Part shown: piece after piece, positions 1 through 64,000 of the stretch
Layout: each line of letters starts with the position of its first letter
Numbering within the stretch: position 1 is the first letter of the stretch
Assembly (NCBI RefSeq): GCF_029633865.1
Contig: NC_079211.1
Coordinates: forward strand, 62,501 to 126,500
Direction: 5' to 3'
DNA length: 64,000 nt
Source: Lampris incognitus
Lineage: Eukaryota; Chordata; Actinopteri; Lampriformes; Lampridae
The notes under the pieces: model-generated
Database searches by the model: none
The model's input: the letters and a program-made list of their open reading frames with translations, nothing else
Told to the model about the DNA's origin: nothing
Position numbers and translations under genes: made by a program

Positions 1-1
1 C

Positions 2-634
2 CCACAACACACCGCCACAATTAGTTCACACCTCAACCCTACCCCGCCGCGGCACTTCATACCTCTCATCTCCACCTTTTCACACAAAATAACCGGTCTC
101 CACCATGCCATAAAGAACAGTTTCTCCAGTCTACAGTCCCGGCACCCGGCTTTCCACAACAATAAAATCATATCCGCTTACAGAAAAAACAAGAGCCTCC
201 ACAACATACTGGTCAAATCACAATTCTCCGATCACAGACCCACACCCCAATTACAATATGCACACCACTACAGAAACAGAAAATACATCCACAACCCACA
301 CACCAACACAGCTATGCCCACCTTGGGCTCATTCTCCGTCAACACCACAAACGTCGTTTACATCATCACATGCACCCTCTGCGACAAACACTACATTGGG
401 GAAACCCGACACTCGATACATACACGACTCTCACAACACATACACAACATCATGTTAGGCAAACTTCGTACCCCCCTAATCACACACTTCCAAACGCACC
501 CCTCCTCCCACCTCATCATCTCTGGCCTTGAAAACAACGATCACTGGACCGTGGGGCAGAGGAAGAGAGCGGAAAAACAGTGGATCCACAAGCTCCGGAC
601 GACCGCACCGGGAGGCCTCAATGATGACGTTTAA
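2..634 (+). CDS. PLE ORF2 C-terminus, GIY-YIG endonuclease (partial)
   Basis: The frame is open from base 2 to the stop at 634 and is cut by the window edge, so no start is given. The first half matches the connector that follows the RT in the full copy (IISAYRKNKSLHNILVKSQF). The GIY-YIG core follows: VVYII (the GIY position), a CTLC pair, HYIGET (the YIG position) and the downstream arginine in HTRL. A Cys pair between GIY and YIG is typical of PLE endonucleases, which nick DNA for target-primed reverse transcription. This copy differs from the full copy by only a few bases, so it is young. Confidence 0.85.
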   Translation, partial: PQHTATISSHLNPTPPRHFIPLISTFSHKITGLHHAIKNSFSSLQSRHPAFHNNKIISAYRKNKSLHNILVKSQFSDHRPTPQLQYAHHYRNRKYIHNPHTNTAMPTLGSFSVNTTNVVYIITCTLCDKHYIGETRHSIHTRLSQHIHNIMLGKLRTPLITHFQTHPSSHLIISGLENNDHWTVGQRKRAEKQWIHKLRTTAPGGLNDDV

Positions 635-727
635 TTACGCCGGCCCCTGTTTGCTCATGTCCATGCATCCGCCAACAACCATCTTTATCCATTGGGGGGA
701 CTAGTTCAGACACCGTAGGCCAGTGCA

Positions 728-733
728 AATAAA
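728..733 (+). promoter_or_regulatory. AATAAA poly(A) signal in PLE 3' UTR
   Basis: AATAAA lies in the motif GTGCAAATAAAGTC just before the telomere-like tail. The full copy has it too (6652-6657). In the tandem cassettes the same place reads AATGAA or ACATGAA, so the signal is present only in the copies attached to the fuller element. Confidence 0.45.
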
Positions 734-780
734 GTCAATTACCGACACCCCAAACCCCAACCCTAACCCAACCCTAATCC

Positions 781-1140
781 AGCCAGTGCCACGGATCTGG
801 ACTCCCCCCTGCAACTCAGATAATCCGGAAACCCTACGTAAAAACGACCTCCACATTCTCTCACCATATCAGATTCCTTCTGTATTCACCCTCTTTCCCC
901 ACTCCATTCCACCCCACACACACACACACACACACGGAAAAAATAAATAAAAAAATAAAAAAATAATAAAATAAAAAAAGTGGATTGGTGGTGGTTGTGA
1001 TGTTTGATTGGTGGGTGGCGCTCCGTTTGCTGCCGCCTGCGGGACTCGATCGCGGCCCGCTGGGCTGACGGGCGGGCGCGCTACCGCCACACCACATGGG
1101 CGTGGGAGTTTGCTCACACACATAGCTACACATAGTTACT
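781..1140. other. Inter-element segment: (CA)n, A-rich run, tRNA-like block
   Basis: No gene is supported. The stretch holds a (CA)n run at about 914-936, an A/T-rich run of AAATAAA type at about 937-978, and the tRNA-like block described separately. It may be the untranscribed 5' end of the downstream PLE or older flanking DNA; nothing here fixes the boundary. Confidence 0.5.
1033..1101 (-). other. tRNA-like Pol III unit (relic or SINE head)
   Basis: On the minus strand, TGGTGTGGCGG (complement of 1084-1094) fits the tRNA A-box with about one mismatch. GATCGAGTCC (complement of about 1042-1051) fits the B-box, at tRNA-like spacing. T-runs that could terminate Pol III follow on the same strand from about 978 downward. 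I could not fold a clean cloverleaf: the anticodon arm has a good GC stem but an oversized loop. It is most likely a tRNA-derived repeat, not a working tRNA. Confidence 0.35.
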
Positions 1141-1167
1141 TTGCCCCTCTGTCCTTCCGGGATCAAT

Positions 1168-1320
1168 GACCAATCAGGGGGCTGCGTCTCCTGCCCCGTC
1201 GAGATTCAAAATACGAAGTGGCGTATGGGGTTGGCGCAGCGGTGTTGCCGCCGGGCTGATTGGACGCGTTTGTCCCGGAAGGGGGAGGGGGCTCCCGCGT
1301 CCACACACACTATATATACA
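1168..1320 (+). promoter_or_regulatory. Putative Pol II promoter of PLE (CCAAT boxes, TATA box)
   Basis: A direct CCAAT box (ACCAATCAG, about 1169-1177), an inverted CCAAT (CTGATTGG, about 1255-1262) and a TATA box (CTATATATACA, about 1309-1319) stand in order. A start 25-30 bases after the TATA box would fall near 1340-1350, directly before the hammerhead-like motif at 1351. Function is inferred from layout only. Confidence 0.5.
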
Positions 1321-1350
1321 CCTTGGCTTGTCCTTTCTGCCTGTTCACCT

Positions 1351-1378
1351 CTGATGAAGCAACGTCTAGTTGCGAAAC
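1351..1378 (+). ncRNA. Hammerhead-ribozyme-like motif of PLE
   Basis: CTGATGA (1351-1357) is followed by a hairpin, GCAAC (1359-1363) paired with GTTGC (1369-1373), and then GAAAC (1374-1378). This is the order of the hammerhead core: CUGANGA, stem II, GAAA. One extra A precedes stem II, and stem III would be very short, so cleavage activity is doubtful. Hammerhead motifs are known from PLEs of many eukaryotes. A related sequence at 9788-9814 keeps the pattern with a different stem, which supports a conserved RNA fold. Confidence 0.5.
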
Positions 1379-1515
1379 GTTGGGTGTTTGAACTCCAATG
1401 CGCTCGGGTATCGCTTCTTTTTTTTTAAAAAAATTTTCCGATTAGAGTTGTGCTCCCACTTCTTTGATCGGATGATTGGCTCTCGCAACATTATTAATTT
1501 CAAAACGGCGGTGGG

Positions 1516-1834
1516 GGACTCTTTTCCTCGGCCGCTTGTCCGGCCCGGGGCGTGCTGGGCCGCTCGCCCGGAGGCGTCCGCGTGGTCGGGGACTTCGGCG
1601 GGGGCCGGGGGACGTGGTTTCGGCGGCGGCCGGGCCCGGGGCGGCGACCGGGACACCGGGCCGACGCGTGCTGAGGACTCTTTTCCGCGGCCGCTCGCCC
1701 GGCCCGGGGCGTGCTGGGCCGCTCGCCCGGAGGCGTCCGCGCGGTCGGAGACTTCGTCGAAGGCCGGGGGACGTGGTTTCGACGGCGGCCGGGCCCGGGG
1801 CGGCGGCCGGGGCGCCGGGCCGACGCGTGCTGAG
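1516..1834 (+). repeat. Two tandem 159-bp GC-rich units in PLE leader
   Basis: The segment beginning GGACTCTTTTCC at 1516 is repeated from 1675, giving two units of 159 bp (53 codons). They are extremely GC- and CpG-rich and contain GGGCCGCTCGCCCGGAGG in both copies. Because 159 is a multiple of three, the duplication keeps the reading frame open through to ORF1. Either this encodes a duplicated Gly/Arg/Ala-rich N-terminus, or it is a structured untranslated leader. Confidence 0.75.
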
Positions 1835-1873
1835 GTAAGAGCCCGCCACCAGTCTAATTCTTCTTTTTTTCAG
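1835..1873 (+). other. Candidate 39-nt intron in PLE ORF1 leader
   Basis: A strong donor (GAG|GTAAGA at 1835) and a strong acceptor (TTCTTTTTTTCAG| ending 1873) enclose 39 bases. That is below the usual vertebrate minimum, and 39 is a multiple of three, so the frame stays open spliced or not. PLEs are known to keep introns, which makes this plausible. Alternatively the donor or acceptor pairs with a site elsewhere. Confidence 0.35.
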
Positions 1874-1903
1874 GAGCGGACCGACGCATTGGAGTTAACA
1901 GGT

Positions 1904-3913
1904 ATGAACGGACAGCCAACACACAGAGCACACGCACGCGACTTCCATCCACGACCACACATGTCCATCGCCACACACCCTACACATAGATCACGACATG
2001 CGCGCGTACACGCGCACACGCACACACCGCCTCACATGCGGACCGGATACCCTTGCACACGCACACAATCTCGGCAGCCACTCACCTACAGACCCATCCA
2101 GCCGTCGACCCCAGAAACTAGACACAACAGCAAACGGTATTATAGGCTCATTCAGGCCACATACCACAAACGTGTCATAGATGAGGCCATAGCCACGAAA
2201 ACATTTCCCCCCGGTATGATGAGACAAGTTAACAAACTCACGGCCTTCATCAAACCGGCAGCTCCCACACAACACACACACAACAGAGTGGCAGAAAACA
2301 CCATCACCTGGATGGAAAACAACATGGCCATTTTACAGGAACATTACCGGGCCACTATGGCAACCTTCACTGACACACCCAAAGATGCCTTAGCCCTCCG
2401 GATTGCTATTGGTTGGGCTAGGAAGAAATATGGCCAAAAACTCAAACAGGACACCATTCACACAGTAGAACACATCTTAGACATTCACCCACACAATCGC
2501 ACACCAGCCGACCCACAACCCTGCCCCCCCCCTCCTCCTCCTCCCCCTCCCCGCGCTCATCACACACTCACCGCAAATACACAATCTCGGCCACTCATCC
2601 AAGGGGGGACAGAAGAAGACTTTCCACCCCTACCGAGGGCAAGGGCCCCATACAAACTATATTCACTTTACCTAGGTCCACGCACTTCCCTCTCCGAAGA
2701 AATCGCCCGCCCCACATCAATTGCCCCAACGAACCGACACTCACCACTCACACAGACGACGGCAACCTGCCAAACAGCAGACCAGCCAAAAAAGTCGTCA
2801 CAGCCCTCCTCAGTCCCACTACCCATCACAACACACACAACACCCCAAGTAACCCCAACACCCACCACCCAACCCCGTAGCGGACCGCTAAAACCACTGA
2901 CCGCCCTGCGGGACAGCCACGCTCAGGTCCATGCGCCACTCCGGGCAGTAACACCACCACACACCACCCCGGACTTTGCGACCACCACCTTGGACGGACC
3001 CCTCAGGGAGTCTAACGTGGCCGTAACGACGGTGGACTCAATTCTTCCCCTCTCTCTATCCCCCACAGATCTCCCCGGCGGGCGGACCGGCTCGGTTGGG
3101 CAGCAAACCTCTCCCAGCCATCTCAAAAAAACGCAGGGTGAAAAGGGTGAAACAACCATGATGAGCGGGACGCAGAAGGTCGATATGGCCGCAACAAGAG
3201 CCCATTCTGAACCCTCCACCCAACAAGATGGTGGGGCCTTGCTGCCTGGCCACCCCGGTCCGCGGGCCGCGACACCAGAAATAGACAATCGGCTCCCCAC
3301 ACACCCGCCATCCCCTACCACACCGTTTGCCCGGGTGCTGGGCACACCCCCCCTCCGCCAATCTCCATTCAGACCCACCTGCCACATAGCGAGAGCGCAC
3401 CTTAAAATAACAGCCTGGCATTTTAAACCCCGTAGACCCATCATTATCCTTGGTGATTCAAACATCAATAGGATCCCCCCTCACCACAACCCCGAAATAC
3501 AACTCGACAGTTATCCGGGAGCCACGCTGTATACTTTTCTGAAAGTATGCGAAAAGGCACCGATTTACCCGGACACCAAAATCGCGGTATTCTCAATTGG
3601 CCTCAACAACAGGGACCGGGACGCAAAACAAACCTCCATAAAACAGCTCAGAGCACTTTATAGACAGGCCAAAATCACCTTCCCAAATGCAGACATTTAC
3701 TTCCCCATTATAAATTACTCCTCACGGCTCCCGCCAACCCACCGGGACAATTTGAAAATCATTAACAACACCATAGCCACACACCTCCCCTTCCTGGCAG
3801 AAATCCCACATGACACCTTCACCACGGAAAAAGATAACCTCCACTGGACAGCGTCCACAGCCCGCAATATCTTCCAACATTGGTGCAAACAATTAAATTT
3901 AACGTCGGCCTGA
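1904..3913 (+). CDS. PLE ORF1 with C-terminal SGNH/GDSL hydrolase-like domain
   Basis: From the first in-frame ATG at 1904 (TATGAACGG) to the stop at 3913 the protein is about 669 residues. The same frame is open back to 1370 through the GC-rich repeats, so an upstream non-ATG or spliced start cannot be excluded. Residues 1-500 are low-complexity, rich in Thr, Pro and His, with a Pro run near 2525-2550. From about residue 505 the sequence becomes SGNH-like: IILGDSN (block I, Ser in GDS at 3458-3460), SIGLNNRD (block III position, Asn), and DNLHWT (Asp and His of the C-terminal DxxH, 3833-3844). SGNH hydrolases cleave esters; ORF1 esterase domains are known in CR1/L2 LINEs and in giant telomeric PLE assemblies of rotifers. 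The role in retrotransposition is unknown. The decayed relative at 19190-21185 has the same domain directly before its RT. Confidence 0.75.
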   Translation: MNGQPTHRAHARDFHPRPHMSIATHPTHRSRHARVHAHTHTPPHMRTGYPCTRTQSRQPLTYRPIQPSTPETRHNSKRYYRLIQATYHKRVIDEAIATKTFPPGMMRQVNKLTAFIKPAAPTQHTHNRVAENTITWMENNMAILQEHYRATMATFTDTPKDALALRIAIGWARKKYGQKLKQDTIHTVEHILDIHPHNRTPADPQPCPPPPPPPPPRAHHTLTANTQSRPLIQGGTEEDFPPLPRARAPYKLYSLYLGPRTSLSEEIARPTSIAPTNRHSPLTQTTATCQTADQPKKSSQPSSVPLPITTHTTPQVTPTPTTQPRSGPLKPLTALRDSHAQVHAPLRAVTPPHTTPDFATTTLDGPLRESNVAVTTVDSILPLSLSPTDLPGGRTGSVGQQTSPSHLKKTQGEKGETTMMSGTQKVDMAATRAHSEPSTQQDGGALLPGHPGPRAATPEIDNRLPTHPPSPTTPFARVLGTPPLRQSPFRPTCHIARAHLKITAWHFKPRRPIIILGDSNINRIPPHHNPEIQLDSYPGATLYTFLKVCEKAPIYPDTKIAVFSIGLNNRDRDAKQTSIKQLRALYRQAKITFPNADIYFPIINYSSRLPPTHRDNLKIINNTIATHLPFLAEIPHDTFTTEKDNLHWTASTARNIFQHWCKQLNLTSA

Positions 3914-6558
3914 AGCCTAACCGGGCACGGGACGAGCACACCCCAGAACCACGACCGGACACACACCGCAATCGGGACCTGGTCTGGAATTCAGAATCAC
4001 AAATCTGTAATCTGGCAACATTGTTCACTCCCACCACACCACAACGCCATCTCCTGGAGAGGGGGCTCACCTTCATCCCACGCCCCACCAACTTTGACTG
4101 GGAGCAACTTCAAAGGGACCTACACAATTACCACAGACGATTAAAACTCAAAAATTATTTCCATCCCGACTCCCAACAACAACGACAACACAAACAATTC
4201 AGCCACCCGTCCACCTGGGAACCGGACAACACCACCCTAGACCCGGAAACACAACACCTCATCCTCCAAGATAGACTGACTCTACGCCGCTATCGTCCCC
4301 CGGCGGATGTCCCAGACAACCTACCGGGGGCCGAACGCGCAGCGCTCAAACAACTGGTCCATCACCCCAACATCATTATCAAACCGGCAGACAAAGGCAG
4401 CAAAATTGTAATCATGGATAGACAACAATACTCACTGGAGGCGAACAGACAGCTAAACAACACCACCTACTATAGACCCCTGGACGATACAATACAACCC
4501 CAGACCCAAATTCAAATCCGGACCATTATTCAATCGCTACATAACAAAAAATACATTTCGGCCAAACAAAAACACTATCTATTCGGACCACAGAACCCAC
4601 GACCCCGCTATTTTTATCTCCTACCAAAAATCCACAAAGAGCCACAAACTTGGACCGTTCCCTTTGAGGTTCCTCCCGGCCGCCCTATAGTCTCGGACTG
4701 CAATAGCGCCACCTACCACATTAGCCAATACATCGACCACTTCTTGGGCCCTCTCTCCACCCGACACCCCAGCTACATTAAAGACACATACCACTTCCTG
4801 GAAATCATCCGCTCCATGGCCGTCCCCGCCAACGCGTATTTATTCACAATTGACGTTGATAGCCTGTATACCAATATTAACACACAACTGGGTTTACAAG
4901 TCATCTCATCCGTTTTTTCTCGCAACCCGGACGACACACGACCGGATGCGGAAATCCTTCAACTCCTAGAGTTGTGCCTGAAAAACAACGACTTCCTATT
5001 CAATAATCAATATTATCTCCAGGTGACCGGGACGGCCATGGGCCAGAGATTCGCACCATCCTATGCCAACCTCTACATGAGTGAATGGGAGCGAGAGGCC
5101 TTGGACAAATGCCCCCTAAAACCCACCCTCTACCTTCGGTTTTTAGACGACATTTTCGGAATCTGGCCACACGACCTGGCACAGTTCTCAGACTTTATCC
5201 ACATTCTCAATAATCATCACCCCTCCATCAAAATCAAACACACCATAGAATCGGAACAAATCAACTTCCTGGACACCACAGTCTATTTCAGGCCACTCAA
5301 CTCCACACAGAAAACACTCCAGACCAAAGTTTATTTCAAACCAACGGACACACACTCACTATTACACAAATATAGTTACCATCCAAGACACACGTTCAAA
5401 GGCATAGTCAAATCACAACTCATCCGTTTCCATCGCATTTGCTCAGACATCTCAGATTTCCACTCAGCCACCCACATTCTGTTCAAAAGCCTCCGTAAAC
5501 GAGGCTACTCCAAACGCTTCCTCCGCACCATTAAAAGCAACACCTTGGCTCCTCCCGTTCCCATTCGCTCATCACCCCCCCATCGGCCCCAGCCCCCGCC
5601 AACCCAGGTTCCCAGATCCGAGCTGCCTCCACCCTCTTCCCCCTACCTGAACCAAGGCCGGGATCCTCTAAACCCCAGCCCTGACACCCCCTCCCACCCT
5701 TATCCTGATCTTAACCACCCCCAACCCCATCCTTATCCTAACCATAACCCCAACCCTAACCATAACCCTAACCATAACCCCAACCCTAACCATAACCCCA
5801 ACCCTAATCCTAACCCTAAACTTAACCATGACCCTACCCCCGGTCCTTATCCTGAACCTAACTCTTCCCCCTTCCCCAATGAAGGCCTGCATCCCAACCC
5901 CCCTGTAGCGAGAGGCAGCTCGGGCCCACAACACACCGCCACAATTAGTTCACACCTCAACCCTACCCCGCCGCGGCACTTCATACCTCTCATCTCCACC
6001 TTTTCACACAAAATAACCGGTCTCCACCATGCCATAAAGAACAGTTTCTCCAGTCTACAGTCCCAGCACCCGGCTTTCCACAACAATAAAATCATATCCG
6101 CTTACAGAAAAAACAAGAGCCTCCACAACATACTGGTCAAATCACAATTCTCCGATCACAGACCCACACCCCAATTACAATATGCACACCACTACAGAAA
6201 CAGAAAATACATCCACAACCCACACACCAACACAGCTATGCCCACCTTGGGCTCATTCTCCGTCAACACCACAAACGTCGTTTACATCATCACATGCACC
6301 CTCTGCGACAAACACTACATTGGGGAAACCCGACACTCGATACATACACGACTCTCACAACACATACACAACATCATGGTAGGCAAACTTCGTACCCCCC
6401 TAATCACACACTTCCAAACGCACCCCTCCTCCCACCTCATCATCTCTGGCCTTGAAAACAACGATCACTGGACCGTGGGGCAGAGGAAGAGAGCGGAAAA
6501 ACAGTGGATCCACAAGCTCCGGACGACCGCACCGGGAGGCCTCAATGATGACGTTTAA
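3880..6558 (+). CDS. PLE ORF2: reverse transcriptase plus GIY-YIG endonuclease
   Basis: About 890 residues, open from before 3880 to the stop at 6558. There is no ATG until the middle of the RT, so expression probably depends on ORF1. Domains in order: an N-terminal region with IKPADKGSKIVIMDRQQY (about residue 167-184) and YLLPKIHK, both PLE hallmarks; an RT core with TIDVDSLYTNI (catalytic Asp, near 4850), GTAMGQRFAPSYANLYM and LRFLDDIFGIW (catalytic Asp pair, near 5145); a Pro/Asn-rich linker (about 5550-5900) partly encoded by telomere-like repeats; the PLE connector (ISAYRKNKSLHNIL); and a GIY-YIG endonuclease (VVYIITCTLC, HYIGETRHSIHTRL). Reverse transcription primed at an endonuclease nick is the family mechanism. 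The frame is uninterrupted. Confidence 0.92.
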   Translation: MVQTIKFNVGLKPNRARDEHTPEPRPDTHRNRDLVWNSESQICNLATLFTPTTPQRHLLERGLTFIPRPTNFDWEQLQRDLHNYHRRLKLKNYFHPDSQQQRQHKQFSHPSTWEPDNTTLDPETQHLILQDRLTLRRYRPPADVPDNLPGAERAALKQLVHHPNIIIKPADKGSKIVIMDRQQYSLEANRQLNNTTYYRPLDDTIQPQTQIQIRTIIQSLHNKKYISAKQKHYLFGPQNPRPRYFYLLPKIHKEPQTWTVPFEVPPGRPIVSDCNSATYHISQYIDHFLGPLSTRHPSYIKDTYHFLEIIRSMAVPANAYLFTIDVDSLYTNINTQLGLQVISSVFSRNPDDTRPDAEILQLLELCLKNNDFLFNNQYYLQVTGTAMGQRFAPSYANLYMSEWEREALDKCPLKPTLYLRFLDDIFGIWPHDLAQFSDFIHILNNHHPSIKIKHTIESEQINFLDTTVYFRPLNSTQKTLQTKVYFKPTDTHSLLHKYSYHPRHTFKGIVKSQLIRFHRICSDISDFHSATHILFKSLRKRGYSKRFLRTIKSNTLAPPVPIRSSPPHRPQPPPTQVPRSELPPPSSPYLNQGRDPLNPSPDTPSHPYPDLNHPQPHPYPNHNPNPNHNPNHNPNPNHNPNPNPNPKLNHDPTPGPYPEPNSSPFPNEGLHPNPPVARGSSGPQHTATISSHLNPTPPRHFIPLISTFSHKITGLHHAIKNSFSSLQSQHPAFHNNKIISAYRKNKSLHNILVKSQFSDHRPTPQLQYAHHYRNRKYIHNPHTNTAMPTLGSFSVNTTNVVYIITCTLCDKHYIGETRHSIHTRLSQHIHNIMVGKLRTPLITHFQTHPSSHLIISGLENNDHWTVGQRKRAEKQWIHKLRTTAPGGLNDDV
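3895..3901 (+). promoter_or_regulatory. Candidate -1 ribosomal frameshift site (AAATTTA)
   Basis: In the ORF1 frame the sequence reads TTA AAT TTA ACG, so A-AAT-TTA fits the X-XXY-YYZ slippery rule. ORF1 stops 10 nt later at 3911-3913. ORF2 is open in exactly the -1 frame, reads KFNVGLKP from the shifted codons, and has no ATG near its start. I did not identify a convincing downstream pseudoknot by eye. Confidence 0.5.
5695..5850 (+). repeat. Telomere-like repeats inside the ORF2 coding linker
   Basis: Between RT and endonuclease the coding DNA is a run of AACCCT, AACCAT and AACCCC hexamers (densest at about 5740-5830). It translates as an Asn-Pro/Asn-His chain such as NPNHNPNPN. The same hexamers make up the 3' tail, so one element carries two telomere-like tracts about 0.9 kb apart. 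The cassettes downstream begin at or near this internal tract. Confidence 0.85.
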
Positions 6559-6673
6559 TTACGCCGGCCCCTGTTTGCTCATGTCCATGCATCCGCCAAC
6601 AACCATCTTTATCCATTGGGGGGACTAGTTCAGACACCGTAGGCCAGTGCAAATAAAGTCAATTACCGACACC

Positions 6674-6757
6674 CCAAACCCCAACCCTAACCCAACCCTA
6701 ACCCCTAACCCTAACCCCTAACCCTAACCCTAAACCCTAAACCCTAACCCTAACCCT
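6674..6757 (+). repeat. CCCTAA-type tail of PLE copy B
   Basis: This is a mixture of CCCTAA, CCCCTAA and CCCTAAA units, the C-strand form of the vertebrate telomere repeat with variants. It follows the PLE 3' UTR and stops exactly where a copy truncated inside the endonuclease gene begins. Confidence 0.9.
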
Positions 6758-7245
6758 GCACACCACTACAGAAACAGAAAATACATCCACAACCCACACA
6801 CCAACACAGCTATGCCCACCTTGGGCTCATTCTCCGTCAACACCACAAACGTCGTTTACATCATCACATGCACCCTCTGCGACAAACACTACATTGGGGA
6901 AACCCGACACTCGATACATACACGACTCTCACAACACATACACAACATCATGGTAGGCAAACTTCGTACCCCCCTAATCACACACTTCCAAACGCACCCC
7001 TCCTCCCACCTCATCATCTCTGGCCTTGAAAACAACGATCACTGGACCGTAGGGCAGAGGAAGAGAGCTGAAAAACAGTGGATCCACAAGCTCCGGACGA
7101 CCGCACCGGGAGGCCTCAATGATGACGTTTAATTACGCCGGCCCCTGTTTGCTCATGTCCATGCATCCGCCAACAACCATCTTTATCCATTGGGGGGACT
7201 AGTTCAGACACCGTAGGCCAGTGCAAATGAAGTCAATTACCGACA
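6758..7245 (+). mobile_element. PLE copy C, 5'-truncated
   Basis: This copy starts abruptly with GCACACCACTACAG, matching 6183 onward of copy B, directly after the telomere-like tract. It contains the GIY-YIG core, the 3' UTR and the TAGGCCAGTGC end motif. The 5' truncation joined to telomere-like repeats is the pattern expected if a shortened copy at a chromosome end was capped and later built upon. Confidence 0.85.
6812..7132 (+). CDS. GIY-YIG endonuclease fragment (copy C)
   Basis: An open frame of 106 residues from ATG at 6812 gives the complete GIY-YIG core and C-terminus, identical in protein to the end of copy B ORF2. The RT and connector are absent, so this is a remnant whose frame survives because the copy is young. 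No promoter of its own is visible. Confidence 0.75.
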   Translation: MPTLGSFSVNTTNVVYIITCTLCDKHYIGETRHSIHTRLSQHIHNIMVGKLRTPLITHFQTHPSSHLIISGLENNDHWTVGQRKRAEKQWIHKLRTTAPGGLNDDV

Positions 7246-7352
7246 CCCCAAACCCTAACCCAACCCTAACCATGACCCTAACCCTAACCATGACCCTAAC
7301 CATAACCCTAACCATAACCCTAACCCTAACCATGACTCTAACCCTAACCATG
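7246..7352 (+). repeat. Telomere-like tract between copies C and D
   Basis: About 107 bp of AACCCT units mixed with AACCATGACCCT and AACCATAACCCT variants. The left part resembles a 3' tail (CCCAACCCTAACC). The right part matches the coding linker of ORF2, where ACCATGACCCTACCCCCGG continues into copy D. The junction thus lies inside homologous repeats. Confidence 0.85.
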
Positions 7353-8192
7353 ACCCTACCCCCGGTCCTTATCCTGAACCTAACTCTTCCCCCTTCCCCA
7401 ATGACGGTCTGTATCCCAACCCCCCTGTAGCGAGAGGCAGCTCGGGCCCACAACACACCGCCACAATTAGCTCACACCTCAACCATACCCCGCCGCGGCA
7501 CTTCATACCGCTCATCTCCACCTTCTCACACAAAATAACCGGTCTCCACCATGCCATAAAGAACAATTTCTCCAGTTTACAGTCCCAGCACCCGGCTTTC
7601 CACAACAACAACATCATATCCGCTTACAGAAAAAACAAGAGCCTCCACAACATACTGGTCAAATCCCAATTCTCCGATCACAGACCCACACCCCAATTAC
7701 AATATGCACACCACTACAGAAACAGAAAATACATCCACAACCCACACACCAATACAGCTATGCCCACCTTGGGCTCATTCTCCGTCAACACCACAAACGT
7801 CGTTTACATCATCACATGCACCCTCTGCGATAAACACTACATTGGGGAAACCCGACACTCCATACATACACGACTCTCACAACACATACACAACATCAGG
7901 GAAGGCAAACTTCGTACCCCCCTAATCACACACTTCCAAACGCACTCCTCCTCCCACCTCATCATCTCTGGCCTTGAAACGACGATCACTGGACCGTGGG
8001 GCAGAGGAAGAGAGCTGAAAAACAGTGGATCCACAAGCTCCGGACGACCGCACCGGGAGGCCTCAATGATGATGGTTAATTACGCCGGCCCCTGTTTGCT
8101 CATGTCCATGCATCCGCCAGCAACCATCTTTATCCATTGGGGGGACTAGTTCAGACACCGTAGGCCAGTGCACATGAAGTCAATTACCGACA
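7353..8192 (+). mobile_element. PLE endonuclease cassette, copy D
   Basis: This begins in the linker (CCTACCCCCGGTCCTTATCC, equal to about 5831 in copy B) and runs through the connector, endonuclease, 3' UTR and tail motif. The endonuclease frame is disturbed near its C-terminal third by a small length change. It is more diverged from B than copies A and C, and shares variants with copy E (INIREGK instead of INIMVGK), so D and E form a sub-lineage. Confidence 0.85.
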
Positions 8193-8248
8193 CCCCAAAC
8201 CCCAACCCTAACCCAACCCTAACCATGACCCTAACCCTAACCATGACC
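8193..8248 (+). repeat. Telomere-like tract between copies D and E
   Basis: A short run of CCCTAA, CCCAAC and AACCATGACC units joins the tail of D to the linker-derived start of E. Its right end again matches the ORF2 linker. Confidence 0.8.
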
Positions 8249-9088
8249 CTACCCCCGGTCCTTATCCTGAACCTAACTCTTCCCCCTTCCCGAATGAAGG
8301 TCTGTATCCCAACCCCCCTGTAGCGAGAGGCAGCTCGGGCCCACAACACACCGCCACAATTAGTTCACACCTCAACCATACCCCGCCGCGGCACTTCATA
8401 CCTCTCATCTCCACCTTTTCACACAAAATAACCGGTCTCCACCATGCCATAAAGAACAATTTCTCCAGTTTACAGTCCCAGCACCCGGCTTTCCACAACA
8501 ATAAAATCATATCCGCTTACAGAAAAAACAAGAGCCTCCACAACATACTGGTCAAATCCCAATTCTCCGATCACAGACCCACACCCCAATTACAATATGC
8601 ACACCACTACAGAAACAGAAAATACATCCACAACCCACACACCAACACAGCTATGCCCACCTTGGGCTCATTCTCCGTCAACACCACAAACGTCGTTTAC
8701 ATCATCACATGCACCCTCTGCGATAAACACTACATTGGGGAAACCCGACACTCTATACATACACGACTCTCACAACACATACACAACATCAGGGAAGGCA
8801 AACTTCGTACCCCCCTAATCGCACACTTCCAAACGCACCCCTCCTCCCACCTCATCATCTCTGGCCTTGAAAACAACGATCACTGGACCGTGGGGCAGAG
8901 GAAGAGAGCTGAAAAACAGTGGATCCACAAGCTCCGGACGACCGCACCGGGAGGCCTCAATGATGATGGTTAATTACGCCGGCCCCTGTTTGCTCATGTC
9001 CATGCATCCGCCAACAACCATCTTTATCCATTGGGGGGACTAGTTCAGACACCGTAGGCCAGTGCACATGAAGTCAATTACCGACACC
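8249..9088 (+). mobile_element. PLE endonuclease cassette, copy E
   Basis: This has the same start point and content as copy D; the endonuclease start codons of D and E are 893 bp apart, so the two form a tandem pair. The connector, GIY-YIG core, 3' UTR and TAGGCCAGTGCAC end motif are all present. The endonuclease ATG frame (8653-8973) is open for 106 residues. Confidence 0.85.
8653..8973 (+). CDS. GIY-YIG endonuclease fragment (copy E)
   Basis: An open frame of 106 residues with VVYIITCTLC, HYIGETRHSIHTRL and the C-terminal GLENNDHWTVGQRKRAEKQW segment. A few substitutions separate it from copy B (INIREGK, LIAHFQTH, ending NDDG). No RT is attached. Confidence 0.7.
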   Translation: MPTLGSFSVNTTNVVYIITCTLCDKHYIGETRHSIHTRLSQHIHNIREGKLRTPLIAHFQTHPSSHLIISGLENNDHWTVGQRKRAEKQWIHKLRTTAPGGLNDDG

Positions 9089-9400
9089 CCAAACCCCAAC
9101 CCTAACCCTAACCCTAACCCAACCCTAACCCTAACCCTGATTGGTCTCGCAGTCTTCTCCGACCACGGCTTGCCCATGTTACCCCCTCAGACCTTTAGGC
9201 CAGTGCACCTGAGTATCAATGATAACCCAAAGCCCGAACTCGTACCCAAACCTAACCCTAACCCCCTAACCCACGGCTTGCCCATGTTACCCCCTCAGAC
9301 CTTTAGGCCAGCGCACCTGAGTATCAATGATAACCCTAAGCCCGAACCTAACCCTAACCCCTAACCCTAACCCTTTTTGCCCATGTTCACTGTCCAGCTG
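9089..9400 (+). repeat. Telomere-like tracts with two related PLE tail units
   Basis: After the tail of copy E come two copies of a 3' end from a sister subfamily: CACGGCTTGCCCATGTTACC, TTAGGCCAGTGCACCTGAG, TATCAATGATAACCC, then CCTAACCC-type repeats (about 9163-9270 and 9271-9375). Only about 80-100 bp of unique sequence is present in each, so these are extremely 5'-truncated tails in tandem. Confidence 0.75.
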
Positions 9401-9830
9401 TCCACATTCGCCCATACTCACCATCCGGCATTAGTTCCCCCCCCCCTTTTTTTTTTTATTTGTATTTTTTCCTCTTTCAGTTTCTTCCAGTTTAGGATAA
9501 AAAACACATTGTTTCCCCCCCCCCTCCTCTTTCCTTTGGCGTCCCTCGCTGCTGCGGATATTGGCAGGGGGGGACGCCACGATTTGCGGAGGAAGTGCCC
9601 GCCTACCGGAAGTGGTGTCCATTTTATAGTTTGAGCCGGAGCTCCGATCGCTCTTTTCGATGGGGTCCGGCCGATAACTATGTCACCCGCTGTTCATTGA
9701 GTTGGACTAATGTTGGCTATTTTTTGGACGGACCATTATATTATTTTTTGATTTTTACCCCCACTCACGAAAAGGTCTAGCCCACGCCTGAAGAAGGTAA
9801 GAAGATACCGAAACTTCGCGACATTGGGCT
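9401..9830 (+). mobile_element. PLE subfamily 2, 5' region only
   Basis: C-, T- and pyrimidine-rich runs (9437-9535) precede a unique segment ending in a hammerhead-like motif at 9788-9814. By analogy with copy B this is the 5' leader of a sister PLE. No ORF1 follows; the sequence passes directly to tail units, so the body is missing. Confidence 0.5.
9788..9814 (+). ncRNA. Hammerhead-like motif, PLE subfamily 2
   Basis: CTGAAGA (9788-9794), one A, stem GGTA (9796-9799) paired with TACC (9806-9809), then GAAAC (9810-9814). The layout matches 1351-1378, including the extra A before the stem, but the stem bases differ and still pair. The core has A in place of U at the variable position of CUGANGA, which hammerheads tolerate. 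Confidence 0.45.
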
Positions 9831-10195
9831 ACATTATAGACAGCCCCCCCTGCCCATGGACGATCTAATTCGACCGGTCTTAAGGTCTAGCCCGACCTGC
9901 CCTGCTCATATTCACTGCCCAGCCCCTGATGTCTAACCCGACCAATCTCACGGTCTACTCCGACCACGGCTTGCCCATACTACCCGCTCAGACCTTTAGG
10001 CTAGTGCACTGGAGTATCAATGATAACCCAAAGCCTAAACCCGAACCTAACCCCTAACCCTGATGTCTAACCCGACCAATCTCACGGTCTACTCCAACCA
10101 CGGCTTGCCCATACTACCCCCTCAGACCTTTAGGCCAGTGCACCTGAGTATCAATGATAACCCAAAGCCCAAACCCGAACCCTAACCCAGAAAAA
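9831..10195 (+). repeat. Tandem tails of PLE subfamily 2
   Basis: At least two further tail units (about 9945-10060 and 10080-10190) carry GACCAATCTCACGGTCTACTC, CACGGCTTGCCCATACTACC, TTAGGCCAGTGCAC and TATCAATGATAACCC, each ending in AACCCTAACC-type repeats. A short unmatched stretch precedes them at 9831-9940. Confidence 0.7.
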
Positions 10196-11295
10196 GCAAG
10201 AGCCTTCAACCATTACTCACTAGATCCCAATTCGCTGACCATAGACCCACACCCCAACTACACTATGGCCACCACTACAAAAACAGAAAATTCAACCAGA
10301 ATTCACATCTTTCCCCACACTAGGCTCTTTTTCCATCACCGCCACCACCAACACTCCGTCACAAACATGACATAGGAGAAACCAAGCACTCCATTCACAC
10401 TAGCTTATCACAAGACCTCTACAATATCAGGCAAGGTCGACTCAACACCACCCGGGTCAAACATTTCCAACTTCACCCCCCCACTCACCTCACAGTTTCC
10501 GGTCTAGAAAACAACGACTGCTGGGCCGTTGAGCAGAGAAAGTGAGCGGAGAGAATTTGGATCCACAGGCTTGGGACCACCGTACCAGGAGATCTTAATG
10601 ATGATTGAAAGATGGCCGACCCACTCCTAGTGTGGTTGTCCCTGGATCTACAATCTGGCTGCACTGATCCCCCTTTCTTAAAGATCTCAGTCTTGTCACG
10701 AGATGACAACCCCATATTTATTTATTCATCGATTTACCCTTTTAATTCATTGTTATTTATTGTGTTTTATTTATGAAATTTTAGGCAATTTTATTAGACT
10801 GGTTTGAGATAACTTATTTTTCGGTTTTTTATTAGAGCACTTAATCGCATGGCTTTGAGTTATACTTTATTATTATTCCTATTTATTATTGTTATGTTTT
10901 ACTATGCTAGTGAGTCTTCTAATAGCACTTTTTTATTTTTAGCACTTATAATTTAACACTTAGCAGTTACTCCTCCTCCAGCTTCTAGATTTTACCTCAG
11001 TATTTAACTTACAAACTCAACTTAACCCGGGGGACCTTCTCGTCCAGGGATCCGTGTAGCCTCCCCTTTTAACCTAACTCTATTAGACCACTCCTTCCTC
11101 TGCTCTTGTACTCTGTCTGGGAATTTAACCTTCGTCCCTGGCAGGAGGGACCGCAGCCTTCTCCATCACACCATCCCTCAGATCAGGGGGCCAGTGCTAC
11201 ATAAATATAATGTATAACCCACAACCCCAACCCTTACCCAAAACCCGACCCTAAGCCTGACCCTAACCCCAACCCCTAAACCTGCCCAATCCCTC
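10196..11295 (+). mobile_element. PLE subfamily 2, decayed endonuclease and 3' UTR
   Basis: The sequence from AGAAAAAGCAAGAGCC aligns with the PLE connector and endonuclease (counterparts of KNKSLHNI, GLENND, EQRK). The reading frame is degraded by several changes. An A/T-rich 3' UTR of about 600 bp follows, then GGGCCAGTGC (about 11189) and a degenerate CCCTAA-like tail (11215-11290). The longer 3' UTR separates this subfamily from copies A-E. Confidence 0.65.
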
Positions 11296-11367
11296 ACTTA
11301 GAAAATAAATGTCACCCTACCTTAGTGGGAGTGCTGGCAGTGGGAGGAGGCGGATAGTTTCTTATTC

Positions 11368-11589
11368 ATGGGTTTCACATCATTTGAGTGGTGCATCACA
11401 CCACCATCTTCAGGACCAATGGATACCAGGATGCCTTCGATCTGTGGTGCTGTGGGTTGTGACCACAAAAAGTTACAAACAAATGGATTACAATTTTACA
11501 GAATCCCTAAAAACCATGATTGTCGAAATAAACTGATCGCAGTAATCAAAAAGGACCACTGGATTCCCACAGAACACTCCAGGCTATGA
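11368..11589 (+). pseudogene. THAP-type zinc finger fragment
   Basis: The frame reads ICGAVGCDHKK, LQFYRIPKN, and DHWIPTEHSRL, matching the first two-thirds of a THAP domain: CxxxxC with AVGC, the FxRxP motif, and WxP. The later Cys and His that complete the C2CH zinc site are absent because the frame stops at 11587-11589. THAP domains bind DNA and occur in P-element-type transposases and in host regulators. No transposase follows, so I take it as a transposon relic or a stranded exon. Confidence 0.5.
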
Positions 11590-12119
11590 ACGTTAGCTAG
11601 CTAACTACCGCGTTAACTTCATAGCCTTGTAACAAAACACTCTTGTTGCAAGGCTAGCTAGCTTCATAGATGTGTCGTGTGCACTGATGCTAATAAGACT
11701 TTTCAACAGACCGTCACCCTTCCTGTAAAGACGAACAGTATTTTCGTTTTTACGTCCTTTACCCATCCTGCGGTGAAATAGCGGTAGCCTTCAGCGCTTT
11801 TGAAGGCTTTCAGGGCTTCACCTAAGTATGGTGAAGGATTGTGGAGAGGTACACGTAAACGTCGTGAAACGGAAAATTAGGAAGATCGATAGCAGACTGA
11901 AGTGGGGTTAATTGGTCTTTGGATAGAGGGATCCAATTCTCAAAACTCGATTTTTTGCAGATAATGCTGCATCTCCTCCGTGGTTAAGTGAACGATTCTG
12001 GACAGTCTTTCTAAACTTCCCGGGGACCGCGGTCCTCAAGATGGCGGTCATAGCGTGATTGAAACCCATGAATAGGGTTGTAGCAGCTGGTTGCAAGCCT
12101 TATACAGGCCACTAGGTTG
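11590..12119. other. No recognisable gene
   Basis: I see no coding signal or known repeat. GCTAGCTAGC-rich sequence near 11590-11670 is low complexity. The right part may be the eroded end of the neighbouring hAT relic. Confidence 0.4.
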
Positions 12120-13439
12120 ACATCTGTCATTGTGGATCTGTACTATCAAGCTGTGCTGTGTCGTTACCCTGACGTTTAAGTCCAGCAGGTCAGCAACGTG
12201 TCACAGGTCACTGCGTTACAGCCTACTTGACAGCAGTTGGAGCTTGCTATTAAACGCCTTCATTGAGCTGATCATGTTTATCCTTTCCCTATTGTTCTAC
12301 ATTCAGCTCATTTAGCATGCTAGTGAGATCGGTGAGGAATGCCAAATCCAAAAGCCACTTGTCCTCCAGTTGTGTATTGTCATGTTTAGCGAACCTGAGA
12401 AAATCTTTGATTTCAGGTAACTCATTGAATCTCTCCTAAAATTTGCCTCAGCTCAGCGACCTTACACCCGTGTGCAGTAACAGTGTGTTCTGCTACCATC
12501 TCCACCATGTGTGCACAAAATAGCCTCCTCGCCCTAACCGAGCACACAATCTTCATAGCTACATCCATTACTTCTTTCATAGTTAAGATCTTCCCACACA
12601 GCGCTTGTTGGTGAATTATGCAATGATAAAGAAGTCCGGTAAAGAATCACTTTGCTTGCACAATGCCATGAACCCATTAGTACAGCCTACCATAGCAGGT
12701 GCGCCATCAGTTGCAAGGGAGATGAGTTTAAAAAAGGGGAAGTATAGTCTGGTTAACGAATTCCATGAATGCTTGAAAAATATATTCGCCTCTAGTCTGT
12801 CCTTTAAGCGGCAAAATGGGGAGTAGATCTTTTGCGCTCATGTCTTCAAAGAACATTCTAGTGAAAATGCATAACTGTGCCACAACTACCATATCGGTTA
12901 ACTCGTCAAACTAGAAGGAAAAACACTCGCATGCATCCATGTCATTCAGTTGCTCGTTAAGATTCTCGGCCATTTCCTCACAGCGCCGTTTAACAGTATT
13001 CCGGGATAGTTGGTCTTTAATGGCAGTCAGAGTCCGTTTTATTCTTGAAATCACCTTAGAGTGCATCCGCAGCCACAACAAACGTCTTTCACAATTTCAC
13101 CGTCTTGAACGATTGTATGCTTAACAAGAACGTGACTGATTGTGATACAATATCATCATTGCAGCCTTACCCTTGGAGTTGTCTCGTAAAAATTACTTGC
13201 GCTGCCAATTGAGACTTCAATTCCTGCTATTTTCTGGTTCATAGAGCCGTTTTCACTGGGAAATCTGTATCATAACTTTTGTGCACCATTTTAAAATGTC
13301 GCTCCAAATTACTCTTCGTCGGCACTATAGCCACACTAGTATTGCAGATCAGACATATGGATTTTGCGTTGGAATAAAAAATAAAAATCTTCCTCCCATT
13401 CATTGTGAATGATGTTTTTGATCTTTTGGCTTCTGCCAT
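12120..13439 (-). pseudogene. hAT transposase relic with BED-like finger
   Basis: On the minus strand an N-terminal piece from 13439 reads KSICLICNTSVAIVPTKSNLERHFKMVHKSY, a BED-type finger (CxxC...HxxxxH) as in the ZBED/GTF2IRD2 kind of hAT protein. Further along come typical hAT blocks: RRCEEMAENLNEQL, a stretch like LATDGAPAMVGCTNGF (about 12700), and NELPEIKDFLRFAKHDNTQLEDKWLLDLAFLTDLT (about 12310-12450; fragments read in different frames). Many stops and shifts show it is long dead. Terminal repeats were not found. Confidence 0.75.
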
Positions 13440-13810
13440 TTTTGTTGTCGGTCATCTCCCAACACTCAGAAAATTAAAGACAAGCCAATCTTATTAACAT
13501 TAGGCACAGCTCTCGTCTCCTCTTACTCAACGACAGTGAATGTAAGGTTACGCCTTCATTCGTCAGAGCTTGCGAGGGAGATAATTCGCCAATAATATAT
13601 TGACATTGAATCTGACTAATACAGTACTGATGCAGACCTTGCCACTTAATGGTTAGTCAGACCCATTCTTTCACAAATGTTTGTAAATGCAGGCTGCATG
13701 GCTAGCTGCTTAATTTTATACACCTATGGCAATGAATCTGAATGAAACACCTGAATTCAATGATTAGGAGTTGTGTCCCAATACTTTTGTACATAGCGTA
13801 TATTTGTTCT
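13440..13810. other. No gene; possible eroded DNA-transposon end
   Basis: The stretch 13720-13800 includes GTGTCCCAATACTTTTG, a string familiar from ends of fish DNA transposons, but I cannot find its partner. Nothing else is recognised. Confidence 0.3.
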
Positions 13811-14077
13811 GAGGAATCTTCACTGGGATCGAAAAGACAACACTAATTTATCCCAGGAAGAAATTGAAGCTCTTAAGCAACTTCAAAACAACAAACACAT
13901 TGTTATTAAACCCGCAGATAAAGGTAGTGGGGCGGTTATTTTGGATAGGGAATAATATGTGTCGCAGACAGAATTCAGTAACACCAGACATTACACCAAA
14001 CTTAGTAGCCCCATTTTCCCATACACCATACCAGTAGTACACAAAATATTGGAGGTTTGTTTAATACTAAAAAGAAC

Positions 14078-14108
<31 letters not shown>

Positions 14109-14126
14109 CATACATACATACATACA

Positions 14127-14161
<35 letters not shown>

Positions 14162-14460
14162 TTGAAGGGTAGTGACAATCCCCGCCCTAAAAGATTTTAT
14201 TTATTACCAAGATCCAAAATCCTGGAGTACACCCTATGAAATTCCTCCCGGTTACACAATTGTTTGACAGCAACAGTGATACTTAACAGCAGAATTTACT
14301 GAATGTTAACTTAACCCCATTTCTAACAAACATCCTAGCTACATCCAAGATACATAAGATTTCTTGGACAAAATGAAAAATCTTTCAATCCCAACATGCA
14401 ACCTGCTTTTCAAAGCCCTGAGGGACTATAAAAATAGAGAAACATAAGATAGGAGAGGAA
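13811..14460 (+). mobile_element. PLE reverse transcriptase fragment, third subfamily
   Basis: A degraded frame reads LSQEEIEALKQLQNNKHIVIKPADKGSGAVILDRE (split here by eye), the PLE N-terminal RT motif. After a microsatellite comes DNPRPKRFYLLPRSKI, the LPKIHK region. Residues differ from copy B (GSGAVI versus GSKIVI), so it is another PLE lineage. It is 5'- and 3'-truncated. Confidence 0.65.
14079..14160. repeat. (TA)n / (CATA)n microsatellite
   Basis: (TA)n at about 14079-14101 is followed by (CATA)n to about 14160. It sits inside the PLE RT fragment and splits its two recognisable motifs. Confidence 0.95.
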
Positions 14461-14519
14461 CGCTACATCAATGACGGATTTTTTTCCACGTAGCTACTTC
14501 AATTTATTTATTTTTACCA

Positions 14520-15410
14520 TAAAACGTCATATAGGCCGGCCTGAATGTCTCTTAAAAACCGAAACGTTGCAACATTCAACAGCCTGTCTAAGCAGAAACC
14601 AAGCCGATAGACGGCGCTCTGGTTTCTGGACAAAATACCCCCCCCCCTCTCTCTCTTATTTAGAAAAAGTTAAAAAAAAGTTTTTTTTTGTTTTTTTAGA
14701 CAGAGCAACATCTCAATGGCCTGTCTAAACAGAAACCAAGCCAATTGACAACGCTTTGGTTTCTGGACAAAATACTTAAAAACCCCGAATTATTTATTTA
14801 TTACCTTTTATCCGGACGAGTCAATCCACAGCATTATGGCGACCTAGGACAGAAGACAAAAAACACTAAGTGGATGAACATCAACTATCGACACGGGCGT
14901 CGACAGCAGCAACGACTACGGCTCGCCAGACCAAGACTTCGACGGCCGCGTTGGAAGGGAGTACCAACCACGCAACTACCAACACCGCCTTCACCAGTAG
15001 AGCTACTTAAATCAGTGACGGAACACGTTTTCCTCAACGACAAACCAACACGGGACCCCCTTACAGACGAGATGCGACTAACCGAAATGAAGGAGCCACC
15101 TACACGGATGACAGACCACGTCTTTTCCATCACCGGCAAACCTACACGGAAGCCACCGAGTGGATGACAGTCAACTACCGGCACGGGCGCCCACACCAGC
15201 GCAACGGCTCTGGCTCACCAGACCGAGACTCCGACGGACTTGTGCTTCGGGGACCAGAGACGGACGCGTTGGAAAGCAAGACCAACCACAAAGCTACCAA
15301 CACCGCTCCCGCCAACGGAGCCACTTACGCCAACGACGCAACACGTTTTCTTCGTCGACGGACCAACGCAGGACCCAGGAGCAGACGGGATAGAGCTAGC
15401 ATAAATTAGG
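14520..15410 (+). mobile_element. PLE 5' leader and ORF1 N-terminal region, decayed
   Basis: It starts with CTGAATG...CCGAAACGTTGC (14541-14570), resembling the hammerhead-like motif in a degraded form. Then come two similar segments with CTGTCTAA, CAGAAACCAAGCC and TGGTTTCTGGACAAAATAC, and an Arg/Pro/Thr-rich coding-like region (14871-15410). That region holds an imperfect direct repeat of about 290 bp: GTGGATGAACATCAACTATC at about 14871 versus GTGGATGACAGTCAACTACC at about 15161. The SGNH-RT piece at 19190 could be the continuation of this copy, displaced by later insertions. Confidence 0.45.
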
Positions 15411-16025
15411 TGTAGGTGAGAGTATGTGGTCCAGGTGCGACAGCCGTCACCAATGTGTGTTGATCAAACAGAGGAGACAGAACTTCCCTTTACCCGTTTA
15501 TTGGCAGGTACCAGAGTGGGTGGTCTACAGGAAACAAACACATGCAAGCGCCATAGAGAATCAGGTTACATGTTGTATGTTAATAACACTATGTTGGAAG
15601 CATGAAATGTCACCCAAATAACAGTACTAACTTCACATTACCTGCATTCAATGACACTCTTAACACCAAAGTATTCACTCATTTGATCCACGCAAACATG
15701 TAATCCAAGAGGAATTAACTGCCAATTCAACTAGTAAATTTAGCTTCACTTCCTGGTTTACTGTAGGACCGGTGCTAACCGCCTGCGGCCACTCAAGAAC
15801 ACCCCCGGGGGGGGGGGATAAGCTCATGCAGATCACGTGGTCACAAGCCCGCTGTTACCTTAAGTGTCGCCAGGTAATTGGACGATTTTCGGTTGGATTG
15901 TGCGGGTTAAAATGGCCTTGGGCAGGTGGGTGTCGTTTCGGCTGGTTTTCCATGAGTTGGGCAGGTTTTTTGTATTACAAGTTACAGTATATTAAAATAT
16001 ATATGGTTAACTAGGCTAAATAACA
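15411..16025. other. No gene; possible LTR remnant on minus strand
   Basis: Read on the minus strand, the part near 15440-15510 contains an AATAAA and then ACACACATTGGTGAC, which looks like an LTR end next to a primer-binding site. This is weak. The rest (15520-16025) has G- and C-runs but nothing I recognise. Confidence 0.25.
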
Positions 16026-17670
16026 TGTCAGCACAACATTCTGGTGAAAGGAGAAATGAGTTATGGTACTATATGGTACTACCTACGAGACAAAAGGCAC
16101 ATTGCAAATTTTGCAAAAGCGGCATTAGGGCTCATTTAAAAGACTTAAGATCACGGTGCAACCAGCAAACACAAGGTTCGTTGCCTGTCTAGTGTGAAAC
16201 GCTTTACTGTGCCCATGACGAGCAACCAGAACATCAAAGACGACCAGAAACGCCACGAGCTCAGCATAGCAACGTCTATCGCTCGCCACACTTCTATTAA
16301 CGCTGTGAACGACTTCTCAGATATACTGCAAGATGAGACCGGAGAATTTAAAACGCACAGAACCAAGTGTACGGCTGTAATCAAATCAGTACTGGCACCG
16401 CATTTCACACAAGAGCTTAGAGAGGACATCGGTGAGTCCCCTTACTCACTTGACCTGAATGAAACCACCAACATTTCTGTAAACAAACTGCTTTGCATTT
16501 ACGTGAAATGTCGCTCCAATAAACAACAACTTTGTCAGCAATTACCTCAGCCTGGCTGAACTTTCACGTTCAGATGCCAAAGGGATTGTGGAAGCTATCA
16601 TTAGGTTTTTGGAAGATAGCAGTCTAAAAATTAACAACATGGTGGGAATTGCTCCTGACGGAGCCAGGGTCATGGTTGATAAACAACATTCAGTTTACAC
16701 TACTCATAAAACAACCCAGTTTACAGCTAATTGGCTGTGTGCCATTCCCTTGACATCGTTGCTCACAAGGCGATGCAGCATCTCCCCAACAATCTGGATT
16801 ACATACGAGTCCTACAACTGGTTCGCTCATTCAGCCAAGCGCCAATCGAGCTATCTACAAGACCATTAACAATGGGGAATGTCCGCTGAAAATGTTTTCA
16901 CCAAGTGCTACCCGTTGGTTAGTGACAGCTGACTGCATCGATAGAATACTTGAGCAAGAAAATGAGCTCAAGTTACACTTCACTCAGGCAACAAATGATG
17001 AGCACTGCTATGCTGTGCGACTCCTGAGTGAGATGTATAGTGACTCGACAAAGTCTTTTCATGCATTTTCTACATCCAATTCTTCAGGAGATCAAAGTTG
17101 TGATCAAGTACTTTCAGCTGGAAACTGGAGACAGCTTAGGCGTTTTCAGGGACCTTAACAGGCTGTTCATGTCAACACAGATGAATAATCAAGCAGATCA
17201 TACGTCGCATGAACACCTATCAACAGATCAGGTAACTGGACCTACAACACCCAAACATTCATTTCACCTCGAAGCAGCTCTGGTGAGCTCTTTTAGTCAA
17301 GAAATTAGAGACCAGTACTCCGCCCCTTGAGAAGACGCAGCTCATTACAACATGCTGCATGGAGTTTCTGAAAGAAGTCCTGGTGCAGCATCAGGTGCGC
17401 TTACCTGCCTCTTTGGAAATGCTGCGGAAACTGGAGCTACTGTGCCCGGCTTTTTTTCCATGCTCACTTGACGCACTTGAGACCCAGTGGAGAAATATGG
17501 CATCAACAAATTTCTCCCATGATCAGCCCATCGATGCCTTTTGGCTGGAGGTGGAAGCCTTTAAAGATGTCGGAGGAAACCAGTGCTTCCAGGATTTAGC
17601 ACTAGGTGCAATAACATTTCTGACCCTGCCCATCTCAACTGCGCATGTGGAAAGAACATTTCCCAAGTAA
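16026..17670 (+). pseudogene. hAT transposase relic
   Basis: Frames on the + strand carry hAT features in order: a BED-like start (HCKFCKSGIRAHLKDL, about 16099), IKSVLAPHFTQELREDIGESPYSLDLNETTNISVNKLLCIY (about 16380-16500, split reading), NMVGIAPDGARVMV (about 16640), FSPSATRWLVTADCIDRILEQ (about 16896), and a C-terminal dimerisation motif ITFLTLPISTAHVERTF (about 17613). Several frameshifts separate the blocks. It differs in sequence and strand from the hAT relic at 12120-13439. Confidence 0.8.
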
Positions 17671-17925
17671 CACTACAAGGACGATGCCAGAAATTGCATG
17701 GGATTACTGCTCCTTTCTGCTCTAATGGATGTGCGCACAGGTCTAACACAGATGTACCTCAGCCATGTTCCAACCTTCCCCACAGCTGTTGGGGAGGTTT
17801 GACTCATCCATGTACTACACAGCTGTGTCAAACTGTACATAGTTCTACAAAGTTAATATGTATTTTTCACCAGTGTGTTCAAGTTGCAACCGACAGCCTG
17901 TTCTGCATCTAAAGGCAAGATATCA
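17671..17925. other. No recognisable gene
   Basis: This is probably the 3' flank of the hAT relic; no motif is seen. Confidence 0.4.

Positions 17926-18015
<90 letters not shown>
17926..18015. repeat. (CA)n microsatellite
   Basis: An uninterrupted run of about 44 CA dinucleotides, typical of fish genomes. Confidence 0.98.
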
Positions 18016-18016
<1 letters not shown>

Positions 18017-18600
18017 CTGGAGTAAAAGCTAATATTGATTACTGTGTATGTTCACATAAACTCTATTTAAATCTACCCTGTAAAAGTGCAATGCCTGTGT
18101 GCGCTCGAGCACACTGACCGCACTCTGTGCCTGTTTGTGCTTTTGCAAAGAGGGACATAGATTTGATAACATATTGTTGCTGCATTGACATGAAAACGAT
18201 AATTGTTTGGTTCAGCTCTGTCTGACTTGCCGCTTCCCGAGGAGTAGAGAGATGCGCAGCACCATGGCGAACCCATTTGATGACTCTCATACAGTATTTA
18301 TATGTTGTCCAGAGGGTGGCAGTAGCACCTAAGATCGATATGCTGTGGTTTGCGGTGCTGTAATTTCTCATTATAAGAGTTAGGCTATTTTGTGCATGCT
18401 TCGGCTGTCAGTGTACATTGTTTTTATGCTGTATAGTATGGCAATTAAATAACATTACTGAACTATATATTGATTTTACATTTTGGGCAGTTTTATGTGC
18501 CTCCTGGCGGTTTTTGGACAGCTTTTGGGCTGGAAACTATCAGCTGTATCTGGCAACCACGCATTCTCCACCGCCAAACCTAAGCAGAGCCCGGCTACAA
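18016..18600. other. No recognisable gene
   Basis: Both strands were read; no coding or repeat signal is strong enough to name. Confidence 0.4.
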
Positions 18601-19060
18601 ACGAGATAAGAATACGTGTGCTGAACAGAAATGTTAAAAGACAATACAAAAATCCAAGTGTAAACCAATTTTACCTTCAGTTGCCCTTTCCACTTTTCAG
18701 TTTCAGCGTTGTGAAGATTTCTCCTGAGTGGCTGAATCAACTGGGTCGCAAAAAAACGTATCATCCAAAGCACTGTCTGGTTGTGTGGTCAGTTCGTTCT
18801 CGCTATCCGGCTGTCTTTTTTAGTAATGACTGGGGGGCTTTGGCGCTAACTATGGGCAATGCTGGTGTGGATCTGCAGCATTTAACAGAATGATTGAGTT
18901 TGCCACAATTATTGCATTGTTTATTGAATGCATAACATTTACTACGGTCAGGAGCGTGTGTTGTCCATTGCAGTTGCCACAGCGAGTTTTCTGAATAGCG
19001 TACATATTCGCTTCTTTCTTTAACTCCTTGGAGCTCTTTTCTGACTGTTCATGAAGCACA
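18601..19060 (-). mobile_element. Ty3/gypsy-like fossil fragment
   Basis: On the minus strand a zinc-knuckle region of the type used by gypsy elements is visible around 18880-19000 (CGNC, NCGKLNH-like spacing). The fragment is broken in several places and both ends are missing, so it is an old copy. No LTRs are seen nearby. Confidence 0.4.
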
Positions 19061-19189
19061 GGTGCTTATCGTTAATTCCAGGGTGAGATTCTTTTCACGG
19101 AGTAGCTGCTTACAGACAAAGTCCCTTTCTATGCCACTGTGGTGATACACATTTGAGGGTAGATTCCCCAGGGGCTGCTGCTCCTTTAA

Positions 19190-21185
19190 GGCCCTCTACA
19201 ACAACAAATAGAGCTAAATGAAATTAAAGACAACGGTCTGATGACAGACTTCGGCTTAAAGACGGCGAATTTTCATAAACTGCTCACAGCAAACCATCTC
19301 TCGAAAACTGCATCGGCCTCACAGCAGCCCCCAACCAACCGGTTAGTCTGGCCAACAATTTGACTACCACCATTAAACCAGCAGTCCTGAACGAAGACAC
19401 GGAGAAAGATTGAGGACATTGCAAAAAAACTGGGCTGCCACAACCATGAGAATAGTACAGCAACACTACACAAACTTGATAAAAGCAGAAATGGATAAAT
19501 TCACCAACCTATCCACACGGGACTAGGATGGCCCGTTCCAGGTAACCTCATCCTCGGCAAGGAAAGGCCTGGGCTGCCACTTGCAGGAGGAGACGATTGA
19601 CGACAGACAATATTCATCTCCAAATTGACAGACTTCGAGGCTGAGGACAGCCAATCGAAGCCACCAAACGCCCAAGTCAATCACCAATGGCGGGGCCATC
19701 TGGTACAACGAAGCTTGTGGTCACCCAAGTCCATGTGCCGCCGAATCGCATCACGGGGGCAGAAAAACGCAAACAACCTCCCCCACGCAAACAATGAGTG
19801 ATCGCCCACAGCCGTCTACGGCCCCACAGCTGCAACTGAGGACCAGCGAGGCCGCAGAGATCAGGGGAGACTGGTCAGCTGAAAAGCAGGACTATACTCC
19901 CCACACTACCACCGCAGGCACCATCCCCAAAAGAACAGAGGCAGGGAAGGAACCACACTGGAATACCCACCCAACAGACTGATCCATATGGGAATCCAGA
20001 CCAAATAAACACTCCTACAGGACGAGGCGGGACCGTCCCAACAACAACTCACCAAGCCTGACTGGTCTGACCCTCACGCCAAATCACACAACAGCTAAAC
20101 AGAGCTGTCTGGAAGTGGACGCCGGACGAAAAATAAACCTGACCACTATACCCCAGACTATCTGGCAAACAAACAAAACAAATGCCAAGACTAGAGGTTT
20201 AACATAAGCACAAGCAAAACTATACTGATAATGGGAGACTCAAATGCTGCCAAATTCCCACCTTTCGACTTGGCTAACCTACAAATTGACAGTTATCCGG
20301 GAGCCACATTCAGACATGCGGAGAGCACAACCAACAAAGCCACCCACTTCAACACAATGGAAGAGGTGATTGTGTCCTTTAGGCGAAGTAATAGATCACA
20401 AAAACTGAAAAAGACCACCATCAAGCAGCTTCAGGGGGCATCAGAGCAGCAAAAAGCCAATTCCCACGGGCCAATGTGCAGATACCCATGATTAACTACT
20501 CCACAAGCCTCCTGCTGGGGGAACAAACAAACCTACAAAAACTGAATGAATATATCAAAGGCAACTCCAACCATGCCACCACTAAATAGGACTCTCTTCG
20601 AGACTTATAGAAGGACAATGTGCACTGGACTCCAGAGACGGCAATATAATTACTGACAAAACTGGTTGGAGTATTTAAATTAAAAGTCCCCACAAGCCTG
20701 CCGATACAGGACGGGAATGAAAATGTAGTACTAGCGAAAAACTTTCTCCTAACTTCCCCACAATTAACCCTACTGAACAGAGGAATAAAATTCATTCCAA
20801 CTAAGTAACAAAAAGCATAATGGAACAGATCAGAAGGGACATTCAACAATGCCACAGAAGACTGAAACTAGCAGTGTATTACGAGGACAGCACAGATGCG
20901 GAGCCCCTGCCATTCACTCCCAAGTCGGAATAGACTCCTAACAGCACGCTGCTGGCGGAAATCGCGACCCTCATTGTGGCCAATTTGAATTATTTCAACA
21001 AATTCTTCCGCATACAGCATGTAGTAACACCTAATAGTACAAAAGACAGAGCCTTATCAGAACTCCTCGATAACAGACAGATCATTAAACCGGCCGACAA
21101 GGAGTGCAATTGTCATGGCCAGAGAACAGTATCTGTGGAAAGCATAAAGACGACAATTACTACCTAAAACTGAGGAAACCCGATC
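19190..21185 (+). mobile_element. Decayed PLE: SGNH ORF1 followed by RT N-terminus
   Basis: A Pro/Thr-rich ORF1-like region (19190-20220) leads to TILIMGDSN (20226-20250), QIDSYPGATF (compare QLDSYPGATL in copy B), KTTIKQLQ and DNVHWTPETA (about 20612-20640), the SGNH blocks in the same order as in copy B. ORF2-like sequence follows: RGIKFIPTK, RRDIQQCHRRLKL, and IIKPADKE (about 21083). Several frameshifts and stops show it is dead. The body ends where an L2-like LINE tail begins. This independent copy shows that the SGNH-then-RT order is a property of the lineage. Confidence 0.7.
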
Positions 21186-21194
21186 TATCTGGAC

Positions 21195-21612
21195 ACAGTC
21201 CCATTAGTTTGAAGCAAGCAAAATTTTATTTACATCATTTTATTTATATCACTGTTAAACACCGTTACAAAGTGCTTTACATTACATACACAAAATGCGA
21301 ACAAATACATAAAGTGAATGAAATCTTTTTTAATATATATAGAACCGGTAGTAACAGACCAAGCTAAAAAAAACAAAACAGAAGTCAAACGTGGGAATCC
21401 ATTAAAAGATGGGTTTTTAGAAGCCGCTTAAAACAATCGAAGATTTAGCAAATTTAACAGATTGGGGGAGATTATTCCAGAGGCTTGGGGCTGAAACTGC
21501 AAAGGCGAAGTCATATTTTGTTTTGCAGTTGGAATAAGCAATAGATAAAACACTGAAGCTATCATGTTTACATAATTTGTAATATTCGTCTACCTTTTCC
21601 AAGACCAATGTT
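21195..21612 (-). mobile_element. L2-like LINE, C-terminus and 3' UTR fragment
   Basis: On the minus strand, KTKYDFAFAVSAPSLWNNLPQSVKFAKSSIVLSGFKKHLF (split reading) is the typical last segment of L2/CR1-group reverse transcriptases (AFAV.AP.LWN.LP...FK..L). A/T-rich 3' sequence follows to 21195, including AAAGTGCTTTACATTAC-type sequence common at fish LINE ends. It is heavily 5'-truncated. Confidence 0.6.
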
Positions 21613-23385
21613 ATGATTGAGAGTTCATTTTAACTGCATTTGTTATGTATACATCATTTCATTTATTACAAGTAATAGTACTATCATTTTGAAGTCTCAG
21701 CTTAAGGTTACGTTCACATACGTATACATCAGGAAGACTCTTAAGCAGTACCGGCAAGCAATTATTGTATTACATGCAACTATGATTTGGATTGAGACTT
21801 ATTTTGACAGCCGATTTTAATGTTGAGGGGCAAATCCTGTTGGGTTTCTTTCACATAAGTTAGATGAAGGGAAGATCTCCGCAAGCAAGCATCTAACAAG
21901 ACTTCATGTGTAATGAAAGTTTGTCGTATATAGCGAACTTTGAGAAGTTAATATTTACAAACAAGATTTGACGACTTCCCTGTCGTAGCATGCAGCCAAC
22001 GAGGTGTAACCCCCCTGATTTTAGCTGCCCTAGAAAGAGTTAATGCATGTCCATGCAGTCCCCTGTAGAGGGCGCTAGCAGCCTGTCCAAATGGAAAATT
22101 ACCAGGCCTTGTCAGATCAGAACGATAGTAAAAGATTGACTGCAGACCTTTCTTGAGCTGCAGACGAATGAACCAAAGTCCAACTCGTAGAAGCTGGAAA
22201 AGAGATACAAAATTTATGCCTTTGTTACCCTTACTCATTTAAATTTACCAGTCTAAATTAATTAATCCCGTTTGGATTGCAGAGGATTGCTTGCTTGGAA
22301 ACCGGTTTTCTTTATTTGCCCGGATTCTTCAGTGAGTTTCTACAGTAGCTAACCATATGCTAGTTTAGCCATGTTTGTCTTTTTTCTATCCATGCACTGT
22401 AGTAGCATAGTAGTTGTCTTATAATGTGTAGGCCTGTTAGGCCTACAACTGAAGAGAACCTAGAACATTTCATTACAAGAACCAATCGGAGGATTTTCAG
22501 ATAGCCTATATCCTATAGCTTAATATGAATGTGAAATGTTATACGATTCCGCTGTGATTTGTACTTGCTAGCTGCAAGGACCTTCACTAGCTTCGTTTTG
22601 TTTCCTAATTCCATTATTTGGGAATGTGAAAGATCGATTCAAATATTCTAGATCTGGTGCTTTAGAGAGTAGAGACTTATTTTCTACCCTGTGGTATGCA
22701 GGTTGGTTTTTTTGTGTACTGGATTCCTTCCCCAAGAGAAGGGAGCAGCAAGCCCTGTGACCCACGAGGCGTAGACAGCACGTGGAAGAGTGGCGTCTTG
22801 CTTCTCCATTGAGGACGACCAGGAGAGACAGACAAGACCGTTTTAGAGATCTCCATTTTTGTGAATGAACACTACACACACTACCCAGATAGTTTCAGAC
22901 TTTTATCTTTTCATATTTTCTCTTTTTGACCAGAGCTCTGAGTCTACACACTGAAAAAACATTACAGACCGACCAAAAGGGGTTTGACCCTTATTCTTTT
23001 CCTTATTGACCATTCAAAGTGCACTTGTATTGTTATTAATATGTTTAATAAATGCCGGCCGTTTCTCTTTTATAATACTGTTGTCTGAATGATATTATTT
23101 TCCAATGCCTCCTTAGCCAAACCTATTTTAGATTATTTAGCCCAGTTTGCTTTATAACCCATTTTCTGAGTCATAGGCATTTTCTTTGTCTGTTACTTCA
23201 ATATATGTTACGCAACATGGAGCGTATACCATTTTTTCCACGTGAAGCTATTATGGTCTTCATGGGTCATTAATACTGTCAGTTTTCATGGTGGATTTGG
23301 AGGCGAAGACAACTTTCAAATAAACCAGTAGCGAGAAAGCCACTTGTGTCTGTGCTTTGAGGGAAATATAACTGAGGTTTGAGGA
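21613..23385. other. Unrecognised segment between two LINE pieces
   Basis: I found no gene or named repeat. An AATAAA near 23046 follows T-rich sequence. Because the L2-like pieces on either side are on the same strand and could be consecutive parts of one protein, this 1.8 kb may be an insertion into that LINE. Confidence 0.35.
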
Positions 23386-23800
23386 TCAATGGTCTGACAG
23401 TGAAATGAGAAGATCGCAAATATAACTGGGGGCAAGATCATGCAGTGCTTTAAATGTAATCAATAAACTCAAGATTATTCTGAACTTTACAGGAGGCCAG
23501 TGAAGAGATGCAAGAATAGGGGTAATATGGGACCTACAACTAGTTCTAGTTAGTTTAGCAACTGCATTTTGAACCAACTGTAGATGATTTAAAGTAGCAT
23601 AGTTGAGGCCAGAGTAGAGAAAGTTACATTAATCTAGAAGGGAGAAAGTGTGAATTAATTTTTTGATGTCTTTAAAAGTGATTTTTGCAATATTTTGTAG
23701 CTGAAGGAAACAGGATTGGACAACCTTAGTAACATGGTGATCAAAAGACACTGGTCAAAGATGACACCAAATTTTTAGCGGTAGGTTTCATGTTTGAATG
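23386..23800 (-). mobile_element. L2-like LINE RT fragment
   Basis: The minus strand reads CNFLYSGLNYATLNHLQLVQNAVAKLTRTS, then HITPILASLHWPPVKFRI and FKALHDLAPSYICDLL (split reading). These are the post-catalytic RT segments of L2-group LINEs (LQ..QNAAAR.LT, HI.P.L..LHWLPV..RI, LAP.YL..L). The catalytic domain is absent. It may be the upstream neighbour of 21195-21612. Confidence 0.7.
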
Positions 23801-23899
23801 AAGTGGACCAATAAACATTGACTTCATATATGTCTGTATAACATTTTGACTGTAAAATTTCAATAAATAAAATTTGTGAAAAAAGAAAAAAGTACCGGA

Positions 23900-24250
23900 T
23901 CAAACATCTACTGCTCGTTATTTTACTCAGCCATTACCCGAGTCCATCATAACATCTTCTATTACAGTATTACCATATGGTACAGCAGCACAGACAGTCA
24001 AACACTAAAAAACTGCAGCGGATTGTCAACAAGGCATCCAAAATCATAGGCAACCCATTCCCCTCAGTTGAATCTCTACATACTAACTGGACTGTAAAGC
24101 GAGCAAAGATCACCTGCGACCCCTCACATCCTGCTCATCACCTCTTCCAGCTCCTTCTCTCAGGGAAGCGCTACAGGTCACTGTCAACTAAGACTACACG
24201 CTTTGCAAACAGTTTTTTTCCTCCCTATCCATCAAGACTCTGAATTCCTC
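23900..24250 (+). mobile_element. Non-LTR retrotransposon C-terminal fragment
   Basis: The + strand frame (open 23977-24243, extendable leftwards) includes KKLQRIVNKASKIIGNPF, CDPSHPAHHLFQLLLSGKRYRS and TRFANSFFPPYPS, the usual end of many fish LINE RT proteins (KL..IV..ASKIIG, HP....F.LLPSG.RYR, R..NSF.P.A). The clade cannot be settled by eye. Its 3' flank (24251-24480) is probably its UTR. Confidence 0.6.
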
Positions 24251-24489
24251 CCTATAGTCCCATCCTCACACACCATTGGCATAAATACCATTCACCTGTA
24301 ATACCTGATATGTTTATTTCTGCTATTGTGTAACTGTATTGTTCATGATTTGTGGAGTGTCTGTTGTTGTACATGTATATATTGTGCTGCAGAATCAAAA
24401 TGTAGCAAAAACTAATTCCACCGGTTTTGCTCGTGTGGCTAATAAAATGATTTACCAAAAAGGATATCTTCAAATCAACTTGTCTCTGC

Positions 24490-24665
24490 CATGTTCTCTG
24501 CTCTATACTATTATATCCATCGATTATATCTAACTATATTATGTCCTATACTCTATGTTCTCTGCTCTATACTATCTAACGATTATATTACATCTATCTA
24601 TACTATGTTCTATACTCTATGTTCTCTGCTCTATACTGTATTTATTATATCTATCAAATACCATG
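24490..24665. repeat. Minisatellite, period about 64 bp
   Basis: TCTGCTCTATACT recurs near 24493, 24557 and 24621 with A/T-rich sequence (ATTATATC..TCTA) between; about 2.7 units. Confidence 0.7.
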
Positions 24666-24822
24666 TTGAGCGCACACACACACACCCAATACAAGTTCCT
24701 CTCACAGCTGGGGAACACAGTTATTAAATAAAGAAGGGGGGCACATCTTTGTTAGGACCTTGGTTTGGTATGGACCCAAGTACAGAAAAAAAATAAAATC
24801 AGACAGAAACCAGGCTTCAAAC

Positions 24823-25254
24823 AATAATCCAGTCTTTCACTTGACAAACTCACCAGGAACAAACAATAAACCAGTATTTATGAATTGACAAACTAAATCA
24901 GGGGGAAAAAAAATAATCCAGCCTTTATGACTTGACAAACTAAATCAGGAACAAATAACCCAGTCTTCATGACTTGAGACCCTAACTCAGGAACATGTGC
25001 TTGCACATTGTTTTTAATGACAATAACACTGAAAATAATCCAGTCTTTATGACTTGACATACTAAATCTGGAACAAACAATAATCCAGTCTTTATGACCT
25101 GACAAACTAAACCAAGTACAAACAATAATCCAGTCTTTATGACTTGAGAAACTAAATCAGGAACAAATAATAATCCAGTCTTTATGACTTGACAAACTAA
25201 ACCAGGAACAAACAAACCAGTCTTTATGACGAGACAAACTAAATCAGAGACAAA
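24823..25254. repeat. Minisatellite, period about 45 bp
   Basis: Units begin AATAATCCAGTCTTTATGAC and end GGAACAAAC. Clean unit starts are at 25034, 25079, 25124 and 25169, exactly 45 bp apart; earlier units at 24823 and 24865 are more diverged. One unit in the middle is expanded (24995-25033). Confidence 0.9.
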
Positions 25255-25860
25255 TGTCCCCCAAAGTATTTTTGGGGGACGCTGGTTTTTGTTAAAATTT
25301 GTTTGGGCACTATTTGGGTATGTGTAGTGAGGGGAGCTTGTTGCTGGTGGGTATACTGTAAAATATCACAACAAAGACGAACTCTTAAGCTAACAATGGC
25401 AATGACATTTCTGATGGGAAGTACCAAGCTTCTCGGAGTGACAGTTTTGGATAAAGTGTACAGATGGCTCTTTCTATATGTTGCGGTTGAGGTATGTTTT
25501 GGGTTATAGTGGAGCGGATAAAAGCCAAACTTGAGGGGAATTGTGCAAATTATGATACAAGCATGAAATTTGGTGCATTTCTTCTCCACAGGCTTCCAAT
25601 CAAATCTGTCCGATTGGCCACTTGAAAATCCAAGATGGAGGCCATTTTTCAAGATGGCTGTCAAATTAGCCTCCAAAAATGGCTTTTTTTTATATATTTT
25701 GTGTCGTTTTTTGGCTTGATTGATCTTGGTATCAATTCCTATGTTTTCAAGCCTGTTGGGTTGGATTTTGGGATTTTTATATAGCAACAAATTTTATATA
25801 CCAAATTAATGAGTGGGTGTGTTTTTTTTTTTTATTGTACTTTTCTGCAATTTAATGTTT
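25255..25860. repeat. First satellite unit plus unrelated filler
   Basis: The first 180-bp satellite unit lies at about 25385-25500 (ATGGCAATGACATTTCTGATG, CTCGGAGTGACAGTTTTGG). About 25510-25790 is a different sequence with TTCAAGATGGC and CCAAGATGGAGGCC, which I do not recognise. The long minus-strand frame here (25239-25790) has no domain I can name and I do not call it a gene. Confidence 0.5.
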
Positions 25861-26110
25861 TTAGAGTTAGGACTAAGGTTTAGATTTGGATAAAATTGAT
25901 GAATTCTTGCATTTTTTTCCCTTTTTACCACTCAGAACATGCTCCTTCCCTTGATGCTCCCATAAAAAGGAACAATGAACGGTCACCAAAAGCACAGAGC
26001 TTGTGATTAAACCACTTCTCTGTACCTGCTTCGCACTCAGGAAGAAGCACCCCAGCTCATCATTGTGGGTGGCGGGACTCACACTTTAGAAAAACATTTC
26101 TCAATATGAG
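25800..26110. repeat. Satellite spacer segment (copy 1, 3' half)
   Basis: T-rich start, then GCAATTTAATG, GGTTTAGATTTGG, ACCACTCAGAACATGCTCCTT, CCCATAAAAAGG, GTGATTAAACCACTTCTCTG and TACCTGCTTCGC..CAGGAAGAAGCA. This block recurs many times through the rest of the window and marks boundaries between runs of 180-bp units. Confidence 0.8.
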
Positions 26111-28440
26111 AACTAAAGAAATTATCCCCGAAATTAGGATGAGGTGTAGATAAACGTAACGGGTGGCTCTATATCTTTCAGTTAGCGTTGGGATAAGGGT
26201 TCTATCTGCTCTGGCAGACAATCCTACAGAGCCACAGCAATACAGACTAACTCATCGCGATAGCCAAGCTATCCATGGCATTTCTAAAGCAAAGAGCCGA
26301 GCTTTTCAGAGTAAAAGTTTTGCATAAAATTGACAGCGCTTTCTACATGTTTCACTTGAGGTAGGGTTTGGGTTAGGGATTATCTGCTCAGTCAGACAAT
26401 CCCACAAAAAAATACCACAACAGAGAATAACTCTTGACAGTAGCCAAGCTATCCATGACAAAGTCATTTCTGAGGGAAAGTACTGACCTTTTCTGAGTGA
26501 AACGTTTGGATAAAATTAAAAGATGGCTCACAGTCATGTTTTTTCTTCTTTTGTTTGTTTTTTCGTCTTTTTTTTTCTTCTTTCATTATTTCAGGATGTC
26601 TCTCCTATCTTTTATTTATTTTCGGTCTGGTTGTGCTTGTTTCGTTCGCATTCTGATTTAATGTCCATGTTATTTCAAACTGAAATACTTGTTTATATGC
26701 TTTATTATTGTAAAAAAAAACTATTAATCATAAAAAAGAAAAAAAAGATGGCTCTTTCTACATCTTTCGGTTAGGGATGAGTTAGGCTAAGAGTTTTATC
26801 TGCTCAGGCAGACAATACCTCAGCAACAGCGACTACCTCTTCACAGTTGCCAAACTAACCATGGCAAAGACATTTCTGATGGAAAGTACAGAGCTTCATG
26901 GAGTGATAGTTTTGGATAAAATTAACAGATGGCTCTTTCTACACGTTTTGGTTGGGTTAGGGTAAGTGTTTTATCGGTTCAGGCAGACCATCCCACAGAG
27001 AATACCACAGCAACAGAGATCAACTCTTTGCGAAAGCCAAACCAACCACAACAATGGCATTTCTGACAGAAAGTACTGAGCTTCACGGAGTGAAAAGAGA
27101 ATAAAATTAACGGATGGCTCTTTCGACATGTTTTGCTTAGGGTAGGGGTTTATCAGCTCAGGCAGACAATCGCACAGAATACCACAGAGACCAACTAAGC
27201 AGTAGCCAGGCTATGCACAGCAATGTCATTTCTGATGAAAAGTGCCAAGTTTCTAGGAGTGATAGTTTCTGATAACATTAACGTATGCTCTCTCTACGCA
27301 TTTCAGTTTGGTTAGGGTGAGGGTTTTACTTACTCAGGCATAAAATCCCACAGAGAATACCACAGCAAAAGAGACTAACTTCATGGTAGCAAAGCTAACC
27401 ACGGCAATGGCATTTCTGATGGAAGGTACCGAGCTTCTCAGAGTGATAGTTTCGGATAAAATTAACATATGCTCTTTGTACATGTTTGGGTTGGGGTAGG
27501 GTACGGGTTTTACCTGTTCAGGCAGAAAATCCTACAGAGAATACCACTGCAAGAGAGAATACCTTCGCATACATAAGCCAACCATGGCAGTGGCATTTCA
27601 GGGGAAAAGTACAGCGCTTCTCGGAGTAAAACTTTTGGATAAAATTAAGGGTTGGCTCTTTCTACCTCTTTTGGTTAGGTTTGGGATAGGGTTACGGTAA
27701 GGGTTTTATCAGCTCAGGCAAATCGATCCCACAGAAAATACCACAGCAACAGACACCAACTCTTCGTGGTAGCCAAGCTAACCACGGCAATGGCATTTCT
27801 GATGAAAAGTACCAAGCTTCTCGGAGTGATAGTTTCAGTTAAAATTAACGGACAACTCTTTCTACAGGTTTCACTTAAGAGTAATGGGTTTTATCTGCTC
27901 AGGCCAAAAATCCTACAGAGAATACCACTGCAACAGAGAATAACTTCGCTAGACAAGCTAACCACGTAAATGGCATTTCAGATGGAAAGTACCGAGCTTC
28001 TCGGAGGAACAGTTTCGGATAAAATTAACGGACAGCTCTTTCTACATGTTTCACTTAAGAGTAAATGGGTTTTATCTGCTCAGGCAGACAACCCCGCAGC
28101 AATACCACAACAACAGAGACTGACTTTTTATGGTAGCCAAGCTAACCACAGCAATAGCATTTCTGAAGGAAAGAACCGAGTTTCTCCGAGTGAAAAGTTT
28201 TGATAAAATTAACAGGTGTGTCTTTCTACGTATTTCGGTTAGGGCTGGGTTAGTGAAAGGGTTTAATCTGCTCAGGCAAACAATCGCACAGAGAATAACT
28301 GCATGGTCACCAAACTAACCACAGCCTCTCTCATTTCTGATTAAGAGTACTGAGCGTCTCGTAGTAAAGGTTTTGGATCAAATCAACGGATGGTTCTTTC
28401 TACATGTTACGGTTGAGGTAGAGTTTGGGTTAGGGTAAAG
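26111..28440. repeat. Satellite array, about 180-bp units (block 1)
   Basis: Tandem units carry the landmarks GCATTTCTGATGGAAAGTAC, CTTCTCGGAGTGA, GTTTTGGATAAAATTAAC, GGCTCTTTCTACATGTTTCG, GTAAGGGTTTTATCTGCTCA, GGCAGACAATCCCACAGAG, AATACCACAGCAACAGAGAC and CTCTTCGCAGTAGCCAAGCT. Units diverge by roughly 10-25 percent by eye. Recurrent short open frames (MAFLMESTKLLG type) come from repetition, not from genes. Confidence 0.9.
26530..26742 (+). mobile_element. Short poly-A retroposon with 12-bp target duplication
   Basis: A satellite unit is interrupted after AAAAGATGGCTC (26518-26529) by about 213 bp ending in an A-rich tail (AACTATTAATCATAAAAAAG, then more A), after which AAAAGATGGCTC returns (26743-26754) and the unit continues. 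This is the signature of target-primed insertion of a 5'-truncated LINE 3' end. The inserted sequence has no coding motif I can name. Confidence 0.65.
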
Positions 28441-29250
28441 TTTTATCTGCTCAAGTGGACAGTGCCCGAGTGCTGGCTTGGAGATACCCCCAATATTAGG
28501 GTTATGGAGAGATTGATGGGTTAAGGATGGGTTCAATTTGAATGTTTTTTCTTCTTTACAACTCATCTCCCACTGTCTTGCATCTTTATTAATTTATCCC
28601 GTGTTAAACTTGAAAAATTGTTGGTGAGGTTTGGAGCATTATAAAAACATGTTGGTAACACTTTAGTATGGGGAACGTAGTCACCATTAATTAGGTGCTT
28701 ATTTGCATGCAAATTAGCAACATATTGGCTCTTAATTGGTCATTATTACATACTCAATGCCTTATTCTGCATGGCCTTATTATACAACCAGTAAGCCATT
28801 AACTATGAGTTTTCCCTCTATAACCTCAGAATTAGTTTATTAGTAGTACCATCTCAATATGCTTTGCTTAGTATGGACTTTATAAGGTGGTAGTACCACA
28901 AGAAGAGTTATTCTCCCTTACTAACACTTAATGAATATGGTCTGTTCTTACATAACAAAACTACAAGTGTTAATAGTGTTAAATTACTATAAATTAAGTT
29001 TTTGTTACTTAGAATATGTTCCCCATACTAAAGTGTTACCAATTTTTTTAAGTTAATTGCTATGGCAGTTTGTTTTTAGGGTTAGGTTTAAATAAAATTG
29101 ATAGTTTTCTCCAGTTTACCGATCAAAGCACGCTTCTTGCCTCAAAAGCACACCGCTTGTGATTAAACCACTTCTCTGTACCTGCTTCATGTTCAGGAAG
29201 AAGCACCGCAGCTCATCATCGTGGGTGGCAGAACTCACACTTTTGAAACA
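28440..29250. repeat. Satellite spacer segment (copy 2, split by MITE)
   Basis: The spacer with AGTGCTGGCTTGGAGATACC, TCTCCCACTGTCTTGCATC and TTTAAACTTGAAAAATTG is interrupted at 28652 by a MITE and resumes at 29043 (TTTTTTTAAGTTAATTGC), running on through CACTTCTCTGTACCTGCTTC to 29250. Confidence 0.8.
28652..29042. mobile_element. MITE with 25-bp terminal inverted repeats
   Basis: TTGGTAACACTTTAGTATGG (start, 28652) is the reverse complement of CCATACTAAAGTGTTACCAA (end, 29042); the perfect match runs 25 bp including GGAAC/GTTCC. The 391-bp body is A/T-rich and non-coding. Perfect ends suggest recent activity. No target duplication is obvious in the T-rich flank, so the superfamily cannot be assigned; ends beginning GGTAACACTTTA are common among fish nonautonomous elements. 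Confidence 0.85.
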
Positions 29251-30390
29251 TTTTACAAGAACGACAGAAATTATCGCTCAAAGTATCGTCTTCTGAATCT
29301 TTTGGTTAGGGTTAAGAGTAGGGTTAAGTTTGCATAAACTTGACAGACGGGTCTTTCAGTTAAGGCTGGGATTCGGTTTTTATCTACTGAGGCAGACAAT
29401 CCCACAGAGAATACCATAGCAACAGAGACCGTCTTGGCGGTTGCCAACCTAACCACAGTAACGGCATTTCAGATGGAAAGTAAGGCCTGGGATAGGTTTA
29501 GTATAAGGATTTTATCTGCATAGGCAGACAGTCTCTGTTGCTGAGGTATTCTCTTTGGGATTGTCTTCCTTACCAGATAAAACCTTAACCGAAAGATGAA
29601 GAAATAGCCATCCGTTAAGTTTATCCAAAACTTTCACTGGGAGGAGCTCGGTACTTTATATCAGAAATGCCATTGCCGTGGTTAGCTTGGCTACCGCCAA
29701 GGCTTAATCCCACAAACAATACCACAGCAAGAGGAGACTAATATAGTGATAGGCAAGATTTCGATGGAAATAGCATTTCTGATGGAAAGTACCGAGCTTC
29801 TTGAAATGAAAGTTTTGGATGAAATTAACGGAGGTCTCTTTCTACATCTTTCGGTAAGGGTTAGCGTAGGATTAAGGTTACGGTGAGGGTTTTTCCTACT
29901 CAAATGTAGTCCCATAGAGAATACCACAGCAACAGAGACTGTCTGCCTGAGCAGATAAAACTCATACTAAACCTATCACAACCCGTACATAAAGATGTAG
30001 AAAGAGCCATCCGTTAATTATATCCAAACCCAAGGCTCCGAGACAGTCAGTATTTTCCACCAGAAATATCATTGCCGTGGTTAGCTTGACTCCTGCTAAG
30101 AATTAATCCCACAAAGAACGCCATAGCAACAGAGACCGTCTTGGCGGTTGCCAAGCTAACCATTGCAATGGCATTTCTGATGGAAAGTACAGAGTTTCTC
30201 GGTGTGAAGATAGGGTTTGTGTTAGGGTAAAGGTTTTACCTGCTCAGGCAGAAAATCCCACAGAAAACACCACAGCAACAGAGACTAAGTCTTCATGTTA
30301 GCCACGCCAACCATAGCATTTTTGATGGGAAATACTAGGCTTCTCCTAGTGAAAGGTAAGGATTATGGTTGAATGCCAGAGCCAAATGCC
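29251..30390. repeat. Satellite units with inverted members (29560-29700, 29940-30110)
   Basis: Direct and inverted 180-bp units alternate. The inverted ones read TCCGTTAAGTTTATCCAAAA, CAGAAATGCCATTGCCGTGG and TTAGCTTGGCTACCGCCAAG, the reverse complements of the standard landmarks. Junctions fall at CAACAGAGAC / GTCTGCCTGAGC, that is, at the same point of the unit. Confidence 0.85.
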
Positions 30391-30860
30391 CAAATACTGG
30401 ATAACAGATACCCCCAGGTTTAGGGTTAGGTATAGGGTCAATTTGGAGGTTGTTTATTCTTTACAATTGATCTCCCATGGTCTTCTCTCTTGATTGGTTT
30501 ATCCCGTTTTAAACTTGAAAACTTTGTATTGCTCAAAACACCACCAAGTGTTTTTTTTTTATTGAATTGCACTTCTGCAATTTAATGTTTTTAGGGTTAG
30601 GACTAAGGTTTAGGGATAGGTTTGGATAAAATTGATGAATTTCTACATTTTTCCCCTCCTTTTTACCACACAGAACATGGTCCTTCACTTGATAACCCCA
30701 TAAAAGCAACACTGAACGGTCACCAAAAGCCCAGTGAGTGATTAAACCACTTCTCTGTACATGCTTCGCGCTCAGGGAGAAGCACCCCAGGCTCATCATC
30801 GTGGGTGAAGGGACTCACACTTTAGAAAAACATTTCTCAATATAAGAACTAAAGAAATTA
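30390..30860. repeat. Satellite spacer segment (copy 3)
   Basis: It starts CAAATGCCCAAATACTGG and passes through TTGATTGGTTTATCCCGTTT to CACTTCTCTGTACATGCTTC. It carries the conserved CCCATAAAAG and CAGGGAGAAGCA elements. Confidence 0.8.
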
Positions 30861-32580
30861 TCCCCGAAATTAGGATTAGGTTTGGATAAACTCAACTGAT
30901 GGCTTAATATCTTTCAGTTACGGTTGGGCTAAGGGTTTTATCTGCTCTGGCAGACAATCCTACAGAGAATACCACAGCAATAGAGACTAACTCGTCGCGG
31001 TAGCCACGCTAACCACGGTAATGGTATTTCTGATGGAAAGTACACAGCTTCTCAGAGTAAAATGTTTGCGTAAAACTAACGGACATCGCTATCTACATGT
31101 TTCGCTTGAGGTAGGGTAAGGGTTTTATCTACTCAGCCAGACAATCCCACAACAAAAAGAGAATAACTCTTAGCAGTAGCCAAGCCTAACCACGCCAATG
31201 GCATTTCTGATGTAAAGTACCAAACCTCCCAGAGTAAGTTTTAGCTAAAATTAATGGATGGCTCTTTCTACATGTTTGTCTTAGTTGTAAGGGTTTTATC
31301 AGCTCAGGCAGACAAACGCACAGATAATACCACAGCGACAGAGTCTAACTCTTCGCAATAGCCAAGCTAATCACGGCAATGGCATTTCTGATGGAAAGTA
31401 CCAAGCTTCTCGGAGTAAAAGTTTTGGATAACATTAATGGACGGCACTGTCTACATGTTTCACTTATGGTAAGGGTTTCATCTGTTCAGTCGGACAATCC
31501 CGCAAAAATACAACAGCAACAGAGAAAGACTCTTCATGGTAGCCAAGCTAACTACGGCAATGGCATTCCTGATGGAATGTACCAAGCTTCTCGGAGTTAA
31601 AGTTTTGGATAAAATTACTGGACAGCTCTTTCTAAATATTTCGCTTAGTGTAAGGGTTTTATCAGGCAGACAATCGCACAGAAAATACCACAGCAACAGA
31701 GACCAACTATTCGTAGTAGCCAAGCTAACTACGGCAATGGCATTCCGGATGGGAAGTATCAAGTTTTTTGCAGTGAAAGTTTTGGATAAAATTAATGGAC
31801 GGCTATTCTACATATTTCACTTATAGTAAGGGTTTTATCTGTTCAGTCAGACAATCCCGCAGAAATACAATAGCAACAGAGACTAACTCTTCGTGGTAGC
31901 TAAGCAAACCAGGGCAATGTCATTACTGAGGGAAAGTACCAAGATTCTCGGAGTGAAAGTTTTGGATAAAATTAATGGACGGCTCTTTCTACGTTTCGCT
32001 TAGATCTAAGGGTTTTATCGGCTCAGACAGACAATCACACAGAGAATACCACAGCAGAGACTAACTCTTCGCAGTAGCCAAGCTAACTACGGCAATGGCA
32101 TTTCTGATGGAAAGTACCAAGCTTCTCAGAGTGCAAGTTTTGGATAAAATTACTGGACAGCTCTTTCTACATATTTCGCTTAGTGTAAGGGTTTTATCAG
32201 CTCAGGCAGACAATCACACAGAACATCACAGCAACAAAGTCTAACTCTTCGTAGTAGCCAAGCTAACTCCAGCAATGGTATTACTGATTGAAAGTATCAA
32301 GCTTCTCAGAGTGAAAGTTTTGGATAAAATTAATGGACGGCTCTTTGTACATGTTTTGCTTAGCGTTTTATCAGCTCAGGCAGTCAATTGCACAGAGAAC
32401 ACCACAGCAACAGAGACCAACTCTTCATGGTAGCCAAGCCAACTACGGCAATGGCATTTCTGATGGAAAGTACCAAGCTTCTCGGAATGAAATGTATGGA
32501 TAAAATTAATGCATGGCTCATTCTATATCTTTGTTAGTGTTGCGGTAGGTTTGAGTTAAGAGTTTTATCTGCTCAAGCAG
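30860..32580. repeat. Satellite array, about 180-bp units (block 2)
   Basis: This is the most regular stretch of direct units: TGGCATT landmarks near 31380, 31560 and 31739 are 179-180 bp apart. Variants ACTGGACAGCTCTTTCTA and TTCAGTCGGACAATCCCGCA mark alternating unit types. Confidence 0.9.
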
Positions 32581-33470
32581 ACAGTCTCTGTTATGGTATT
32601 CTCTGTGGGACTACTTTTGAGCAGGAAAAATCCTCACCATAACCTGAACCATACGGTAGCCCTGAACGAAATATGTAGAAAGAGACATCCGTTAAGTTTA
32701 TCCAAAACTTTCACTCTGAGAACCTCGGTACTTTACATCAGAAATGCCATTGCCATGGTTAGCTGACTACCGCCAAGAGTTAATCCCACAGAGAATACCA
32801 CAGCTACACAGACTAACTTAGCGGTAGCCAAGCCATCGATAGAAATGGCATTTCTGATGCAAAGTACCGAGCTTCTCGGTATGAAAGTTTTGGATAAACT
32901 TAACGGAAGCATCTCTATACATCTTTCTTTCAAGGTTGGCTTAGGGTTATGGTGAGGGTTTTTACTGCTCAAAAGTAGTCTCACAGAGAATACCACAGCA
33001 ACAGAGACCATCTGCCTGAGCCGTCAAAACCCTTACACTTAACCTATCCCAATCCTTACAAAAAAAAATGCAAAAAGAGCCAACCGCTAATTATATCCAA
33101 ACCGAAAGCTCCGAAACACTAATTTCCCATCAGAAATACCATTGCCATGGTTAGCTTGGCTCCTGCTAAGAATTAATCCCACAAATAATACCATAGCAAC
33201 AGAGACTGTCTTGGGAGGTTGCCAAGCTAACCATGGCAATGGCATTTCTGATGGAAAGTACAAAGCTTCCCGGTGTGCAAGGTTTGGATAAAATTAACAG
33301 ACGACTTTTTCAACACATTTGGTTTGGGGTAGGGTTTGTGTTAGGGTAAAGGTTTTACCTGCTCAGGCAGAAAATCCCACAATAAAAGAGACCAACTCTT
33401 CGCCGTAGCTACGCTAACCACGGCAACGGCATTTCAGATGAAAAGCACTAGGTCAACTTTATGGTTAGGG
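32580..33470. repeat. Satellite units with inverted members (32590-32780, 33010-33170)
   Basis: Repeats the arrangement of 29560-30110 closely, including CTCTGTTATGGTATTCTCTG, TCCGTTAAGTTTATCCAAAA and GCTCCTGCTAAGAATTAATC. It is therefore a second copy of a larger composite. Confidence 0.85.
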
Positions 33471-34000
33471 TTGAATGCCAGAGCCAACACATGTCAACTA
33501 GCACCACCGCCAATGCCCAAGTGCTGGCTTAGAAATACCCCCAGGATTAGGGTTAGGGATAGAGTTTGATTGGTTAAGTCTAGGGGCAATTTGGATGTTT
33601 ATTCTTTACAACTACTCTCCCATTGTCTTATATCTTGATTATGTTATCCCGTTTTAAACTTGAAAAGTTGTTAGTGGGGTTTGGAACAAGGAAAGTGTTT
33701 TTTGTTTGGATTTTTTTTAATTGAACTTTTCTGCAATTGCAATATAATGTTTTAAGAGATAAGACTATGGTTTAGGGTTAGGTTTAGATAAAATTGATGA
33801 ATTTCTGCACCTTTTTACCACTCAGAACATGCTCCTTCCCTTGATGCTCCCATAAAAGGAACACTGGACGGTCACCGAAAGCAGAGCTTGGGATTAAACC
33901 ACTTCTCCATACCTGCTTCGCGCTCAGCAAGAAGCACCCCAGCTCATCATCGTGGGTGGGGTGACTCACACTTTAGAAAAACATTACTCGAGATAACAAC
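33470..34000. repeat. Satellite spacer segment (copy 4)
   Basis: The most complete spacer: GAATGCCAGAGCCAACACATG, AGTGCTGGCTTAGAAATACC, CTCTCCCATTGTCTTATATC, TTTTAAACTTGAAAAGTTG, a T-run, GCAATATAATG, CTCCCATAAAAGGAACACTG and CGCTCAGCAAGAAGCACCCC. Confidence 0.85.
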
Positions 34001-35690
34001 TAATGAACTTATTCCCAAAGTTAGGATCAGGTTTGGCTAAACATAACGGATGGCTCTATATCTTTCAGTTAGGGTTGGGACAAGGGTTTTATCTGCTCTG
34101 GCAGACAATCCTACAAAGAACACTACAGCAATAGAGACAAACTCTTCGCAGTAGCCAAGCTAACCATGGCAATTGTATTCCTGAAGGAAAGAACCCAGCT
34201 TTTCTAAGTAAAATGTTTGCATAAAATTAACGGACAGCGCTTTCTACATGTTTCGCTTGAGGTTGGGTTTGGGCTTATCTACTCAGTCACACCATCTCAC
34301 AACAAAATACCACAACAACAGAGAACAACTCTTAGCAGTAGCCAGGCTATCTATGGCAAAGTCATTTCTGAAAGAAAGAACCAAGCTTCTTAGAGTGAAA
34401 GTTTTGGATAACATTAATGGAGGGCTCTTTCTACATGTTTCACTTATGGTAAGGGTTTTACCTGTTCAGTCGGACAATCCCGCAGAAATACAACAGCAAC
34501 AGACTCTTCGTCATAGCCAAGCTAACCACGGCAATGGCATTTCTGATGGAAAGTACCAAACCTCTCAGAGTATACGTTTTAGATAAAATCAATGGACGGC
34601 TCTTTCTACATTTTTCGCTTAGTTGTAAGGGTTTTATCAGCTCAGCCAAACAATCACACAGAATACCACAGCAACAAAGTCCAACTCTTCGCAGTAGCCA
34701 AGCTATCCACGGCAATGGCATTTCTGAAGTACCAAGCTTCTTGGAGTAATAGTTTTGGATGAAATTAATCGACGGCTCTGTCTACATGTTTCGCTTAATT
34801 GTAAGCGTTTCATCAGCTCAGGCAGTCAATCACACAAAAAATACCACAGCAACAGAGAAAAACTCTGTAGTAGCCAAGCTAACTACGGCAATGGCATTCC
34901 TGATGGAAAGTACCAAGCTTCTCGGAGTGAAAGTTTTGGAAAACATGAATGGACGGCTCTTCCTACATGTTTCGCTTAGATGTAAGGGTTTTACCTGTTA
35001 AGTCAGACAATCGTACAGAGAATACCACAGCAACAGAGACTTAACTCTTCGGAATAGCCAAGCTAACCACCGCAATGGCATTTCTGATGGAAAGTACCAA
35101 GCTTATCGGAGCGAAAGTTTTGGTTATCATTAATGGATGCCTCTTTCTACATGTTTCACTTATGCTAAGGGTTTTATCTGTTCAGGTGGACAATCCCGCA
35201 GAAATACAACAGCAACAGAGACTGTCTGTCTAAGCAGATAGAACCTTTATACTAAACCTATGCGAACCCTTACAAAAAGATGTAAAAAGAGCCAGCCGCT
35301 AATTATATCCGAACAAAAAGCTCCGAAACACTCAGTATCTTCCACCAGAAATACCATTGCCGTGGTTAGCTTGGCTCCTGCTAAGAATTAATCCCACAAA
35401 TAATACCATAGCAACAGAGACTGTCTTGGAGGTTGCCAAGCTAACAATAGCATTTCTGATGGGAAGTAGAGCTTCTCGGTATGCAAAATTTGGATAAAAT
35501 TAACAGACGGCTCTTTCAACACGTTTGGGTTAGGGTTTGTATTAGGGTAAAGGTTTTATCTGCTCAGGCAGCAAATCCCACAGTAAACCCTACAGCAACA
35601 GAGACCAACTCTTCGTGGTAGCCAAGCTAACCACGGCTCCGGCATTTCACACTGAACATACTAGGTTAACTTTATGGTTAGGGTTGAATG
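34000..35690. repeat. Satellite array with one inverted unit (35218-35400)
   Basis: Direct units run to 35218, then one inverted unit (GTCTGTCTAAGCAG to GAATTAATCCCAC), then direct units again. A CACTTATGGTAAGGG subtype recurs. Confidence 0.85.
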
Positions 35691-36190
35691 CCAGAGCCAA
35701 CACATGTCAACTGAGCACCTCCGCCAATGCCCAAGTGCTGGATTAAGGATATGGATAGAGTTTGATTGGTTAAGTCTAGGGGCAATTTGGGTGTTTATTC
35801 GTTACAACTGATCTCCCAGTCTTATATCTTGATCCCGTTTTAAACTTGAAAAGTTGTTGGTGGGGTTTGGAACAATAGTGTTTTTTTTTGTTTTGTTTTT
35901 TTCCAAATTGAACTTGTCTGCAATTGCAATTTAATGTTTTAAGAGTTGAGACTAAGGTTTAGATCAAATTGATGAATTTCTGCACTTTTTTCCTTTTTAC
36001 ACTCAGAACATGCCCCTTCTCTTGATGCTCCCATAAAAGGAACATTGAACGTCATCTAAAGCACAGAGCTTGTGATTAAACAACTTCTCTGTACCCGCTT
36101 AGTGCTCAGGAAGAAGCACGACAGCTCATCATGTGGGTGGCGGGACTCACTTTAGAAAAACATTTCTCACGATAAAAACTAAAGAACTTA
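35690..36190. repeat. Satellite spacer segment (copy 5)
   Basis: Like copy 4, with small losses around GATATGGATAGAG (35740) and a longer T/G-run at 35880. Confidence 0.8.
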
Positions 36191-38060
36191 TCCCCAAAAG
36201 TAGGATTAGGTTCGGCTAAACGTAACGGATGGCTCTATATCTTTCGGTTAGGGTTGGGGCAAGGGTTTAATCTGCTCTGGCACACAATTCTACAGAGAAT
36301 ACCACAGCAAGACACCAACTCGTCGCAGTAGCCAAGCTAACCACAGCAATGGTGTTTCTGATGGAAAGTACTGAGCTTTTCAGAGTAAAAGTTCTGCATA
36401 AAATGAACGGAGCGCGCTTTCTACATGTTTCACTTGAGGTAAGGTTTGGGTTAAGGCTTATCTGCTCAGTCAGACAATCCCACAAAAAAAATACCACAAC
36501 AGAGAATAACTCTTAGCAGAAGCCAAGCTATCCATGACAAAGTCATTTCTGATGGAAAGTACTGAGCTTTTCCAACTGAAAGGTTTGGATAAAATTAATA
36601 GATTGCTCTTTCTACATCTTTCGGTTAGGGATGAGTTAGGCTAAGAGTTTTGTCTGCTCAGGCAAACAATACCACATCAACAGGGACTACCTCTTCGCAG
36701 TAGCATTTCTGAACATGGAGTGATAGTTTCAGATAAAATTAACGGATTGTTCTTTCTAGATGTTTCGGTTGAGATAGGGTTAGGGTTTTACCTGCTAAGG
36801 CAGAAAATCCTACAGAGAATACCACTGCAACAGAGAATAACTTCGATAGACAAGCTAACCACAGTAATGGCATTTCAGATGGAATGTACCGAGCTGCTCG
36901 GAATAAAATCTTTGGGTAAATTTAAGGGTTGGGTCGTTCCACATCTTTTGGTTAGAGTAGAGTTACAGTAAGGGTTTTATCTGCTCAGGCAGACAATCCC
37001 ACAGAAAATACCACAGCAACAGAGACTAACTCTTCATAGTAGCCAAACTAACCACAGCAAAGTCATTTCTGATGGAAAGTACTGAGCTTCTCGGAGTGAT
37101 AGTTCCGGATGAAATTAACAGATGACTCTTTCTACATGTTTCACTTAAGAGTAAGGGTTTTATCTGCACAGCCAGATAATCCCATAGAAATACCAAAGCA
37201 ACAGGCAGTCTTGGTGGTAGCCAAAGCCGACCATGGCAATGGCATTTCTGATGGAGTGTAGCGAGCTTGTCGCAGCGATAGTTTTGGGTAAAATAAACGG
37301 ATGGTTCTTTCTACATGTTTCGGTTGGGTTAGGATAAGTGTTTTACCTGCTCAGGCAGACAATCCCACAGTGACAGACACTACCTCTTCGCAATAGCCAA
37401 GCTAAACACGGCAATGGCATTTCTGCAGGAAAGAACAGAGCTTCTCCGAATGAAAATTTTGGATGAAATTAACAGAGTGCTTTCTACATGTTTCGCTTAG
37501 GGCAAGGGTTTTATCCGTTTAGGCGGACAATCCCTCAGAAATCCCACAGCAACAGAGACCAACTCTTCATCGTAGCCAAGCTAACCATGGCAATGTGGAT
37601 GGAACGTACCGAGCTTCTCGGCGCGATAGTTTTGGATGAAATAAACAGATGGCTCTTTCTACATGTTCGGTTGAGTTAGGGTAAGTGTTTTACCTGCTCA
37701 GGCAGACAATCCCTCAGCAACAGAGACTAACTCTTCGTGGTAGCAAAGCTCACCATGACAATGGCATTTCTGATGGAAAATACAGAGCTTCTCAGAGTAA
37801 AATTTTTGGATCCAGTTAAAGGAAGACTCTTTCTACATTTCAGTTGGGGTAAAGTTCTATCTGCTCAGGCAGATAATCCCACAGAATATACCACAGAAAG
37901 TGACTAACTCTTCGCGGTCGCCAAACTAAGCACAGCAATGTCATTTCTGAAGGAGAGTACTGAGCTTCTCGTAGTCAAAGTTTTGGATCAAATTAACAGA
38001 TGGTTCTTTCTACATGTTTCGGTTTAGGGAGGGTTTGTGTAAAGTTTTAGCTGCTCAGGT
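36190..38060. repeat. Satellite array, about 180-bp units (block 3)
   Basis: Direct units of several subtypes. The subtype with GGCGCGATAGTTTTGGATG (37620) reappears at 46130, 58810 and 62240. Confidence 0.9.
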
Positions 38061-39290
38061 GGACAGTGCCTAAGCGCTGGTTTGGAGAAACCCTCAGGAT
38101 TAGGGTTATGGAGAGAGTTTGATGGGTTAATGGTAGGTTCAATTTGGATGTTTTTTCTTCTTTACAATTGATCTCCCACCGTCTTGTATCTTGATTGGTT
38201 TACCCCGTTTAAACTTGAAAAATTGATGGTGGGGGTTGGAGCATTATAAATGATTTTTTTTAAGTTCACTGCTATGGCAGTTTGTTTTTAGGGTTAGGTT
38301 TAAATAAAATTAATTGATGGCTCACTGCATTTTACCACTCAGAGCATGCTTCTTTCCACAAAAGCACAGAACGTGTGATTAAACCACTTCTCTGTACCCG
38401 CTTTGTGCTCAGGAAGAAGCATCACAGCTCATCATCGTGGGTAGCAGGACTCACTTTAGAAACATTTCTCAAGTTAAGAACTACAAAAATGATTCCTGAC
38501 ATGGCACATCATGTTCTTCATAAATTGCATGTCCATTGTAATTCTGTTATCCTCGTTCAATGTTGTATTATGTAAATTGCGTGAACATAACATCCATTGC
38601 ACGCTATCTGTCTTGAGAGATCCCTCCTCTGTTGCTCCCCCCGAGATATCTTATTTTAACTCCCTGTTAAAGGAGGTTTTCTAGGGAGTTCCTTATCCAA
38701 TGAGAGGGTCTAAGGACACGATGTTGTGTTGCTATTAAGCCCACTGAGGCAAATCTGTAATATTGGGTTAGGGTTGCTTTGATTTGAAAGTAGGATCAGC
38801 TTTGGATAAACTTAATGGGTGGCTCAATTTCTTCCGATTAGGGTTGGGGTAGGGCAAGGGTTTTATCTGCTCTGAAAGACAATCCTACAGAGAATACCAC
38901 AGCAATAGAGACCAAGTCTTCACGGTAGCCAAGCTAACCACAGTAATGGTATTTATAATGGAAAGCACAGAGCTTCTAAGAGTGATAGATTGGATAAAAT
39001 TAACGGATGCCTCCTTCTACATGATTCGGTTGAGTTAGGGTACGGGATACGGCAATGGCTTTTATTATGGAAAGTCTTGAGCTTCTCAGAGTGAGTTTTG
39101 GATAAAATTGACGGATCTTTCCACACCTTTGGGTTGGGGTAGGGTTTTTGTTAGGGTAAGATTTTACCTGCTCAGGCAGACAATCCCACAAAGAACACAA
39201 CAGCAATAGAGAGTAACTCTTCGCAGTACGCAAGCGAACCATGGCAATGGCATTTCTGATGGATAATACTGACCTTCTCAGAGTGAAAGT
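38060..39290. repeat. Satellite spacer (copy 6) and irregular units
   Basis: The spacer runs 38060-38480 (GTCTTGTATCTTGATTGGTT, CAGAGCATGCTTCTTTCC). About 38490-38760 is a unique insert (GACATGGCACATCATG, ACTCCCTGTTAAAGGAGG) that I do not recognise. Irregular satellite units follow. Confidence 0.65.
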
Positions 39291-41290
39291 TTAGGGTTGA
39301 ATGCCCAGGAAAGCACGTGTCACCAGAGTGCCTCCACCAGTGCTGGCTTGGAGATATGCCCAGAATTAGGGTTAGGGATGTGGATAGAGTTTGATGGATT
39401 AAGGATACAGTAAATTTGGATGTTTCTTCTTTACAATTCACCTCCCATTGTCTTCCATCTTGATTAGTTTACCCTGCTTTAAGCTTCAAAAGTTATTGCT
39501 GGGGTTTAGACTAATATAAGCTTCACTTTTTTTGTTGAAGTTGTCTGCTATTGCAATTTAATGTTGTCAGAGTAAGGCTTAGGTCTGGATAAAACCGGTG
39601 GACTTCTGAATTATTACCCCTTTTCAACTCCTCAGAATGCACTCCTTCCTCGAAGCTCCCATAAAAGGAGCACTCAACGGTCATAAAAGCAGAGTTTGTC
39701 ATTAAACAACTTCCCTGTACCCGCTTTGCGCTCAGGAAGATTCATGACAGCCCATTATCGTGGCTGGCGGGAATCACTTTCTACTCCTATGTTTTCGTAA
39801 TGTGTGTGCGCGCGTATATGTCTGTTAGTTAGTGTAGATAGCGGGACCGGAAACTAAAGCATTTATGATCCCAATTCTTTTTGGAGGTGGTAGGTATCCC
39901 AGAAAATTAAAATTATGCATAAATATGCATTTTTCTAAAAATGGCTAAAAACCACTTTTATCTGCATTTCAGATGATTGACCATCTTTAATTTTTTCGCC
40001 TATGTAAAAAAAAAAAATCTGGGACTTAGAAATGTTTGGCATTATGCAAAATAAATGCATTTTTGCAAAAATGCACTTATAATCCTAATTTTTTTTGGAG
40101 GTGGTAGGTATTGTTCCAGAGAGGACCAGAAAAATAGCAGAAAATTAAAACAATTTTAATAATTATACAAAATATGCATTTTCTAAAAATGGCTAAAAAC
40201 CACTTTTCTCGGAATGTCGGATGATTCTGAGCATTTGGGGGGAGGGAGTTGGAGTGGGGGGTTTAGGGGCAGGCGGTTAGCTGGCAGGATGAAGAGGAGG
40301 AAGATCTAAACGGGTGGATAACCAAACCGCTACATTGCAGCAGGGTTCCTCTAGTAGAAACATATTTCAAGTTAAGAATGGCAGAAATGATCGCTGAAAA
40401 TACAGTCTTCTGCAGCTTTGGTTGGCGTTAGGTTTGGATAAACTTAACGGATGGATCTTACGGTTAGGGCTGGGGTTTGATCTGCTAGGGCAGACAATTC
40501 TACAGCAGAGACTGGCTGCCTGAGCAAAAAAAAAAAACCTTTTACCCTAGTTCTACCGCCAAGTCCAACAGAAAAACGTAGACTGAGCTATCCGTTAATT
40601 TTATCCAAACCTTTGACACCGAGAAGCTCTGTACTTTCCATCAGAAATGTCACTGCAGTGGTTAGCTTGGCAACCGCCAAGACAGTCTCTGTTACTATGG
40701 TATTCTTTGTGGGATTAATTCTTAGCAGGAGCCAAACTAACCACAGCAATGTCATTTCTGAAGGAGAATACCAAGCTTCTCGTAGTCAAAGTTTTGGATC
40801 AAATTAACAGATGGTTCTTTCTACATGTTTCGGTTTAGGTAGGGTTTGGGTAAAGTTTTATCTGCTCAGGTGGACAGTACCTAAGCGCCGGCTTGGAGAA
40901 ACCCTCAGGATTAGGGTTATGGGGAGAGTTTGATGGGTTAATGGTAGGTTCAATTTGGATGATTTTTCTTCTTTACAATTGATCTCCCACTGTCTTGTAT
41001 CTTGATTGGTTTACCCCGTTTAAACTTGAAAAATTGATAGTGGGGGTTGGAGCATTATAAATGATTTTTTTTGAAGTTCACTGCTACGGCAGTTTGTTTT
41101 TAGGGTTAGGTTTAAATAAAATTAATTGATGGCTTTCTGCATTTTACCACTCAGAGCATGCTTCTTTCCACAAAAGCACAGAACTTGTGATTAAGCCACT
41201 TCTCTGTACCTGCTTTATGCTCAGGTAGAAGCATCACAGCTCATCATCGTGGGTAGCAGGACTCACTTTAGAAACATTTCTCTATAACAG
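39290..41290. repeat. Higher-order satellite repeat, copy H1 (about 2 kb)
   Basis: The order of parts is: spacer type 2 (39290-39790, GTGTCACCAGAGTGCCTCC, TCCTCGAAGCTCCCATAAAAGG), an A/T-rich part with GGAGGTGGTAGGTAT twice (39795-40370), an inverted 180-bp unit (40505-40735), a direct unit (40750), and spacer type 1 (40890-41290). This copy has no Tc1 insertion, so it shows the empty site near 39815. Confidence 0.85.
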
Positions 41291-41916
41291 CACAGCAACA
41301 GAGACTAACTCTTCGCAATAGGCAAGCGAACCATGGCAATGGTATTTCTGATGGATAATACTGACCTTCTTGGAGTGAAAGTTTAGGGGTGAATGCCCGG
41401 GTCAGCATGTGTCACCAGAGTGCCAGCTTGGAGATACCCCCAGAATTAGGGTTAGAGAGGTGGATAGAGTTTGATGGATTAAGGATACGGTAAATGTGGA
41501 CGTTTCTTCCTTACAATTCACCTCCCATTGTCTTCCATCTTGATTAGTTTACCCTGCTTTAAGCTTCAAAAGTTGTTGGTGGGGTTTAGAGTAATATAAG
41601 CCTTCTTTTTTTTTTTTTTTTTTTAAGTTGTCTGCTATTGCAATTTAATGTTTTTAGGGTAAGGATTAGGACTAAGGTTTAGGTCTGGATAAAACTGGTG
41701 GACTTCTGAATTATTCCCCCTTTTTAACTCAGAATGCGCTCCTTCCTCGAAGCTCCCATAAAGGAGCACTCAACGGTCATAAAAGCAGAGTGTCATTAAA
41801 CAACTTCCCTGTACCCGCTTTGCGCTCAGGAAGATTCATGACAGCCCATTATCGTGGCTGGCGGGAATCACTTTCTACTCATAGGTTTTCGTAATGTGTG
41901 TGTATGTGCATATACA

Positions 41917-43118
41917 CTCACCAGCCACTTTATTAGGCACACCTGTCCAACTGCTCGATAACGCAAATTTCTAATCAGCCAATCACATGGCAGCAACTCA
42001 ATGCATTTAGGCATGTAGACATGGTCAAGACGATCTGCTGCAGTTCAAACCGAGCATCAAAATGGGGAAGAAAGGTGATTTAAGTGACTTTGAACGTGGC
42101 ATAGTTGTTGGTGCCAGACGGGCTGGTCTGAGTATTTCAGAAACTGCTGATCTACTGGGATTTTCACGCACAACCATCTCTAGGGTTTACAGAGAATGGT
42201 CCAAAAAAGAGAAAATATCCAGTGAGCAGCAGTTCTGTGGGCGAAAATGCCTTGTTGATGCCAGAGGAGAATGGCCAGACTGGTTCGAGCTGATAGAAAA
42301 GCAATAGTAACTCAAATAACCACTCATTCCAACCGAGGTATGCAGAAGAGCATCTCTGAACGCACAACACGTCGAACCTTGAGGCAGATGGGCTACAGCA
42401 GCAGAAGACCACACCGGGTGCCACTCCTGTCAGCTAAGAACAGGAAACTGAGGCTACAATTCGCACAGGCTCACCAAAATTGGACAACAGAAGATTGGAA
42501 AAATGTTGCCTGGTCTGATGAGTCTCGATTTCTGCTGCGACATTCGGATGGTAGGGTCAGAATTTGGCGTCAACAACATGAAAGCATGGATCCATCCTGC
42601 CTTGTATCAACGGTTCAGGCTGGTGGTGTAATGGTGTGGGGGATATTTTCTTGGCACACTTTGGGCCCCTTAGTACCAATTGAGTATCGTGTCAACGCCA
42701 CAGCCTACCTGAGTATTGTTGCTGACCATGTCCATCCCTTTATGACCACAGTGTTCCCATCTTCTGATGGCTACTTCCAGCAGGATAACGCGCCATGTCA
42801 TAAAGCTCGATTCATCTCAGACTGGTTTCTTGAACATGACAATGAGTTCACTGTACTCAAATGGCCCCCCACAGTCACCAGATCTCAATCCAATAGAGCA
42901 CCTTTGGGATGTGGTGGACCGGGAGATTCGCATCATGGATGTGCAGCCGACAAATCTGCAGCAACTGCGTGATGCTATCATGTCAATATGGACCAAACTC
43001 TGAGGAATGTTTCCAGTACCTTGTTGAATCTATGCCACGAAGGATTAAGGCAGTTCTGAAGGCAAAAGGGGGTCCAACCCGGTTCTAGCAAGGTGTACCT
43101 AATAAAGTGGCCGGTGAG
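41917..43118 (+). mobile_element. Tc1/mariner transposon, frameshifted
   Basis: Terminal inverted repeats CTCACCAGCCACTTTATTAG (left) and CTAATAAAGTGGCCGGTGAG (right) match over about 28 bp with two mismatches. The 1.2-kb length is normal for Tc1. Between them lies one transposase gene, now in three frames. Only the two ends matter for a transposase in trans, so this copy could still be mobilised in principle. Confidence 0.95.
42062..43003 (+). pseudogene. Tc1 transposase pseudogene (DD34E)
   Basis: The start at 42063 (MGKKGDLSDFERGIVVGARR) begins the helix-turn-helix region (LSISETADLLGFSRTTISRV). The frame changes near 42265 to MARLVRADRKAIVTQI, which continues through the catalytic core with WSDESRF (first Asp, about 42520) and QQDNAPCHKA (second Asp, about 42780). 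It changes again near 42865, after which SPDLNPIEHLWD supplies the catalytic Glu (about 42895). The protein ends at 43003. Two frame changes make it inactive; all three catalytic residues are still encoded. Family length is about 340 residues, consistent with the span. Confidence 0.92.
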
Positions 43119-44649
43119 CATGTCTGTTAGTGTAGATAGCGGGACCGGAAACTAAAGCATTTATGATCCTAATTCTTTTTGGAGGTGGTAGGTATTGTCT
43201 CGAGAGTAAAGGAAAAATCCCAGAAAATTAAAAAGCATAAATATGCATTTTTCTAAAAACCACTTTTATCTGCATTTCAGATGATTGAGCATTTTTCATT
43301 TTTTCACCTATGTAAAAAAAAAAAAAAAATCTGAGACTTAGAAATGTTTGGCATTATGCAAAATAAATGCATTTTTGCAAAAATGCACTTAGGATCCTAA
43401 TTTTTTTTTGGAGGTGGTAGGTATTGTTCCAGAGAGGACCAGAAAAATAGCAGAAAATTAAAACAATTTTAATAATTATACAAAATATGCATTTTCTAAA
43501 AATGGCTAAAAACCACTTTTCTTGGCATTTCAGATGATTCTGAACATTTGGGGGGAGGGAGTTAGAGTAGGGGGTAAACCACTTTTCTCGGCATTTCAGA
43601 TGATTCTGAGCATTTGGGGGGAGGGAGTTGGAGTGGGGGGGTTTAGGGGCAGGCGGTTAGCTGGCAGGATGAAGAGGAGGAAGATTTAGACGGGTGGATA
43701 ACCAAACCGCTACATTGCAGCAGGGTTCCTCTAGTAGAAACATATTTCAAGTTAAGAACGGCAGAAATGATCGCTGAAAATAGTCTTCTGCAGCTTTTGG
43801 TTAGCGTTAGGTTTGGATAAACTTAACGGATGGATCTTACAGTTAGGGCAGACAATCCTACAGCAGAGACTGGCTGCCTAAGCAAAAAAAAAAACAAAAA
43901 ACCTCTTACCCTAGTTCTACCGCCAAGTCCAACAGAAAAATGTAGACTGAGCTATCCGTTAATTTTATCCAAACCTTTGACACTGAGAAGCTCTGTACTT
44001 TCCATCAGAAATGCCGCTGCAGTAGTTAGCTTGGCAACTGTCAAGACAGTCTGTTACTATGGTATTCTTTGTGGGATTAATTCTTAGCAGGAGCCAAACT
44101 AACCACAGCAATGTCATTTCTGAAGGAGAATACAAAGCTTCTCGTAGTCAAAGTTTTGGATCAAATTAACAGACGGTTCTTTCTACATGTTTCGGTTTAG
44201 GTAGGGTTTGGGTAAAGTTTTATCTGCTCAGGTGGACAGTGCCTAAGCGTCGGCTTGGAGAAACCCTCAGGATTAGGGTTATGGAGAGAGTTTAATGGGT
44301 TAATGGTAGGTTCAATTTGGATGTTTTTTCTTCTTTAAAATTGATCTCCCACTGTCTTGTATCTTGATTGGTTTACCCCGTTTAAACTTGAAAAATTGAT
44401 GGTGGGGGTTGGAGCATTATGATTTTTTTTATTGAAGTTCTCTGCTACGGCAGTTTGTTTTTAGGGTTAGGTTTAAATAAAATTAATTGATGGCTGTCAG
44501 CATTTTACCACTCAGAGCATGCTTCTTTCCACAAAAGCACAGAACTTGTGATTAAGCCACTTCTCTGTACCTGCTTTATGCTCAGGAAGAAGCATCACAG
44601 CTCATCATCGTGGGTAGCAGGACTCACTTTAGAAATACATTTCTCTAGA

Positions 44650-45660
44650 ACAGCACAGCAACAGAGACTAAAACTTCGCAATAGCCAAGCGAACCATGGC
44701 AATGATATTTCTGATGGATAATACTGACCTTCTCGGAGTGAAAGTTTAGGGTTGAATGCCCGGGTCAGCACGTGTCACCAGAGTGCCGGCTTGGAGATAC
44801 CCCCAGAATTAGGGATGTGGATAGAGTTTGATGGATTAAGGATACGGTAAATTTGGATGTTTCTTCCTTACAATTCACCTCCCATTGTCTTCCATCTTGA
44901 TTAGTTTACCCTGCTTTAAACTTCAAAAGCTGTTGGTGGGATTTAGAGTAATAAGCTTTTTTTTTTAAGTTGTCTGCTATTGCAATTTAATGTTTTTAGG
45001 GTAAAGATTAGGTCTGGATAAAACTGGTGGATTTCTGAATTATTCCCCCTTTTTAACCCCTCAGAATGCGCTCCTTCCTCGAAGCTCCCATAAAGGAGCA
45101 CTCAGTCATAAAAGCAGAGTTTGTCATTAAACAACTTCCCTGTACCCGCTTTGCACTCAGGAAGATTCACGACAGCCCATAATCGTGGCTGGCGGGAATC
45201 ACTTTAGAAACATATTTCAAGTTAAGAACGGCAGAAATGATCGCTGAAAATACAGTCTTCTGCAGCTTTTGGTTAGAGTTAGGTTTGGATAAACTTAACG
45301 GATGGAATCTTACGGTTAGGGCCGGGGTTTGATCTGCTAGGGCAGACAATCCTACAGCAGAGACTGGCTGCCTGAGCAAACAAAAAACAAACCTCTTACC
45401 CTAGTTCTACCCCCAAGTCTAACAAAAAAAAAATATGTAGAATGAGCTATCCGTTAATTTTATCAAAACCTTTCACACCGAAAAGCTCTGTACTTTCCAT
45501 CAGAAACGCCACTGCAGTGATTAGCTTGGTAACCGCCAAGACAGTCTCTCTCACTATGGTATTCTTTGTGGGATTAATTCTTAGCAGGAGTAAAGCTAAC
45601 CACGGCAATGGCATTTCTGATGGGAAATACTGAGTGTCTTGGAGCTTTAGGTTTGTATAT
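44650..45660. repeat. Higher-order satellite repeat, copy H3 (lacks A/T-rich part)
   Basis: Spacer type 2 (44750-45200) passes directly to the GATCGCTGAAAATACAGTC section and an inverted unit (45365-45590), without the A/T-rich part of H1 and H2. This is either a deletion or the ancestral form. Confidence 0.8.
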
Positions 45661-48470
45661 AATTAACGAATGGCTCTTTCTACATTTTTAAGGGTTGGGA
45701 TAGGTTTAGTATAAGGGTTTTATCTGCACAGGCAGACAGTCTCTGTTGCTGACCATAACCCTACACCAACCCTGACTGAAAGATGTAGAACAAGATGGCT
45801 CTTTCTACATGTTTCGCTTAGGGTATGGGTTTTATCAGCTCAGGTAGACAATCGCACAGAGAATACCACAGCAACAGAGTCCAACTCTTCGCAGTAGCCA
45901 AGCTAACCACGGCAATGGCATTTCTGATGGAAAGTACCAAGCTTCTCGAAGCAAGTTTTAGATAAAATTACTGGACGGCTCTTTCAACATGTTTCGCTTA
46001 GGGTAAGGGTTTTATCCGTTTAGTCGAACAATCCCTCAGAAATCCAAAGGCAACAGAGACCAACTCTTCATCGTAGCCAAGCTAATTATGGCAATGGCAC
46101 TGCGGATGGAACGTACCGAGCTTCTCGGCGCGATAGTTTTGGGTAAAATAAACAGATGGCTCTTTCTACATGTTTCGGTTGGGTTAGGGGAAGTGTTTTA
46201 TCTGCTCAGGCAAACAATCAAACAGAGAATACCACAGCAACAGAGTCCAACTCATCGCAGTAGCCATGATAACCACGGCAATGGCATTTTTGATGGAAAA
46301 TACCAAGCTTCTCGGAGTGAAAGTTTTGGATAAAATTACTGGACAGCTCTTTCTACATATTTCGCTTAGTGTAAGGGTTTTATCAGCTCAGGCAGACAAT
46401 CACACAGAGAACACCACAGCAACGAAGTCTAACTCTTCATAGTAGTCAAGGTAACTACGGCAATGGCATTACTGATGGAAAGTACTAAGCTTTTCGGAGT
46501 GAAAGTTTTGGATAAAATTACTGGACAGCTTTTTTGACATATTTTGCTTAGTGTAAGGGTTTTATCAGCTCAGGCAGACAATCACACACAGAACACCACA
46601 GCAACAGATGCTAACTCTTCGTAGTAGCCAAGGTAACTACGGCAATGGCATTTCTGATGGAAAGTACCAAGCTTCTCGGAGTGAAAGTTTTGGATAAAAT
46701 TACTGGACAGCTCTTTCTACATGTTTCGCTTAGTGTAAGGGTTTTATCTATTCAGTCGGACAATCCCGCAGAAATACAACAGCAACAGATACTAACTCTT
46801 TGTGGTAGCCAAGCAAACCAGGGCAATGGCATTACTGAAGTACCAAGATTCTCGGAGTGAAATTTTGGATAAAATTACTGGACGGCTCTTTCTACATATT
46901 TCGCTTAGTGTAAGGGTTTTATCAGCTCAGGCAGACAATCACACAGAGAACACCAAAGCAACAGAGACTAACTCTTCGTAGTAGCCAAGCTAACTACGGC
47001 AATGGCATTACTGATGGAAAGTACCAAGCTTCTCGGAGTGAACGTTTTGGATAAAATTAACGGACGGCTCCTTCTACATGTTTTGCTTAGGGTGAGGGTT
47101 TTATCAGCTCAGGTAGACAATCAAACAGAGAATACCACAGCAACAGAGTCTAACTCTTCATAGTAGCTAAACGAACCACAGCAAAGTCATTTCTGATGGA
47201 AAGTACCGAGCTTCTCCGAGTGATAGTTCCGGATGAAATCAACAGATGACTCTTTCTACATGTTTCACTTAAGAGTTTTATCTGCTCAGCCAGATAATCC
47301 CGTAGAAATACCACAGCAACAGACAGTCTTTGTGGTAGCCAAGCCAACCACGGCAATGGCATTTCTGATGGAGAGCAGTGAGCTTGTCCCAGCGATAGTT
47401 TTGGGTAAAATAAACGGATGGTTCTTTCTACATGTTTCGGTTGGGTTAGGCTAAGTGTTTTACCTGCTGAGGCAGACAATCCCACAGCGACGGAGACTAC
47501 CACTTCGCGGTAGCCAAGCTAAACACAGAAATGACAATTTTGAAATAAAGTATCGACTTTCTCGTAGACAATTTTGGATCAAATCAACCAATGACTTTCT
47601 TCATGTTTTGGTTGAGGTAGGGTTTGCGTAAGGGTTTTATCTGCTCAGGCAAACAATCTCACAGCAACAGAGACCAACTCTTCGCAATAGCAAAGCTCAC
47701 CATGGCAATGGCATTTCTGATGGAAAGTACTAGGCTTCTCGGAGTGACAGTTTTGGATCTTATTCAAGTATGCTCTTACAACAATGTTTCGATTTGGTTA
47801 GCGAAAGGGTTTTACCTGCTCAGGCAGACAATCCCACAGCAACAGAGGCTAACTTTGCTGTAGCCAAGCTAAACACAGCAATGGCACTGCTCTTCTCAAG
47901 TACCGAGCTTCTGAGTGATAGTTTCGGGAAAAAAAAATCACGGAGACCGTTTCTACATGTTTCAATTAGGGTAAGGGTTTTATCAGCTCAGGCAGACAAT
48001 CGCACGGAGATTACATCAGCAACAGAGACTAACCCATCGCAGTAGCCAAGCTAACCACGGCAATGGCATTTCTGATGGAAAGTACCAAGCTTCAAGGAGT
48101 GAAAGTTTTGGATAAAATTACTGGACGGCTCTTTCTACACATTTCGCTAAGCTTAAGGGTTTTATCTGCTCAGTCAAACAATCCCACAAAAAAATACCAC
48201 ACCACAGAATAACTCTTAGCAGTAGCCAAGCTATCCATGACAGTCATTTCTGATGGAAAGTACTGAGCTTTTCCAACTGAAAGGTTTGGATAAAGTTAAT
48301 GGACGGCTCTTTCTACATATATCGATTAGCGTAAGCGTTTTATCAGCTTGGGCAGTCAATCGCACAGAGAATACCACAGCAACAGAGGCCAACTCTTCGT
48401 GGTAGCCAAGCTAACCACGGCAATGACATTTCTGATGGATAATATTGAGCTTCTCGGAGTGAAAGTTAAG
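45660..48470. repeat. Satellite array, about 180-bp units (block 4)
   Basis: Direct units beginning with a distinctive one (GACCATAACCCTACACCAAC, AGATGTAGAACAAGATGGC at 45755-45800) that is also found at 58620 and 61680. The array 45830-48370 parallels 58680-60760 unit by unit over much of its length. Confidence 0.9.
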
Positions 48471-49262
48471 GGTTGAATGCCTGGGCCAGCGCGTGTCACC
48501 AGAGTGCCTCCGCCAGTGCTGGCTTAGAGAGACCCCCAGAATTAGGTTTAGGGATGTGGATAGAGTTTGATGGATTAAGGATACGGTAAATTTGGACGTT
48601 TCTTCTTTATAATTCACCTCCCATCTTGATTAGTTTACCCTGCTTTAAGCTTCAAAAGTTGTTGGTGGGGTTTAGAGTAATAAGCTTTTTTTTTTTTAAG
48701 TTGTCTGCTATTGCAATTGAATTTTTTTTTAGGGTACAGATTAGGACTAAGGTTTAGGTCTGGATAAAACTGGTGGATTTCTGAATTATTCCCCCTTTTT
48801 AACCCCTCAGAATGCGCTCCTTCCTCAAAGCTCCCATAAAGGAGCACTCAGTCATAAAAGCAGAGTTTGTCATTAAACAACTTCCCTGTACCTGCTTTGC
48901 GCTCAGGAAGATTCACGACAGCCCATAATCGTGGCTGGCGGGAATCACTTTAGAAACATATTTCAAGTTAAGAATGGCAGAAATGATCGCTGAAAATACA
49001 GTCTTCTGCAGCTTTTGGTTAGAGTTGGGTTTGGATAAACTTAACGGATGGATCTTATGGTTAGGGCTGGGGTTTGATCTGCTAGGGCAGACAATCCTAC
49101 AGCAGAGACTGGCTGCCTGAGCAAACAAAAAAACCAAACCTCTTACCCTAGTTCTACCCCCAAGTCTAACAAAAAAAATGTAGAATGAGCTATCCGTTTA
49201 TTTTATCCAAACCTTTGACACCGAGAAGCTCTGTACTTTCCATCAGAAATGCCACTGCAGTG
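48470..49262. repeat. Higher-order satellite repeat, copy H4, cut by the gypsy insertion
   Basis: Spacer type 2 (48480-48960) and an inverted unit starting about 49100. The inverted unit is broken at GTTAG (49263-49267) by the LTR element and resumes at 56873. Confidence 0.85.
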
Positions 49263-49267
49263 GTTAG

Positions 49268-49464
49268 TATTGTATTTTTAAATCACGTCAGGACACAGCG
49301 CTGTCGCTCGACACAACCTCTCCGTGGCATTTATTTAGACTGACACAGCATCAAAGGCAGACCCGATCAAACAACCCAGAGCCCGCAGGCATCACCAATC
49401 GATCCCAGCACAATAGAACAGCACCAAATCAAATGCAGCACTGTCGATGTGTGCATACATAACA
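49268..49464 (-). repeat. Gypsy LTR (3' LTR of the element)
   Basis: This LTR begins TGTTATGTATGC on the minus strand, directly after the G-run, and ends ACAATA at the target duplication. It contains an AATAAA on the minus strand (AAATAAATGCC). Confidence 0.92.
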
Positions 49465-49516
49465 TCCCCCCCCCCCCCGGCAGGATTTCAAACATGAAAG
49501 GTTGACACAAAGTCCT

Positions 49517-50242
49517 CTAGGTGGCCAGGGCGTAAACGTGTGCGAACAGGTCGCGTGGCGGCCTGAGGCTGGGCAGGCCGAGATGGGGAGGGAGAAGGCA
49601 GGGGAAGCTGAGGCCCAGGAATGTCTGGGGCCCGTATAGGAGCTGCATGAAGCCCCGGGCGTCTCGCCATGCTGAGGGAATGGCTATGGTTGTGTCACCA
49701 GCTGTGTGTGGCGGAGCTGACACCTTCCGTAGACGACTGGAGTGCCACCGAGTGCCATCGCTGAGGAGGTAAGTGGCTGGGCCCAGCTGACGGGTGACTT
49801 GGAGAGGAGAGGACCAGTATGAAGCCATTTTATTGTCCCTGTGGGGCCTGCGAACCCTGACCCAGTCTGACACATTGATGTCTGGCACCCTGGTTCGTTT
49901 TGACTGGTCAAACCGTTGCTTCATCCGCGTCTGCTGACGAGTGACTGAGGCTCTGACCCCAGAGGGAGGTGCCTGAGGTGTGGAGGGGCGGAGCCTGTCA
50001 AGGGGCATGCACAGTTCCCGGCCTAGCATGAGAGAGGCTGGGGAGACGCCTGTGGTCGAGTGCTGCGTGGCCCGATAGTGCAGCAGAGTGTGACGGATGG
50101 CCTGCGTGAAAGAGCACCCTTGGGCCATGTGTGCTCTGAGGCCGTTCTTCAGTGACTGGTGAAAACGTTCAACGCCGCCATTGGCCTGGGGGTGGTAGTA
50201 CACAGTGCGTATATGACGGATGCCCTTGCTTTCGAGATAAGC
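49517..50242 (-). pseudogene. Gypsy gag-pol fossil: integrase C-terminal part
   Basis: The minus strand carries the remainder of the integrase on the other side of the LINE: the YYHPQANGGVERFHQSLKN block around the catalytic Glu (about 50190), then SDWVRVRRPHRDNKMASYWS and ATYLLSDGTRWHSSRLRKV, the usual C-terminal integrase regions. It lies next to the 3' LTR. Confidence 0.88.
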
Positions 50243-50377
50243 AGTGAACTCAGCAGAGAAACCCAGCCACTGAGGATGCACAAGCCAGTGCATCCTTAGT
50301 GCCGGTCCCAAGCCCGGACAAATGGGGAGGGTTGCGTCAGGAAGGGCATCCGGCGTAAAATCTTTGCCAAATCAAAT

Positions 50378-51676
50378 ATGCGGATCATAAATAAGACTTA
50401 CATACAGGATCGGTCGAGGCCCGGGTTACCAACGACCGCCACCGGTACTGTTAACCAGCAGGGTGTCGGTGGAAACTATGCTACTGTTGGGCGAAGGAGA
50501 AGGAGAGGGGGAAAGCATGTCCAGAGGCAGCTAGAGAGGAGGAAGGGTAGGCATGTGGAGGTGAGAGTTAGAACTTTGAATGTTGGCACTATGACTGGTA
50601 AAGGGAGAGAGCTGGCTGACATGATGGAAAGAAGAAAGGTAGGCATACTGTGTGTGCAAGAGACCAGGTGGAAGGGGAGTAAGGCCAGGAGTATCGGAGG
50701 TGGGTTCAAACTCTTCTACCATGGTGTGAATGGGAGGAGAAATGGGGTAGGGGTAATTCTGAAGGAAGAGTATGTCAAGAGCGTGCTGGAGGTGAAGAGA
50801 GTGTCAGACAGAGTGATGAGTATGAAGCTGGAAATTGAAGGTTTATTGCTGAATGTTATCAGCGCATATGCCCCGCAAGTTGGGTGTGAGATGGATGAAA
50901 AAGAAGAATTCTGGAATGAGTTGGACGACATGGTGGAGAGGGTACCCAAGGAGGAGAGAGTGGTGATTGGAGCGGACTTCAATGGACATGTTGGTGAAGG
51001 GAACAGAGGTGATGAGGAGGTGATGGGAAGGTATGGAGTCAAGAAGAGAAATGTGGAAGGACAGATGGTGGTCGATTTTGCGAAAAGGATGGAAATGGCT
51101 GTGGTGAATACATATTTCAAGAAGAGGGAGGAACACAGGGTGACGTACAAGAGTGGAGGAAAGTGCACACAGGTGGAGTATATCTTATGTAGAAGGCGCC
51201 ATCTAAAAGGGATTGGAGACTGCAAGGTGGTGACAGGGGAGAGCGTAGCTAGGCAGCATCGGATGGTGGTCTGTAGGATGACTTTGGAGACCAAGAAGAG
51301 GAAGCGAGTGAAGACACAGCCGAAGATCAAATGGTGGAAGTTGAAGAAGGAAGACTGTTGTGTGGAGTTCAGGCAGGAGTTAAGACAGGCACTGGGTGGT
51401 AGTGAAGAGTTGCCAGATGGCTGGAAAACCACTGCAGAAATAGTTAGGGAGACAGCTAGGAAGGTACTTGGTGTGTCATCAGGACAGAGGAAGGAAGACA
51501 AGGAGACTTGGTGGTGGAATGAGGAAGTACAGCAAATTATACAGAGGAAAAGGTTGGCAAAGAAGAAGCGGGATAGTCAGAGAGATGAAGAAAGTAGACA
51601 GGCGTACAAGGAGATGCAGCGTAAAGCAAAGAGAGAGGTGGCAAAGGCAAAGGAAAAGGCGTATGGTGAGTTGTAA
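50378..51676 (+). CDS. LINE ORF, apurinic-type endonuclease part
   Basis: 432 codons, counted from a TTG; the first ATG may be further in. The EEP endonuclease fold is seen as RTLNVGTMTGK, LCVQETRW (catalytic Glu), LNVISAYAPQVG, VVIGADFNGHVG (Asp and Asn of the core) and ARQHRMVV (C-terminal His). It nicks the target for reverse transcription. The frame ends at a TAA (51674-51676) where related elements have a tyrosine codon (AYGELYD), and the RT follows in the same frame, so one base change appears to have split a single protein. Confidence 0.9.
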   Translation: MRIINKTYIQDRSRPGLPTTATGTVNQQGVGGNYATVGRRRRRGGKHVQRQLERRKGRHVEVRVRTLNVGTMTGKGRELADMMERRKVGILCVQETRWKGSKARSIGGGFKLFYHGVNGRRNGVGVILKEEYVKSVLEVKRVSDRVMSMKLEIEGLLLNVISAYAPQVGCEMDEKEEFWNELDDMVERVPKEERVVIGADFNGHVGEGNRGDEEVMGRYGVKKRNVEGQMVVDFAKRMEMAVVNTYFKKREEHRVTYKSGGKCTQVEYILCRRRHLKGIGDCKVVTGESVARQHRMVVCRMTLETKKRKRVKTQPKIKWWKLKKEDCCVEFRQELRQALGGSEELPDGWKTTAEIVRETARKVLGVSSGQRKEDKETWWWNEEVQQIIQRKRLAKKKRDSQRDEESRQAYKEMQRKAKREVAKAKEKAYGEL

Positions 51677-51709
51677 GACAGATTAGACACTAAGGAAGGA
51701 GAAAAGGAC

Positions 51710-53371
51710 TTGTACCGATTGGCTAGACAGAGGGACCAAGCTGCAAAGGATGTGCAGCAAGTTAGGGCGATCAAGGATAGAGATGGAAATGTGCTTACAA
51801 GTGAGGAGAGTGTGCTAAGAAGGTGGAAGGAATACTTTGAGGGGCTGATGAATGAAGAAAATGAGAGAGAGAGAAGGTTGGATGATGTAGGGATAGGGAA
51901 TCAGGAAGTTCAGCGGATTAGCAAGGAGGAAGTGAGGGCAGCTATGAAGAGGATGAAGAATGGAAAGGCAGTTGGTCCTGATGACATACCTGTGGAGGCA
52001 TGGAGATGTTTAGGAGAGATGGCAGTGGAGTTTTTAACTAGATTGTTTAACACAATCCTGGAAAGTGAGAGGATGCCTGAGGAGTGGAGAAGAAGCATAC
52101 TGGTACCGATTTTCAAGAACAAGGGCGATGTGCAGAACTGTAACAACTGCAGAGGTATAAAGTTGATCAGCCACAGCATGAAGATTTGGGAAAGAGTAAT
52201 AGAAGCTAGGTTAAGAGGAGAGGTGACGATCAGCGAGCAGCAGTATGGTTTCATGCCACGAAAGAGCACCACAGATGCAATGTTTGCTTTGAGAATGTTG
52301 ATTGAGAAGTATAGAGAAGGCCAGAAAGAGTTGCATTGTGTCTTTGTAGATTTAGAGAAAGCTTATGACAGAGTGCCGAGAGAGGAGGTGTGGTATTGTA
52401 TGAGGAAGTCAGGAGTTGCAGAGAAGTATGTAGGAGTGGTGCAGGATACGTATGAGGGAAGTGTGACAATGGTGAGGTGTGCTGTTGGAATGACAGATGG
52501 GTTCAAGGTGGAGGTGGGATTACATCAAGGATCGGCTCTTAGCCCTTTCTTGTTTGCAATGGTGATGGACAGGTTGACGGACAAGATCAGGCAGGAGTCT
52601 CCATGGACGATGATGTTCGCGGATGACATTGTGATCTGTAGCGAGAGTAGGGTGCAGGTTGAGGAGAGCCTGGAGAGGTGGAGGTATGCACTGGAGAGAA
52701 GAGGAATGAAAGCCAGTAGGAGCAAGACGGAATACCTATGCGTGAATGAGAGAGAGGACAGTGGAATGGTCAGGATGCAAGGAGTGGAGGTGACAAAGGC
52801 ATTTGAGTTTAAATACTTGGGGTCAACTGTCCAAAGTAACGGGGAGTGCAGTAGAGAGGTGAAAAAGAGAGTGCAGGCAGGTTGGAGTGGGTGGAGAAGT
52901 GTGTCAGGAGTGATTTGCGACAGAAGGGTATCAGCAAGAGTTAAAGGGAAAGTTTACAAGATGGTTGTGAGACCAGCTATGTTATATGGTTTGGAGACAG
53001 TGGCACTGACGAAAAGACAGGAGGCGGAGCTGGAGGTGGCAGAGTTGAAGATGCTAAGATTTTCACTGGGAGTAACGAAGAAGGACAGGATTAGGAGCGA
53101 TTATATTAGAGGGACCGCTCAGGTTGGACGGTTTGGGGACAAAGCAAGAGAGGCAAGATTGAGATGGCTTGGACATGTGTGGAGGAGAGATGCCGAGTAT
53201 ATTGGGAGAAGGATGCTGAATATGGAACTGCCAGGGAAGAGGAGAAGAGGAAGGCCAAAGAGGAGGTTTATGGATGTGGTGAGGGAAGACATGCAGGTGG
53301 CTGGTGTGACAGAGGAAGACGCAGAAGACAGGAAGAAATGGAAACGGATGATCCGCTGTGGCGACCCCTAA
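51710..53371 (+). CDS. LINE ORF, reverse transcriptase part
   Basis: 553 codons in the same frame as the endonuclease, 33 bases after the premature TAA. RT motifs: NGKAVGPDDIPVEAW, FKNKGDVQNCNNCRGIKL, EQQYGFMPRKSTTDAMFALR, CVFVDLEKAYDRV (catalytic Asp), GLHQGSALSPFLFAMVMD, MMFADDIVIC (catalytic Asp pair, about 52612-52640) and EFKYLGSTV. The C-terminal part has ARLRWLGHVWRR and GRPKRRFMD, usual for RTE and related fish LINEs. It stops at 53371, just before the short 3' end. Apart from the upstream stop it looks whole. Confidence 0.93.
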   Translation: MYRLARQRDQAAKDVQQVRAIKDRDGNVLTSEESVLRRWKEYFEGLMNEENERERRLDDVGIGNQEVQRISKEEVRAAMKRMKNGKAVGPDDIPVEAWRCLGEMAVEFLTRLFNTILESERMPEEWRRSILVPIFKNKGDVQNCNNCRGIKLISHSMKIWERVIEARLRGEVTISEQQYGFMPRKSTTDAMFALRMLIEKYREGQKELHCVFVDLEKAYDRVPREEVWYCMRKSGVAEKYVGVVQDTYEGSVTMVRCAVGMTDGFKVEVGLHQGSALSPFLFAMVMDRLTDKIRQESPWTMMFADDIVICSESRVQVEESLERWRYALERRGMKASRSKTEYLCVNEREDSGMVRMQGVEVTKAFEFKYLGSTVQSNGECSREVKKRVQAGWSGWRSVSGVICDRRVSARVKGKVYKMVVRPAMLYGLETVALTKRQEAELEVAELKMLRFSLGVTKKDRIRSDYIRGTAQVGRFGDKAREARLRWLGHVWRRDAEYIGRRMLNMELPGKRRRGRPKRRFMDVVREDMQVAGVTEEDAEDRKKWKRMIRCGDP

Positions 53372-53413
53372 CGGGAGCAGCCGAAAGTAGTAGTAGTAGT
53401 GAACTCAGCAGAG

Positions 53414-56400
53414 AGCCGTTGTCAGTGGTGATGGCCTTTGGGAGGCCCCAGCGAGAGAAAAGAGAGTCCAGGAAGTCGATGATGATCTGTGAGGTCACAC
53501 TGCCGGAAGTGGTGAGTTCAGGCCATTTTGAGTGTAGATCGTAGGCGACCACCATGAAGCGTTGGTGGTGGGGAACTCCATGGATCTCACCACAAATGTC
53601 CAACTGCAGGTGTTCCCAGGGCTGAGAGGGCCAGGCGAGAGGTTGCAGGGGTGGGGGAGCCTGGTGGCTAGTCTTGCCACTCACAAGGCAGGCAGAACAG
53701 TCCTTCACCAGAGCCTCAATATCTCTGTCTATCCCCGGCCACCACACCAGGTCTCGGCAGCGCTGTTTCAGTTTCACAATGCCCAGGTGGCCTTCATGCG
53801 CAGTATTCAAAACACGTACACGGAGAGCAGCTGGGACCACTGTGCAAAACCCACGTGCCACGCAGGTGTCGTTCCAGCAGGAGAGCTCCTGTCTGACTCG
53901 GGCGAACGCAGCCAGCTCCTCTGGGACCTTGTGAGGCCAGCCGTTCTGGATGTAGGTGCGGAGCTGGGAGAGGACAGGGTCCTGTTCGGAGGCTGCCCTC
54001 AGCTCCTGCAGAGAGACAGTGGCCTGGAGGGGTGTGTGTAGCATTTGGACAATGTCCTTTTCCACACAGTCAGTGTCCGTCTGTGGAGCTGGGGTGGAGA
54101 CAGAGCGAGAGAGCAGGTCGGCGACAACATTGTCTCTGCCTGGGGTGAACTGCAGGCTGAAGTTGTACTGGCGGAGGCGGTCAGACCAGCGATGCAGCCT
54201 CAGGGGTTTGTGGCCTGTCCCAGATGTGGACAGCAGCGCTGTCAGGGCCTGGTGATCTGTCCTGAGGGTGAAGGAGCGGCCATAGAGGTAGAGGTGCCAC
54301 CTTTCACAAGCCCAGATACAGGCTAACGCCTCACGCTCACCCACGGAGTACCACTGCTCGGTCAGGTTGAGGGCACGGGAGGCGAAGGCAATGGGCTTCT
54401 CCACACCGTTCTGGGTTTGAGACAGCACAGCCCCTATCGCTGTGGCTGATGCGTCACAGGTCACAGAGGTGGAGCTGGAGATGTCGAAGTGAGCCAACAC
54501 TGGTGGTGAAGTCAGTTGAGTCTTGAGATCACGCACAGCGTCACTGCATGCCTTTGACCACACCCATGGCTCGTCCTTACGCAGCAGCTGGCGCAGGGGG
54601 GCTGTGGTCGCAGAGTACTGGGGAAGCAACCTCAGGTAGTAACTTGTCATACCCAGGAAGGAGGCGACCTGGGCGGCCGAGCTGGGCTCAGGGATGGCCT
54701 GAATGGCGTCCACGTTGGATTGTAGTGGAGTTACACCGCTCGCTGACAGCCGGAACCCCACGAAGTCGATGGCTGGCACAGAGAGGACACATTTCTCAGC
54801 ATTGAGAGTTAGCTTGTGCTTGGACAGGGCTGCGAAGACCATGTTAAGGCGCTTGTCGTGGATTTCACTGGTGGGCCCGTGTACCACTATATCGTCCAGA
54901 TAAATGGCCACGCCTAGTATGCCAGCCAGCACGGAGACCATGATTTTCTGGAAGCAGCTAGGGGCGGAGCTGAGACCGAAAGGCATCCTGGTGTAGCGAA
55001 ACACTCCTGCATGTGTCACAAAGGCTGTGAGGTTTTGGCTGCTGGGGTGGAGGGGCACCTGTAAGTACCCCTGTCTGAGGTCGAGCTTGGAGAACACCTC
55101 AGAGCCATAGAACTGAGCAGTGAGTTCTTCTGAGGTGGGCAGTGGATACTTATCAGGGACCACTGCCTTATTTACTGCACGTAGATCGACGCAGACACGC
55201 AGGCCCCCCGACTTCTTCTTAGCCACCACGAGGTTTGAGACCCAAGGTGACGCGTCCACCGGTTCAATGATGCCAGCTTCCAGCAGTTGTTGCAGCTCGG
55301 CGGAGACCCCATCACGGAGAGCCAACGGGATGCGGCGCAGTGGTTGGATGACAGATTTCACAGCAGGGTTGAGGAGAGGTTGATGGGTGAAGGCGGAGAG
55401 GCAGCCCAGACCCATAAACAGCGATGGCCACTTCTGCTGCCAAGGTGTGGCGACAGTCAGGATTGCTGCCCCCCTTGTGTCTAAGAGGGAGAACCCCAGA
55501 GCGGAGAACAGGTCCAGGCCCATCAGGTTGGCCCCATGGCGTGCCACATGAAAAACTGCATTGGGCACCAGCTTGGTTCCATAGCTGACAGTCACTTGGA
55601 GAGAGCCAACCAGATCGATTTTGGAGTCACCATACCCACAGAGGACAGCTGAGGGTGCAGACAGTGGCAGTGAACCGAAAAATTGACTGTAGGTATCAAC
55701 ATTCAGGAGAGACACACTTGCACCGGTGTCCAACAGCAGGAGGATGCACACATCATTAATGTTGACTGTGCATGATTTGAATGACACTGGCCCAGAGCTC
55801 ACCTTGTGAATGACGGCGGTTGAAGACTGGGGGGTGTGGCCCTCTGACCCAGCCGGGGAAGATTTGGCGAAGTGATTATGCTTACCCCAGCTACGGCATG
55901 TCTGGCCACGGGCAGGGCAGTTCTGAGCCCTTGAAACATGAGACCGAGACCCACAGTTACCACAGGACTGTTGAGGGCGGGGCTGAGAACGCCGTCGTTG
56001 CAGTTGCAAGACGTCCCCAGTGGAGTCGGCGCCCGCCTCGCTCTGGTTGGGTTGCGTCCCGAGGGGCAGCCGTGAGTAGAGGGAGGAGTCGTTGGCAGCT
56101 TGACTGGAGGTGGCCACTTGCTGTGTATTTAGCATAGCAGCACACTCAGCTGCTCCCTCAACCTGTAGTGCGATGGTAATTGCTCTGGACAGCAGCAGAT
56201 CGTCTTTTTCCAGCAGGAGAGTCTCACGCACCTTTGCGTTGTTGGTGTGTTCGATTAGCTGGTCGCGAACCATCTCGTCCTGAAGCGCGCCAAACTTGCC
56301 TGAGCTAGCTAGCCCTCGCAAATTAGCTACGTACTGCCACACAGACTCACCAGGCAGTTGGTGTCGCTGACGGAATATAAATCGCCGAAGGAGGGCACTC

Positions 56401-56672
56401 TGTGGAGCAGCGAAATGGGTGCTCATAAGTCCCACAGCTTCGGCAAAGTTTGTGACGTTTCCCAGAGTCCCGAGCACACGATGACCCTCTGCTCCCAAGC
56501 AGTGTAGCAACAGAGCCGTCTTCCTAGCCTGGCTCACGTCGTCGAGCCCTGAGGCGATGATGTAATTTTCAAAACTATGTAGCCAGCGAGTCCATGGTAC
56601 CGGAGGCTCGCCAGGTAATGCCAGGAAGGGGGCAGGTGGTGGGAGAGAGATATCAGCCATCCTCGTCGCCAA
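53414..56672 (-). pseudogene. Gypsy gag-pol fossil: gag to integrase part
   Basis: On the minus strand one long frame runs from next to the 5' LTR. In order: a gag-like region (WTRWLHSFENYI), a zinc knuckle with CGNC (about 55950), a protease with LLDTGAS (about 55730), reverse transcriptase with YLDDIVVHG (about 54890), RNase H (LRTDHQALTALL, about 54260), and an integrase zinc-binding part with HEGHLGIVKLKQRC and CSAC (about 53690-53800), then the start of the catalytic core. Gag and pol in one frame is a known gypsy layout. The element is interrupted at the integrase core by the LINE. Confidence 0.92.
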
Positions 56673-56872
56673 TATTGTATTTTTAAATCACGACAGGACA
56701 CAGCGCTGTCGCTCGACACAACCTCTCCGTGGCATTCTTTATTTAGACTGACACAGCATCAAAGGCAGACCTGATCAAACAACCCAGAGCCCGCAGGCAT
56801 CACCAATCCATCCCAGCACAATAGAACAGCACCAAATCAAATGCAGCACTGTCGATGTGTACATACATAACA
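56673..56872 (-). repeat. Gypsy LTR (5' LTR of the element)
   Basis: About 98 percent identical to the other LTR by eye. On the minus strand it begins TGTTATGTATGT and ends ACAATA, followed by the primer-site-like sequence. Confidence 0.92.
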
Positions 56873-58700
56873 GTTAGCTTGGCAACTGCCAAGACAGTCT
56901 GTTATTATGGTATTCTTTGTGGGATTAATTCTTAGCAGGAGCCAAACTAACCACAGCAATGTCATTTCTGAAGGAGAATACTAAGCTTCTCGTAGTCAAA
57001 GTTTTGGATCAAATTAACAGATGGTTCTTTCTACATGTTTCGGTTTAGGTAGGGTTTGGGTAAAGTTTTATCTGCTCAGGTGGACAGTGCCTAAGCGCTG
57101 GCTTGGAGAAACCCTCAGGATTAGGGTTATGGAGAGAGTTTGATGGGTTAATGGTAGGTTCAATTTGGATGATTTTTCTTCTTTACAATTGATCTCCCAC
57201 TGTCTTGTATCTTGATTGGTTTACCCCGTTTAAACTTGAAAAATTGATGGTGGGGGTTGGAGCATTATAAATGATTTTTTTTGAAGTTCACTGCTACGGC
57301 AGTTTGTTTTTAGGATTAGGTTTAAATAAAATTAATTGATGGCTCTCTGCATTTTACCACTCAGAGCATGCTTCTTTCCACAAAAGCACAGAACTTGTGA
57401 TTAAATCACTCCTCTGTACCTGCTTTGTGCTCAGGAAGAAGCATCACAGCTCATCATCGTGGGTAGCAGGACTCACTTTAGAAACACATTTCTCTAGAAC
57501 AGCACAGCAACAGAGACTAACTCTTCGCAATAGGCAAGCGAACCATGGCAATGGCATTTCTGATGGATAATACTGACCTTCTCGGAGTGAAAGTTTAGGG
57601 TTGAATGCCCGGGTCAGCGCGTGTCACCAGAGTGCCGGCTTGGAGATACCCCCAGAATTAGGGTTAGAGATGTGGATAGAGTTTGATGGATTAAGGATAC
57701 GGTAAATTTGGATGTTTCTTCCTTACAATTCACCTCCCATTGTCTTCCATCTTGATTAATTTACCCTGCTTTACGCTTCAAAAGTTGTTGGTGGGGTTTA
57801 GAGTAATATAAGCTTCTTTTTTTTTTAAGTTGTCTGCTATTGCAATTTAATGTTTTTAGGGTAAAGATTAGGACTAAGGTTTAGGTCTGGATAAAACTGG
57901 TGGATTTCTGAATTATTCCCCCTTTTTAACCCCTCAGAATGCGCTCCTTCCTCGAAGCTCCCATAAAGGAGCGCTCAGTCATAAAAGCAGAGTTTGTCAT
58001 TAAACAACTTCCCTGTACCCGCTTTGCGCTCAGGAAGATTCACGACAGCCCATAATCGTGGCAGGCGGGAATCACTTTAGAAACATATTTCAAGTTAAGA
58101 ATGGCAGAAATGATCGCGGAAAATAGTCTTCTGCAGCTTTTGGTTAGAGTTAGGTTTGGATAAACTTAACGGATGGATCTTACGGTTAGGGCTGGGGTTT
58201 GATCTGCTAGGGCAGACAATCCTACAGCAGAGACTGGCTGCCTGAGCAAAAAAAAAAAAACAAACAAACCTCTTACCCTAGTTCTACCCCCAAGTCTAAA
58301 AAAAATGTAGAATGAGCTATCCGTTAATTTTATCCAAACCTTTCACACCGAGAAGCTCTACTTTCCATCAGAAACGCCACTGCAGTGATTAGCTTGGCAA
58401 CCGCCAAGACAGTCTCTCTTACTATGGTATTCTTTGTGGGATTAATTCTTAGCAGGAGTCAAGCTAACCACAGCAATGGTTTTTCTGATGGGAAATACTG
58501 AAGGTCTTGGAGCTTTAGGTTTGTATACAATTAAAGAATGGTTCTTTCTACATTTTTAAGGGTTGGGATAGGTTTAGTATAAGGGTTTTATCTGCACAGG
58601 CAGACAGTCTCTGTTGCTGACCATAACCCTACACCAACCCTGACTGAAAGATGTAGAACAAGATGGCTCTTTCTACATGTTTCGCTTAGGGTATGGGTTT
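56873..58700. repeat. Higher-order satellite repeat, copy H5
   Basis: It resumes the inverted unit cut by the gypsy element, then a direct unit (56960), spacer type 1 (57090-57490), spacer type 2 (57600-58090), an inverted unit (58235-58455) and the AAGATGTAGAACAAG unit. It parallels 44040-45830 closely. Confidence 0.85.
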
Positions 58701-61700
58701 TATCCGTTTAGTCGAACAATCCCTCAGAAATCCCACAGCAACACAGACCAACTCTTCATCGTAGCCAAGCTAATTATGGCAATGCGGATGGAACATACCG
58801 AGCTTCTCGGCGCGATAGTTTTGGATAAAATAAACAGATGGCTCTTTCTACACGTTTCGGTTGGGTTAGGGCAAGTGTTTTATCTGCTCAGGCAAACAAT
58901 CGCACAGATTCCAACTCTTCGCAGTAGCCAAGCTAACCACGGCAATGGCACTGCTCTTCTCAAGTACCGAGCTTCTGAGTGATAGTTTTGGGAAAAAATT
59001 CACGGAGGCTGTTTCTACATGTTTCAATTTAGGTAAGGGTTTTATCAGCTCAGGCAGACAATCGCACGGAGAATACAACAGCAACAGAGACTAACTCTTC
59101 GCAGTAGCCAAGCTAACCACGGCAATGGCATTACTGATGGAAAGTACCACGCTTCTCGGCGTGAAAGTTTTGGATAAAATTAATGGATGGCTCCTTCTAC
59201 ATGTTTCGCTTAGGGTGAGGGTTTTATCAGCTCAGGTAGACAATCAAACAGAGAATACCACAGCAACAGAGTCCAACTCTTCGCAGTAGCCAAGCTAACC
59301 ACGGCAACGGCATTTCTGATGGAAAGTACCAAGCTTCTCAGAGTGAACGTTTTGGATAAAATTACTGGACGGCTCTTTCTACATGTTTCGCTTAGTTTAA
59401 GGGTTTTATCTGTTCAGTCGGACAATCCCGCAGAAATACAATAACAGATACTAACTCTTTGTGGTAGCCAAGCAAACCAGGGCAATGGCATTACTGAAGT
59501 ACCAAGATTCTCGGAGTGAAAGTTTTGGATAAAATTACTGGACAGCTCTTTCTACATATTTTGCTTAGGGTAAGGGTTTTATCAGCTCAGGTAGACAATC
59601 AAACAGAGAATACCACAGCAACAGAGTCCAACTCTTCGCAGTAGCCAAGCTAACCACGGCAACGGCATTTCTGATGGAAAGTACCAAGCTTCTCGGAGTG
59701 AACGTTTTGGATAAAATTACTGGACGGCTCTTTCTACATGTTTCGCTTAGTTTAATGGTTTTATCTGTTCAGTCGGACAATCCCGCAGAAATACAATAAC
59801 AGATACTAACTCTTTGTGGTAGCCAAGCAAACCAGGGCAATGGCATTACTGAAGTACCAAGATTCTCGGAGTGAAAGTTTTGGATAAAATTACTGGACAG
59901 CTCTTTCTACATATTTTGCTTAGGGTAAGGGTTTTATCAGCTCAGGTAGACAATCAAACAGAGAATACCACAGCAACAGAGTCCAACTCTTCATAGTAGC
60001 TAAACTAACCACAGCAAAGTCATTTCTGATGGAAAGTACCGAGCTTCTCCGAGTGATAGTTCCGGATGAAATTAACAGATGACTCTTTCTACATGTTTCA
60101 CTTAAGAGTAAGGGTTTTATCTGCTCAGCCAGATAATCCCATAGAAATACCACAGCAACAGACAGTCTTCGTGGTAGCCAAGCCAACCATGGCAATGGCA
60201 TTTCTGATGGAGAGCAGCGAGCTTGTCGCAGCGATAGTTTTGGGTAAAATAAACAGATGGTTCTTTCTACATGTTTCGGTTGGGTTAGGGTAAGTGTTTT
60301 ACCTGCTCAAGCAGACAATCCCACAGTGACGGAGACTACCACTTCACGGTAGCCAAGCTAAACACAGAAATGACAAAGTACCGACTTTCTCGTAGACAAT
60401 TCTGGATCAAATCAACCAATGACTTTCTTCATGTTTTGGTTGAGGTAGGGTTTGCCTAAGGGTTTTATCTGCTCAGGCAAACAATCTCACAGCAACAGAG
60501 ACTAACTCTTCGCAACAGCAAAGCTCACCATGGCAATGGCATTTCTGATGGAAAGTACCAAGCTTCAAGGAGTGAAAGTTTTGGATAAAATTACTGGACG
60601 GCTCTTTCTACATATTTCGCTAAGCGTAAGGGTTTTATCTGCTCAGTCAAACAATCCCACAAAAAAATACCACACCCCAGAATAACTCTTAGCAGTAGCC
60701 AAGCTATCTATGACAGTCATTTCTGATGGAAAGTACTGAGCTTTTCCAACTGAAAGGTTTGGATAAAATTAACAGATTGCTCTTTCTACATCTTTCGGTT
60801 AGGGATGAGTTTGGCTAAGAGTTTTATCTGCTCAGGCAAACAATACCACAGCAACTACCTCTTCACAGTAGCATTTCTGAATATAGTTTCAGATAAAACT
60901 AACAGATTGCTCTTTCTACATGTTTCGGTTGGGATAGGGTAAGGGTTTTACCTGCTCAGGCAGACAATCCCACACAGAATAGCACAACAACAGAGACTAA
61001 CACTTCGCAGTAGGCAAGCTAAACATAGCAATGACAATTCTGAAATAAAGTACCTAGTTTCTCGTAGTCACCATTTTGCATCAAATTAACTGATGACTTT
61101 CTTCATGTTTTGGTTGAGGTAGGATTTGGGATTGGGTAAGGGTTTTATCTGCTCAGGCAAACAATCTCACAGCAACAGAGAGTAAATCTTCTCAGTAGCA
61201 AAGCTCACCATGTGAATGGGAATGACAGTTTTGGATCTTATTAACGTATGCTCTTTCTACAATGTTTCGGTTTGGTTAGCGTAAGGGTTTTATCAGCTCA
61301 GGCAGACAATCGCACATAGATTACCACAGCAAAAGAGACCAACTCTTCGCAGTAGCCAAGGCTAACCACGGCAATGGCATTTCTGATGGAAAGTACCAAA
61401 CCTCTTGGAGTAAGTTTTAGCTAAAATTAATGGACGGCTCTTTCTACATGTTTGTCTTAGTTGTAAGGGTTTTATCAGCTCAGGCAGACAATGGCACAGA
61501 GAATACCACAGCAACAGAGTTCAACTTCGCAGTAGCCAAGCTAACCACGGCAATGGCATTTCTGATGGAAAGTACGAAGCTTCTCGGAGTACAAGCGTTG
61601 GATAAAATTGACGGTTCTGTCTACATGTTTCGCTTAATTGTAAGGGTTTTGTCTGCACAGGCAGACAGTCTCTGTTGCTGACCATAACCCTACACCAACC

Positions 61701-62600
61701 CTGACTGAAAGATGTAGAACAAGATGGCTCTTTCTACATGTTTCGCTTAGGGTATGGGTTTTATAAGCTCAGGCAGACAATGGCACAGAGAATACCACAG
61801 CAACAGAGGCTAACTCTTCACGGTAGCCAAGCTAACCACAGCAATGGCATTTCTGATGGAAAGTACCAAACTTCTCGAAGTGAAAGTTTTGGATAAAATT
61901 AATGGATGGCTCTTTCTACATGTTTCACTTAGGGTAAGGGTTTTATCAGCTCAGGTAGACAATCGCACAGAGAATACCACAGCAACAGAGACTACCTCTT
62001 CGCAGTAGCCGAACTAACCACTGCAATGGCATTTCTGATGGAAAGTACCAAGCTTCTCGGAGTGAAGTTTTGGATAAAATTACTGGACTGCTTTCTACAT
62101 GTTTCGCTTACGGTAAGGGTTTTATCCGTTTAGTCAAACAATCCCTCAGAAATCCCACAGCAACAGAGACCAACTCTTCATCGTAGCCAAGCCAATTATG
62201 GCAATGGCACTGTGGCTGGAACGTACCGAGCTTCTTGGCGCGATAGTTTTGGATAAACTAAACAGATGGCTCTTTCTACATGTTTTGGTTGGGTTAGGGC
62301 AAGTGTTTTACCTGCTCAGGCAGACAATCCCACAGAGAATACCACAGCAACAGAGACTAACTCTTCGCAGTAGCCAAACTAACCACGGCAATGGCATTTC
62401 TGATGGAAAGTACCAAGCTTCTAGGAGTGATAGTTTCGGATAATATTAACATATGCTCTTTCTACATGTTTCGGTTTGGTTAGGGTTTTACCTGCTCGGG
62501 CAGACAATCCCACAGCAACAGAGACCAACTCTTCATGGTAGCAAAGCTAACCTCGGCAATGGCATTTCTGATGGAAAGTACCAAGCTTCTCAGTGTGATA
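58700..62600. repeat. Satellite array, about 180-bp units (block 5)
   Basis: Mostly direct units. A dimer of 355 bp is duplicated almost exactly (about 59222-59576 and 59577-59931, two differences seen over most of its length). This indicates very recent unequal exchange. Confidence 0.9.
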
Positions 62601-62604
62601 ATTT

Positions 62605-63450
62605 GGAAGGGCTAGTTTGTCTTAAGTAGAGAGTACACAGGATGGTGTGTCGATCAGAACACAGGAATGAAGAGAAAACATGAATTTCGTTTGTCTGAAC
62701 TGCATTGAAATCCAGCATAAATTATAGCAAGTTCTGCAACAACAAAAAGGGAATTGCCATTAGACACTAGCATTACAGAATATGAGTTAGGCTACCAATA
62801 AACATAATAAAAGGTATGTCGATACATTCAGTGGTTGTGTTATTCAACAATAGCTTTACAATATCAGAAACGGTGGGCTCAAGCTACATACATTTAGAGT
62901 AGGCCTATTATCATATACGATACAATGGCGACATCTGCTGGAGAGATGAAGAATAACAAAATGGAGTCCACGTTGGATGATCAATCTAACACATGACGGC
63001 ATAAACTGCACATTAGCCTATAACAGCTTATAAGGCATCACCTTTGCTAGTTTACCACTTAAATCAAGGAATTATGACAGACATTCTAACATGGAATATA
63101 TCTTCTCACATTTTAGAACCTACGGGTGCGCAGTGAGCTAGCAACTACTACATAGTCTAGCTAAACATAACGAGGCAACTCCGTCTGAAACACTTGTCAG
63201 TGACTCGAAGAACAAACTGGATCGCAACAAAGGACAAATGAGGATAACTTCACTACACACAAGTATTGCAGGGGAAAACTACATGTAGTGTGCACTTCTA
63301 ACATGAACACAGTCTCAACGTGCTCTAGGCAAGGTGTCTAGTTTCAAACTAAACATAGGCTGTGTCACTCACAACCGGAGAATCTGGCCAGAGTCTTAAA
63401 GGGTCAGGCACCTATAAATGTCAGCCTTTTTTTTTTTTTTTTTTTTTTTA
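62605..63450. other. Unidentified 0.85-kb insertion in the satellite
   Basis: The satellite unit breaks after CTTCTCAGTGTGATAATTTGG and resumes at CAGATAGTTTTGGGG. The insert ends on the right with a 23-base T-run (63427-63449). It has no coding signal and no terminal repeat I can see. The T-run on this side does not fit a simple poly-A retroposon in either orientation. Confidence 0.55.
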
Positions 63451-64000
63451 CAGATAGTTTTGGGGAAAAAATTAACGCATGCTCTTTGTACATGTTTCGG
63501 TTGGGATAGGGTTTTACCTGTTCAGGCAGAAAATACCACTTCAAGAGAGAATAACTTTGCAATACACAAGCTATCTCGGAGTAAAACTTTTGGATACAAT
63601 TAAAGGTTGGCTTTTTCTACACCTTTTGGTTAGGGTTACAGTAAGGGTTTTATCTGCTCAGGCAATCAATCCCACAGCAACCAACTCTTCATGGTAGCCA
63701 AGCTAACCACAGCATTAGCATTTCTGAAGGAAAGAGCAGAGTTTCTTCGAGTTTTGATAAAATTAACAGGCGTTTCTTTCTACATATTTCGGTTAGGGCT
63801 GGGTTAGCAAAAGTTTTTTTATCTGCTCAGGCAAACAATCGCACAGAGAATACCACAGCAACAGAGATTAACTCGTCACGGTAGCCAAGCCATTTCTGAT
63901 GGAAAGTACTGAGCTTCTCGGAGTAAAAGTTTTGGATAAAATTAACGGATGGTTCCTTCTACATGGTTTGCTTAGGATAAGGGTTTTATCAGCTCAGGCA
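63450..64000. repeat. Satellite array continues to window end
   Basis: Standard 180-bp units, with one irregular, shortened unit near 63540-63600. The array is cut by the window edge. Confidence 0.9.

Follow-up and report, generated by a model that had tools for sequence, protein, structure and literature searches.

A probably telomere-targeted, endonuclease-bearing Penelope-like retrotransposon in the genome of Lampris incognitus

The DNA analysed here, a window of 64,000 nucleotides that begins 62 kb into a 155-Mb contig (C1) of Lampris incognitus, carries what is probably a telomere-targeted Penelope-like retrotransposon (PLE) with its own endonuclease, in which a loop of the RNA would pair with telomeric DNA and reverse transcription would start inside that loop. 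The element (fam1, window positions 1344–6701) combines an SGNH-esterase ORF1, a PLE reverse transcriptase (RT), a GIY-YIG endonuclease (EN) and a CCCTAA tail. Near many chromosome ends, fam1 and a second family, fam2 (67–77% protein identity to fam1), lie in head-to-tail arrays interrupted by telomere sequence, and every terminal row listed has its 3′ end inward. Where non-tandem 3′ ends were read, they stop inside a single loop of telomere-complementary sequence common to the elements, and the internal copies for which an outer 3′ end could be read were found in interstitial telomere-like DNA. An original prediction had described a PLE with an SGNH ORF1, RT, GIY-YIG and a telomere-like tail; this observation is confirmed, and the accompanying interpretation as a whole is partly supported. 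The union of SGNH ORF1 and telomere-like tail in an EN-bearing PLE is borne out by the motifs and tail located here, and the mechanistic meaning suggested for the tail is probably right, the oriented arrays near many chromosome ends making the telomere link stronger. The esterase is not a new trait, SGNH esterases having already been found in Penelope-like elements of RepBase, according to the part of PMC3905857 consulted.

All features described below lie on the forward strand. Positions 1–777 of the window hold the 3′ portion of the adjacent distal copy (ORF2 linker and EN, 3′UTR and telomere-like tail); this portion shares 99.6% identity over 780 nt with the 3′ end of the element itself and is joined directly to the next unit. 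Because the repeat unit spans approximately 778–6701 and the apparent transcript start lies near 1344, position 1141, from which the element had been predicted to run, is not a boundary. The unit start and putative promoter region (781–1343) contain TATATATA at 1311–1318, and the likely transcript start, 1344, is located about 26 bp past the TATA box and is equivalent to the 5′ end of an internal copy at 7.98 Mb of contig C2. A hammerhead-ribozyme-like core, CTGATGA...GCGAAACGTT, was seen by eye at 1351–1381, about 5.3 kb upstream of the tail, with similar motifs in fam2 and in an ORF-less element (NA); it stands at the motif level, Rfam giving no hammerhead call on the element and the fold of 1340–1420 being no better than shuffles (z −0.48, 61/200). 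The 5′ leader has two copies of a GC-rich 159-bp repeat (1516–1835) and, judging from the sequence, an intron-like GTAAGA...TTTTTTTCAG of 39 nt (1835–1873), short for a vertebrate intron. At the other end of the unit, a putative AATAAA signal (6652–6657), also found in the fam2 tail, adjoins the tail upstream. The tail itself (6673–6757), which matches the predicted CCCTAA-rich 3′ end, is element-encoded to about 6701 and continues in phase as telomeric CCCTAA/CCCCTAA repeats. The head-to-tail array proceeds downstream with 5′-truncated copies (6757–9138): one EN part with its tail (6757–7246) and two EN-only units (7247–8193 and 8194–9138), each joined at its linker repeat to the tail before it. 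Beyond these are found older NA copies with tails (9163–10188; 73–82% blastn identity to the NA unit, with model matches), an older fam2-like EN/3′UTR/tail relic (10188–11283; 67% protein identity to fam2 EN, model match at 11170–11271) and, at 20198–21101, decayed remains of a distant SGNH-bearing PLE (SGNH ORF1 and the ORF2 N-terminus, in the same gene order).

ORF1 (1904–3913, 669 aa) likely starts at the ATG at 1904, stops at 3911–3913 and contains a C-terminal SGNH (GDSL) esterase domain at 3398–3910. Its motifs are GDSN at residue 517 (nt 3452–3463), SYPGA at 536, GLNN at 566 (3599–3610) and DNLHW at 644 (3833–3847); the predicted order of GDSN, GLNN and DNLHW near the ORF1 end is therefore right, and corresponds to the G-D-S, G, N and D-x-x-H blocks of SGNH/GDSL hydrolases. 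A profile search did match an SGNH family, Lipase_GDSL_2, but under the Pfam cut-off (17.9 of 32.9 bits, E 0.0045). The domain sequence gave no matches in the PDB, and a fold search took its place, using an AlphaFold2 model of low confidence (mean pLDDT 50). Among the 50 rows listed, 48 are esterases, lipases, PAF-acetylhydrolases or acyltransferases and two are designed scaffolds (best E 1e-4), with the zebrafish ZfL2-1 ORF1 esterase (4c1b) at rank 7 (E 5e-4; TM only 0.39–0.40, rmsd 20). The fam2 homologue of ORF1 is 67.5% identical (dN 0.21, dS 2.11).

ORF2 (3880–6558), an open frame of 892 aa, contains the RT, a telomere-like linker and the GIY-YIG endonuclease, and has no Met before residue 179. 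A slippery heptamer, A_AAT_TTA, in the ORF1 frame (3895–3901) would lead by a −1 shift into ORF2 (KFNVGLKP...), and is kept in frame in fam2, directly ahead of the fam2 ORF1 stop. The predicted PLE RT and GIY-YIG motifs are present, the PLE-type ones recognized by eye; the GIY-YIG domain (6280–6549; VYIITCTLCDKHYIGET, TRLSQH, AEKQWI and GGLND) is over its Pfam cut-off (25.4 of 22.6 bits) and RVT_1 is under its own (19.8 of 29.6 bits). A search of the PDB with the ORF2 sequence gave no matches, and scans of viral contigs with ORF2 and with the SGNH domain gave no relatives. Between fam1 and fam2, dN/dS is about 0.12 for EN and RT (dN 0.16, dS 1.40 in the EN region) and about 0.10 for SGNH, values that are rough because dS above 1 is saturated. 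The linker between RT and EN is encoded by a second CCCTAA-like tract, absent from the original prediction, at 5737–5840 (PNPNHNPNP), and contains no Cys, which argues against Neptune, defined by a Cys-rich domain at this place in the part of PMC3846280 consulted. An RT followed by a C-terminal GIY-YIG in one ORF, together with tandem or partial-tandem copies, agrees with an EN-bearing PLE, and there are two ORFs, possibly joined by −1 frameshifting, instead of the single ORF of the Penelope/Poseidon type.

The best-scored copies are concentrated near chromosome ends. Among these rows (the best 100 of 4,093 RT, 150 of 477 SGNH and 40 of 455 3′UTR candidates), the 21 large contigs hold 69 RT rows, 66 of them no more than 150 kb from an end, a zone making up 0.44% of those contigs, and in every one the 3′ end points toward the interior (38 left-plus, 28 right-minus, none of opposite polarity). 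SGNH (83/87) and 3′UTR (36/40) rows are likewise near ends, as are 31 of 36 fam2 rows of at least 85% identity, in the same orientation; fam1 and fam2 together occupy 26 of 42 ends on 20 of the 21 large contigs. Fifteen large left ends were read over 10 kb: five hold fam1, three NA, two are all N and five show neither. Exceptions to the pattern are C2:242–261 kb, where the copies are reversed, so that a 300-kb margin brings in one RT and three SGNH rows that break the polarity rule, and C2:45.16 Mb, C2:89.04 Mb, C14:201 kb and C22:30.60–30.62 Mb. The last of these (38–40% to the relic) was considered as a separate non-telomeric family and turned out to be a fam1-like copy within an interstitial fam1/fam2 island, broken by inserted DNA with frames that look transposase-like by eye. 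Contig ends tend to fall in repeats. Assemblies breaking in repeats would show any array family at contig ends, and the right ends of C1, C2, C11 and C24 do stop inside copies, with N gaps within the arrays; such an artefact is nevertheless very improbable, given the unbroken polarity in the terminal rows listed, the telomere tracts lying between copies, the TTAGGG-type telomeres at the right ends of C3, C9 and C12, and the order on all 21 ends that have both PLE rows and a shared subtelomeric relic, where the PLE rows are distal. This relic, a decayed SGNH-bearing PLE like that at 20198–21101, is found once on each of 25 large-contig ends. At the right end of C3 the outermost listed copy is 5′-truncated in ORF1 and joined in phase to telomere repeats; samples from two points and the contig end itself show these to be pure. 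Open frames of more than 1,500 aa had suggested ORFs fused to kilobases of telomere, which held up at this end only: of nine such places read, the other eight run into N gaps (six) or show element sequence only as far as read (two). The genome also contains TERT, an exon of which has its best PDB matches in 4lmo and 4o26, presumably the pufferfish and medaka structures.

Fam1, fam2 and NA, the last being a 1.15-kb element found near four left ends, have in common a stem-loop with telomere-complementary sequence in its loop. In the window it spans the tandem junction (700–806), with arms at about 703–721 and 788–803 and a loop that contains CAAACCCCAACCCTAACCCAACCCTAA at 751–777. Across the three elements 38 of 39 pair cells are kept and 3 of 13 pairs are changed on both sides, while slid controls are 20–36% paired with none changed on both sides; in this comparison of three sequences only, 34/500 pair shuffles were as good, and 120/500 for pair types. 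Folding support for the individual sequences is mixed: z is −5.7 for fam2 (0/200 shuffles as good), −2.0 (7/200) or −1.5 (15/200) for fam1, depending on the slice, and −0.85 (37/200) for NA. Arm-duplex shuffles were as good in 118, 80 and 144 of 20,000 cases, and random pairs of element windows in 343 (fam1) and 527 (fam2) of 20,000. Of the non-coding matches between fam1 and fam2, the one at the junction is the strongest (90 nt, E 3e-13). The others with E below 0.001 fall in A/T-rich runs or in the tail; next come 19 nt matching at the GGTAAGAGCCC region (E 0.002) and, weakly, 37 nt at the hammerhead-like motif (E 0.087). To call the junction the sole conserved non-coding stretch would be overstated, since local alignment yields one stretch by design.

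Exact genome-wide counting gave 373 fam1 tails, of which 235 continue directly as the next unit (exact tandem junction), 115 as ...CCCTAACC and 23 as other sequence. The 115 are given as telomeric or linker repeats, not as telomere joins only, because the places listed include at least one join to a linker repeat (C1:70679, window 8179). The tandem tails may have multiplied by unequal exchange. Thirty uncut tails were read: 10 tandem, 14 telomere-like and 6 linker (one of the six by eye). The right stem arm is kept in none of the 20 non-tandem tails and none goes past the loop; what follows, in phase, is either TTAGGG-type repeat or the telomere-like linker that the element itself carries. Several distinct 5′ truncation points adjoin telomere-like tracts. 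At three internal loci the copies end, on their 3′ side, in interstitial CCCTAA-like tracts, with telomere-like DNA on both sides of the copy at C2:7.98 Mb and on the 3′ side of those at C5:55.86 and C5:7.79 Mb.

If an ordinary PLE had been trapped in subtelomeres and multiplied through segmental duplication and unequal exchange, capturing its tails from neighbouring telomere DNA, this would account for the long runs at a spacing of about 5.83–5.99 kb, the relic shared by 25 large-contig ends and the large tandem share of the tails. We consider this unlikely in view of the similar tail and stem with compensated pairs in three diverged elements, the several truncation points beside telomere-like tracts and the three internal loci with insertions in telomere-like DNA. 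Attachment to chromosome ends only, by Athena-type priming on free telomere ends with the GIY-YIG unused for telomeric insertion, is possible but on balance doubtful. Endonuclease-deficient PLEs prime at chromosome termini and their truncated 5′ ends carry telomeric repeats (PMC3846280), a description to which the 5′-truncated copies alternating with telomere tracts and the telomere-capped copy on C3 conform. Against this, the EN motifs are kept at the low dN/dS given above, and no chromosome end lies at C2:7.98 Mb, where telomere-like repeats flank the copy on both sides, although a double-strand break could still account for that copy.

For the preferred reading, telomere targeting with a start inside the loop, the junctions suggest the following course of pairing and priming. 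A transcript starting near 1344 would run through one unit into the next, and the junction stem-loop would expose ...CCCAACCCUAACCCAACCCUAA... as a template, resembling telomerase RNA. The template would pair with a TTAGGG 3′ end, either at the chromosome terminus or on a strand nicked by the GIY-YIG endonuclease in a telomeric or interstitial tract, and the right arm of the stem would never be copied because RT is proposed to start inside the loop. Telomerase would then recap the 5′-truncated cDNA end, producing alternating CCCTAA and PLE sequence, and tandem units, made by read-through copying or unequal exchange, would restore the whole stem-loop and promoter. ORF2 may be made as an ORF1–ORF2 fusion through −1 frameshifting, and the NA element, with the same loop, could be carried in trans. 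More tentatively, this might be a second, self-propagating telomerase-like system, which displays its template in a loop, extends vertebrate ends by whole elements beside TERT and has a loop-only non-autonomous partner; if true, PLE retrotransposons and telomerase would have a living intermediate between them.

The reverse transcriptases of PLEs and telomerase have a common ancestry (PMC3846280), and the question of how a mobile RT could become telomerase or stem from it would be opened to direct tests. What appears new is an EN-bearing PLE in a TERT genome with a putative telomere-like RNA-loop template and a stem kept by compensated pairs in three elements. The telomeric PLEs in the open-access literature covered, as far as its accessible passages go, are endonuclease-deficient, and no report of a telomere-targeted EN-bearing PLE in a vertebrate was found there. 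The element also offers a way to recognise interstitial telomere islands.

Among known systems, the endonuclease-deficient telomeric PLEs Athena and Coprina share with fam1 a PLE-type RT, location at chromosome ends, the 3′ end inward and reverse-complement telomeric repeats at the 3′ end; unlike them, fam1 has a conserved GIY-YIG (dN/dS about 0.12) and TERT in its genome. HeT-A/TART of Drosophila and TRAS/SART of silkworm are LINE-type elements, oriented or targeted at chromosome ends and with non-autonomous partners, and the PLE-type motifs and C-terminal GIY-YIG seem to speak against such elements. HeT-A/TART replace telomerase, whereas the fam1 genome has TERT and TTAGGG ends. Bdelloid rotifer terminons, in the part of PMC6431247 consulted, resemble fam1 in their GDSL esterase, head-to-tail arrays and reverse-complement telomeric 3′ stretch, which serves there for pairing with the G overhang. 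They reach 40 kb, are called EN-deficient, with GIY-YIG-like endonucleases as accessory ORFs, and have a hammerhead directly before the telomeric stretch, while in fam1 the unit is 5.9 kb long, EN is fused to RT, the hammerhead-like motif lies 5′ and the stem around the tail is a different one. PAc, a Poseidon PLE of Anolis, is EN-bearing, with tandem copies and a hammerhead (at motif level in fam1), and in vitro its RT starts internally in an AC-rich stem loop (PMC11167929), which counts for the loop-start reading of fam1; PAc cuts AT-rich DNA and its start has no homology to the cut DNA (PMC11167929), whereas the proposed fam1 start site matches the target. Finally, a degraded lake sturgeon PLE with GIY-YIG is, like fam1, bounded by telomere-like repeats; compared by description, from the part of PMC12031113 consulted, where no SGNH or stem-loop is reported, the sturgeon PLEs were taken by the authors as random insertions, and the telomere targeting proposed here may explain their boundaries.

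The element in the window, a Penelope-like element (PLE) with open frames at 1344–6701, combines an SGNH ORF1, a reverse transcriptase (RT), a GIY-YIG endonuclease (EN) and a telomere-like tail in a single unit, as in the original prediction. ORF1 (1904–3913, plus strand; 669 aa) carries a C-terminal SGNH domain with the blocks in the correct order. Its assignment to the SGNH families was borne out by this order and by the predicted structure (low confidence, pLDDT 50), for which SGNH-type hydrolases were 48 of the 50 PDB matches listed, but not by Pfam, where the match scores below the cut-off. ORF2 (3880–6558, plus strand) contains the PLE RT motifs, a linker devoid of cysteine and the GIY-YIG domain. 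It has no methionine before residue 179, and its overlap with ORF1 includes, at 3895–3901 and in the ORF1 frame, the heptamer A_AAT_TTA, of the −1 slippery type. The heptamer is also kept in a diverged sister family (fam2), where ORF1 stops immediately after it. Owing to the lack of an early methionine and the conserved heptamer, a fusion of ORF1 and ORF2 through −1 frameshifting is likely at the sequence level. The linker (PNPNHNPNP) is encoded by a telomere-like tract (5737–5840, plus strand), telomere-like DNA thus serving as coding sequence, and is comparable with the N-rich inserts of Adineta Penelope ORFs (PMC3846280). The tail, also telomere-like, spans 6673–6757. By sequence comparison, the tail of another copy lies upstream (1–777) and 5'-truncated copies lie downstream (6757–9138), all on the plus strand. 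Another old fragment of a PLE RT, with some 30% identity to ORF2, is found at 13845–14411. Elsewhere in the window, 14 matches resembling U3 snoRNA exceed the Rfam gathering score (25927–58130, minus strand) and sit among blocks of a 180–182-bp satellite (26.8–62.6 kb).

The window covers positions 62501–126500 of contig C1. Positions of copies of this family (fam1) were counted on 21 large contigs (30–155 Mb, 1.416 Gb together) of the 537 that make up the 1.48 Gb genome, where only 0.44% of the sequence is less than 150 kb from an end. Within that distance were 66 of the 69 RT matches on these contigs (among the best 100 of 4,093 candidates), 83 of 87 SGNH matches (best 150 of 477) and 36 of 40 3'UTR matches (best 40 of 455); 31 RT and 63 SGNH matches on smaller contigs were left out. 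As these are the best-scored candidates, the counts are lower bounds biased to young copies, and the three sets overlap, representing partly the same copies. All terminal matches listed are in plus orientation at left ends and in minus orientation at right ends, a rule that would fail with a 300-kb margin due to copies in the opposite direction at 242–261 kb of contig C2. Near this left end, at 226–261 kb, a subtelomeric relic (226 kb) and the PLE copies are both in reversed order, reflecting either a scaffold inversion or an old end. The right ends of C3, C9 and C12 bear a TTAGGG-type telomere, and those of C1, C2, C11 and C24 break off within element copies. The outer 10 kb of 15 large left ends contain fam1 (5), an ORF-less tandem element named NA (3), N (2) or neither element (5). 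Counting overlapping matches, perfect (CCCTAA)8 is present 6,733 times on one strand and 25,976 times on the other; the control gave zero. The genome has TERT exons (C24, 21.80 Mb), so the PLE arrays coexist with a telomerase gene.

The sister family, found at the right end of C11, shares 67.5% (SGNH), 77% (RT) and 74% (EN) identity with fam1, with a dN/dS of about 0.10–0.13 and dS above 1. Identity to fam2 is at least 85% in 87 of the 150 SGNH matches listed, 36 of them on large contigs, 31 being terminal and correctly oriented and 5 elsewhere. At least 26 of the 42 large-contig ends carry one or both families. A decayed SGNH-PLE relic in a shared subtelomeric block (window 20198–21101, plus strand) recurs on 25 large-contig ends, one per end and in one orientation, 85–100% alike between chromosomes, and PLE matches are distal to it on 21 of 21 ends having both. 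NA, found at the starts of C1, C5 and C11 and near 48 kb of C26 (1–1420 of that locus), repeats in tandem with a unit of about 1,145 bp, in which no ORF exceeds 102 aa. It has a hammerhead-like motif, a tail similar to that of fam1 and the same stem, and is likely a non-autonomous partner of the PLEs.

The exact fam1 tail occurs 373 times in the genome: 235 run on into the next unit, 115 into ...CCCTAACC, which counts telomeric and some linker joins together, and 23 continue otherwise. Thirty uncut tails, from loci chosen by score or by hand rather than at random, and excluding one locus inside the window and one cut-off tail, comprise 10 tandem joins, 14 telomere-like joins, all in phase, and 6 joins to the linker repeat, one of which was reassigned by eye. 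Telomere tracts adjoin 5'-truncated PLEs; at the right end of C3, the truncation point of the outermost copy listed lies in ORF1 and abuts telomere repeats; two sampled stretches of 120 bases and the terminal 601 bases of this contig consist purely of such repeats.

Outside the coding regions, fam1 and fam2 match most strongly across the tail and the beginning of the unit that follows (91 columns, E 3e-13). In both families this tandem junction is predicted to fold into a stem topped by an open loop that contains AACCCTAACCCAACCC (with a mean pairing probability of 0.05 in fam1 and 0.005 in fam2); the same stem is predicted in NA, with some pairing within the loop. Aligning the three sequences gives standard pairs in 38 of 39 pair cells and both-sided changes in 3 of 13 stem pairs, against 20–36% standard pairs and no both-sided changes in slid-partner controls; with three sequences only, 34 of 500 shuffles equalled the observed pairing. 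Fold z scores are mixed: −2.0 or −1.5 by slice for fam1, −5.7 for fam2 and −0.85 for NA. Equally good arm duplexes arose in 118, 80 and 144 of 20,000 shuffles (fam1, fam2 and NA) and in 343 (fam1) and 527 (fam2) of 20,000 random window pairs. The right stem arm is kept in none of the 20 non-tandem 3' ends; the non-tandem copies read therefore terminate within the loop, as an RT start at this place would predict. An ordinary PLE spread passively with the subtelomeres, its tails captured from telomere DNA, would be an improbable alternative, made slightly less so by the mixture of telomeric and linker joins among the 115 and by the junction being the strongest, not the sole, non-coding match; both points slightly weaken the main reading.

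We consider the window element to be probably a telomere-targeted, endonuclease-bearing PLE with RT start in a telomere-matching RNA loop. RT initiation would be internal, in the stem loop, with the loop matching the target and pairing with telomeric DNA; EN would act in insertion, telomerase would recap the cDNA end, and NA would be mobilised in trans. Terminal copies by themselves do not decide whether EN is active. An active EN is favoured, as far as sequence can tell, since the domain is conserved and the insertion at C2 7.98 Mb is two-sided: its 5' end is equivalent to window position 1344 and telomere-like repeats flank both sides. The copies at C5 55.86 Mb and C5 7.79 Mb adjoin telomere-like DNA on the 3' side, which is thus present at 3 of the 3 internal loci with the outer 3' end read, a count that excludes C2 45.16 Mb, C2 89.04 Mb (both interstitial copies inside the chromosome) and C14 201 kb. 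An interstitial island mixing both families (C22 30.60–30.62 Mb) could mark a former chromosome end.

The SGNH esterase, one of the two traits whose combination was originally taken as unusual, has already been described for PLEs (PMC3905857). Likewise, EN-deficient PLEs at telomeres appear in PMC3846280, and Terminons, which carry GDSL esterases and have a telomeric stretch at the 3' end, in PMC6431247. Within the partial text available, the open full-text literature yielded no report of an EN-bearing vertebrate PLE targeted to telomeres, or of a PLE that presents a telomere template in a loop maintained by compensated pairs. A GIY-YIG PLE bounded by telomere-like repeats is described in lake sturgeon, where the authors took insertion as random (PMC12031113). 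In an Anolis PLE, RT begins in an AC-rich stem loop in vitro (PMC11167929). The window element would resemble it in the internal stem-loop start, and differs in that its loop matches the target.
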